In this document: piece by piece, positions 1 through 34,665 of the stretch | Layout: every line of letters begins with the position of its first letter | Numbering within the stretch: the first letter of the stretch is position 1 | Origin: a virus | Length of the DNA stretch: 34,665 nt | IMG/VR virus record: IMGVR_UViG_3300010371_000080 | Location: 1-34,665 of that record | Reading direction: 5' to 3' (one strand) | Program-made: the position numbers and the translations under genes | Notes under the pieces: model-generated | Seen by the model: the letters and a program-made list of their open reading frames with translations, nothing else | The model's database searches: none | What the model was told of the DNA's origin: nothing

Positions 1-517
1 ATGGGAGTATGAAGATAAGGCATTAAGTGGTAATCGTGGTGCTGCATGCAAATATGATTTAATGAGTGATGAACAAATACAAAACTTACCAGTCAATCAA
101 ATAAGCGATAAAGATTCAATCCTATTTCTATGGGCTACATTCCCTAAGATACAAGAAGCTTTAGACGTTATCAAGGCATGGGGATTTGAATACAAAACAG
201 TAGCCTTTGTATGGATAAAGAAGAATCTTAACAACTCTGTTTTTATCGGTATGGGTAGATGGACACGTTCAAACGCAGAAGTTGTTTTACTTGCAACCAA
301 GGGAAAACCAAAACGTCTTGATGCTGGAATTAAACAAGTCATAGAAACTATACCAAAGAAACACTCTCAAAAACCAGATATTGTAAGAAGTAAGATTATC
401 CAACTTTGTGGAGATTTACCGAGAATCGAACTCTTTGCACGTACTAAAATTCATGGGTGGGATGTTTGGGGTAATGATGAAAATCTCAATAACAAACCTT
501 TGGAGTTGTACCAATGA
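1..517 (+). CDS. MT-A70 family adenine methyltransferase, 5' end cut by window
   Basis: The reading frame is open from base 2 and starts in the middle of a protein: the first residues are WEYEDKALSGNRGA, so the W is probably the last residue of the family's catalytic (D/N)PPW motif, just outside the window. The ATG at 62 is internal. Further on, ILFLWATFPKIQEAL and the FVWIKKN and GRWTRSNAEVVLLATKG stretches are typical of MT-A70 enzymes, which transfer methyl from S-adenosylmethionine to N6 of adenine. In viruses they usually modify DNA, often against host restriction. The next gene overlaps by 4 nt (ATGA), so this is the upstream part of an operon. The family call is strong; target sequence and role are inference. 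Confidence 0.88.
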   Translation, partial: WEYEDKALSGNRGAACKYDLMSDEQIQNLPVNQISDKDSILFLWATFPKIQEALDVIKAWGFEYKTVAFVWIKKNLNNSVFIGMGRWTRSNAEVVLLATKGKPKRLDAGIKQVIETIPKKHSQKPDIVRSKIIQLCGDLPRIELFARTKIHGWDVWGNDENLNNKPLELYQ

Positions 518-951
518 ACAAGAAAAACAATCAAGCTAGAAACAAGGCTATAAAATCACTACCTAGAAATGCAGATGCTAACGTCTTGGACTTGTTATCA
601 CAGACCTTTAACAATTATCATCTATCCTACAAGCGAGAAGAAACATTACACAACTCTGCATACTGGACAAAATACGGAACCAGAATACCTGATTTTATCT
701 TCAAAATCGGAACATTAACACCTGTTCTTGAAGTGGATAAAGATTCTACTCATGGAGAGTTCCCATACCAGAACCAAAAGACCAAGGAAAGAAATCAGGA
801 TCATCTTAGAAGCGGAAACCCGTTGGCAATATTTCCCGAAGATTTAGTAGAACATCTTGGATTCAAAAAAGAAGATTGGGGTAAACTCGCAGTATTACTC
901 ATGTGGCACTCAATCCCAATACATTTGGCACAAAAGGACTTGGTAAAATGA
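514..951 (+). CDS. PD-(D/E)xK-like nuclease candidate
   Basis: A 145-aa protein starting at an ATGA overlap with the methyltransferase. Residues around 65-90 read RIPDFIFKIG then PVLEVDKDSTHG, followed by TKERNQDH. An (I/V)PDF strand followed by an E-x-D(-K) strand and a basic/acidic helix is the arrangement of small PD-(D/E)xK nucleases such as Vsr/DUF559 relatives. The order of the motifs fits, but the lysine position is not canonical. A methyltransferase-nuclease pair could act as a virus-encoded restriction-modification-like or recombination set; that is inference. It could also be an unrelated viral protein. Confidence 0.45.
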   Translation: MNKKNNQARNKAIKSLPRNADANVLDLLSQTFNNYHLSYKREETLHNSAYWTKYGTRIPDFIFKIGTLTPVLEVDKDSTHGEFPYQNQKTKERNQDHLRSGNPLAIFPEDLVEHLGFKKEDWGKLAVLLMWHSIPIHLAQKDLVK

Positions 952-1178
952 CTCTGGAATATCAATCATGTATGTGTAAAAAACCTCAAGTGATTACAGG
1001 AATATTCACCGGAGTAAAATACCGATTAAACCAGTTCTGGTGTACCTACTGTTCTACTTGGATTGATGAAAAAGGAACTTATCTATCCCCAAGCGGTAGG
1101 CGTTGCACTTGTTGCAAACAGCGTGTACGGGAATCACCAAGACAAAAGGTGCTCAAGGAGAAATTTAGAAATGAGTGA
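948..1178 (+). CDS. small zinc-ribbon protein
   Basis: 76 aa from the ATG at 948, chosen because it overlaps the upstream stop as ATGA; an in-frame ATG at 903 would overlap the previous gene by 49 nt. It has CMCKK near the N terminus, then FWCTYCSTW and RRCTCCKQRVR, i.e. three cysteine pairs, ending in a basic RVRESPRQK tail. The CxxC plus basic tail layout is common in small archaeal and archaeal-virus zinc ribbons that bind nucleic acid or protein. No specific function can be assigned. Confidence 0.7.
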   Translation: MTLEYQSCMCKKPQVITGIFTGVKYRLNQFWCTYCSTWIDEKGTYLSPSGRRCTCCKQRVRESPRQKVLKEKFRNE

Positions 1179-2016
1179 GAGTAACCTAGGTGGAAGAAAA
1201 ACCAGAGCTAAGGTTTTGTATAACATCTCTGACATACATGATGGTGGAATTTACGCAATATGTTCAGAAGATCCTTACAATTCAGACCTAAAATTACATA
1301 TCAAACCTAATCTTCTTCAAAATGAATTAAGAGGTATTTGGTATGATGGTATTGATTCCTTATCAAGAAAACCCGATTTAGTAGTAAACAATGGTGAACC
1401 TGTTGATGGTGCAAATCCTAAACAATTGGGTAATCAATCGTGGACAACTAATCTTGCAGACCAAGCTAAAGATGTTATAAAATTACTTAGAGTGATCAAA
1501 GGTGAAAAATACATGTTTATTCGTGGTTCTGGTTATCACGTTCAGATACAAGGAACAAGTGCAGAACAATGGATAGCTGAACAGATGGGTGGAGTAGATT
1601 ATTCAATTTATGAAGGTGTGGATGGAAATAAGGCAGATTATTGGGCCAACGTTGAAATTTACGGTAAGACTTTTTCATTTACTCATCATACACCATACGC
1701 AAAATTCTTTGCATATCGTGCCACACCTCTAGCTAAGGAAATGGCATTGATGGCATTAGATAAAGGTCGTAACATGAAATATGATGTAATTTCCAGAGGC
1801 CACGTTCATAATTTTATGTATATTAGATCAGCTCATACCCACGCTTACACTACTGGTGCTTGGAAATATCCTGATGGTCATCTTACAAGGGGTGGTCTAG
1901 GTGGTATATTTCCAGATATAGGCGGTGTAGAAGTTATAGTTGAAACAAATGGTGAAATTATAATAAAACCACATATTACAGAATTGAAAATAAAACCATC
2001 TGTTTTCAAGGTATGA
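1171..2016 (+). CDS. calcineurin-like metallophosphoesterase
   Basis: 281 aa from the ATG at 1171, which overlaps the previous stop and follows an AAGGAG-type ribosome site. The metallophosphoesterase motifs appear in order: DIHDGG (D21, H23), the second block NGEPVDG (positions 74-80, with Glu where GDxxD proteins usually have Asp), RGSGYH (about 118-123) in the place of GNH(D/E), HHTPY, and GHVH (about residue 212). These bind a two-metal centre for phosphoester hydrolysis. Archaeal and bacterial viruses often carry such enzymes near nucleic-acid metabolism genes. Substrate unknown. The Asp-to-Glu change in the second motif should affect metal binding only mildly. Confidence 0.85.
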   Translation: MSESNLGGRKTRAKVLYNISDIHDGGIYAICSEDPYNSDLKLHIKPNLLQNELRGIWYDGIDSLSRKPDLVVNNGEPVDGANPKQLGNQSWTTNLADQAKDVIKLLRVIKGEKYMFIRGSGYHVQIQGTSAEQWIAEQMGGVDYSIYEGVDGNKADYWANVEIYGKTFSFTHHTPYAKFFAYRATPLAKEMALMALDKGRNMKYDVISRGHVHNFMYIRSAHTHAYTTGAWKYPDGHLTRGGLGGIFPDIGGVEVIVETNGEIIIKPHITELKIKPSVFKV

Positions 2017-2264
2017 GAACAACTAGAACCGTATCACTTGATAAGTTACCTATAATAAAAAAAGAAGAAAAAACATCATTAAAAGACAAAATATTACAAC
2101 ATCTTACAAAAAACCCAGACAGAACACCAGAACAACTATACAAAGCATTTCCAGATAATAATCCAAGGTCAATCCGTTACGCCATACAGGAACTAAGAAA
2201 CAAGGAATTGATCAAGAAAATTACTTGTAAATGCGAACAATCTCACTATTTTAGAGTAAATTGA
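2013..2264 (+). CDS. winged-helix DNA-binding protein
   Basis: 83 aa, ATGA overlap with the phosphoesterase. After a basic N-terminal tail, residues 25-70 give a clear winged-helix pattern: KDKILQHLTKNPDRTPEQLY, then NPRSIRYAIQELRNKELIKK as recognition helix, with a wing (ITCKCEQSHYFRVN). A transcriptional regulator of the early genes is the simplest role; target unknown. Confidence 0.72.
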   Translation: MRTTRTVSLDKLPIIKKEEKTSLKDKILQHLTKNPDRTPEQLYKAFPDNNPRSIRYAIQELRNKELIKKITCKCEQSHYFRVN

Positions 2265-2380
2265 TCAAATGTGACTATTGCGAAGATGGTAGAATAGGCG
2301 TTATACTTTCTACTGGTAAATCTATTTGTTTCAAACATCTAGGCTTGTGGATTGATGAGGATCTAAAATGTCACAGATAG
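2261..2380 (+). CDS. 39-aa zinc microprotein
   Basis: TTG start overlapping the previous stop (TTGA). The protein has IKCDYCEDG at the N terminus and ICFKHLGLW later, giving C-x2-C and C-x2-H, which can bind one zinc. Its end overlaps the next start by 13 nt. Support is the tight coupling with neighbours and the Cys/His spacing. Function unknown. Confidence 0.62.
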   Translation: MIKCDYCEDGRIGVILSTGKSICFKHLGLWIDEDLKCHR

Positions 2381-2544
2381 TCGAGCTTACGATACTTGAT
2401 TACAAGACTATCCTAGGATGGTTCGAGAGGACATGGGCAAGAGCTGACAAGATACCGGATCAAGACCGTAATACGCTAACCAAGCTAAACGCCATGATGT
2501 TGTCTTTCATGGAAGATATGAAACGCTTTGGAGAAACTAAATGA
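2368..2544 (+). CDS. 58-aa helical protein, unknown
   Basis: ATG at 2368 inside the end of the previous gene; stop overlaps the next ATG (ATGA). Sequence begins MSQIVELTILDYKTILGWFE and is rich in Trp, Arg and hydrophobic residues with heptad-like spacing, suggesting a small helical bundle or partner-binding protein. Not recognised. Kept because it fills the operon with perfect overlaps on both sides. Confidence 0.6.
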   Translation: MSQIVELTILDYKTILGWFERTWARADKIPDQDRNTLTKLNAMMLSFMEDMKRFGETK

Positions 2545-2753
2545 GAATCAAATTATCTTTGAAACGTTCAGTCTGTGCAGGTGAAACATTTGGACAGGAA
2601 ATCGAAGTCTATTTACGTAATTGCTTTAGCCTATATGATGTAATTGAGACTATAAGACATGAATCATTACATGCTTCAATAAACAAATTTGTCAAGACAA
2701 CTGGAAAGCAAGATCATTATATTTTGAAGCGTATGGATGTTGACGCTTTCTAA
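2541..2753 (+). CDS. small HExxH-motif protein
   Basis: 70 aa, ATGA start overlap. Residues about 39-45 read RHESLHA, an HExxH zinc-metallopeptidase signature preceded by a predicted helix (YDVIETIRHESLH). A later QDHY could supply a further ligand. At 70 aa this is much shorter than known peptidases, so it may be a minimal or degenerate protease-like or zinc-binding protein. The motif is seen; catalytic activity is not implied. It is the last gene of the first operon. Confidence 0.6.
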   Translation: MRIKLSLKRSVCAGETFGQEIEVYLRNCFSLYDVIETIRHESLHASINKFVKTTGKQDHYILKRMDVDAF

Positions 2754-2787
2754 AAGTATATTTTCCACAATCCGTAATCAATAATCC

Positions 2788-2815
2788 ACTCACCTTATAT
2801 GGCACTCGTACCGTA
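2788..2815 (+). promoter_or_regulatory. TATA promoter with near-palindrome, copy 1
   Basis: Contains CCTTATAT (2793-2800) 25 nt before the GTG at 2826, the expected archaeal TATA-box position for a near-leaderless transcript. It continues with GGCACTCG and TACCGTA. The same 28-29 nt block recurs at 26605 with one extra G. The identical downstream part, beyond what TATA binding needs, suggests an operator for a common regulator. Confidence 0.7.
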
Positions 2816-2825
2816 AATTACCTTA

Positions 2826-3779
2826 GTGGATTCAAAAGACCTTTCAGAATATGAAAAGCAATACCGTGACTTGCTAAGAAAGTTATCAGAAGTGGAAGCC
2901 GAGGATCTAAAGACAAAGAAAGCCTTGGTATTACGCATGAAAGAAGTAGTTGCACCCCTGATTGAATCAGGTAAGTTTTCAGGTATAAAAAAACAAGATA
3001 CCGCATTGTTCCTATATAATCAATTATCAGAATATGGTGTGACTTACGACAGAAGTCATTTTTACGAACTTTTTAATGAAAACGAAAAGCGGAACTATTA
3101 TCAAAGTAGCGACACGCTACATTCACATAATTTCATACAAGATCCAAAGAACCCAAGAATCAAGACTTGTGACTGTGGAGAAACCAAGATTGATGATATT
3201 GTCTATGAGCAAAAGACAGTAGATGAAGAACCAAAAGAAAAGACAGAAAGACCAGAGCCTGAACTAAATCTATCAAAAGAAGAAAAGCAAGGCTTGGAAT
3301 ATTTACAACGTGTTATCATAAACTCAAAGAACCTTGCAGACTTGACAAACGACATACTAGAGAAATTCAAGAAAGACAAGGAGTTACGTTCACCCATTCT
3401 AAAAGAAGTTGACAATATCACACAGAAAGTAGAAGAACAGAAAGGTATTGAATCAAAGATTTTAGCACTTACAAAGATGGCTGACTTTAGAAACAAAGTA
3501 GGCCCATTTGAGAAAATCATGGCAAAGGTATTGATTGACACAACATACAATATAGCAGCCGTAGCAAAACTATTATCAATATCTCCCAAACATGCTACCA
3601 ATAACATAGTTAAGCAAGATCATTATGAGAAACTAAAATGGTTTAGATGTTGTTTCAAATGCGGTGCCGATATAGCAGATTGGGCTAACGAGGAAATATT
3701 ACGAAAACAAAATTTTGATAAGCAAAAGAAAAATCAAACTAAAGATTTTATCCTTAATTCAAAATTACCTACACCTTGA
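2826..3779 (+). CDS. unknown 317-aa protein, coiled coil plus C-terminal HTH/zinc
   Basis: GTG start placed 25 nt downstream of a TATA box. Residues 1-45 are charged and helical (coiled-coil-like). A CDCGE pair lies at about 114-118, an acidic/Lys-Pro linker at about 130-150, a helical region to about 240, then a helix-turn-helix-like stretch TTYNIAAVAKLLSISPKHA, and CCFKCGADIADW near residue 275. It resembles a multi-domain DNA-binding or replication-associated protein but I do not recognise the family. It shares a nearly identical promoter with the holin-like gene at 26646. Overlaps the next gene by 4 nt (TTGA). Confidence 0.75.
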   Translation: MDSKDLSEYEKQYRDLLRKLSEVEAEDLKTKKALVLRMKEVVAPLIESGKFSGIKKQDTALFLYNQLSEYGVTYDRSHFYELFNENEKRNYYQSSDTLHSHNFIQDPKNPRIKTCDCGETKIDDIVYEQKTVDEEPKEKTERPEPELNLSKEEKQGLEYLQRVIINSKNLADLTNDILEKFKKDKELRSPILKEVDNITQKVEEQKGIESKILALTKMADFRNKVGPFEKIMAKVLIDTTYNIAAVAKLLSISPKHATNNIVKQDHYEKLKWFRCCFKCGADIADWANEEILRKQNFDKQKKNQTKDFILNSKLPTP

Positions 3780-4231
3780 AATACAAAAACGTTTTAGAGA
3801 GATTTTACGATTACATAGAAAAGACTAACTCCTGTTGGAATTGGACTGGACCTGATAGACCTAACGGTTATGGTAGATTCTGTGTTTTGTATAAGACTTA
3901 TTCTGCTCATAGATTCTCATATTTACTATTCAAAGGTCAAATTCCAGAAGGTTTATCGATTGATCATTTATGCCGTAACAGAAAATGTGTCAATCCCGAT
4001 CATTTGGAACTTGTAACGACCAAAGAAAACCTATTCAGAAGCGATGAAACACGGGCATCCATTAATAAAAATAAACAGCAATGTCTGAGAGGGCATCCTT
4101 ACGATTCACAAAACACTTACATCCATAACAACAAAAGATATTGTAAAATCTGTGTAAGAGAAAATGTTAGAAAATACCAAAACAAGAAGAAAGAATTACC
4201 TTTAAAATCCAAGGTTCAAATTCCTACATGA
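3776..4231 (+). CDS. HNH endonuclease
   Basis: 151 aa, TTG start overlapping the previous stop. Residues 20-90 match the phage HNH_3 pattern: CWNWTGPDRPNGYGRF, AHRFSYLLFKG, then the catalytic IDHLCRNRKCVNPDHLELVT with His-Asn-His metal site. A second zinc-like part follows (CLRGHPYD, RYCKICVRENVRKYQ). These are commonly homing endonucleases, or packaging-associated nickases when next to terminase. Here it lies about 2 kb before the terminase, so a mobile selfish gene or packaging aid are both possible. Confidence 0.9.
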   Translation: MKYKNVLERFYDYIEKTNSCWNWTGPDRPNGYGRFCVLYKTYSAHRFSYLLFKGQIPEGLSIDHLCRNRKCVNPDHLELVTTKENLFRSDETRASINKNKQQCLRGHPYDSQNTYIHNNKRYCKICVRENVRKYQNKKKELPLKSKVQIPT

Positions 4232-4446
4232 CCTGTCAAAACCACGAACAAAGAATTAAGGAACTAGAATCTGATTTAGACAAAAGGGAACAGGTCATAA
4301 ACGAAATGAGGACTGAAAGACAGGATCTGTATGCAATAATCAACCAACTAAAAGCTAATCTTACAACCAAACGAGGCTTTAGTATTTCAATAGGTACTGC
4401 ATCAACTGATCCTAATTCCTACGAGGATTATTTTTTCAGATATTGA
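4228..4446 (+). CDS. 72-aa coiled-coil protein
   Basis: ATGA overlap start. Residues 8-46 form a highly charged heptad-patterned helix (RIKELESDLDKREQVINEMR then YAIINQLKANL), followed by a Ser/Thr/Gly-rich tail ending DYFFRY. Probably a dimerising scaffold or adaptor. Function unknown. Confidence 0.65.
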   Translation: MTCQNHEQRIKELESDLDKREQVINEMRTERQDLYAIINQLKANLTTKRGFSISIGTASTDPNSYEDYFFRY

Positions 4447-4760
4447 ATAAGAAAAGCGATTTATAACTACTAAAGAAAGACCTGGCAAAACTCTATCAAT
4501 CAAAATGCTTTGTATGCCATAGAAATTTTGGTAAGGGGTTTACATTTCATCATAAATGGTATGAATCAGGACAGAAAATTTATAGTGATTTTGACAAGCC
4601 ACTGGACTATTACAATTACCTTGCACCGATTATTAGAAAGACACCAAATCAGTTTTTGTTACTATGTAAGGGCCACCATAGCGCAGTAGAACACCTAAAG
4701 AAATTCAAGCCTGACAAGCTGAAAAGATTATTGAAAGCCGTTAAGATGAGTCAGTCGTAA
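4443..4760 (+). pseudogene. zinc/HNH-like protein with in-frame TAA at codon 8
   Basis: The TTG at 4443 overlaps the previous stop in the manner used throughout this operon and reads MNKKSDL, then TAA (4464-4466), then continues in the same frame for 98 codons without another stop: LLKKDLAKLYQSKCFVCHRN, GFTFHHKWY, LLLCKGHHSAVEHLKKF. The Cys/His layout (C-x2-C, HH, C-x3-HH) is that of a small zinc or HNH-fold protein. No ATG, GTG or TTG lies between the stop and the zinc motif. Either a recent nonsense mutation, a sequencing error, or translation from a rare CTG start at 4482. The last 10 nt overlap the convergent regulator gene. Confidence 0.6.
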
Positions 4761-4900
4761 TACTTTGGCAAGATAACGGATCTAAGTAATTCAGGAATAG
4801 TAATCTCTCTATCATTAGCTTCCTTCTCTAGTTTTGCAAACAATTTATCACCAATGGTAAGCAAGACCTTTTTCATTGGCTTTTCTTCTTGAGTGGTCAT
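4751..4900 (-). CDS. ribbon-helix-helix (CopG-like) regulator
   Basis: The only minus-strand gene I can support, 49 aa. It begins MTTQEEKPMKKVLLTIGDKL, with strand KKVLLTIGD, then helix FAKLEKEANDREIT and helix IPELLRSVILPKYY. This strand-helix-helix pattern with the P/S-E-LLR second helix is typical of MetJ/Arc/CopG repressors. It is divergent from the gene at 4977 and convergent on the disrupted gene before it. An auto-repressor and switch for the divergent promoter is the likely role (inference). A minus-strand TATA-like AT stretch lies about 26 nt upstream (4921-4930). Confidence 0.78.
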   Translation of the reverse strand: MTTQEEKPMKKVLLTIGDKLFAKLEKEANDREITIPELLRSVILPKYYD

Positions 4901-4976
4901 ATATCTACACTAACAAACTAGATATTATTAAATATTTACCAATATCTTAAAATATACTACTAACTATCCACTATCC
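4901..4976. promoter_or_regulatory. divergent promoter/operator region
   Basis: 76 bp between the minus-strand RHH gene and the plus-strand gene at 4977. Plus direction: TTAAAATATA ends about 22 nt before the ATG, a good archaeal TATA box. Minus direction: TAATAATATC lies 21-30 nt before its ATG. Candidate operators: an inverted repeat GATATT (4921-4926)/AATATC (4941-4946) spanning both boxes, and a direct repeat CTATCCA next to the plus start. RHH proteins typically bind such short paired repeats. Confidence 0.6.
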
Positions 4977-5132
4977 ATGAATGATAACATCTTTGACGAA
5001 AGAAAACTGATAGACAGATCCAGTCTATTGGATGAGGAAAAAGAGAAAATAAAACTAGAATTGGATCTACAAGAACGCATTACCAAAGCCTGTAATGCCG
5101 ACAAATCACATGTGAGTTTTTTATCATGCTAG
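4977..5132 (+). CDS. 51-aa charged helical protein
   Basis: ATG near-leaderless behind a TATA box. Sequence MNDNIFDERKLIDRSSLLDE continues as a Lys/Glu-rich helix (EKEKIKLELDLQERITKAC). Overlaps the next start by 7 nt. First gene of the early operon leading to the packaging genes. Function unknown. Confidence 0.62.
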   Translation: MNDNIFDERKLIDRSSLLDEEKEKIKLELDLQERITKACNADKSHVSFLSC

Positions 5133-5353
5133 AACCACCACAAATCAGGCAACGCCTTAACGTAGCACAGACAGCGAAAGGCTTGCACCAGATAGAGTGT
5201 ACCGTGGAGATAGTAAACGGAAGTACCACAGATCCAAAAGACATAGCCTTGAAGATAGACTTTGATCTAGCACAAAAGACTCTGGACCTGATAAAATCAA
5301 TGGAAAAGAAGCTAAAAGACGATGGTAGGAAGTTGGTAACAGATGGGGAATAA
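5126..5353 (+). CDS. 75-aa conserved-looking hypothetical protein
   Basis: ATG at 5126, overlapping the previous gene. Reads MLEPPQIRQRLNVAQTAKGL then QIECTVEIV and a C-terminal helix QKTLDLIKSMEKKLKDDG. A small alpha/beta protein; not recognised. The stop overlaps the start of the next gene by 11 nt. Confidence 0.65.
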   Translation: MLEPPQIRQRLNVAQTAKGLHQIECTVEIVNGSTTDPKDIALKIDFDLAQKTLDLIKSMEKKLKDDGRKLVTDGE

Positions 5354-5513
5354 GATTTACTGCATGAACGGATGCGGTACGGCTATCTATTTTGACAAGA
5401 GAGCAGTATCAAAGAACGGAAAGTTAATCCCATTGGAAGAAGGTAAGGATCTCAATGGCCGTCATAACTGCCCAAAGAAGCCATTTGTACCAAAGAAGGA
5501 TGAAACCAAATGA
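5343..5513 (+). CDS. 56-aa zinc-binding protein
   Basis: Reads MGNKIYCMNGCGTAIYFDKR, then LIPLEEGKDLNGRHNCPKKP. C-x3-C-G and H-x-C give a four-ligand zinc site around a small beta fold, a pattern I associate with small archaeal zinc ribbons. Ends in a Lys-rich tail. Function unknown. Confidence 0.68.
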   Translation: MGNKIYCMNGCGTAIYFDKRAVSKNGKLIPLEEGKDLNGRHNCPKKPFVPKKDETK

Positions 5514-5605
5514 CACCACTAGATTTCCTTAAAATGAACTTTGATTGGGAATTGGTAGATATGGAGACTGATGAAGCAATAAGCCAGTTTCTTACCCCTA
5601 ATTAG
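5510..5605 (+). CDS. 31-aa microprotein
   Basis: ATGA overlap with the previous gene; MTPLDFLKMNFDWELVDMET, acidic and hydrophobic. Supported mainly by the translational coupling. Too short for a family call. Confidence 0.45.
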   Translation: MTPLDFLKMNFDWELVDMETDEAISQFLTPN

Positions 5606-5649
5606 TTCCTAAATGTTATTATTTTTTTAATTTACTCACGAATAAGCTA

Positions 5650-5733
5650 ATGAAATCCAATGATAGAATATATCATGGCGGATTCAGTTCAGTAAGAGTC
5701 GTAGAGAATATTAAGAAGAAATCATCCAATTAG
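5650..5733 (+). CDS. 27-aa basic microprotein
   Basis: ATG at 5650 preceded at 5602-5612 by ATTAGTTCCTA, a variant of the late-promoter box, 37 nt upstream. Reads MKSNDRIYHGGFSSVRVVEN then IKKKSSN. Its stop codon is part of the next promoter box. Support is limited to start, length and context. Confidence 0.4.
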   Translation: MKSNDRIYHGGFSSVRVVENIKKKSSN

Positions 5734-5740
5734 TTCTCTT
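5730..5740 (+). promoter_or_regulatory. late-promoter box, terminase operon
   Basis: TTAGTTCTCTT, ending 28 nt before the small-terminase ATG at 5769. One of eleven such boxes placed 24-28 nt before late-gene starts; no canonical TATA box lies in between. Confidence 0.7.
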
Positions 5741-5768
5741 TTCAACTAAAACAGCTAAATAATCACGT

Positions 5769-6164
5769 ATGGGTAAGTTAGCTACTGAAACCAGAGAGCA
5801 AATACGAGTTCTAACCTTAAGAGGTTTTAATGATTATCAGATTGCAGATAAACTAAAAATTGATAGAAGTATCTCTTGGTATCACTATAACAAAGTAAGA
5901 AAGTCAATCGAATATACCAACAGAAAAGACCTGATTGACTCATTTGATTCTGAATATGCCATGATTAGGGCATCATTTGATTATAGAAAGTCAAGATTAG
6001 AAGAAAGATTAGAGGCTACAAAAGATGAATCGACCATAGTAGCATTAGAGAAACTTATCCATCAAATTGACGTTGATAGGTGGAAATTACTTGGAGATAA
6101 TGAAATCGTGTTAGCAGTTCGTAGGATGAAGGATGAACGGGTTTCTCAAACAATTACAAAGTGA
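5769..6164 (+). CDS. terS: small terminase subunit (putative)
   Basis: 131 aa. Residues 5-45 form a helix-turn-helix (TETREQIRVLTLRGFNDYQI, then ADKLKIDRSISWYHYNKVRK), followed by long charged helices (about 58-118: RASFDYRKSRLEERLEATKD). DNA-binding N terminus plus oligomerising coiled coil, directly in front of and overlapping the large terminase by 32 nt, is the standard small-terminase layout. It would recognise viral DNA for packaging. First gene after a late-promoter box. The call rests on layout and position more than sequence identity. Confidence 0.7.
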   Translation: MGKLATETREQIRVLTLRGFNDYQIADKLKIDRSISWYHYNKVRKSIEYTNRKDLIDSFDSEYAMIRASFDYRKSRLEERLEATKDESTIVALEKLIHQIDVDRWKLLGDNEIVLAVRRMKDERVSQTITK

Positions 6165-7440
6165 GTTAACACCGGCTGCCGACTCAAATCCTCAGATAAT
6201 TCAATACCCACAAGACTTTATCGAATTTAACAAACAGATAGGCTTACCAATAAAAAACGGAATAGAACACCCAATTTACGACTATGAAGAACAGGTAATA
6301 CGAAACATTGAATCTAAAAAATACGTATGGGTTAAGAAAGCTACTGGTCTAGGCATTACAGAGTTAGTATTACGCTATATCGCTTGGAGATGTGTAAAGG
6401 ATGAATCTTGGAAGGGTGGACAGGTCTTAATCATTACAGGCCCAAGAATAGAATTAGCAGTTGGATTAATGGATAGGTTTAGAAAATTATTCAAGGATCG
6501 TACATTTGATACAAAAAATACTGTAACTGAAATAAACGGAGTAAGACTAGAAGCCTTCCCATCCCATCACCTAGATACTGCAAGGGGATTACCCAATGTT
6601 AAATTCATTTTCCTAGACGAGGCAGATTTCTTTCCAATTGGCGAACAGAAAAATGCTAGAGCAGTAGCGGAAAGATACATCCCAAAGTCAGATCCTTATA
6701 TTGTAATGGTATCAACACCTGACAGACCAGGTGGTTTGTTTGAGGATATGGAAAAGGAAATCAACTGCATGTATGAAAGGATGTTTCTGCCTTATACCGT
6801 TGGCCTAGGCAAAATCTATACCGAATCAGAGATAGAGCAAGGCAAGAAATCATTATCATTTGAACGTGAATATAACCTAAAATATGGTATGGGAATCGGT
6901 AATATCTTTCCTTACCAGTTAGTTGATTCAATAACTCAAGACTATAATTTATCAATACAAAATGGTGATAAGGTTCTATGTGTTGATCCTGCGTATGGTT
7001 CCAGTAAGTTTGGTATCTTGGGCGCAGAGAAACTAGACGGTGTTATCTACATCAAGGAAGCCATGCAGATAGAACGTGCAAGCCCTACTGCTATGTTAGA
7101 CTTGGTATCTTTGAAAGCCAATGATTACAACAAGAACGTAATAGTAGATTCTGCACACCCAGGACTGATTAAGGATTTAACAGAACGTGGAATCATGGCA
7201 AAAGAGTGTAATTTCAATAAAGAACTATCAGATATGACGGTTATAGCGAGTGATACGGTAAAGAATGGTATTGTACGAATACACCGAATCTATAATGACT
7301 TGCAACAACAACTCAAGGCAGTAGAGTTTAACGACAAAGGACACCCAGACAAGAAGAAACTTAATTTTGATTTGGGGGATTGCTTTCTAATGGCCTGCCA
7401 GTATTACAAACGCAGTTCTGGTTATTCAGTCATGGTGTAA
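6133..7440 (+). CDS. terL: large terminase subunit (packaging ATPase/nuclease)
   Basis: 435 aa. ATPase: Walker-A-like KKATGLGITE (68-77), Walker B FIFLDEAD (158-165), coupling motif STP (194-196). RNase-H-fold nuclease: VLCVDPAYGSS (D285), NVIVDSAHPG (D339), NFDLGDCFLM (D413/D416). Together these drive ATP-powered packaging and cutting of the DNA concatemer at the portal. The Walker A is unusual: it has G-L-G-I-T instead of GxGK(T/S), with lysines at its start (K68, K69), as in terminases that use an N-terminal lysine of the loop. Overlaps the small subunit by 32 nt. Confidence 0.95.
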   Translation: MNGFLKQLQSELTPAADSNPQIIQYPQDFIEFNKQIGLPIKNGIEHPIYDYEEQVIRNIESKKYVWVKKATGLGITELVLRYIAWRCVKDESWKGGQVLIITGPRIELAVGLMDRFRKLFKDRTFDTKNTVTEINGVRLEAFPSHHLDTARGLPNVKFIFLDEADFFPIGEQKNARAVAERYIPKSDPYIVMVSTPDRPGGLFEDMEKEINCMYERMFLPYTVGLGKIYTESEIEQGKKSLSFEREYNLKYGMGIGNIFPYQLVDSITQDYNLSIQNGDKVLCVDPAYGSSKFGILGAEKLDGVIYIKEAMQIERASPTAMLDLVSLKANDYNKNVIVDSAHPGLIKDLTERGIMAKECNFNKELSDMTVIASDTVKNGIVRIHRIYNDLQQQLKAVEFNDKGHPDKKKLNFDLGDCFLMACQYYKRSSGYSVMV

Positions 7441-7441
7441 G

Positions 7442-7452
7442 TTAGTTCTCTT
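7442..7452 (+). promoter_or_regulatory. late-promoter box before portal operon
   Basis: TTAGTTCTCTT right after the terminase stop. Its end is 26 nt before the TTG at 7479, the usual spacing, but 90 nt before the next obvious gene at 7543. A variant box TTAGTTCCTA lies at 7512-7521. Confidence 0.65.
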
Positions 7453-7478
7453 AGAATATTCCTTTATGTAAAATAACA

Positions 7479-7541
7479 TTGAACCGTGATAATTATCTAG
7501 TCTTAACAAAATTAGTTCCTATTTTCACGGAGATAAATTAA
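7479..7541 (+). CDS. possible 20-aa leader peptide
   Basis: TTG placed exactly at the spacing expected from the 7442 box; reads MNRDNYLVLTKLVPIFTEIN and stops one base before the next TTG start (7543). Support is only position and coupling; it may be an untranslated leader. Confidence 0.3.
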   Translation: MNRDNYLVLTKLVPIFTEIN

Positions 7542-7542
7542 A

Positions 7543-7911
7543 TTGGTTTACGGTCTTTATCTTACATTAGATCAGCGAAGATGGCGTTATGGTGATTTTA
7601 GTTCTGACAATGGCCTGACAGGAACCATATACACAAACGAAGCAAAGACAACTGCAAAGAATCTTACAGGCTATACGGTAACATTACGATTATTCAGACA
7701 TCCATTTGGTAACGTAGATTATCTTAACCAGACAGCGACAATAGTTTCTGCAAGTGGTGGAACATTTCAATATCTACCAACGCAGGGCCAGATGCCATAC
7801 TGGCACGCATACTATGCAAAGGTAGAACTAACAAAATCAGGAGTTCAAGAATCTACACTAAACAATGATCAAATACTCAACATCTTGCCAGGACCGAGTA
7901 ATAACGTATGA
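7543..7911 (+). CDS. BppU-like N-terminal domain protein
   Basis: 122 aa from TTG. The pattern GLTGTIYTNE, TAKNLTGYTVTLRLFRHP, TIVSASGGTFQY and YYAKVELTKSGVQESTL matches the immunoglobulin-like fold of phage BppU/DUF2479-type N-terminal domains, often found in baseplate or virion-surface proteins. Here it sits next to the portal rather than with the tail genes, and overlaps it by 4 nt, suggesting a head or neck decoration or attachment protein. The family resemblance is good; the role is inferred. Confidence 0.7.
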   Translation: MVYGLYLTLDQRRWRYGDFSSDNGLTGTIYTNEAKTTAKNLTGYTVTLRLFRHPFGNVDYLNQTATIVSASGGTFQYLPTQGQMPYWHAYYAKVELTKSGVQESTLNNDQILNILPGPSNNV

Positions 7912-9434
7912 AACAAGCCATTCCAATTAACTTGCCTGATGGTTCCGTAGTTTATGAGGACTTTACACCTGTTACCAAGAAAGGATTTTTCACCAGAGTA
8001 AAGGAATATTTTGTTTCAGAAGGAGATACTACACCTGCACGTGTAGTAAACCCTAACTTATTTTCCTACATGGGTGAGAGGCCAGAAACCCAATTTATGA
8101 CAATGATGTACTACTTTGAAAGAACACCACAGTTACAGACAGCGGTTTACAATTATATCGACAGAATCTTTGGAACAGAATTACAGGTAAATGCAGACAA
8201 CCAAAAAATCAAGGATCTCATAGAAGAATGGAACAAGAAAACAAAAGCATATGAGAAATACAAGGAAGTCGGCACAACTACGCTAATCTGCGGTTCCTGT
8301 TTATTAGAAAAACTAGACGAGAAATCTATACAGAATATCAAGCCGGTAAAGATGAGTTCGATTCAAGGTAAAAGGCGTGACCAATACAACCTAACAGTAG
8401 AATACTATATTCAGAAAATCAATGATGGTAAGATAATAAAACTGGGTGAGGGCTTGAAGGATGCAAGGGATAGATTCATCGAGTTTCATATTAATTATTA
8501 TGATCAGAATGACTGGGGTAGGAGTCTATTCTATTCCTTGGCAGTACCAAGAAGCTTGCCAGGCTATGATGATCCGATAAAACCACTAATCGAAGTCATG
8601 TGGCAGGTTGAGGAAGCTATGGGTAACATATTCACAAACCATTCAGAGCCAATGAAGTATATTACATACGCAGGTGCAAACAAGGAATTTATCGACAATC
8701 AGGCCTTAGCGTTCAAGAAAAGAAAGGTAGGGAGTACATTCTTTGGTGACAGGAAACCAGAGATTGACATTATAGAATCAAGTTCTACTGGAAAATATGA
8801 TTCATACATTGAGCATCTAGAAAAGGCGTTTGAGTTAGGCACACAGTTTCCACATGACATAATGACTGGCGACTTTACATCTCGGGCCAGTTCACAAACA
8901 ACCGATGATGCAATAGACAAACGTATCAAGTCTTTCCAGACTGGATTTATCAATACAATAATGAATGAAATCTATATCCCGTTACTCAAGGCAAACGGCT
9001 ATTCTGACTTGCAGATACAAAAGGCAAACATATCTTTACAATTTTCTACACCATCACAACAGGAACTATCAGTACAGGAGATAATGCAGATTCGTTCAAA
9101 CAAGGATATATCAAACTGGGAAGTCAGGGAATGGCTCAAGAATAACACAGGTATGAACCTTGATGATGCAACATTAGAACAAGAGGAAGAAGAAGATTTA
9201 CAAAAACAACAGGACATGTTCAGTCAAAAATTACAGTTATCACAGCAAGAACCAGACGGGGATGAACCACCAGTAAAGGAAAAGAAAAAACCAATGTGTC
9301 AGCTCTGCAAGGAAAACCAGCACGCATTATGTACCAAGAAAAGATGCAAGTGTATCGAGTGCAAGGAAGAACGAGAGATAAAGATTCAAGAAAGAAAGAA
9401 TGAGATTTTAGGAAAACTAAGTGAGAAGCTTTGA
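7908..9434 (+). CDS. portal protein with C-terminal zinc knuckle
   Basis: 508 aa, ATGA overlap. Portal hallmarks: long alpha/beta body with RTPQLQTAVYNYIDRIFG near residue 75, central VMWQVEEAMGNIF and KRKVGSTFFGDRKPEI, then the HDIMTGDFTSRASSQTTDDA segment of phage portals. It forms the dodecameric DNA gate at one capsid vertex and docks the terminase. Unusual: the C terminus, after an acidic linker, carries C464, C467, C475, C480, C482 and C485 (CQLC, ALCTKKRCKCIEC), a likely zinc-binding appendage that most portals lack. Position between terminase and protease/capsid supports the call. Confidence 0.88.
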   Translation: MKQAIPINLPDGSVVYEDFTPVTKKGFFTRVKEYFVSEGDTTPARVVNPNLFSYMGERPETQFMTMMYYFERTPQLQTAVYNYIDRIFGTELQVNADNQKIKDLIEEWNKKTKAYEKYKEVGTTTLICGSCLLEKLDEKSIQNIKPVKMSSIQGKRRDQYNLTVEYYIQKINDGKIIKLGEGLKDARDRFIEFHINYYDQNDWGRSLFYSLAVPRSLPGYDDPIKPLIEVMWQVEEAMGNIFTNHSEPMKYITYAGANKEFIDNQALAFKKRKVGSTFFGDRKPEIDIIESSSTGKYDSYIEHLEKAFELGTQFPHDIMTGDFTSRASSQTTDDAIDKRIKSFQTGFINTIMNEIYIPLLKANGYSDLQIQKANISLQFSTPSQQELSVQEIMQIRSNKDISNWEVREWLKNNTGMNLDDATLEQEEEEDLQKQQDMFSQKLQLSQQEPDGDEPPVKEKKKPMCQLCKENQHALCTKKRCKCIECKEEREIKIQERKNEILGKLSEKL

Positions 9435-9677
9435 TCATACTAAACAATGGCAAGCCAATTACTTTTCCAATAACCGAGGCAGGCCAGAAGAATACCATAA
9501 CAGTTAGTATCAAGAACCTTTACAGAACAAGCAAAAATACAATCAAACCTGTCCATTTCAGAGCAAATCGGAATAAAATCACAAGTAAAAATAAACGAAT
9601 CTGCGAAAATTAACGGTGATGTGGATTGGAAGTCTGCCATAATTAGAGAGATTTTGTTATTGGATTTACTCGATTAA
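9431..9677 (+). pseudogene. small head-region gene split by a +1 frame change
   Basis: From the TTGA overlap at 9431 the frame reads MIILNNGKPITFPITEAGQK then NTITVSIKN, but continues into a Lys/Asn/Thr-rich stretch ending at 9613. One base further (+1), at about 9513-9540, another frame gives protein-like sequence FTEQAKIQSNLSISEQIGIK, VDWKSAIIREILLLDLLD, and ends at TAA 9675-9677, exactly abutting the next late-promoter box. The combined product would be about 81 aa. Either a recent 1-bp indel, a sequencing error, or programmed +1 shifting; a run of five A lies at about 9533-9537. Function unknown. Confidence 0.5.
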
Positions 9678-9685
9678 GTTCTCTT
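9675..9685 (+). promoter_or_regulatory. late-promoter box, radical SAM operon
   Basis: TAAGTTCTCTT, overlapping the preceding stop codon and ending 25 nt before the TTG at 9711. Gives the modification genes their own late promoter. Confidence 0.68.
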
Positions 9686-9710
9686 TTGTTCTAGTTCTTG
9701 AAAATTACCA

Positions 9711-10832
9711 TTGGATATTTACAGTCCTAGCAAGGCAATATTTCACACTGACAAGATAAAACAATTACAAGAACATAAACCGATAATTCCTACCTTATTA
9801 CAAGTCGATTTAGAGGCTTACTGCAACGACAACTGCATGTTTTGTTCTTACAGAAAAGAAAACGGTTACAACAACTCAATGCTTGATCTGATAGTTCCAA
9901 AAGGAAAGTTACCAATTATCAACGAAAACAAGCCAATAGGCCAGCCAAGCAAGCAATCAGGCTTGGATGAAGCAATGGCTTACAAGCTACCAATGATGAT
10001 GAAGCAAGCCGGAATACCTGCAATAGAATTAACAGGTGGTGGAGAGCCTACAATCTGGCCTCACTTTGATTATTTGTTAGATAACATCATTTCAAACGGT
10101 ATCGAATTAGGTCTTGTGACAAACGGTTCAAACCTAACACCTTCTAGAATCTCACGAATCGTATCATTTGGTACATGGATTAGGATCTCGATGGATGCAA
10201 GCAACCAAGAGACACATAAGAAGATTCACCGCACGCCAAACAATGATTTTGAAAGACGAATAGAAAATATCAAGAGTTTGGTAACTGCGAAAAAGGCTAG
10301 CAATTCGCAACTTACGATCGGAATATCGTTTATCATCACACCACAAAACAAGAGTGATGTAGAAGATTCAGCCCGATTCTATAAAAGATTAGGAGTGGAT
10401 AACATAAGATTCTCTTGGATGTATGACAAGGAAGGCCATGCCGGACTGACTGAAATCGACATACTAGCCTTGAAGATAAAACTTGGTGCATTAAAAAAAG
10501 AACTAGAAACAAGTGATTTCAAATTATTATATTCTAGTGACAGGATAGATTCGTTTTCTCAACCAAATACTGATTTTAACACTTGCTATTATCAAAGATT
10601 TGTCTGGTCAATCGGTGCAGATAATCTAGTCTATCCATGCTGTATTCAAAAGTATAACAAAGATTACGCCTTTGGAGATATCAGGAAAAACACGTTACTT
10701 GAACTCGTAGAACTAATGAATGAACAAATGACAAACTTGGATGTAAAGATGTGTTCACCTTGCTGGCTTAGAGACAGGAACAAGTCAATAGCTTCCGCAG
10801 TAGAACAACCACCACACCATAACTTTGTATGA
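9711..10832 (+). CDS. radical SAM enzyme with SPASM/twitch-like C terminus
   Basis: 373 aa from TTG, 25 nt after a late-promoter box. YCNDNCMFCSYRK gives C38-x3-C42-x2-C45, which ligates the [4Fe-4S] cluster that cleaves S-adenosylmethionine; ELTGGGEPTIW is the GGEP SAM-binding motif; LVTNGSNL and WIRISMDASN are further barrel strands. The C terminus has FNTCYYQ, LVYPCCIQK and KMCSPCWLRDRNK, the cysteine pattern of an auxiliary-cluster SPASM or twitch domain, common in peptide-modifying and sugar-modifying members. It overlaps a glycosyltransferase by 4 nt and sits between portal and capsid genes, so a substrate in virion or cell-surface modification is likely (inference). Such an enzyme is unusual inside a head module. 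Confidence 0.88.
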   Translation: MDIYSPSKAIFHTDKIKQLQEHKPIIPTLLQVDLEAYCNDNCMFCSYRKENGYNNSMLDLIVPKGKLPIINENKPIGQPSKQSGLDEAMAYKLPMMMKQAGIPAIELTGGGEPTIWPHFDYLLDNIISNGIELGLVTNGSNLTPSRISRIVSFGTWIRISMDASNQETHKKIHRTPNNDFERRIENIKSLVTAKKASNSQLTIGISFIITPQNKSDVEDSARFYKRLGVDNIRFSWMYDKEGHAGLTEIDILALKIKLGALKKELETSDFKLLYSSDRIDSFSQPNTDFNTCYYQRFVWSIGADNLVYPCCIQKYNKDYAFGDIRKNTLLELVELMNEQMTNLDVKMCSPCWLRDRNKSIASAVEQPPHHNFV

Positions 10833-11557
10833 CTCCCAAGGTATCAATAATCATACCAGTTTACAACTGTGAAAAATACATTACACGGTGTATTGATTCT
10901 TGCTTGTTACAAACTTATCCTAATGTTGAGATAATTGTTGTAGATGATGGAAGTACGGACAAAACTTTGGATTTGTTGCAATTTACAGAACATATTAAAT
11001 TAATACACAAGGAAAATGGCGGTACTGCGTCTGCGTTAAATGCCGGAATCAAAGAAGCTAAGGGTGAGTGGATCAAGTGGGTAAGCTCTGATGACGTACT
11101 TACAAATGATGCAGTTGAAATCCTAGTCGAGAACGCATTAAGGACACCTGACAATCAAAACGTGATTTTCTATACTGATTATTGGTATATTGATAACAAG
11201 GGAGTAATTACAGGCGAGTTTATCGAAAGAAACCTAAATCATTTAACCCAACAGGAAAGAAATCAATTACTATGGCAGTATTTCTACGGTAACGGTTCAT
11301 CTAGCTTGATCCACAAGTCAGTCTTTGACAGAGTCGGACTTTATGATGATACCTTGAAAGCGTCAGAGGATTATGAATTTTGGTTACGGGCCTGTCTTGT
11401 CTATGGTGTGAGGCTTTACTTGATACAGAAAAAGACTCTGTATTACAGAAGGCATGAGGATCAACTGACTCATAAGATGGGTGGATATTATGATTCTATT
11501 ATCAGAGAGAAAATACAAAAATTATTGAATGGTAAAGATTCTACTGTGTCGGGCTAG
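10829..11557 (+). CDS. family 2 glycosyltransferase
   Basis: 242 aa, ATGA overlap. Classical GT-A/GT2 sequence: VSIIIPVYNCEKYITRCIDS, VVDDGSTDKT (D39-D40), ENGGTASALNAGIKEAKGEW, then the DxD-type metal site SSDD (86-89) and SEDYEFWLRA near residue 188 that holds the catalytic acid region. Transfers a sugar from an NDP donor, with inversion. No membrane segments, so cytoplasmic. In a virus it could glycosylate capsid or tail proteins or alter the host surface. Overlaps the next gene by 29 nt. Confidence 0.93.
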   Translation: MTPKVSIIIPVYNCEKYITRCIDSCLLQTYPNVEIIVVDDGSTDKTLDLLQFTEHIKLIHKENGGTASALNAGIKEAKGEWIKWVSSDDVLTNDAVEILVENALRTPDNQNVIFYTDYWYIDNKGVITGEFIERNLNHLTQQERNQLLWQYFYGNGSSSLIHKSVFDRVGLYDDTLKASEDYEFWLRACLVYGVRLYLIQKKTLYYRRHEDQLTHKMGGYYDSIIREKIQKLLNGKDSTVSG

Positions 11558-12326
11558 TCCTCGTTGTAATATACCAGAAGTAGAAACAGAAAATGACAGA
11601 TTACAATGTGATAGGTTTCTAGTCTGTTTCAAGAACGAGTTTGAAGCATACGCACAGATGAGAGATTACTTTCTAGCACATAATCAATATGATTACATGG
11701 TTTTAGCAACTGATGATATAGTAGTAAAACCTGAACACATTGCACAACTAACCGAGGATCTAACTACTGGTGATTATCCTGTACTTGGTGGAATGATGAA
11801 TGTAGATGAGAATGATACCGAGAATGTAAACATCACATGGATTTTACCAATGACTGATAGGGGTGCAAGGGAGTATAGATGGATTAAGAGAAGTGAGTTA
11901 CCACAAGAAAACATATTTCAAGTATCGTTTAATGGATTTGCATTACTAGCTATTAGAAGGGATATTGTCGAGGATTACATTTTCAATACTGACGCCATAT
12001 TCAGAGATGGTGAAAAGAATCTAGCATTTGGTGCATCATTAGACTTTGTATTTTGCCACTGGTGTAACCAGAAAGGAATCAAGATTTACACTGACAAGCG
12101 AATAGACATGAAACACCTAAGAAACTCTGGTAAGATACAATGCGGATTAAGACCGCCTGAATGGTGGAGTATGAGGTCATATAGTTCAAAGAAATACCGT
12201 GACGATACAGGCGCAATGTATCGACTGTTAAAAGCAAGAGAAAGATACATTGAGAAAGGAAAATTCAGTCATGAGGATCATAACCATACAATAGATGCAA
12301 TCTTTGACGCCTTGTTAAATCCGTAA
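11529..12326 (+). CDS. glycosyltransferase-like protein, paralogue of 15317 gene
   Basis: 265 aa. Starts MVKILLCRASPRCNIPEVET; ATDDIVVKPEHIAQL (about 59-74) has a DD motif at a GT-A-like DxD position, then PVLGGMMNVDEN, FNGFALLAIRRDIVEDYIF and KGIKIYTDKRIDMKHLRN. The same succession (SDIVV, ISGMMN, FPLMCLSRKIVEQY, GIKIFCDKRIKLLHLK) occurs in the 216-aa protein at 15317, so the two are diverged duplicates. Consistent with a sugar-nucleotide-binding transferase; no closer family recognised. Coupled to the GT2 gene by a 29-nt overlap. Confidence 0.7.
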   Translation: MVKILLCRASPRCNIPEVETENDRLQCDRFLVCFKNEFEAYAQMRDYFLAHNQYDYMVLATDDIVVKPEHIAQLTEDLTTGDYPVLGGMMNVDENDTENVNITWILPMTDRGAREYRWIKRSELPQENIFQVSFNGFALLAIRRDIVEDYIFNTDAIFRDGEKNLAFGASLDFVFCHWCNQKGIKIYTDKRIDMKHLRNSGKIQCGLRPPEWWSMRSYSSKKYRDDTGAMYRLLKARERYIEKGKFSHEDHNHTIDAIFDALLNP

Positions 12327-12337
12327 ATACTTCTCTT
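12327..12337 (+). promoter_or_regulatory. late-promoter box, protease gene
   Basis: AATACTTCTCT, then TTTT, starting right after the preceding stop codon; TTCTCTT ends 24 nt before the GTG at 12362. Variant with C instead of G before the core. Confidence 0.68.
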
Positions 12338-12361
12338 TTTGTTTCATGGTATCAAAAATTC

Positions 12362-13063
12362 GTGCAAAAGGTACTAATCGAATCTACTGCAACCGTAACT
12401 GGTTCTCATATCAGGGGAATAGCATTAACTCCAACTACTTCCAAGAACGGTAATAATTATTTACCAGATGTAATTGATTCTGCTAAAAATGTAAATGTCT
12501 TACTAGATAATCTCAACTGGGAACACACAAACGAAAAAGTAGGTACTGTGAAATTTACCGTAGATCCTAATTCTCATACAATGTACTATGAAGGAAACAT
12601 TCTTTCAGAAAGACGAAATCAAATCAAGGAAGGAACTCATAAGGTTTCAATAGAGGCCCATGTTGATGAAGTCGCTAGAACCTGCTCACCTAAGACTTGT
12701 TACAATACTCCTATGACTCTAACAATGGAAGGTTTGGCAATTACTTCCAACCCAAGCGTTCAGACTACATCGTTAATGTTTGAAAATACCACACCTTTTT
12801 ACACTATTGGAACATCAACTGGAACTAATGCACAGTTAGGTTATCAAACACCACAGAAAAACATCAACGTTGTGGGTAAAATAATAACTTCCCCTGATGA
12901 ACTTAATGATATGCTCTCTGAATCAATCCACTTTATAGATCCTGAAAAAATCTTAAAGGAAAATGAAAAGATAGAACAGTTAGAAAAAGAAATAACCGAA
13001 CTAAAAGAACTTGTAAAATCCTCAATTACCTGCAAGACTTGCGGTGGAATAAAGAAACATTGA
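12362..13063 (+). CDS. prohead maturation protease (S78/HK97-type)
   Basis: 233 aa from GTG, 24 nt after the late box. NLNWEHTNEKVG puts the catalytic His at residue 55, and THKVSIEAHVDE puts the catalytic Ser at residue 96; GLAITSNPSV follows as in phage U35 proteases. The C-terminal part (about 185-233) is a charged helix (EKIEQLEKEITELKELVKSS) ending CKTCGGIKKH, a possible scaffold or zinc tail. It cleaves the capsid precursor and scaffold during head maturation. Directly before the capsid gene, as expected. Stop overlaps the next TTG. Confidence 0.88.
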   Translation: MQKVLIESTATVTGSHIRGIALTPTTSKNGNNYLPDVIDSAKNVNVLLDNLNWEHTNEKVGTVKFTVDPNSHTMYYEGNILSERRNQIKEGTHKVSIEAHVDEVARTCSPKTCYNTPMTLTMEGLAITSNPSVQTTSLMFENTTPFYTIGTSTGTNAQLGYQTPQKNINVVGKIITSPDELNDMLSESIHFIDPEKILKENEKIEQLEKEITELKELVKSSITCKTCGGIKKH

Positions 13064-13197
13064 ACATTGCAACAATGGAAAAGATACAATGTGCATGTCT
13101 CAAACTAATAGGTGAACATTCTAGAAAAGACCTGATTCGCTGTAATGTGAACCACTTGTATTTACTATCAAAAGAAATAGTAAAAAACAATCCTTAA
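13060..13197 (+). CDS. 45-aa small protein between protease and capsid
   Basis: TTGA overlap with the protease stop. Reads MNIATMEKIQCACLKLIGEH, then SRKDLIRCNVNHLYLLSKEI: a small helical protein with three cysteines. Its stop is followed immediately by the capsid promoter box. Unknown; may be a decoration or assembly factor. Confidence 0.55.
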   Translation: MNIATMEKIQCACLKLIGEHSRKDLIRCNVNHLYLLSKEIVKNNP

Positions 13198-13208
13198 ATC
13201 GTTCTCTT
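13198..13208 (+). promoter_or_regulatory. late-promoter box, major capsid gene
   Basis: ATCGTTCTCTT ending 26 nt before the ATG at 13235. Gives the capsid gene a dedicated promoter, followed by a T-rich terminator after the gene. Confidence 0.72.
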
Positions 13209-13234
13209 AATCGAAAATCAAATTCTAAAATTTA

Positions 13235-14572
13235 ATGACAGAAGATAAAACTTCTAAAGACATTAAAGAATGTGGATGCGATGCAGAAACCAAACCTACT
13301 GAACAAAAACCAGTAGCACAAGTTCCAGCACCAGCCGTTGAAACTGTCTCAAAGGCAGACTTCGAAAAAATCCTTTCTACAATGAACGAACAACAACTCC
13401 AACTCAAAGCCCTTGAAGCACAACTCAAAGGAAATGAGGCAACTCCTAAACCAATGGCTACCGTACCTGAAATATTATCAGGTCCAGCACCAATAGGTTC
13501 CAAGGAATTTGCAGAGAAAACCATCAAGAGACTATCTGAAAACGGATATGCCGAAATTCCATTGCCTTATGAAGAACTCAGAAGCATGGGAGTCGGAAAA
13601 ATCAACACCGCACATGGTGTAAGAGAATCCTTCTCAAGAAACTACTCTGGTGGAATGAATATCGCAGAAACCGCTTCTGGTATAACAATTTCAACCTCAG
13701 CAGGTGTAGCATCAGTAGATCCTACTGTTGCCTTCGTGCCAGGTGGAATTACATTTGCACCAGTGAGACAATATTGCAAGTTCAAATCTCTAGCAAAAGG
13801 CCAGACATCTGGTAAATTCCTCAAGAGTACACTACCTTCTACAAGCTCACAAACCGCAGGTACAACCGCAACAGCAGCAACACAGACAATTACTTCTGTT
13901 TCTGTTACTCCTTCAACTATCACAGGTGTATTCCAATATGTGAACACCGATATCGAGGAGAACGAACCAGAGGACATCCTTGCAACTACATTAAACAGTG
14001 CAATGATGACAATATTGAACTATGAAGCTACTAACCTTTTAGGAACCACAGCCGCAGAAGCAAACCTTACTGCTGGTGCATGGTACAAGGCAGACGGTTC
14101 AAGTACAACAGCACTTGTGAACTCTGAAGTTGGAAACGTACAGTTTGACTACAAGGGTATCGCTCTAGGCTATCAATACCTTGCAAACCAAGGCTATTTG
14201 AGAGATGGAACAAGACCAGTTGTATTCGTACATCCTCAACAGTTGAGAGAAATGCTTACCGCATCAGATATCACAACTTATGCACAATATGCAAAGCCAC
14301 AGATAACTGACACAGGTATGGTTCAATCTATCTGGGGAACTGACATTGTAGTAACTAACGCAATTGAAGCAAAGAGTAACACCACAACCAACGCTTACAA
14401 CGCAATCATGTGTGTGCCACAGCATACATTTGGTGCCGCAGTAGCTAGGGAAGCAAAGGTCATTCTACACCAATTCGGTGAGGATAACCAAATCCGAGCA
14501 AACGTAACTTGGAGATTTGCAACTGGAACAATCGATGCTACAAGTGCAGTAAGACTTTCATCAAAACAATAG
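13235..14572 (+). CDS. HK97-fold major capsid protein
   Basis: 445 aa. N-terminal about 95 residues are Pro/Ala/Gln-rich and helical (FEKILSTMNEQQLQLKALEA), like the scaffolding delta domain cut off by the protease. The mature part contains PGGITFAPVRQYCKFKSLAK, Thr/Ser-rich strands, YVNTDIEENEPEDILATTLN (spine-helix region), VVFVHPQQLREMLTASDI, and ends VTWRFATGTIDATSAVRLSS, all typical of HK97-type capsids. Size and position after the protease agree. It forms the icosahedral shell and may be the target of the flanking modification enzymes (inference). Confidence 0.9.
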   Translation: MTEDKTSKDIKECGCDAETKPTEQKPVAQVPAPAVETVSKADFEKILSTMNEQQLQLKALEAQLKGNEATPKPMATVPEILSGPAPIGSKEFAEKTIKRLSENGYAEIPLPYEELRSMGVGKINTAHGVRESFSRNYSGGMNIAETASGITISTSAGVASVDPTVAFVPGGITFAPVRQYCKFKSLAKGQTSGKFLKSTLPSTSSQTAGTTATAATQTITSVSVTPSTITGVFQYVNTDIEENEPEDILATTLNSAMMTILNYEATNLLGTTAAEANLTAGAWYKADGSSTTALVNSEVGNVQFDYKGIALGYQYLANQGYLRDGTRPVVFVHPQQLREMLTASDITTYAQYAKPQITDTGMVQSIWGTDIVVTNAIEAKSNTTTNAYNAIMCVPQHTFGAAVAREAKVILHQFGEDNQIRANVTWRFATGTIDATSAVRLSSKQ

Positions 14573-14579
14573 GAATAAC

Positions 14580-14611
14580 ACTCCTTTTCTTTTTCTTTTT
14601 TATTTTTAATA
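14580..14611 (+). terminator. T-rich terminator after capsid gene
   Basis: Starts 8 nt after the capsid stop and contains CTCCTTTTCTTTTTCTTTTT and further T runs with no hairpin. Oligo-T stretches end archaeal transcription without a stem. Confidence 0.65.
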
Positions 14612-14613
14612 CC

Positions 14614-14700
14614 ATGTTCGAGTTAGAGGATATTTTAGATTATTATCGTGGATTATTTTTACAATACTGCCTTATCATAACAAAGTGTTTTGGATGGTAA
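14614..14700 (+). CDS. possible 28-aa ORF
   Basis: ATG just after the T-rich stretch, reading MFELEDILDYYRGLFLQYCL, hydrophobic at the end. Its stop (TAA 14698-14700) overlaps the ATG of the next gene at 14694, which hints at coupling. No promoter box recognised. Weak. Confidence 0.3.
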   Translation: MFELEDILDYYRGLFLQYCLIITKCFGW

Positions 14701-15320
14701 AGTCTGCTGCCGGTGTATGTTGGTATCAGGATCATCTTATTACACGTACACTAGATTCTATTCAAGGTCATTTTGATTACATCTTTGTAATTGATGGTAG
14801 ATTCGAGTTAAATCCATCAAAAAACGATTACTCTGATGAAACTTTAAGGGAAAAAGTAAGACAATATGACAACGTTATCCTAATAGATTTTATCGGTTCA
14901 GAGGAAGATAAGCGAGGCCAGTACCTATTACAATGCAAAAAATATGACGTTGATGTCTTACTGATTATAGACTCGGATGAGTATATCAACAAAAATACTG
15001 ATTGGGATTTATTCTGGAATAATCTGCCAACAAAACAAGGCACGTATTCGGTTCTTGTAATGCCTAATGATATTTACTTGCCAAGAATTTGGATAAAACC
15101 TTACAATTTTAGATACTATAATGCTCACTGTATTTTCCAAGACATAACAACTGGTGAGATAAGATCATCTGGTGACTCGGGAAAGATAAAACTGCAAGGC
15201 CTGATTTTAGAGATGGGTAAAGATGAACCAAGAACCGCAGAATATCTAGAAAATACAAGAATTTATCAGGAACGAATGATAGAGAAGGAAACCCCAATTA
15301 GAAAAGCAATCCATCCATGA
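14694..15320 (+). CDS. glycosyltransferase family 2-like protein
   Basis: 208 aa from ATG 14694 (a GTG at 14685 is also possible). N terminus MVKSAAGVCWYQDHLITRTL, DYIFVIDGRFELNPSKNDYS, then VDVLLIIDSDEYINKN with the DSDE metal-site motif (about residue 84), and a region typical of GT2-type sugar transferases. It is separated from the GT2/radical SAM cluster only by protease and capsid, and coupled to the next transferase-like gene by ATGA. Likely cytoplasmic; acceptor unknown. Confidence 0.78.
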   Translation: MVKSAAGVCWYQDHLITRTLDSIQGHFDYIFVIDGRFELNPSKNDYSDETLREKVRQYDNVILIDFIGSEEDKRGQYLLQCKKYDVDVLLIIDSDEYINKNTDWDLFWNNLPTKQGTYSVLVMPNDIYLPRIWIKPYNFRYYNAHCIFQDITTGEIRSSGDSGKIKLQGLILEMGKDEPRTAEYLENTRIYQERMIEKETPIRKAIHP

Positions 15321-15967
15321 AACTTTTGCTAGGTGTACCGTCACCATTTGATTTCAAGCTAGTAGAAAAACACCAGAAACACTTGCAGGTGGATATGATA
15401 AAACCAATGTATTATGAGGAAGTGGAAGCTTATTCCATCATACGAGATTACTTTCTAAAACACTCTGAATATACACACCTTGTCATAGCTTGCTCTGATA
15501 TCGTAGTGAATCAGGCCCATATTGACCAATTAATCAAGGATTTACAAGAAAAAGAGTATGATGTAATTTCAGGCATGATGAATATTTGTCTGGAGTATCT
15601 TGATGTTTACAATGTCACAAGTAACGTAGTATATCCACTTGCTCCGGAATTTATGTGGTACACAGAATCTACATTACCAAAAGAAGATATCTTTGAGGTC
15701 AAATGGTCTGGGTTTCCATTAATGTGTCTGTCTAGAAAGATAGTCGAACAATACGAGTTTGAACCGTTATCAAGTATTATTCCTGATGAACGTTTGAAAG
15801 GTAGTTTAGATGTTGTACTATGTTGGAAACTGCACCAAGACGGAATCAAGATATTTTGTGATAAACGAATCAAACTATTACACCTAAAAGAGATACAGGA
15901 AGAATCACAACCTCTGTTAGTTGGAATAAAAAAACCACGAATAGAATACAGTAATCTTTTATCATAG
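15317..15967 (+). CDS. glycosyltransferase-like protein, paralogue of 11529 gene
   Basis: 216 aa, ATGA overlap. Key blocks: YTHLVIACSDIVVNQAHIDQ (about residues 51-75), DVISGMMNICLEYL, WSGFPLMCLSRKIVEQYEF, SLDVVLCWKLHQDGIKIFCD. These match the 265-aa protein at 11529 in order and spacing. It lacks the longer C-terminal tail of that paralogue. The SDIVV block would be the nucleotide-sugar/metal site if it is a GT-A enzyme. The stop is followed by a zinc microprotein gene. Confidence 0.68.
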   Translation: MKLLLGVPSPFDFKLVEKHQKHLQVDMIKPMYYEEVEAYSIIRDYFLKHSEYTHLVIACSDIVVNQAHIDQLIKDLQEKEYDVISGMMNICLEYLDVYNVTSNVVYPLAPEFMWYTESTLPKEDIFEVKWSGFPLMCLSRKIVEQYEFEPLSSIIPDERLKGSLDVVLCWKLHQDGIKIFCDKRIKLLHLKEIQEESQPLLVGIKKPRIEYSNLLS

Positions 15968-15985
15968 AATAATCGAGTTTGAAAC

Positions 15986-16105
15986 ATGAAACTCTGTGAC
16001 TGTTGCCCGTCTAGAAATGCAAATTCATGTCTAGATTGTGGTGTTGATCTTTGTGAGAGATGCAACCAACCAGAGAATCATAATGTAACTTGTCCTAACG
16101 CCTAA
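15986..16105 (+). CDS. 39-aa Cys-rich zinc protein
   Basis: ATG at 15986. MKLCDCCPSRNANSCLDCGV then LCERCNQPENHNVTCPNA: nine cysteines and one His in 39 residues, in a C-x-CC, C-x2-C, C-x2-C, H, C order like a B-box/RING-type mini zinc fold. Its stop abuts a late-promoter box. Function unknown. Confidence 0.65.
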   Translation: MKLCDCCPSRNANSCLDCGVDLCERCNQPENHNVTCPNA

Positions 16106-16127
16106 CAGTTCTCTTTTCAGTTCTCTT
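16105..16127 (+). promoter_or_regulatory. double late-promoter box
   Basis: Two boxes in tandem: CAGTTCTCTT ending 16115 and CAGTTCTCTT ending 16127, 12 nt apart. The first is 25 nt before the TTG at 16141, matching the other boxes; the second is only 13 nt before it. Confidence 0.7.
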
Positions 16128-16140
16128 ACACTAAAATTCA

Positions 16141-16467
16141 TTGACTGATTATGGTTCTGTAACAACGGTTGAGGTTCTTGCGTGGGGTGTTGCTAATAGT
16201 GACTACGATACAAAGGCAACATCTGCATTAACAATTGCAAGTGATATTCTAGACGGAGAGTTAAACAATGTAAACCGTGTTTCTTCACCATCTTCTCTGT
16301 TAGGTTCGGCAGCTAACCTGATTGCCGCAGCTATTCTAGTCTGTGATCCTAAAGACTTGACAAAACACGCTTGGTATCAGCAAGGTATGCAGATTGCAAA
16401 AGATATTCGAGGAAACCAAACAACTGACGGTGAATGGTCCTATACTTACTCTGTATTGAGAGAGTAA
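16141..16467 (+). CDS. head-tail connector (adaptor) protein
   Basis: 108 aa from TTG, set by the promoter spacing. Helical pattern VTTVEVLAWGVANSDYDTKA, TSALTIASDILDGELN, LIAAAILVCDPKDLTKHAWY, QGMQIAKDIRGN resembles gp6/gp15-type adaptors that bind under the portal. Position right after the capsid block and before a terminator-like protein supports this. Sequence-level certainty is moderate. Confidence 0.62.
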   Translation: MTDYGSVTTVEVLAWGVANSDYDTKATSALTIASDILDGELNNVNRVSSPSSLLGSAANLIAAAILVCDPKDLTKHAWYQQGMQIAKDIRGNQTTDGEWSYTYSVLRE

Positions 16468-16468
16468 A

Positions 16469-16990
16469 ATGGTAGTCAATTTCAAGGATGCACAATTAGG
16501 AACCGTATTAACAACTGATCCAGCCGTTGCGTTACACACATACCTAAGCGCAAACTGGACACAGAACACAGGTTATACAGTACCTGCCGCAAATACCATA
16601 AAATTTGATACAAAGTTTGGGCTACACACCGGCTTTATGAATTACATTATAGTTGAAAACATCTCTACAAACGAAACAGAGCAGACTCTAGGAAGGCAGA
16701 GAATGAGAATCTACGACAACAAGAGAATACAAATTTACTGCCAGGGAAGTACCGCAAAGACTACAAAATGGAATATTGAGAATCATATCAGAAGCATAAT
16801 CAATGCAAACCCGACAGCAATGCAGGCAACATACGGTATTGACTTGCTTACAATAACATCATTTCAAGAAATCTATACAGAACCAGTGGATGATGATTCA
16901 AGAACTGACCGAGCACCTGCAACCAAAGGAAACTGGGTATCAAGAAGCCGTGCATTGGTTACAATGATTTATGATTTGTATTCTAGTTAG
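16469..16990 (+). CDS. neck/tail-terminator-like protein
   Basis: 173 aa, ATG one base after the previous stop. An alpha/beta protein with RQRMRIYDNKRIQIYCQGST, KWNIENHIRSIINANPTAMQ, then DLLTITSFQEIYTEP. The KxWxxxxHIRxII helix followed by beta strands is like tail-terminator or head-closure proteins that lie at this place in siphovirus gene order. Assigned mainly by order. Confidence 0.55.
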   Translation: MVVNFKDAQLGTVLTTDPAVALHTYLSANWTQNTGYTVPAANTIKFDTKFGLHTGFMNYIIVENISTNETEQTLGRQRMRIYDNKRIQIYCQGSTAKTTKWNIENHIRSIINANPTAMQATYGIDLLTITSFQEIYTEPVDDDSRTDRAPATKGNWVSRSRALVTMIYDLYSS

Positions 16991-16994
16991 AAAG

Positions 16995-17005
16995 AAAGTT
17001 CTCTT
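16995..17005 (+). promoter_or_regulatory. late-promoter box, tail tube operon
   Basis: AAAGTTCTCTT ending 26 nt before the TTG at 17032. Confidence 0.7.
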
Positions 17006-17031
17006 AGTTTCTAAGAAAAAATAACTATTCG

Positions 17032-17184
17032 TTGGCTGATTCTGGTATCAAAATTAAAACCGAAGATTCTTCTAATGACGGTTTCGTTTGTGAAACACAT
17101 CCCCTTGAAGATGGTAAGATAGTTCACTATTTACATAATCCAAAAACTGGCGAATGGAAAAAGTCTGAGGTTTGTAAGAAATGA
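17032..17184 (+). CDS. 50-aa small protein upstream of tail tube
   Basis: TTG start at the exact distance expected from the promoter box; stop overlaps the tail tube ATG. Reads MADSGIKIKTEDSSNDGFVC then ETHPLEDGKIVHYLHNPKTG, a small beta-rich protein with two cysteines. Not recognised; possible tail or neck accessory. Confidence 0.6.
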   Translation: MADSGIKIKTEDSSNDGFVCETHPLEDGKIVHYLHNPKTGEWKKSEVCKK

Positions 17185-18083
17185 CAACCAACAAGACTAC
17201 GACAGCGCAGTTATTTGTCAAGGTTCCACAATATGTAGAGGAAACAACAGAAGGAACAACACCAACTGCCTCACCAACCTTTACAGCATGTGGCCCAACT
17301 TCCACACTTTCATTAAAAATTGATGGTGGGTTTGTAGAGGTAGGCCAGTTAGGTGCAGAGGATCTTATCGCCCTAGTAAGAGGATTACAAAAATTCGAGG
17401 TACAGATCAAGACAACATTAACCAATTCTACTTTTCTAAAATATGGCTTCAATGCCGCAAACTATGCCACACCAACAGGTACGGTATCGGCAACACTTTC
17501 AATTCTATTTTCATTCTATCTTAACGGAGTAGAGAATTTCTGTATAATCAAGGGTGCAAGATGCAAACAGGTTCAAGTCGATGTAGAGATAGGAAAGCCA
17601 CATGAAGCAACATTTGACTTTGAAGCAGTAAATATCATCACTCCAATTACTACTGCAAACGCAGGTCTTACAACACCAACATTTGCCTCGACTCCATCAG
17701 GCACAGTTTGGGATCACTTGTCAGGTGGTACAGGCCCAGTATCTTGGAACTCTACCGCAATCGACTGTAAGAAATTCAGTATTACGATAAACAGAAACAC
17801 CACACCAGATTATACATTAGGTACAGCAACACCATTTTCAACCCAACCACATGGAAGAAAGATAGCAGGTGATTTTACCAATCTTTATACATTAACAACA
17901 CTTGATGCTGATTTCCAAGCAGGTACTTCAAGAACTCTCGCAGTTGTATTAAAAACTGCAACTTCTACCATTACCTGCACAAGCGCTTACATTGTAAACT
18001 ATACAAGAGATTCAGACGAATCAAGCACAGATGCAAGAATAGAACAGTGTAACTTCAAGTGCCTTTCTGCAACCGTAACCTAA
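17181..18083 (+). CDS. major tail tube protein
   Basis: 300 aa, ATGA overlap. Beta-rich, Thr/Ser-rich: KVPQYVEETTEGTTPTASPT, GPTSTLSLKIDGGFVEVGQL, KFEVQIKTTLTNSTFLKYGF, then KFSITINRNTTPDYTLGTAT and KIAGDFTNLYTLTTLDADFQ. This is the tail tube fold pattern (hexameric rings), and it precedes the frameshifting chaperone and tape measure as in siphoviruses. No sheath gene follows, so a long non-contractile tail is expected. Sixteen or more Thr in some 60-residue stretches; could be a glycosylation substrate (inference). Confidence 0.82.
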   Translation: MTTNKTTTAQLFVKVPQYVEETTEGTTPTASPTFTACGPTSTLSLKIDGGFVEVGQLGAEDLIALVRGLQKFEVQIKTTLTNSTFLKYGFNAANYATPTGTVSATLSILFSFYLNGVENFCIIKGARCKQVQVDVEIGKPHEATFDFEAVNIITPITTANAGLTTPTFASTPSGTVWDHLSGGTGPVSWNSTAIDCKKFSITINRNTTPDYTLGTATPFSTQPHGRKIAGDFTNLYTLTTLDADFQAGTSRTLAVVLKTATSTITCTSAYIVNYTRDSDESSTDARIEQCNFKCLSATVT

Positions 18084-18084
18084 A

Positions 18085-18441
18085 ATGTTACCTGACAGCG
18101 TTACCATAGACGGCAAGCAATTCCAAGCTAAAAGAAGAATGTCTTGGGGTGAAGTATCACAGGTAAGAAAGTTTGCTTCACAAATGATGAATTTTTCAGA
18201 CAAGTTTGCAGGCAAGCAGGTATCTGACTTGAAACCAGAAGATTTTGCCGAGATAAACAAGCTATATGTAACAACACAAGAGTCTGATATGGAACTTATG
18301 AAAAATATTCTAGTTGCATGTTATGGATTTTCACAGGAAGAATTAGACGTACTTGACTATGCTACTGCTTTGGAACTATACAATAACATATACAACCAAA
18401 GCACCCAGATTAAAAAAAAGTTAGATCAGACATCAACTTAG
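18085..18441 (+). CDS. tail assembly chaperone, short form (gpG-like)
   Basis: 118 aa, ATG one base after the tail tube stop. Reads MLPDSVTIDGKQFQAKRRMS then a helical body with NFSDKFAGKQVSDLKPEDFA and ELMKNILVACYGFSQEELDV. Size, position between tail tube and tape measure, and a slippery sequence at the 3' end identify it as the first part of the chaperone that coats the tape measure during tail assembly. Confidence 0.8.
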   Translation: MLPDSVTIDGKQFQAKRRMSWGEVSQVRKFASQMMNFSDKFAGKQVSDLKPEDFAEINKLYVTTQESDMELMKNILVACYGFSQEELDVLDYATALELYNNIYNQSTQIKKKLDQTST

Positions 18442-18662
18442 CTTTTGCATTAAACAATACTACCGAGTGTGATACAGAGTCCTTAGAGGCTATAATGAAA
18501 TATAACATGTTGAAAACATTTGGATGCTCTTACTCTTGGAATACTTTAGACAATGAGGACAATCTGGGAATATTGTTACTAAATTATTGCATGACACAGG
18601 AAAACAAGGCAATGGAGAGAAACAATGCAAGAAACAAATTCTATCAAGAGGCTTTACAATGA
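18085..18662 (+). CDS. tail assembly chaperone, -1 frameshift form (gpGT-like)
   Basis: At 18412-18420 the sequence is eight A then G (ATT AAA AAA AAG), a classic -1 slippery stretch including A-AAA-AAG. Shifting back one base avoids the stop at 18439-18441 and opens VRSDINLAFALNNTTECDTE, SLEAIMKYNMLKTFGCSYSW, ending with TGA at 18660-18662, which overlaps the next ATG. The downstream frame has no close start codon and good protein composition. Fusion length 192 aa. The T-part recruits the tail tube protein in lambda-type tails. Confidence 0.85.
18412..18420 (+). promoter_or_regulatory. programmed -1 frameshift slippery site
   Basis: A8G following GATT. Codon phase is AAA AAA AAG in the zero frame. 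No obvious strong stem was found just downstream by eye; a pseudoknot cannot be excluded. Confidence 0.78.
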
Positions 18663-19135
18663 CAAACATTAGGATAGCGATAGCAGGCTACAAGGCAACC
18701 CATGCAATTCTAGGCGGCATAGTTCAAAACATGGATCAAGCCACAAGTGAAGTATTACAAAAAATTGGTGAAGATATTGTTCAGGAAGCAAAATCAAACT
18801 TGCAAAATAACGGTAACATATCAACTGGATCTTTACTTGGTTCAATCGAAGTAAAACAGAATCTTGGTAACTCGCTAGTGGTAGGCTCTGATCTTCCTTA
18901 TGCTGGAATAATTGAATATGGTAGGGGGCCAGTAACTCCAAAGGATGCCATTGTCTTATCTTGGATTGACAAGACGACAGGTAAAAGAGTATTTTCGCAT
19001 TATTCAAAAGCCGTAGAACCTCACCCGTATCTAGAACCTGCCGTGCAGACAGCTTTGAAAGGTCTTAGTGGTGTTTATACTGAAAAGATGGGTAAAAACT
19101 TAAAGGTTAGTTCTGATTCGTTGGAACAAGTTTAA
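18659..19135 (+). CDS. HK97 gp10-like tail completion protein
   Basis: 158 aa from the ATG overlapping the frameshift-form stop. Pattern: ATSEVLQKIGEDIVQEAKSN, STGSLLGSIEVKQNLGNSLV, GSDLPYAGIIEYGRGPVTPK, KAVEPHPYLEPAVQTAL. These are hallmarks of the HK97 gp10/minor tail (neck) family: helix, STGxLxxSI, YAxxxExG, and HPYLxPA. It closes the head-tail junction. The unusual position after the chaperone rather than before the tail tube is a rearrangement compared with most siphoviruses. Confidence 0.85.
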   Translation: MTNIRIAIAGYKATHAILGGIVQNMDQATSEVLQKIGEDIVQEAKSNLQNNGNISTGSLLGSIEVKQNLGNSLVVGSDLPYAGIIEYGRGPVTPKDAIVLSWIDKTTGKRVFSHYSKAVEPHPYLEPAVQTALKGLSGVYTEKMGKNLKVSSDSLEQV

Positions 19136-19159
19136 GAGGAACTTTCAAGAGGAAAAGAC

Positions 19160-19363
19160 ATGACAAAAATCAAGGCTTTAGTTATTATCTTAGGGGTTAT
19201 CGGGTTTCTATCAATCCTCGGTGGAATATCAATCACTTTTCTAGGTGGAATAGTAAACGGGCAAGGTGTCAATAACATATTTGTTGGTGGGTTCATAATT
19301 GGAATTGGTGCCTTGATTTGGCATTATAAGAAACCGAAAAGTCAAAAGATGATTAACCAGTAA
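19160..19363 (+). CDS. 67-aa two-helix membrane protein
   Basis: ATG with AAGAGGA 8 nt upstream, one of the few clear ribosome sites in the late region. Two hydrophobic segments: ALVIILGVIGFLSILGGISI (about 6-28) and NIFVGGFIIGIGALIW (about 39-54), then a basic tail KKPKSQKM. Could be a holin-like or membrane-anchoring protein. Location just before a homing endonuclease and tape measure does not reveal function. Confidence 0.7.
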   Translation: MTKIKALVIILGVIGFLSILGGISITFLGGIVNGQGVNNIFVGGFIIGIGALIWHYKKPKSQKMINQ

Positions 19364-19375
19364 CAATTTATCAAA

Positions 19376-19395
19376 CGATTAGAAAGTTCTAATCG
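19376..19395. repeat. perfect 9-bp inverted repeat
   Basis: CGATTAGAA, AG, TTCTAATCG: perfect arms with a 2-nt loop, 8 nt upstream of the HNH gene. May be an operator, processing hairpin or the HNH insertion scar. Confidence 0.7.
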
Positions 19396-19402
19396 ATAAT
19401 AT

Positions 19403-19828
19403 TTGGTATTAAAAAATACTGATGAATTTCTACAATTAGAAAGACTGAGAAATAGAAAGTACCATGCTTTGAATAAAGAAAAAATTAGTGAGCGAAAAAG
19501 AAGATATTACAAAAGAGATCCAGCAAAAGTTTGTATAAATAAAAAGAATTATCGTGATAAATTAAAGAATAGATTATACTCAATACTAGGTGGTTCAAAA
19601 TGTGTACGTTGTGGGTTTTCAGACGTTAGGGCATTACAATTTGACCATATCAAAGGTGGTGGAAGAAAAGACCTGTTAAGATTTACAAATTCATGCCAAA
19701 TGCACCTTTTTTATTCTAATAACCCAGATGAAGCTAAGGAAACACTTCAAGTCTTATGTGCAAACTGTAATTGGATTAAGAAGAACGAAAATAAAGAATT
19801 TCACCGACCTGTAAAATATCTTAATTAA
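19403..19828 (+). CDS. HNH homing-type endonuclease
   Basis: 141 aa from TTG. Basic N-terminal half (ISERKRRYYKRDPAKVCINK) and HNH part: GGSKCVRCGFSDVRALQFDH, then ETLQVLCANCNWIKKNEN. CxxC, FDHI and CANCN give a zinc-stabilised HNH site. It sits alone between a membrane protein gene and the tape measure, each side with its own signals, the typical position of a mobile intergenic nuclease. Distinct from the HNH gene at 3776. Confidence 0.88.
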   Translation: MVLKNTDEFLQLERLRNRKYHALNKEKISERKRRYYKRDPAKVCINKKNYRDKLKNRLYSILGGSKCVRCGFSDVRALQFDHIKGGGRKDLLRFTNSCQMHLFYSNNPDEAKETLQVLCANCNWIKKNENKEFHRPVKYLN

Positions 19829-19839
19829 ATACTTCTCTT
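19829..19839 (+). promoter_or_regulatory. late-promoter box, tape measure
   Basis: ATACTTCTCTT ending 24 nt before the ATG at 19864. Confidence 0.7.
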
Positions 19840-19863
19840 TTTGAGAGGAAAATAAATTGTTTT

Positions 19864-21831
19864 ATGTCTGATTCTTCGGGTGTATCAGTTCCATTACGCT
19901 GGAAGATAATGGTAGAAGGCGCCCAACAAGCTAAACAACAACTAGCAGATTTAGATCAACAATTTTCAAAAGGTCAGATTTCAATTTCAGATTATGCTAA
20001 AGGGCAGAGACAGTCATTAAGAGATGTCAGGGCATTAAACAACGAACAAAGAGTACAAAAGGAAGTTTTCCTAGCTTCAAACCCAGCTCTAAACTCATTA
20101 TCAAAATCAATGAGTACCGTAGGTGCAGTATCAAATACATTGCTTGGAATCACAAACGCAATTAACTTAGCTCAATTAGCAAGTATCGGTGTAAATGAAA
20201 AGGTAACTGCTGCAACACAACAACTAGCCGCAGATCAAAGACAATATCAAATAGATTTAAGAGATTTTCCAAATGATGTTGCGTTACATCAAGCAGACTT
20301 GGCAAAGATAGCAGCAGATCAATCTAACCTAGCATTTGTAACTAGGCAGGCAACATATCAACAAATAACCGATTGGATAACACTTGGTTCATCTGCCGCA
20401 ATAAGTGCAAACCAAATAATTCAAACATACTCAACATTGGCACCAAAAATAAAGAATTTCTCACAAGGTACACAGGATGCAATCGGATTAGCAGGTCTTA
20501 GTGGAACTTTCCTTGTTTTAGGGGCGGCTGCCTTAATTGCTGGAACACAACTAGGTACAGGATTAAATCCAGACAATGTAGATAAGTTTAGACAATCATT
20601 AGACAAAGCATTTGGTGATAACCCATTTACCAATTATATAATATTACCAATAGCTGCATTAATAGCAGATTTAGACGGATTCAAAACTGACTGGCAAGAC
20701 GTAATGAATGATATAGGTGATAGTTGGGCCGGATTTGTTAATATCTTCATTAGTGGTTTCAACGCTGTAAATAGCGTACTTAGTAAGTTTGAATCAAACC
20801 CAGTTCCAAACATACCGTTAATGAAAACATCATCAGAAATTGCTCAAGCCGCGCATGCAAACAGTATAAACAATATGCTTACAGGCCAGCCATTTAATTC
20901 TGTAAATCCTGAACAGAAAAAACAAACCGAAGTATTAACAACTACGCAACAGATAATCAATGACGCTAAAAAAACAGGACAGGATTTAGTCGCTTCCATA
21001 ACATCAGCAACAAACCCAACTCTACAAAAAGTATCAGATGGTATTACACAATCAAACACATTACTTTCAGGTCTAGTGGATTCGGCACAACAGGCTAACC
21101 AGAGGGCGGTATATCAATCACAAATACAAACTCAGGTTAATCAAAAGGCGCAAATTCAAGATAAAATTAATCAAATAAATTCAGGAAGAATGAGTATGCC
21201 TAGTCTAAGTGATATTGACCAGAGTACCAACGTACCACAGTTACAGGCTAACATATCTAAAAATAATGCAGAGATTGATGCAAAAATAAAACCCTTACAG
21301 GATCAATTAGACCAATTAGAAGTAGGTACTCAAGGTGCCTTATCGAGTTATCTTGGTTCAATCGGTTTGAGTGGAGATTATGGAATTGGATCAGTTGTTT
21401 CAGGTGCTTTAGGTGGTGCTAGTGCCGGATGGACATCTGGTGATGTTCAAGATTTTATTAATACCCACGACTATGGAGTTTTCACTAGGGCGGCTAACAG
21501 GGATAACGGTGTTGCACATGTACCAACCAAACAGGAACAGATAGACGCTTGGATGAAGGCAACTGGTGGGAGTGCAGCAGAAGCAAAATACGCATTACAT
21601 TATTCTGCATCAGGTTATGATGGTATAGTTTCAACTGCTACAAGTTTCATAGCTGGAGAATCAGGCGCAGAAAGAGTTTCAATCAAGCCCGTAGGTACAA
21701 ATGGCAGTATGGGCGGTCAGACTGTAATAATTGTAAATGTCGCAGGTTCTGTACTTGCACAAAGAGACTTGGAAACAATCATCTCAAACACCAATAAGAA
21801 GAATCTAAAGACTCGTGGCTTTGGAATGTAA
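19864..21831 (+). CDS. tail tape measure protein
   Basis: 655 aa, by far the longest protein. Long alanine/glutamine-rich helices (AQQAKQQLADLDQQFSKGQI), a hydrophobic stretch GLAGLSGTFLVLGAAALIAG (about 218-240) and another at about 257-270, further coiled coil about residues 410-490, and a C-terminal cap KPVGTNGSMGGQTVIIVNVA after FIAGESGAERVSI, the conserved GExGxE end of many tape measures. Sets tail length; at about 0.15 nm per residue this predicts a tail near 100 nm. Preceded by its own promoter box. Confidence 0.9.
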   Translation: MSDSSGVSVPLRWKIMVEGAQQAKQQLADLDQQFSKGQISISDYAKGQRQSLRDVRALNNEQRVQKEVFLASNPALNSLSKSMSTVGAVSNTLLGITNAINLAQLASIGVNEKVTAATQQLAADQRQYQIDLRDFPNDVALHQADLAKIAADQSNLAFVTRQATYQQITDWITLGSSAAISANQIIQTYSTLAPKIKNFSQGTQDAIGLAGLSGTFLVLGAAALIAGTQLGTGLNPDNVDKFRQSLDKAFGDNPFTNYIILPIAALIADLDGFKTDWQDVMNDIGDSWAGFVNIFISGFNAVNSVLSKFESNPVPNIPLMKTSSEIAQAAHANSINNMLTGQPFNSVNPEQKKQTEVLTTTQQIINDAKKTGQDLVASITSATNPTLQKVSDGITQSNTLLSGLVDSAQQANQRAVYQSQIQTQVNQKAQIQDKINQINSGRMSMPSLSDIDQSTNVPQLQANISKNNAEIDAKIKPLQDQLDQLEVGTQGALSSYLGSIGLSGDYGIGSVVSGALGGASAGWTSGDVQDFINTHDYGVFTRAANRDNGVAHVPTKQEQIDAWMKATGGSAAEAKYALHYSASGYDGIVSTATSFIAGESGAERVSIKPVGTNGSMGGQTVIIVNVAGSVLAQRDLETIISNTNKKNLKTRGFGM

Positions 21832-21868
21832 TCATAAAGTTTAATTAAATTTCCAACTACCAAAGGTT

Positions 21869-22051
21869 GTGAACATAAAGAAATCATTACCATATAGGAT
21901 CTTGGATGAAATCTTGTTCATAATCAAAGAATGGTGGGTGGGTGGTGAAGAAGGATTCTATTGTCATAGATGTGGGAAAATCGCCTTTTGGACATGCTTT
22001 AAGCTTCATCACTTCATGGTTGAAGATGTGACAGGAAATCATAGAGTGTAA
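21869..22051 (+). CDS. 60-aa small protein with zinc-like cysteines
   Basis: GTG (or TTG one base earlier) start. MNIKKSLPYRILDEILFIIK then EEGFYCHRCGKIAFWTCFKL HHF: C-x2-C, C and HH can bind zinc, after an amphipathic helix. Stop codon runs into the next promoter box. Unknown role. Confidence 0.58.
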   Translation: MNIKKSLPYRILDEILFIIKEWWVGGEEGFYCHRCGKIAFWTCFKLHHFMVEDVTGNHRV

Positions 22052-22061
22052 TACTTCTCTT
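22051..22061 (+). promoter_or_regulatory. late-promoter box, tail hub gene
   Basis: ATACTTCTCTT ending 24 nt before the GTG at 22086. Flanking TT and AT sequence nearly matches the boxes at 12327 and 19829. Confidence 0.7.
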
Positions 22062-22085
22062 TTCAATTTTTCCTAAAATTAATGT

Positions 22086-23780
22086 GTGACAGGCCCGACA
22101 AGACAACCAGAGCTACCAGTGGTACAAATTCAACAAACCGCAGATGGTGGCTCGTTTAGTTCCATTTACCAGTTTAACCCGTTATCATCACCCAAAGTTC
22201 TAGACTTTAACGTTGTATCATTGACCTGCAAGCCACCTGCTGACAGGACAGGCGGTAAGTTTGAAATTAAAATCACTTCACCTAGTGCTGATAATAGTAC
22301 AATGAATACGATACTAAGTAACATAGTAGAAGGGTGTCAGGTTAAAATCTACAAGGGAAAGACTAACGCAGGTAAATCACTATGTTTTCTTGGTATAATA
22401 GAATCAATAGAAATAGAAGAACCAAACAAGAATCTAATGTTTGTAACTTTATCCGGTCCTGATTGGGGTTCTGATATTCTAAAAAATCGTGTAATTAACG
22501 GTTCATGGATTCAAAGAAGATTGGCAGGTGATCCCACACAGGTAGATACCGCAGACAATAGCACAAAGATTTCTCAAATTATATCAGATATGGTTTCTGT
22601 TTCTAATCGTTACCTTGATCTCAACGGTCCAACAGTTGCACAGCAGGGCATAGTCTATTCAAGTACCTATGTCGTGCCTAGTCCTGATTTACAAGTATCT
22701 CAATTTGAAGCAAACGCTGAAAAAATAGACGACAAACTTTCTGCTTTGGATGATCTTTCAGGTTCAGTCCATTATGTAGATCCTAACAAGAATCTTGTAG
22801 TAAAGCCTGCATTAACTGCTTCTGCTTCCGGTGTATTGATTACAGATGATGTAAATGATTCGGTAGCTTCTACATGGGATCAAACAAAACTGGCTTACAT
22901 TGCACCTGGTAGCAAGTACAAACGAACTTTGGAAAATCACAAGTCAAAGTTATTGGGCTTGGGTGGTGATCAGACAACAATAGACCAGAGCAAGACTACA
23001 ACTACAAACTCGACTAATTTGGATTCTAATTATATTGCCATGCAGTTTATTCCAGTCTTTAACCAATGTGCGCAGATTGATGTTTATTGTGGTTGGGTTG
23101 GAACTCCTACCTCTAATCTTGTCTTGATTCTCGTAGAAGATAATGCAGGATTGCCGACTGGAAGTGTCATACGTACAATACAAAAGGCACCTTCTGATGT
23201 TCCAAGTAGTGGTAATTGGGTATCATTTCCAATTAATGAAACTCTGAACATTGCCAAGAAATACTGGATCGTATTATCAAAAACTGGAACTGCCCCAAAT
23301 ACTTTCAAGTGGTACCGTGACGCCTTAGATACTGGTGTTATCGCAACGTCAGCAGATGGTGTTACCTATACTCTTACAAGTACACCTAACAGGTTCAATT
23401 ATTCTTATCGTGAATATTACTCGACTTCATTGATTTCTATTTATCCACCTTCGGTATCATCAACATCAAAACACTTGCATGAAGAAGTTTACCGTTATGC
23501 CTACATACACCAACAGGCTATCTTGACAAATTACCTCACAGCAATAGCCGGACCATTGACACAAAGAAAAGACATGATTACCTGCTTGATTTATGCGCCT
23601 GATGTTTTGTTATCAATAGGTCAGTCTGTACGTATCAGAAAACAACAATCTGGTTATGTTGTAGATGGAACCTATACGATAGGTGATATAGAGTACATCT
23701 TCCAAGCCGATGATTCGGGAGTAACAGGAACTTTCTATTACCAGATTCAGGCTACGGTTTTCACGCCATATACCTATTAG
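22086..23780 (+). CDS. baseplate hub/tail protein with inserted carbohydrate-binding-like domain
   Basis: 564 aa from GTG, chosen by promoter distance. Residues 1-300 and 450-564 look like a phage tail hub (gp27/Dit-Tal-like): GGKFEIKITSPSADNSTMNT, VKIYKGKTNAGKSLCFLGII, SGSVHYVDPNKNLVVKPAL, and C-terminal DVLLSIGQSVRIRKQQSGYV, TYTIGDIEYIFQADDSG. Between about 310 and 450 lies a jelly-roll-like module (QIDVYCGWVGTPTSNLVLIL, KAPSDVPSSGNWVSFPINET, AKKYWIVLSKTG) resembling domains that bind sugars on cell surfaces. It forms the tail tip and may contact the host S-layer glycans (inference). Confidence 0.75.
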   Translation: MTGPTRQPELPVVQIQQTADGGSFSSIYQFNPLSSPKVLDFNVVSLTCKPPADRTGGKFEIKITSPSADNSTMNTILSNIVEGCQVKIYKGKTNAGKSLCFLGIIESIEIEEPNKNLMFVTLSGPDWGSDILKNRVINGSWIQRRLAGDPTQVDTADNSTKISQIISDMVSVSNRYLDLNGPTVAQQGIVYSSTYVVPSPDLQVSQFEANAEKIDDKLSALDDLSGSVHYVDPNKNLVVKPALTASASGVLITDDVNDSVASTWDQTKLAYIAPGSKYKRTLENHKSKLLGLGGDQTTIDQSKTTTTNSTNLDSNYIAMQFIPVFNQCAQIDVYCGWVGTPTSNLVLILVEDNAGLPTGSVIRTIQKAPSDVPSSGNWVSFPINETLNIAKKYWIVLSKTGTAPNTFKWYRDALDTGVIATSADGVTYTLTSTPNRFNYSYREYYSTSLISIYPPSVSSTSKHLHEEVYRYAYIHQQAILTNYLTAIAGPLTQRKDMITCLIYAPDVLLSIGQSVRIRKQQSGYVVDGTYTIGDIEYIFQADDSGVTGTFYYQIQATVFTPYTY

Positions 23781-23787
23781 TTCTCTT
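23777..23787 (+). promoter_or_regulatory. late-promoter box, fibre genes
   Basis: TTAGTTCTCTT, its TAG being the stop of the hub gene, ending 26 nt before the ATG at 23814. Confidence 0.7.
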
Positions 23788-23813
23788 AGAATATTCTAGT
23801 CAAATTTCTATAC

Positions 23814-24311
23814 ATGGTTGAAAGTAAGGCACAATTCAAACTTACTGGAAACGTAAAAATCTATTCTCATCCAGCCGATTTTACTTATGAAGATTTTAAG
23901 AAATTAACCGAGAAAGAGAAAGAAGAATGTCTTGTATTTGCAGGTGATAACCTAGTTGTCAATGCCGGACTGAATCAGATAGTTGCTCTTTTAATCGCTA
24001 CAAATACCAACTCGATAACTTATTGCGGTGTTGGTTCCAATAGTACGGCTGTCACTGCGGCTGATACTGATCTTAATACTGCTATTGGTTCTAGATTAGC
24101 AATTACAAACCGTTATGCCGGAACTACTGGTGTCGGTCACTTTGACACATTCTATTCTTCATCTAGTAACAACGGAACTTGGCTTGAGACAGGATTGTTT
24201 GACGCTTCAAGTTCTGGTAACATGATATGTAGAAAAATTATTTCCAGTTTTGTTAAATCATCTACCAACACAGCGACAGTCGCCTGGACATTAATTTTGA
24301 GTGCGATCTAG
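23814..24311 (+). CDS. tail fibre/tip protein
   Basis: 165 aa. NLVVNAGLNQIVALLIATNT, YCGVGSNSTAVTAADTDLNT, RLAITNRYAGTTGVGHFDTF and NGTWLETGLFDASSSGNMIC form a pattern I know from phage tail-fibre-associated proteins (a conserved beta-sandwich with the NxxxxxGLN start). Position after the hub and before LamG-like adhesin fits the tail tip. N-terminal 45 residues look like an attachment domain. Confidence 0.75.
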   Translation: MVESKAQFKLTGNVKIYSHPADFTYEDFKKLTEKEKEECLVFAGDNLVVNAGLNQIVALLIATNTNSITYCGVGSNSTAVTAADTDLNTAIGSRLAITNRYAGTTGVGHFDTFYSSSSNNGTWLETGLFDASSSGNMICRKIISSFVKSSTNTATVAWTLILSAI

Positions 24312-24314
24312 ATT

Positions 24315-25304
24315 ATGTCGGCAGTAAATAATTTCAGAGATACAACGGATGCGGATATACTAAACAAGTTACGACAAGATATCGAGTCTGCAAAAGCTGG
24401 AAATACTTCACAGAATAATTTTACGTTAAATTACATTTCACCTAACGCTGATACGATAGATATTACTGATTCCATCACAGTTAATGGAACTTTACAGAGT
24501 GTTTCTGATACAATAGATATTACTGATTCTGTTTCTCAGACCAATGTAAATACTGGATTGTTCCAAGTCGAGGATGATTCAAGTTATCAGAAACTTATGT
24601 TGTCTTTTGATAATGATTATGTTGATGTTTCAGGAAACAAAAACGCTGGAACACTTACAGGAACTGAAACTTATGTTAATGGTGCTATTACATATTCAGA
24701 TGGTAGAACAAACAAGGCGTTCAGTTTTAACGGTTCATCATCAGTTAATTTTCCAAGTAATTCAGGATTAAACCCCACTGGTGCAGTATCTATTACAGGT
24801 TGGTTATACTTACCAACAACCTCTGGAGGAGATCCTGAAAGGGATATAATCACTAAATTCGGTCAGTATATGTTAAGAGTAGATGCAAACTCTGAAGCAT
24901 CTAATAGATTAGCTTGGTTCGTATGGACTAATAACTCAGGAGTTCAAACAATCCATGATAGATTAACTTACACATACACTCCTAATACATGGTTCCATTT
25001 TTGTGCATTGTACGAACAATCTAGCGGAAGATGGGAATTATGGGTAAACACAGTTTTACAATCAAGTAGTACAATAGGCGGTTCACTCGCATTATGGACA
25101 AGTACATCAGCATTAGGTATTGGGAGTTCTGGTGATGGTGTAAATGCAATAGTGAAAAATGGATCACGATTCGATGATATACAAATCTGGAATTATGCTT
25201 TATCAACTTCTGATATTACAACATTATACAACGGACAACAGATAGCACACAACCCATCAGTAACACCAGTCGCACAGGTGGCATTTTGCGATTGTGCAGC
25301 ATAG
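24315..25304 (+). CDS. LamG/concanavalin-like adhesin
   Basis: 329 aa. Residues 45-80 hold two copies of a short motif (ADTIDITDSITVNG and SDTIDITDSVSQTN) encoded by near-identical DNA. Residues 90-305 fit a LamG-like lectin: LMLSFDNDYVDVSGNKNAGT, SFNGSSSVNFPSNSGLNPTG, SITGWLYLPT, WFHFCALYEQSSGRWELWVN, FDDIQIWNYALSTSDITTLY. Probably a receptor-binding fibre recognising host glycans. The C-terminal tail has FCDCAA. Confidence 0.85.
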   Translation: MSAVNNFRDTTDADILNKLRQDIESAKAGNTSQNNFTLNYISPNADTIDITDSITVNGTLQSVSDTIDITDSVSQTNVNTGLFQVEDDSSYQKLMLSFDNDYVDVSGNKNAGTLTGTETYVNGAITYSDGRTNKAFSFNGSSSVNFPSNSGLNPTGAVSITGWLYLPTTSGGDPERDIITKFGQYMLRVDANSEASNRLAWFVWTNNSGVQTIHDRLTYTYTPNTWFHFCALYEQSSGRWELWVNTVLQSSSTIGGSLALWTSTSALGIGSSGDGVNAIVKNGSRFDDIQIWNYALSTSDITTLYNGQQIAHNPSVTPVAQVAFCDCAA

Positions 25305-25315
25305 GAGTGATTTAG

Positions 25316-26101
25316 ATGGGATCTGGCGGAGTTCAATGGGATTCGGGTGATGTAGTAGGTGCTGCTAGGCTAAATCAAAAATCTGTATTCGTAGGAACAG
25401 GTGCACAGATTAACAGTGCTACTACTTACGCTGGAATGTTGGCATATTGTACGAGTACGGGATCAGGATTTACGGCAGATTTCCTATATGAAAGAAATAC
25501 AGCAAACTCGGCATGGTCTAACATACCAATTCTTACAAGCCTGACAGCAAACAAATATCTTTACTATGATGGATCGGTTTTCACTCAAAAGTTCGGACCT
25601 TATGAAATACTGGACAATCATACCGCAGGTGGTACGGAATCTACTTATACGTTTACACCTGGCTCGGCACTCACAGCAGCAAACTATACCAAGGTTATCA
25701 TAACAATAGAAGGTGAAATCTCGGCAGCATTGGCACTTTATCTTACAATCAACGGTGCAAGTACTGGTTACATGTATAACGGTGCAAGAATGACAGGTGC
25801 CGCAGTTACCGCAGTAGGTGCAAGTTCACAGGCTCAATGGGTGGTACTAAGCAATACTACATTATCAGCAGCAGGAGATACATTTTCTTGTACAATCGAG
25901 TTTGACTTGGGTGATACAACCTCTAGTAAAATAGGCGGATTTTCAAAAGGTGGTGATCATATTACCAATGGTTATTTAGAAGAATACAATTTATCCGGTA
26001 CTGCTGGACCAACAATCACATCAATTACAGTTGCAACAAGCACCTCAACTTGGAAAGCTAGTACAAGAATAACAACAACCGCAGTCAGAAGAAGTATATG
26101 A
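25316..26101 (+). CDS. tail fibre/receptor-binding protein
   Basis: 261 aa with a good ribosome site (AGGAGTGAT, 5 nt before ATG). N terminus QWDSGDVVGAARLNQKSVFV is a typical phage-fibre opening that docks to the tail. Further parts are beta-rich, Thr/Ser/Gly-rich (FTPGSALTAANYTKVIITIE, SAALALYLTINGASTGYMYN, STWKASTRITTTAVRRSI), like a trimeric fibre head. Overlaps the next gene by ATGA. Confidence 0.75.
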   Translation: MGSGGVQWDSGDVVGAARLNQKSVFVGTGAQINSATTYAGMLAYCTSTGSGFTADFLYERNTANSAWSNIPILTSLTANKYLYYDGSVFTQKFGPYEILDNHTAGGTESTYTFTPGSALTAANYTKVIITIEGEISAALALYLTINGASTGYMYNGARMTGAAVTAVGASSQAQWVVLSNTTLSAAGDTFSCTIEFDLGDTTSSKIGGFSKGGDHITNGYLEEYNLSGTAGPTITSITVATSTSTWKASTRITTTAVRRSI

Positions 26102-26352
26102 CCTTAACAAACTCTCAAATAACTAATGGTGTCGGGTATCTACAAATCTGGATTAACCAATCTACCGAACTTGTCAATGTGTTAAACGATCCAAACTCAT
26201 CTTCAACTGACAAGACAAACGCAACAAATGGTATCAAAACAGCATTAGGTAATATTTACAAATTAATGAATACCGCCTGTCAGGCTCAGGGATGGACACC
26301 ACCATCGGGGGTATTTACAGCACAACAACTGTCAAACATGGGAATAACATAA
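26098..26352 (+). CDS. 84-aa hypothetical protein of the fibre cluster
   Basis: ATGA overlap with the fibre gene. MTLTNSQITNGVGYLQIWIN, then NATNGIKTALGNIYKLMNTA: Asn/Thr-rich helices, no membrane segment. Probably a fibre-associated or chaperone-like protein by position. Not recognised. Confidence 0.6.
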   Translation: MTLTNSQITNGVGYLQIWINQSTELVNVLNDPNSSSTDKTNATNGIKTALGNIYKLMNTACQAQGWTPPSGVFTAQQLSNMGIT

Positions 26353-26353
26353 C

Positions 26354-26605
26354 ATGCCACCAGACGATCTTATAATTTCAATACTAAATAATATCAAAGA
26401 TGATGTAAGGGAAATCAGAGATATTCAAAAAGAACAGGGAAGTAAAATTTCTGATTTATGTACCAGAACTGCATTAAATGAAAAAGACATCCATAACGTA
26501 ATAGAGGAACAGGTAAACAAATCAACATTAAAGTTCAAGATTATCTCGACAATTTTTGGTGTTATAGGCGCAAGCAGTACGATATTTTCATATCTTAAAC
26601 ATTAA
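26354..26605 (+). CDS. XhlA-like small membrane protein (coiled coil plus TM)
   Basis: 83 aa. Residues 10-55 are a charged coiled coil (DDVREIRDIQKEQGSKISDL), residues 62-80 a hydrophobic segment (FKIISTIFGVIGASSTIFSY). The coiled-coil-then-C-terminal-TM layout is that of XhlA/holin-accessory proteins that sit next to holins. The following gene is holin-like, supporting a lysis or membrane pair. Function inferred. Confidence 0.6.
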   Translation: MPPDDLIISILNNIKDDVREIRDIQKEQGSKISDLCTRTALNEKDIHNVIEEQVNKSTLKFKIISTIFGVIGASSTIFSYLKH

Positions 26606-26633
26606 CTCACCTTATATGGCACTCGGTACCGTA
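26605..26633 (+). promoter_or_regulatory. TATA promoter with CGGTACCG palindrome, copy 2
   Basis: Repeats the block at 2788 (identical CTCACCTTATATGGCACTCG), here followed by GTACCGTA so that CGGTACCG forms a perfect 8-bp palindrome. CCTTATAT (26610-26617) ends 28 nt before the ATG at 26646. Starts at the stop codon of the previous gene. Confidence 0.72.
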
Positions 26634-26645
26634 TTTTAAAGTAAC

Positions 26646-26924
26646 ATGAATGAAATGATTGCGGTAGTAGCCATACTAGCGGCTGAATTGGGTGCCATAG
26701 CCTCAACAATACAGGGTTATTGGAACGCACCACCAGAGCAAAAATATAGCACAAAGAAACTATTGAGTGCACTATTATCATCTGGATTTACAGCGTTTGG
26801 TCTGGTCAATCTATCGGCACTATCAAGCACCGATCCCTCTAATTTCACTTGGGTTGGTTTGATTTTAGGAAACCTCATCCTAGGATTCGGAATTGATAAG
26901 GTACACAGCGTACTTGACAAGTAG
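26646..26924 (+). CDS. holin-like membrane protein
   Basis: 92 aa. Hydrophobic segments at about 3-21 (EMIAVVAILAAELGAIAS), 43-62 (ALLSSGFTAFGLVNLSAL) and 68-86 (FTWVGLILGNLILGFGID), short basic linker with KKLL. Three short helices in under 100 residues, no signal peptide: holin type. It would form pores timing release. Own promoter, shared with the gene at 2826 and different from the neighbouring late boxes. Confidence 0.6.
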   Translation: MNEMIAVVAILAAELGAIASTIQGYWNAPPEQKYSTKKLLSALLSSGFTAFGLVNLSALSSTDPSNFTWVGLILGNLILGFGIDKVHSVLDK

Positions 26925-26930
26925 TATATT

Positions 26931-26941
26931 TTAGTTCTCTT
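26931..26941 (+). promoter_or_regulatory. late-promoter box, last late gene
   Basis: TTAGTTCTCTT ending 26 nt before the ATG at 26968; followed by AG as at 7442, 16995 and 23777. Confidence 0.72.
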
Positions 26942-26967
26942 AGAACACTACTTTCCAATATTTTTCC

Positions 26968-27411
26968 ATGAGCTCAAAAGCAGACTATGTTAATGCTCTG
27001 AAATCCCAACTACCACAGGCTGTAAACGCCATAGGCGCAGACAAGCTGGATAATTGGGCTAACGGAAGCATAGCATCAATACAGAGGGATAAAGAGTTTG
27101 CAATATTCAACAAAGAGGGATTAACCCAACATTTGAAGAATATCGTACTTTGTTATCTCAACCTTCCAAGCGTGGGTTATAGCGACTTTTCCGACAAAAA
27201 GAAAGTCGCTGGCGATCAATACAGAGGTTATGTTTCTATGGCCTCGGCAGTTCTGGATCAGTCTATCGCACAGTTGAGTGTACTACAAGCACAGGGTGCA
27301 TCATCTGACGTAATAGCAATCCAACAGGGAACAATAGACGCACAACTAAAGAACCTTAACACATGGAAGAAAACACTTGCAGACGCCTTGGCATCAGGTC
27401 AAGTAGTCTAA
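26968..27411 (+). CDS. 147-aa late protein, unknown
   Basis: Helical, Ala/Gln/Ser-rich: KSQLPQAVNAIGADKLDNWA, SVGYSDFSDKKKVAGDQYRG, SAVLDQSIAQLSVLQAQGAS, LNTWKKTLADALASGQV. No Cys-pair or membrane segment. Transcribed from its own late box as the last late gene; a virion-internal or tail-associated protein is the simplest guess. Confidence 0.62.
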   Translation: MSSKADYVNALKSQLPQAVNAIGADKLDNWANGSIASIQRDKEFAIFNKEGLTQHLKNIVLCYLNLPSVGYSDFSDKKKVAGDQYRGYVSMASAVLDQSIAQLSVLQAQGASSDVIAIQQGTIDAQLKNLNTWKKTLADALASGQVV

Positions 27412-27445
27412 AATCCCTATTTTTCTAAAACTTTTTATTCTAGCC
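27412..27445 (+). terminator. T-rich end of late region
   Basis: TATTTTTCTAAAACTTTTTATTC follows the last late gene: two T5 runs and no hairpin. The second run (CTTTTTATTC, 27431-27440) could also act as a TATA-like element for the gene at 27471, 31-40 nt away. Confidence 0.5.
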
Positions 27446-27460
27446 TACCTATTTACTAAC

Positions 27461-27480
27461 TGTTCACGCAATGGCAAGAG
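27461..27480 (+). promoter_or_regulatory. shared start context GTTCACGCAATGGCAAGA, copy A
   Basis: The 18 nt GTTCACGCAATGGCAAGA around the start codon at 27471 recur exactly at 32015-32032, at the start of the other microgene operon. A copy missing two A, and so its ATG, is at 31852. May be a translation or regulatory leader shared by early operons. Confidence 0.55.
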
Positions 27481-27728
27481 ATCAGAGAATTAAGGAATTA
27501 ATTTCGAGGCAGATATACTATGGTTCATCATTAGCTGTAAAATTAAGAAAAGTAAAATCTGTTATTTTCTATGATGTTTATCTTTGGCTTGACCAAGGTA
27601 AGACGGATAATAAAATTCTGGTTAGAACAGGAATTTACCAGAACCAAGATCCTAACGAATTATTTGATTTGGTAGAAAGTGAAATTGGAAAATACAAACT
27701 CGGTAAGCGTAAGGAGTTGTTACATTGA
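27471..27728 (+). CDS. 85-aa basic protein, first of microgene operon
   Basis: Reads MARDQRIKELISRQIYYGSS, KLRKVKSVIFYDVYLWLDQG, then LVESEIGKYKLGKRKELLH. Small alpha/beta, basic; not recognised. The stop overlaps the next TTG start, beginning a chain of about 15 overlapping genes. Confidence 0.6.
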   Translation: MARDQRIKELISRQIYYGSSLAVKLRKVKSVIFYDVYLWLDQGKTDNKILVRTGIYQNQDPNELFDLVESEIGKYKLGKRKELLH

Positions 27729-27874
27729 CAGTAGAGGAAACACGTAAACAGAATAAATTTTTATTCCAGCAATTTTCATCTTTATTAGAATCTGTGGCTA
27801 AGGTTGATTTCTTAACACAGGAAGAACAAGACCGCATAGTACAAGAATTATGTGATAGGTGGGCTAATCAATGA
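27725..27874 (+). CDS. 49-aa helical protein
   Basis: TTGA start, ATGA end overlap. MTVEETRKQNKFLFQQFSSL, then AKVDFLTQEEQDRIVQELCD. Amphipathic helices only. Unknown. Confidence 0.58.
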   Translation: MTVEETRKQNKFLFQQFSSLLESVAKVDFLTQEEQDRIVQELCDRWANQ

Positions 27875-28104
27875 CACTTCCATCTAACAGTTTAGAAGAA
27901 CATTGTAGTGATTCTTTCTGTTGTGGTGGTAAGAATAGAAGTAAATTATGTTTTATCTGTAAACATGAACTAGACGAACATGCAGACGTTCATAGACCAT
28001 TTGGTCAAAGTGGCAAAGCCTGTTTTCATGGTAAGTGTGATTGTAATAGTTACGAATCAATGTATAACTTAGACGGTAGTAAACGCAAGAGTTTGTTCTC
28101 ATGA
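27871..28104 (+). CDS. 77-aa Cys/His-rich protein
   Basis: HCSDSFCCGGKNRSKLCFIC, HELDEHADVHRPFGQSGKAC, FHGKCDCNSY. Eight cysteines and five histidines in 77 residues, probably two zinc sites. Overlaps both neighbours by 4 nt. Confidence 0.65.
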   Translation: MTLPSNSLEEHCSDSFCCGGKNRSKLCFICKHELDEHADVHRPFGQSGKACFHGKCDCNSYESMYNLDGSKRKSLFS

Positions 28105-28286
28105 CAAAGAAGTTACAATGTTTATTTGGATTTCATAATGTCGAGATATTCTGTGGTCCAGAAAAGGGGACTTGGCTTTATGCCTGCGATAAATGCGGTA
28201 AAAGATTTGTTCCAAAGGAATCAAGAACAATAGAACCAAAATCATATGAGGATTTACTTAAACTAACAAAACGAGGTAGTGGTTAA
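28101..28286 (+). CDS. 61-aa zinc-finger protein
   Basis: MTKKLQCLFGFHNVEIFCGP, GTWLYACDKCGKRFVPKESR. The ACDKCGKRF block is a zinc-ribbon knuckle; CLFGFH is the first half. Common zinc-ribbon form in phages and archaea. Confidence 0.65.
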   Translation: MTKKLQCLFGFHNVEIFCGPEKGTWLYACDKCGKRFVPKESRTIEPKSYEDLLKLTKRGSG

Positions 28287-28287
28287 G

Positions 28288-28383
28288 ATGTACTACGCAG
28301 AAGCCCATCCAGAATGTCAATGTTCTGCATGTAGAAATAGAAGGCATAATCTAAGATTAGAACGTAGGGTGAATGGTAATTGA
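28288..28383 (+). CDS. 31-aa zinc microprotein
   Basis: ATG one base after the previous stop; stop overlaps the next TTG. Reads MYYAEAHPECQCSACRNRRH then basic RLERR. C-x-C-x2-C plus His could hold a single metal. Very short. Confidence 0.5.
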   Translation: MYYAEAHPECQCSACRNRRHNLRLERRVNGN

Positions 28384-28610
28384 ATAAGAGAAACATAATA
28401 GGATTGATTGGAAGTCTCTCTGTATTTTTCTATGCGTTAAATATGAATTATAATCTTTGGAAAAATGGGGATGAAATATGGTGGTTTGGTGTTATAATGC
28501 AATTTGTATTCATGGGTATGGCTTATGCAGTATATCGTGTTTGTAATATGAAAACATTTCAAGAACAATATAGAGAACGATTCCCTAATGACAATATGGA
28601 GAAACAGTAA
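28380..28610 (+). CDS. 76-aa two-helix membrane protein
   Basis: TTG start overlapping the previous stop. Segments NIIGLIGSLSVFFYALNMNY and WWFGVIMQFVFMGMAYAVYR are hydrophobic; charged C-terminal tail QEQYRERFPNDNMEKQ. A membrane protein among zinc proteins; role unknown. Confidence 0.68.
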   Translation: MNKRNIIGLIGSLSVFFYALNMNYNLWKNGDEIWWFGVIMQFVFMGMAYAVYRVCNMKTFQEQYRERFPNDNMEKQ

Positions 28611-28819
28611 TGCCAGTCATGCCCGAAGGTCAAAGATGTTGTATGTGTAATAACGTTCCTGACTTGTACTGTCAAATCAATAATCCTAACGGAGAAAAGG
28701 GATTCATGGCTTGGTATTGTGCATATCACCTTAGATTGAAACTACAACAATATGCAAAGATTATTCCTAAGATTTATCCTCATTACTACTTTCAAAGAAA
28801 GGAATTGACCGTCAAATGA
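28610..28819 (+). CDS. 69-aa zinc protein
   Basis: TAATG overlap start. EGQRCCMCNNVPDLYCQINN, FMAWYCAYHLRLKLQQYAKI: C-x2-C plus C-x2-H zinc site with a helical tail. Unknown. Confidence 0.63.
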   Translation: MPVMPEGQRCCMCNNVPDLYCQINNPNGEKGFMAWYCAYHLRLKLQQYAKIIPKIYPHYYFQRKELTVK

Positions 28820-29115
28820 CAATACCGTCATATTGTTTAGAATGGTGTGATTTTAATCCTAAAAAATTACCCACTACTAAGATTGGGAAGTGTGAAAATA
28901 GTGAACATGAGGACTGGCAAGGCGATGATAACCATGATGAAGAACTTAAACTCTGTATGTATTATTCTGATTTTTATAATCATGTTGTGGAGATGGATAA
29001 ACATCACTTAACAGACGATGAACAAGATGACCTATGGGATGAAGCAATTACTAAGAAATGGAAGCCAAATTCAGAAGCATACTGGTGTAAAGATTGTATT
29101 GAGTGTTTAGAATGA
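28816..29115 (+). CDS. 99-aa acidic Cys-containing protein
   Basis: ATGA overlap. YCLEWCDFNPKKLPTTKIGK, CENSEHEDWQGDDNHDEELK, acidic DDEQDDLWDEAITKKW, and C-terminal YWCKDCIECLE. Cys pairs at both ends suggest a metal-held fold. Not recognised. Confidence 0.6.
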   Translation: MTIPSYCLEWCDFNPKKLPTTKIGKCENSEHEDWQGDDNHDEELKLCMYYSDFYNHVVEMDKHHLTDDEQDDLWDEAITKKWKPNSEAYWCKDCIECLE

Positions 29116-29252
29116 CATCTACAACATTATGTTATTGCATGTGTCATCCTGAACCAATACCACATATGAAGGGTAAACCTTACGAACATTGTGTTGATTG
29201 TAGAAGAAAAGAGTTAGGATTTGATTATGAGAGAGGTATTGTGTTCTCTTGA
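29112..29252 (+). CDS. 46-aa zinc microprotein
   Basis: ATGA start. MTSTTLCYCMCHPEPIPHMK, YEHCVDCRRKELGFDYERG: C-x-C-x-C-H and H-C-x2-C. Its final codons contain GTTCTCTT, a chance match to the late box without correct spacing. Overlaps next TTG. Confidence 0.55.
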   Translation: MTSTTLCYCMCHPEPIPHMKGKPYEHCVDCRRKELGFDYERGIVFS

Positions 29253-29440
29253 CAAAAGATAATAAGAGTAATAGGATAAATACGTTCTATTGTACAGGAT
29301 GCCAAGGACAAGTCTTAGAAGCAACTGTTCTAAATCATGCCTTCTATTGTGATGAGTGTATTACTAGAATGGGTGGAATTATCAAACACTATGAACCATA
29401 TCCAATTACAAAACAAAAGGAGAATCAATCCAATGGATAA
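29249..29440 (+). CDS. 63-aa zinc protein
   Basis: TTGA start. RINTFYCTGCQGQVLEATVL, NHAFYCDECITRMGGIIKHY: two C-x2-C knuckles, the normal zinc-ribbon arrangement. Confidence 0.65.
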   Translation: MTKDNKSNRINTFYCTGCQGQVLEATVLNHAFYCDECITRMGGIIKHYEPYPITKQKENQSNG

Positions 29441-29744
29441 CGAGTGTCTTGGAATAGACATGGCAGATTTTCTAACAGATAAGAACGGTGTCGTATGTCA
29501 TTCTTGTTTTATGACTATTGATCTTACACAAATTAAATTCCCAGAACCTTCAAAATGGCATAAAAGGCTTGAACTGTTTGTAGGTAAACGAGATTGGTTT
29601 CGTGTTACATGTCCTCACTGTCAAAAGAGAGATGTTTACTTATACACCGAAGTTAGACCAATATCCGATTTAAAACGAAAAATGGATGAATTAAACAAGC
29701 ATGCTGAAACTACTGAACCTCAATTTCGAGAGTGGGATAATTGA
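29433..29744 (+). CDS. 103-aa zinc protein with ribosome site
   Basis: The ATG at 29433 is chosen because AAAGGAGA lies 10 nt upstream and it overlaps the previous stop; in-frame starts further upstream would lie deep in the previous gene. VVCHSCFMTIDLTQIKFPEP and RVTCPHCQKRDVYLYTEVRP give two C-x2-C pairs about 40 apart; a C-terminal helix follows. Looks like a split zinc ribbon. Unknown. Confidence 0.62.
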   Translation: MDNECLGIDMADFLTDKNGVVCHSCFMTIDLTQIKFPEPSKWHKRLELFVGKRDWFRVTCPHCQKRDVYLYTEVRPISDLKRKMDELNKHAETTEPQFREWDN

Positions 29745-29959
29745 CCAATATTTTTCTATGTACTTACTGTAATACTCAGGTAATTGCTGAAGAGATTGCA
29801 ACCCATCAATGTAAACAAGTCGTAGAACGAAGGATAGAGGGCAATATCCTATGGCTAAAAGACAATGAAAGGTGGTACCCCCTTAAATACCGCAAACCAA
29901 CCAAAAATCAACAACCAGATAAAACACCGTCAGACTCGACAAAATCTTGGTCAGAGTGA
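29741..29959 (+). CDS. 72-aa zinc protein
   Basis: TTGA start. MTNIFLCTYCNTQVIAEEIA, THQCKQ gives C-x2-C and H-x-C; after that ERRIEGNILWLKDNERWYPL and a Pro/Lys/Ser tail. The N-terminal finger resembles the next gene's product. Confidence 0.58.
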   Translation: MTNIFLCTYCNTQVIAEEIATHQCKQVVERRIEGNILWLKDNERWYPLKYRKPTKNQQPDKTPSDSTKSWSE

Positions 29960-30050
29960 ATGGATTGTATGTAGTGATTGTGGTAAGAAATTAGGCTTAA
30001 TATCTCATGATTGCTCGATTACAAACCAAAAGGAGAGTAAAGATGAGTGA
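29865..30050 (+). CDS. 61-aa protein with C-terminal zinc finger, start uncertain
   Basis: WIVCSDCGKKLGLISHDCS (C-x2-C, H-x-C) lies after the previous stop, so a real product is likely. The only ATG/GTG/TTG in frame is at 29865, which overlaps the previous gene by 95 nt; a non-standard start such as ATT near 29964 cannot be excluded. The N-terminal part (KHRQTRQNLGQ) is low-complexity basic. End overlaps the next start. Confidence 0.5.
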   Translation: MKGGTPLNTANQPKINNQIKHRQTRQNLGQSEWIVCSDCGKKLGLISHDCSITNQKESKDE

Positions 30051-30291
30051 AGTTAGTCAACAATGGATAGATGAAAAGAAAGCAATCCCATTCGAGAAAG
30101 GACTTCCTAAAGAATTTCAGGTACATGATGATATTATAAAATGCCCTGAATGTGGTGGTGAAATGTTTGGGCGTTGTCTATGCTGTCAATGTTATTTCTG
30201 TCATGGGAAGTGTTTACAAGAAAATGGTGGTATTTATGATGAAGAAGATATTATAGAAACTCTTAATGACAAAACGGTGAAAATGGAATGA
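30043..30291 (+). CDS. 82-aa zinc protein with strong ribosome site
   Basis: ATG at 30043 chosen since AAAGGAGAG is 6-8 nt upstream. IIKCPECGGEMFGRCLCCQC, YFCHGKCLQENGG: eight cysteines and one His within about 35 residues, likely two zinc sites; acidic C terminus. Unknown. Confidence 0.65.
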   Translation: MSEVSQQWIDEKKAIPFEKGLPKEFQVHDDIIKCPECGGEMFGRCLCCQCYFCHGKCLQENGGIYDEEDIIETLNDKTVKME

Positions 30292-30365
30292 TAGTTATCA
30301 ATGAATCTCAAGGCCGTATTAGCAAGACGTTGTTAATAGTTAATCGAGATGAGATAACGCTTTGA
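30288..30365 (+). CDS. 25-aa terminal microgene
   Basis: ATGA overlap; MIVINESQGRISKTLLIVNR, then DEITL. Supported only by the overlap; it would be the last gene of the operon. Confidence 0.38.
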   Translation: MIVINESQGRISKTLLIVNRDEITL

Positions 30366-30390
30366 TTACATTAGGAAATAAAAACTAAGG

Positions 30391-30545
30391 GTGGAAACTT
30401 GTTCCACACACATCCTGCAAGGGATGAACTATTTACAAGTCATATTCTAATAAAGTTCTCGGTGACAAGATAACAGGTGTGTTTAGCCATTGATTTTTCT
30501 ATTAGGCTAATGTCATAGCCAACTAGATTTGCTTTAGGCTATTTA
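30391..30545. other. structured non-coding region before integrase
   Basis: Within the 211-bp gap 30366-30576 are adjacent hairpins GTGGAA(30391)-TTCCAC(30402) and CATCC(30411)-GGATG(30422), then alternating blocks TTAGCC(30483), GGCTAA(30505), TAGCC(30516), GGCTA(30537), which can pair in alternative ways. Candidate for a structured RNA, integrase-binding arm sites near attP, or operator. No tRNA-like attachment core recognised. Confidence 0.4.
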
Positions 30546-30576
30546 CACTTAATTACTAGAATTTATTAGTTTAGAC

Positions 30577-31656
30577 ATGTCATTTTTAGAAAGGGATCAT
30601 ACCACCGAGTCATACTTTGACAAGATACGCACCCGTTCAAACTCTTACAAGAAGAATACCGCAAAGGTGATAAAGCACTTTGATATATTTTGCAAGAAGA
30701 AATATGACAAGTCAAAAGAAGATGTGTTTGCCGAGATCAAGACTATCGTAGGAGATAAGAAAGACCGTATCATCTATGAACTATTACAGGAATTTTCAAA
30801 CTATTTAACCGACAAGGTGCGTTGTAACACCCAGATTACCTATTTTGCCTACCTAAAACCATACCTAGCCTATATGACTCTGACTAAGATCCATTCAGAG
30901 GATATAAGGCAGAATGTCGTATTACCCAAGCCAATAGAGGAAGATCCATACCCAATATCAATAGATGATCAAAGGCAGTTATTCAAGCACGCCTCATTTG
31001 ACAGGGTGGCATACTATCTATTTTTGGCAAGTTCAGGCATACGTGAACAGGAAGGGTGTAAGATAAGAAAGCGTGACTTTGTGTTTACCTACAAAAGACC
31101 TATGGTAAAACTACCTGGCAAGTACACCAAGACTGGTAAGGGCAGGCGCACGTTCATATCATTAGAGGCTAATGAATACCTACAACAACTCTTAATCGGG
31201 TTATCACCTGACGACTTGGTTTTTACAAAAAACGAGGATTCGGAAAAGGCGGCTGCAACACAGAGGGATGTGTTTGACGCAGTACGTAAAAAGGCAGGCT
31301 TTGACGATCTAAAATATGAATCTGGTACACATAAGATTACAATACATGGTTTTAGATCCTTCTTTATCACCCAAACTGAAAAGGTGCATGAAGGGTTAGG
31401 CCATGCCCTAGCTGGTCATGGTAGATACATGAAAAGGTATGAAAGGTTTACCGATCAGGAACTGTTAGATTTTTACCTTAAGGTTGAACCAGCCTTGACT
31501 ATATTTAGCGATCAAAAGAACGCCAAGACGCTAGAAGAAGCACTTGCAAGGATATCATACCTAGAGAAAAAGGAAGAAGAAAGGCAAATGGAATACAAAA
31601 AACGCCTTTCAATACTGGATGAAAACATTTTGAAGGTAAGACAACTCAACAACTAA
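30577..31656 (+). CDS. int: tyrosine recombinase/integrase, archaeal type
   Basis: 359 aa. N-terminal SAM-like DNA-binding part (about 10-110), then catalytic part: SSGIREQEGCKIRKRD (R156), KYTKTGKGRRTFIS (K185 or K188), HGFRSFF (H257, R260), GHALAGHGRYMKRYERF (H276/H281 and Y284 or Y288). The full catalytic set R-K-HxxR-H-Y is present, so it should be active. The long C-terminal coiled coil (EEALARISYLEKKEEERQME) is common in archaeal integrases. Site-specific integration into the host, so the virus is temperate or a provirus. It is intact, not split by integration as in SSV-type elements. Confidence 0.92.
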   Translation: MSFLERDHTTESYFDKIRTRSNSYKKNTAKVIKHFDIFCKKKYDKSKEDVFAEIKTIVGDKKDRIIYELLQEFSNYLTDKVRCNTQITYFAYLKPYLAYMTLTKIHSEDIRQNVVLPKPIEEDPYPISIDDQRQLFKHASFDRVAYYLFLASSGIREQEGCKIRKRDFVFTYKRPMVKLPGKYTKTGKGRRTFISLEANEYLQQLLIGLSPDDLVFTKNEDSEKAAATQRDVFDAVRKKAGFDDLKYESGTHKITIHGFRSFFITQTEKVHEGLGHALAGHGRYMKRYERFTDQELLDFYLKVEPALTIFSDQKNAKTLEEALARISYLEKKEEERQMEYKKRLSILDENILKVRQLNN

Positions 31657-31726
31657 TTTGTAGTACATACATCATACATACATACTACTAGCTACAACGC
31701 ATTATGTTATATTATATTATATTATA
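31657..31726. repeat. simple-sequence repeats after integrase
   Basis: TACATACATCATACATACAT (31664-31683) is an ATAC microsatellite; TTATATTATATTATATTATA (31707-31726) is a pentanucleotide AT repeat. Both may be slippage-prone; the second could act as an over-extended TATA box. The rest of 31727-31799 shows nothing recognisable. Confidence 0.7.
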
Positions 31727-31799
31727 GAAATTAAAGAAAAAGAAATTACAGTTACGTTATTACAAAAAGAAGGTAAAAGTTAAATCGTATTCCAATATT

Positions 31800-31910
31800 A
31801 TGGAAACAACGAACAACTTAGCGGTGGATGGTGGAGAAATCCTGTTCAGTTGTTCACGCTGGCAAGATTGCACCACCCACCATTACGGTTTTACGTACTA
31901 CTGGATTTAA
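31800..31910 (+). CDS. possible 36-aa ORF in otherwise empty stretch
   Basis: ATG at 31800: METTNNLAVDGGEILFSCSR then WQDCTTHHYGFTYYWI. Cys and His could bind zinc. A competing frame (31828-32046, 72 aa) covers the same DNA and runs into the next gene; it looks less natural. It contains the shortened copy of the start-context sequence (31852). 31911-32013 has no other supported gene. Confidence 0.33.
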   Translation: METTNNLAVDGGEILFSCSRWQDCTTHHYGFTYYWI

Positions 31911-32013
31911 GAATTTGCCAAATAAAAAGAGATCGTTAGAATGTTCTATTGTTTACTGTAACTCAAAAATATTACACCTCAAACATTTTATAATACCAAT
32001 AAATAACACTTGT

Positions 32014-32033
32014 CGTTCACGCAATGGCAAGAA
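32014..32033 (+). promoter_or_regulatory. shared start context GTTCACGCAATGGCAAGA, copy B
   Basis: Exact match of 18 nt (32015-32032) with 27462-27479, including the start codon and first codons (Met-Ala-Arg). TTTTATAATA lies about 30-38 nt before the ATG and may be the promoter. Confidence 0.55.
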
Positions 32034-32173
32034 AAAGAGAGAATAATCCAACAAACTACCCAAAATATGACAATCAGCTAGAGTCTTTTATTCTCTCTGA
32101 GTTTGGTACTTTTGCCCATGCACCACAAGACCAACTAGCTGGTAATTATTTTTTGGGGGTTTTCTCTCTTTGA
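32024..32173 (+). CDS. 49-aa protein, first of second microgene operon
   Basis: MARKRENNPTNYPKYDNQLE, then SFILSEFGTFAHAPQDQLAG. Start in the same context as the gene at 27471, but the rest of the protein differs. End overlaps the next TTG. Function unknown. Confidence 0.58.
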   Translation: MARKRENNPTNYPKYDNQLESFILSEFGTFAHAPQDQLAGNYFLGVFSL

Positions 32174-32259
32174 AAATCTGTCTAAAGCATACTCTCATTG
32201 AAGAAAACTGCGCTGATTGCCTGATTCAGGAAAGAGAAGAAAGGGAGAGTAAGAATTGA
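32170..32259 (+). CDS. 29-aa microprotein
   Basis: TTG start, overlapping both neighbours by 4 nt. MKICLKHTLIEENCADCLIQ then an acidic/basic helix. C-x2-H and C-x2-C could form one zinc site. Confidence 0.5.
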   Translation: MKICLKHTLIEENCADCLIQEREERESKN

Positions 32260-32441
32260 ACGAACCTGAAGAATTTATTCAAACATTAAAGGATCAGATT
32301 CAGGAATTAAAATCAGAAATCACAGTTCTAAAACATAACAACACATACCTAGAGGAACAGCACCGCACCGACTTGCAGATTATCGAATTATACCGAGAGT
32401 TCGTACATGAAGAAGAAAAACCGGAGTTGTCTGACAAATGA
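32256..32441 (+). CDS. 61-aa coiled-coil protein
   Basis: TTGA start. Leucine/isoleucine heptads from EFIQTLKDQIQELKSEITVL through NTYLEEQHRTDLQIIELYRE. Likely dimeric; overlaps next ATG. Unknown partner. Confidence 0.6.
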   Translation: MNEPEEFIQTLKDQIQELKSEITVLKHNNTYLEEQHRTDLQIIELYREFVHEEEKPELSDK

Positions 32442-32527
32442 GTGACATTGTAATTTCAATTGCCTGTCTAATTTCAGGCGTTATCGGTTACATGATTGGC
32501 TACTTTGTAGGGAGTATTTCAAAATGA
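32438..32527 (+). CDS. 29-aa single-pass membrane peptide
   Basis: ATGA start and end overlaps. MSDIVISIACLISGVIGYMI then GYFVGSISK: almost entirely one transmembrane helix with small residues (SGVIG, GYMIG, GYFVG) suited to helix packing. Resembles tiny membrane effectors or holin/toxin-like peptides in size only. Confidence 0.55.
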   Translation: MSDIVISIACLISGVIGYMIGYFVGSISK

Positions 32528-32769
32528 GATTACAGTTACTTAACGAATGTGAACAATGCCATAATCAATTACCCTCTGGTGGTAAAAGTCCTCAAAAAAG
32601 ATTCTGTGATAACTGCTTGATGATTAGGAGAAAAGAGCAACAAAGAACCCACATGAAAAAATACAAAAGAATCAATCTTACCGAACAGGAAATTAAATTC
32701 TTACATGAAAATAATATCAGCCTAACAAAACTCGTTCATTATGTCCTAAAACAGGAGATGAATAAATGA
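32524..32769 (+). CDS. zinc plus ribbon-helix-helix-like regulator
   Basis: 81 aa. NECEQCHNQLPSGGKSPQKR then FCDNCLMIRRKEQQ gives two C-x2-C pairs; the C terminus KRINLTEQEIKFLHENNISL followed by TKLVHYVLKQEM looks like a strand-helix-helix DNA-binding unit. Could regulate the operon. Moderately confident in both parts. Confidence 0.6.
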   Translation: MRLQLLNECEQCHNQLPSGGKSPQKRFCDNCLMIRRKEQQRTHMKKYKRINLTEQEIKFLHENNISLTKLVHYVLKQEMNK

Positions 32770-32972
32770 CTCACTCGTGTAATGGAAAATGCAGGGATCA
32801 GCCTAACAAGTCTTGGGCTACACCTTTAAGCATTGATAATCTAGGATGTAGAACCTGTAAGAAAGTTTTTCCAGGACTGAAACAAAAATCCTGTCCTTGT
32901 TGCGGTTATCCCTTGGCGTTCAAGTCCAGAGTTTACGGGCATCATAGAAGTTTTGAGGTAATTAGAATATGA
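32766..32972 (+). CDS. 68-aa zinc-ribbon protein
   Basis: ATGA overlap. THSCNGKCRDQPNKSWATPL, LGCRTCKKVFPGLKQKSCPC then CGYPLAFKSR. The CPCCGYPLxxKSR ending is a common small archaeal zinc-ribbon signature; like the protein at 948. Confidence 0.66.
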   Translation: MTHSCNGKCRDQPNKSWATPLSIDNLGCRTCKKVFPGLKQKSCPCCGYPLAFKSRVYGHHRSFEVIRI

Positions 32973-33406
32973 ATTGTGAAAAATGCGGTTTTGAAATAAA
33001 CATGGTAACTACTACCTACCAAGGCAATACAAGACAGAAGAAAGTAAATCCTGACGGAACTAATCATAATTTCAAACTTGGTGACAAGTGGGTATGTGTA
33101 ACTTCTAAAGAACATATTGAATGGACTAAAGCGCATAACGGGCCAAGCGGTTTTGTATCTAAACCAAATATATCACAACAAGTTAATCAAACACCAACAC
33201 CACAACCAAAACAATCTTACCAGTTTACCTCACTTGATGAGGCTAAAATCGAACTCGTACAAACAGAAGCAAGAATAACTTATGAAATCTATCTTGCAGT
33301 AAAAGCCGAGATAATAGAAGAACAAAACGGTCCTGTTCTTGGAATGATCTTTAACCAAGTCTGCGAAAACTTGCGAAGGTCTAAGGAAAGGAAAGAGAAA
33401 GAATGA
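32969..33406 (+). CDS. 145-aa protein with N-terminal CxxC and helical C terminus
   Basis: ATGA-type start. MNCEKCGFEINMVTTTYQGN, HNFKLGDKWVCVTSKEHIEW, a Pro/Gln-rich linker at about 68-88 (QQVNQTPTPQPKQSYQ), then helices DEAKIELVQTEARITYEIYL. Two-domain adaptor-like layout. Not recognised. Confidence 0.6.
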   Translation: MNCEKCGFEINMVTTTYQGNTRQKKVNPDGTNHNFKLGDKWVCVTSKEHIEWTKAHNGPSGFVSKPNISQQVNQTPTPQPKQSYQFTSLDEAKIELVQTEARITYEIYLAVKAEIIEEQNGPVLGMIFNQVCENLRRSKERKEKE

Positions 33407-33525
33407 CCTGTCAATGCAAAAACACCAGACATTTTCAAGGATGCTCTAACGAACAAGTAGAAAATCAAATCATGTGTATCTGGTGTATTGAAGGATGTCT
33501 AGTACGTGGAGAGGCTTTGAAATGA
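33403..33525 (+). CDS. 40-aa Cys-rich microprotein
   Basis: MTCQCKNTRHFQGCSNEQVE then NQIMCIWCIEGCLVRGEALK: C-x-C, H, C, C-x2-C, C. Seven potential zinc ligands in 40 residues. Overlaps both neighbours. Confidence 0.58.
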   Translation: MTCQCKNTRHFQGCSNEQVENQIMCIWCIEGCLVRGEALK

Positions 33526-33710
33526 CTTTCAAATCCAGTGAAGTTAGACGGTTTTATGAATTTGATGAAGAAGAAATAATTGAACTTCTAAAACTACATC
33601 CTTCTCAAGTAATAGTCCATGCCGAGTTTAGTACACCTCGAGGTGTTTTAAGAATTTGGACATCACATCCTCTACACTCTGAAATAAGGAAGGAGTCAGA
33701 TAGTCGATGA
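33522..33710 (+). CDS. 62-aa hypothetical protein
   Basis: ATG at 33522 chosen for the overlap with the preceding TGA. MTFKSSEVRRFYEFDEEEII, LLKLHPSQVIVHAEFSTPRG, VLRIWTSHPLH. Small alpha/beta fold, no cysteines. Unknown. A GGAAGGAG ribosome site lies before its end for the next gene. Confidence 0.58.
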   Translation: MTFKSSEVRRFYEFDEEEIIELLKLHPSQVIVHAEFSTPRGVLRIWTSHPLHSEIRKESDSR

Positions 33711-34048
33711 AAGCAGAGTGTCCTTCATGCCATTACAAATTTGACGCTAAGAGAAGCAACTACGGTGCAGCGTATGCGTTAGAACAAACAAAACTAAGCA
33801 AAAAACAATTTGAAATACTATCTTGGTGGATATCATCAGATTACGTTCATCAATCACTTACAAAGGAACAACTACTTAACCGTGCCAAACTAGACGGTCT
33901 TTTCATTTCAATAGACGCAATCAATGCAAGGATTTCAGAATTAAAAGCACTAGAACTTGTTATACCGCAACCTGAAAACAGATACGCTCTAGGTAATCTA
34001 GACAAAATCTCAAAGATAATCAATTTAGGGGGAGAACTTCTTGAGTAA
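33707..34048 (+). CDS. zinc-knuckle plus winged-helix regulator
   Basis: 113 aa. MKAECPSCHYKFDAKRSNYG holds a C-x2-C; residues 28-95 (LSKKQFEILSWWISSDYVHQ, LTKEQLLNRAKLDGLFISID, AINARISELKALELVIPQ) fit a winged helix. Directly upstream of and overlapping (8 nt) the repeat-array gene, so it is a candidate regulator of it. Inference only. Confidence 0.65.
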   Translation: MKAECPSCHYKFDAKRSNYGAAYALEQTKLSKKQFEILSWWISSDYVHQSLTKEQLLNRAKLDGLFISIDAINARISELKALELVIPQPENRYALGNLDKISKIINLGGELLE

Positions 34049-34665
34049 ATTAGAGAAACTAACACCTGAACAAGAATCTTTGATTCCAGAAGTAAGAAAA
34101 TTCTGGATAGATAATTTTCTACATAATGGAAAGGATCTAAAATTAGATGATATTAAAGAAGAAATCTATTGGGCTTATGACAAAATAGGATTACAAAAAC
34201 CGTTAATATTGATTGCCGATTCTTGGTACTCTCAACAATTAATGTATAATTTTGTCAAGATATATTTTTCAAAATTAAGCGAGAACCAAGTCAGGAACCA
34301 AGTCAGGAACCAAGTCAGGAACCAAGTCAGGAACCAAGTCAGGAACCAAGTCAGGAACCAAGTCGAGAACCAAGTCGAGAACCAAGTCTGGAACCAAGTC
34401 GGGAACCAAGTCAGGAACCAAGTCGGGAACCAAGTCGGGAACCAAGTCGGGAACCAAGTCGAGAACCAAGTCAGGAACCAAGTCTGGAACCAAGTCTGGA
34501 ACCAAGTCGAGAACCAAGTCAGGAACCAAGTCGAGAACCAAGTCAGGAACCAAGTCAGGAACCAAGTCGGGAACCAAGTCGAGAACCAAGTCGAGAACCA
34601 AGTCGAGAACCAAGTCAGGAACCAAGTCTGGAACCAAGTCTGGAACCAAGTCGAGAACCAAGTCA
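34041..34665 (+). CDS. DUF6745-like protein with tetrapeptide repeat array, 3' end beyond window
   Basis: TTG start inside the previous stop region. N-terminal 80 residues: [80 protein letters not shown]. From residue 81 the protein is only X-Asn-Gln-Val repeats, X being Arg, Glu, Trp or Gly, 32 full copies to the window end. The LTPEQ-x-LIP-x-x-R-x-x-W opening and G-x-x-x-P-x-I-x-x-x-DS block resemble, from memory, DUF6745 proteins, which in bacteria have an Ser-Gln-Leu-X or similar array and then a conserved C-terminal domain. That domain should lie beyond 34665. Function of the family is not known to me. Confidence 0.72.
34281..34665 (+). repeat. 12-bp tandem array with four-state codon (X-AAC-CAA-GTC)
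   Basis: 32 full units plus one base. The nine bases AACCAAGTC are identical in every unit. The leading codon is AGG (12 times), GAG (10), TGG (5) or GGG (5). Order in one-letter form, in three blocks: ERRRRRREEWGR, GGGERWWERERR, GEEERWWE, then the next unit begins with A. No unit has CGG or any other codon. The array is in frame with the gene at 34041 and continues beyond the window. Confidence 0.97.

Follow-up and report, generated by a model that had tools for sequence, protein, structure and literature searches.

A predicted −1 ribosomal frameshift in the presumed tail-chaperone gene of a tailed virus of probable ammonia-oxidising archaea

The DNA analysed here, referred to as the window, is a stretch of 34,665 nucleotides from a viral record (IMG/VR IMGVR_UViG_3300010371_000080). 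Directly behind its major tail tube gene lie two overlapping open reading frames, ORF1 and ORF2, of which the second is open in the −1 frame relative to the first. The features relevant to this arrangement are as follows.

6133 to 7440, plus strand: large terminase subunit (TerL), 56.7% identical over 93% to that of Nvie-Pro1; phrog_2, E = 1.3e-18
17181 to 18083, plus strand: major tail tube protein, directly upstream of ORF1; Pfam Phage_tube_2, E = 3.1e-16
18085 to 18441, plus strand: ORF1, the G-like, zero-frame product of the presumed tail-chaperone gene, 118 aa, ATG start
18414 to 18420, plus strand: A_AAA_AAG slippery heptamer within the A8G run at 18412-18420; a canonical heptamer is present in the overlap of all 36 loci of the −1 type
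18420 to 18662, plus strand: −1 frame extension, T-like domain of 80 aa after the slip, ending in TGA at 18660-18662; matched by a T profile
18439 to 18441, plus strand: zero-frame stop TAG, end of the short product
18659 to 19135, plus strand: HK97 gp10-like tail completion protein; PF04883, E = 2.6e-6, and phrog_5, E = 1.5e-9
19864 to 21831, plus strand: probable tape measure protein, 655 aa, assigned by position only
22086 to 23780, plus strand: homologue of the putative baseplate protein of Nvie-Pro1, 25% identity, E = 4e-21

Three ORFs separate the pair from the tape measure candidate, namely the gp10-like gene, a small ORF and an HNH-like ORF. The candidate itself was placed by position only; it had no PHROG match and no Pfam match above the cut-off, and in BLASTP it did not resemble the tape measure of Nvie-Pro1 (best E = 0.11). 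By eye, two ORFs of the window resemble HNH endonucleases in translation (3776-4231 and 19403-19828), the second of them being the HNH-like ORF named above. A radical-SAM-like ORF (9711-12326) and a glycosyltransferase-like ORF (14685-15967), also recognized by eye, lie among the head and tail genes.

The end of ORF1 reads ATT AAA AAA AAG TTA, in which AAA AAA AAG (18412-18420) are codons 110-112. The last seven bases of this run, A_AAA_AAG, are therefore in the X_XXY_YYZ phase of simultaneous slippage, six sense codons upstream of the ORF1 stop. After a −1 slip, reading would restart at 18420 and continue for 80 codons to the TGA, giving a fusion of 192 aa in total, and the −1 stop overlaps the ATG of the downstream gene at 18659 (ATGA). 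The original prediction had described the A8G run in this phase and a clean −1 frame open to 18662, and the layout is confirmed in coordinates, phase and fusion length. Its statement that there is no alternative start was inexact, as an in-frame ATG is present at 18495, 25 codons past the slip. The product from this start would be 55 aa long and would lack 25 residues at the start of the second domain.

Several features of this site are unusual within the window. The A8 run is the sole long homopolymer in the 34,665 bases (scanned for A/T runs of at least 8 and G/C runs of at least 7). In a count over 31 window ORFs (7,859 codons), there is a single zero-frame A_AAA_AAG, and there are 29 canonical heptamers of any kind. 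The −1 frame stays open for 73 codons beyond the ORF1 stop, with P = 0.0016 in 5,000 dinucleotide shuffles. Because 5% of codon shuffles of ORF1 also place a canonical heptamer of some kind within the 28-nt overlap, the evidence from the window alone is suggestive, not conclusive. No Shine-Dalgarno-like stimulator was found upstream of the slip site, and the predicted downstream structure is unremarkable (z of 0.08 and −0.33 against mononucleotide shuffles, in an analysis of 28 loci of an earlier set). The window contains no tRNA gene according to ARAGORN and no match to an Rfam family at or above the gathering score.

The TerL of the virus was compared with 50,697 phage records, in which the only match at E ≤ 1e-3 was Nvie-Pro1, a provirus of Nitrososphaera viennensis. 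Identity to Nvie-Pro1 was 56.7% for TerL, 23.8% for the tail tube and 25% for the baseplate protein, and the tail tube protein of the window is 46% identical to those of two proviral loci of a Nitrososphaeraceae metagenome-assembled genome (MAG). As judged by homology of these three proteins, the window virus is a relative of tailed viruses of ammonia-oxidising archaea. Its host is very probably an archaeon of the Nitrososphaeria group, given the TerL kinship to Nvie-Pro1 and the related proviral loci in archaeal genomes; the same two observations bear out the earlier description of the window as an archaeal-type virus. The more distant viral loci need not all have archaeal hosts, because one TerL relative (L095, 33%) is found in a contig titled Candidatus Neomarinimicrobiota bacterium. 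Four further TerL relatives (L014, L016, L018 and L021, about 47% identity) have no recognized Phage_tube_2 gene in their records and thus appear to have a different or very divergent tail module.

Relatives were gathered by three routes: TerL, the tail tube family (in archaeal genomes and in the records of the TerL loci) and an alignment of tail tube proteins. For each locus, the sequence downstream of the tail tube gene was read. Searches of viral contigs with single proteins (ORF1, the tail tube protein or TerL) returned no relative, whereas alignment queries succeeded; in the genome contigs, a first scan gave no locus and a second scan gave 16. The TerL-led sets, including the window, contained 22 distinct loci with enough sequence, and all 22 showed an ORF2 in the −1 frame with a canonical heptamer in the overlap. 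The tail tube class search contributed 13 further evaluable loci (six −1 with heptamer, five +1 and two without such a pair), L138 was one additional −1 locus with heptamer, and all seven distinct new loci of the tail tube alignment search were −1 with heptamer. In total, 36 of 43 evaluable distinct loci are of the −1 type, five are +1 and two (L125 and L128) have no such pair. The −1 label describes the frame of ORF2, and the heptamer count is a test independent of it.

Sub-loci and duplicates were left out of these counts (L001, L004, L008-L011, L036, L052, L104-L111, L114, L122 and L176-L179), as were loci with too little sequence past the tail tube gene (L055, with ORF1 only, L064, L072, L075, L117, L120, L130 and L137) and L134, whose protein is not a tail tube protein as judged from its neighbours. 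L181 was retained although it is close kin of L180. L175 is open in a +1 frame as well as in the −1 frame and was counted as −1 because of its T-like sequence and heptamer. The least certain loci are L129 and L183, which are divergent, with T regions of 126 and 97 aa.

All 36 −1 loci have, in the overlap, an in-phase heptamer of the canonical X_XXY_YYZ form. The most frequent was T_TTT_TTA (22 loci), followed by C_CCT_TTA (four), C_CCT_TTG (three) and A_AAA_AAC (two), and five occurred at a single locus each: A_AAA_AAG in the window, C_CCT_TTC, T_TTA_AAA, A_AAT_TTA and A_AAA_AAA. Codon-shuffle chances ranged from 0.011 to 0.53 per locus and sum to about 7.5 loci expected, compared with 36 observed; since the loci are related, this expectation is not a test of independent trials. 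A tree of the tail tube proteins of 35 loci requires a minimum of eight changes of the heptamer core, or seven if three long branches are removed. The distance from the slip to the ORF2 stop was 74-90 codons in 32 of 36 loci. By sequence comparison, the arrangement is conserved among the relatives, which strongly supports the earlier proposal of a −1 frameshift following the lambda G/GT logic. The original prediction had also looked to conservation of the slippery stretch. Here the exact A run reaches only to the two nearest relatives, L173 and L174, and what is kept beyond them is the class of slip site. These two relatives both carry A_AAA_AAC, with runs of nine and six A's, respectively, and form a supported clade with the window (99/96). 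L175 retains T_TTT_TTA (4048-4054), an unusual T run for sequence with a G+C content of 62%.

Translation of the −1 frame in the relatives is supported by pairwise differences. Six loci of one viral clade were compared over ORF2 codons 38-59, which lie past the ORF1 stop: read in the −1 frame, 95 differences are synonymous and 78 non-synonymous, compared with 15 and 158, and 8 and 164, in the other two frames. The ORF2 segment of eleven loci gave 350 and 429 in the −1 frame versus 78 and 682, and 27 and 732, in the others. Five of the six loci of that clade have no ATG, GTG or TTG between the slip and the end of codons 38-59. The −1 frame of this clade is therefore under coding selection ahead of almost any start codon. 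Elsewhere, the ORF2 of L038 is entirely free of these three codons, and in nine other loci the first start codon comes 61-66 codons after the beginning of the heptamer, inside the conserved domain.

Homology to the relatives divides at the slip site. A profile of ORF1 from seven Nitrososphaerales-type loci matched the window ORF1 (E = 8.7e-10), and a T profile from seven such loci matched only positions 18414-18659 among 302 segments of the window (E = 0.0038), with the alignment starting directly after the slip. A T profile built from all 27 other loci of the earlier set missed this segment. The window ORF1 shows homology to L173 up to residue 111, immediately ahead of the slip, and the window T domain is homologous to L115 and L116 from directly behind the slip onwards. 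The T domain of L173 also matched that of the window, with none of 1,000 shuffles as good, in addition to the matches of L115 and L116; taken by itself, the T domain of L174 did not match that of the window (220 of 1,000 shuffles as good).

Candidate stimulators were found at some of the relatives. In eight viral loci (L084, L045, L112, L056, L081, L062, L060 and L086), a Shine-Dalgarno-like sequence (GAGGT, GAGGTG or (A)GGAGGT) precedes T_TTT_TTA by 5-6 nt, Nvie-Pro1 has AGGAGG 14 nt upstream of its slip site, and several relatives have no such element. These elements may stimulate slipping in the eight loci and in Nvie-Pro1. Downstream structure with z below −2.5 at 80 nt was seen only in L115, L038 and L086 (28 loci, mononucleotide shuffles).

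The A8 run also raises the question of whether the frame is changed in the RNA before translation, with RNA polymerase adding an A, so that some transcripts would carry the whole fusion as a single frame. In bacteria, such slippage at long runs of A is known (PMC3711429), and the only long run of the window lies exactly at this site, with nine A's in L173. However, the near relative L174 has six A's only, and eight of the 36 loci have CCCTTTN with no long run (L002, L003, L103, L126, L127, L180, L181 and L182). A long homopolymer is thus not kept among the relatives, and the shared feature is the codon-phased heptamer, not run length. We consider transcriptional slippage improbable and prefer ribosomal slippage, since codon-phased heptamers persist in relatives that have no long run. 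A simple error in the run is far more improbable still. Homopolymers are error-prone, and one added A would fuse the two frames into a single ORF, but the same type of frame break is found in 35 other loci, several of them without a long homopolymer.

A different possibility is that no frameshift takes place and that ORF2 is a separate gene, translated from its own start or by re-initiation past the ORF1 stop. Nvie-Pro1 is annotated in this way as two genes, the window offers the ATG at 18495, and a start codon occurs within about 10 codons of the slip in L002, L115, L116, L127, L131, L174, L180 and L181, among others. This explanation does not account for L038, whose ORF2 has no usable start codon, for the nine loci with a first start only within the conserved domain, or for the heptamer in the overlap of all 36 −1 loci. 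Two separate genes are most unlikely, slightly more so than transcriptional slippage.

Homology gave little indication of the function of ORF1. The window ORF1 matched no chaperone family in PHROG or Pfam, and among 20 of 28 ORF1 members scanned, phrog_344 and phrog_1442, both annotated as tail assembly chaperone, matched one member each, perhaps the same one (E = 2.3e-4 and 1.7e-3). An AlphaFold model of ORF1 (pLDDT 73) was compared with PDB and BFVD, where nothing reached E ≤ 0.001; among its best 50 BFVD matches are six named tail assembly chaperone, all of them weak. The earlier assignment as a tail chaperone fits the gene order, although the window ORF1 matches no chaperone family, and we infer this role for the pair from synteny and recoding, not from homology.

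Taken together, the locus is highly likely to carry a programmed −1 ribosomal frameshift of the lambda G/GT type in a predicted tail-chaperone gene of a tailed virus of probable ammonia-oxidising archaea. In this presumed scheme, which extends to the slip and its efficiency alike, most ribosomes would stop at the TAG at 18439-18441 and release the 118-aa G-like protein. A minority would slip back by one base, with both tRNAs moving on A_AAA_AAG, and continue in the −1 frame to give the 192-aa GT-like fusion. If the lambda model applies, the short protein and the fusion alike would hold on to the tape measure protein and deliver it to the tail tube protein as the tail is assembled. The tRNA complement of a possible host may influence the slip. 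A genome carrying a copy of Nvie-Pro1 (G169), presumably N. viennensis because its tail region reads as in FR725450, has tRNA-Lys(CUU); tRNA-Lys(UUU) was not seen among the 34 tRNA matches of an incomplete scan, with three unresolved by ARAGORN. If it reads AAG, tRNA-Lys(CUU) could weaken slipping on A_AAA_AAG compared with E. coli.

The five +1 loci (L118, L119, L121, L123 and L124) are proviral and come from genomes of the same order as the Nitrososphaeraceae MAG; behind the tail tube gene, their ORF2 is shifted +1 relative to ORF1. The overlap contains TTT_CGC in four of them (L118, L119, L123 and L124), with a codon-shuffle chance for TTT_CGN of 0.003-0.024 each; L118 and L119 are alike, and so the four are not fully independent. 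None of the five has a canonical −1 heptamer in the overlap, and L121 lacks TTT_CGC too. This pattern suggests, from the sequences compared, that the direction of recoding has switched within one archaeal order. UUU_CGC is close to UCC_UUU_CGU, the PA-X site of influenza, and among the −1 sites A_AAA_AAG is of bacterial type, while A_AAA_AAC and U_UUU_UUA are of eukaryotic type. We lean, by a narrow preference, towards a model in which ribosomes of ammonia-oxidising archaea support tandem −1 slippage on A_AAA_AAG, A_AAA_AAC and U_UUU_UUA, combined with a switch at the level of the order between −1 heptamers and proviruses with +1 UUU_CGC. A likely counterpart of the +1 set is the halovirus HSTV-2 (KC117376; L135:14982-15813), whose chaperone is annotated as a joined CDS with TCC_TTT_CGC in the +1 overlap. 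Like the window, it shows tail-chaperone recoding in an archaeal virus; its shift is given as +1 in a section of PMC5009743 and therefore differs in direction from that of the window, resembling instead L118, L119, L123 and L124.

Comparison with known systems places the window within a wider pattern. A conserved tail-chaperone frameshift in tailed phages was reportedly described by Xu, Hendrix and Duda in 2004. The lambda G/GT system, summarised in part of PMC5009743, shares with the window the tail tube gene followed by two overlapping ORFs and a −1 shift at an X_XXY_YYZ site near the end of ORF1. It differs in that the window has the gp10-like gene, the small ORF and the HNH-like ORF ahead of the tape measure candidate, an ORF1 with no detected homology to known chaperones and a host that is predicted to be archaeal. 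Recoding of this kind in archaeal viruses is already known as a proposal: −1 tail-chaperone frameshifts have been put forward for the haloarchaeal viruses HVTV-1 and HCTV-1, -2 and -5 (in a passage of PMC5009743) and for Hardycor1 at G_GGA_AAT (in a passage of PMC7911831). These resemble the window in the proposed −1 shift in an archaeal tail chaperone; however, their hosts are haloarchaea, whereas the window is of Nitrososphaeria type with A_AAA_AAG and relatives that mostly use T_TTT_TTA. The stretch 1-50,000 of HCTV-1 has no annotated tail genes. For cellular genes, A_AAA_AAR frameshifting has been proposed in the magnesium chelatase genes of Methanocaldococcus and Methanococcus (also in part of PMC5009743).

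We found no report of tail-chaperone frameshifting in Nitrososphaeria viruses in the main texts searched, and supplements or the original Nvie-Pro1 paper may mention it. The main texts of PMC6563490, PMC9859776, PMC11849493 and PMC11705971 contain no word beginning with frameshift, and PMC8651126 does not use the word frameshift, with "Frameshifting" appearing once in the title of a reference on chelatase genes. With the present analysis, predicted programmed frameshifting also covers viruses of ammonia-oxidising archaea, and a naturally occurring set of candidate slip sites (A_AAA_AAG, A_AAA_AAC, U_UUU_UUA, C_CCU_UUN and the +1 UUU_CGC) becomes available for studying how archaeal ribosomes and tRNAs slip.

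One of the closest known systems is Nvie-Pro1 (FR725450), which has the same TerL family as the window, the same order in its genes 17-20 and a −1 overlap with C_CCT_TTG. It differs in that the pair is annotated as two hypothetical proteins, in its heptamer, which lies directly before the stop, and in a tape measure unlike that of the window by BLASTP. Genes 18 and 19 correspond to L002:12237-12826, where C_CCT_TTG immediately precedes the stop of gene 18. On the basis of this overlap, genes 18 and 19 are probably one frameshifted gene, and annotators could join pairs such as this one, which now stand as separate hypothetical proteins.
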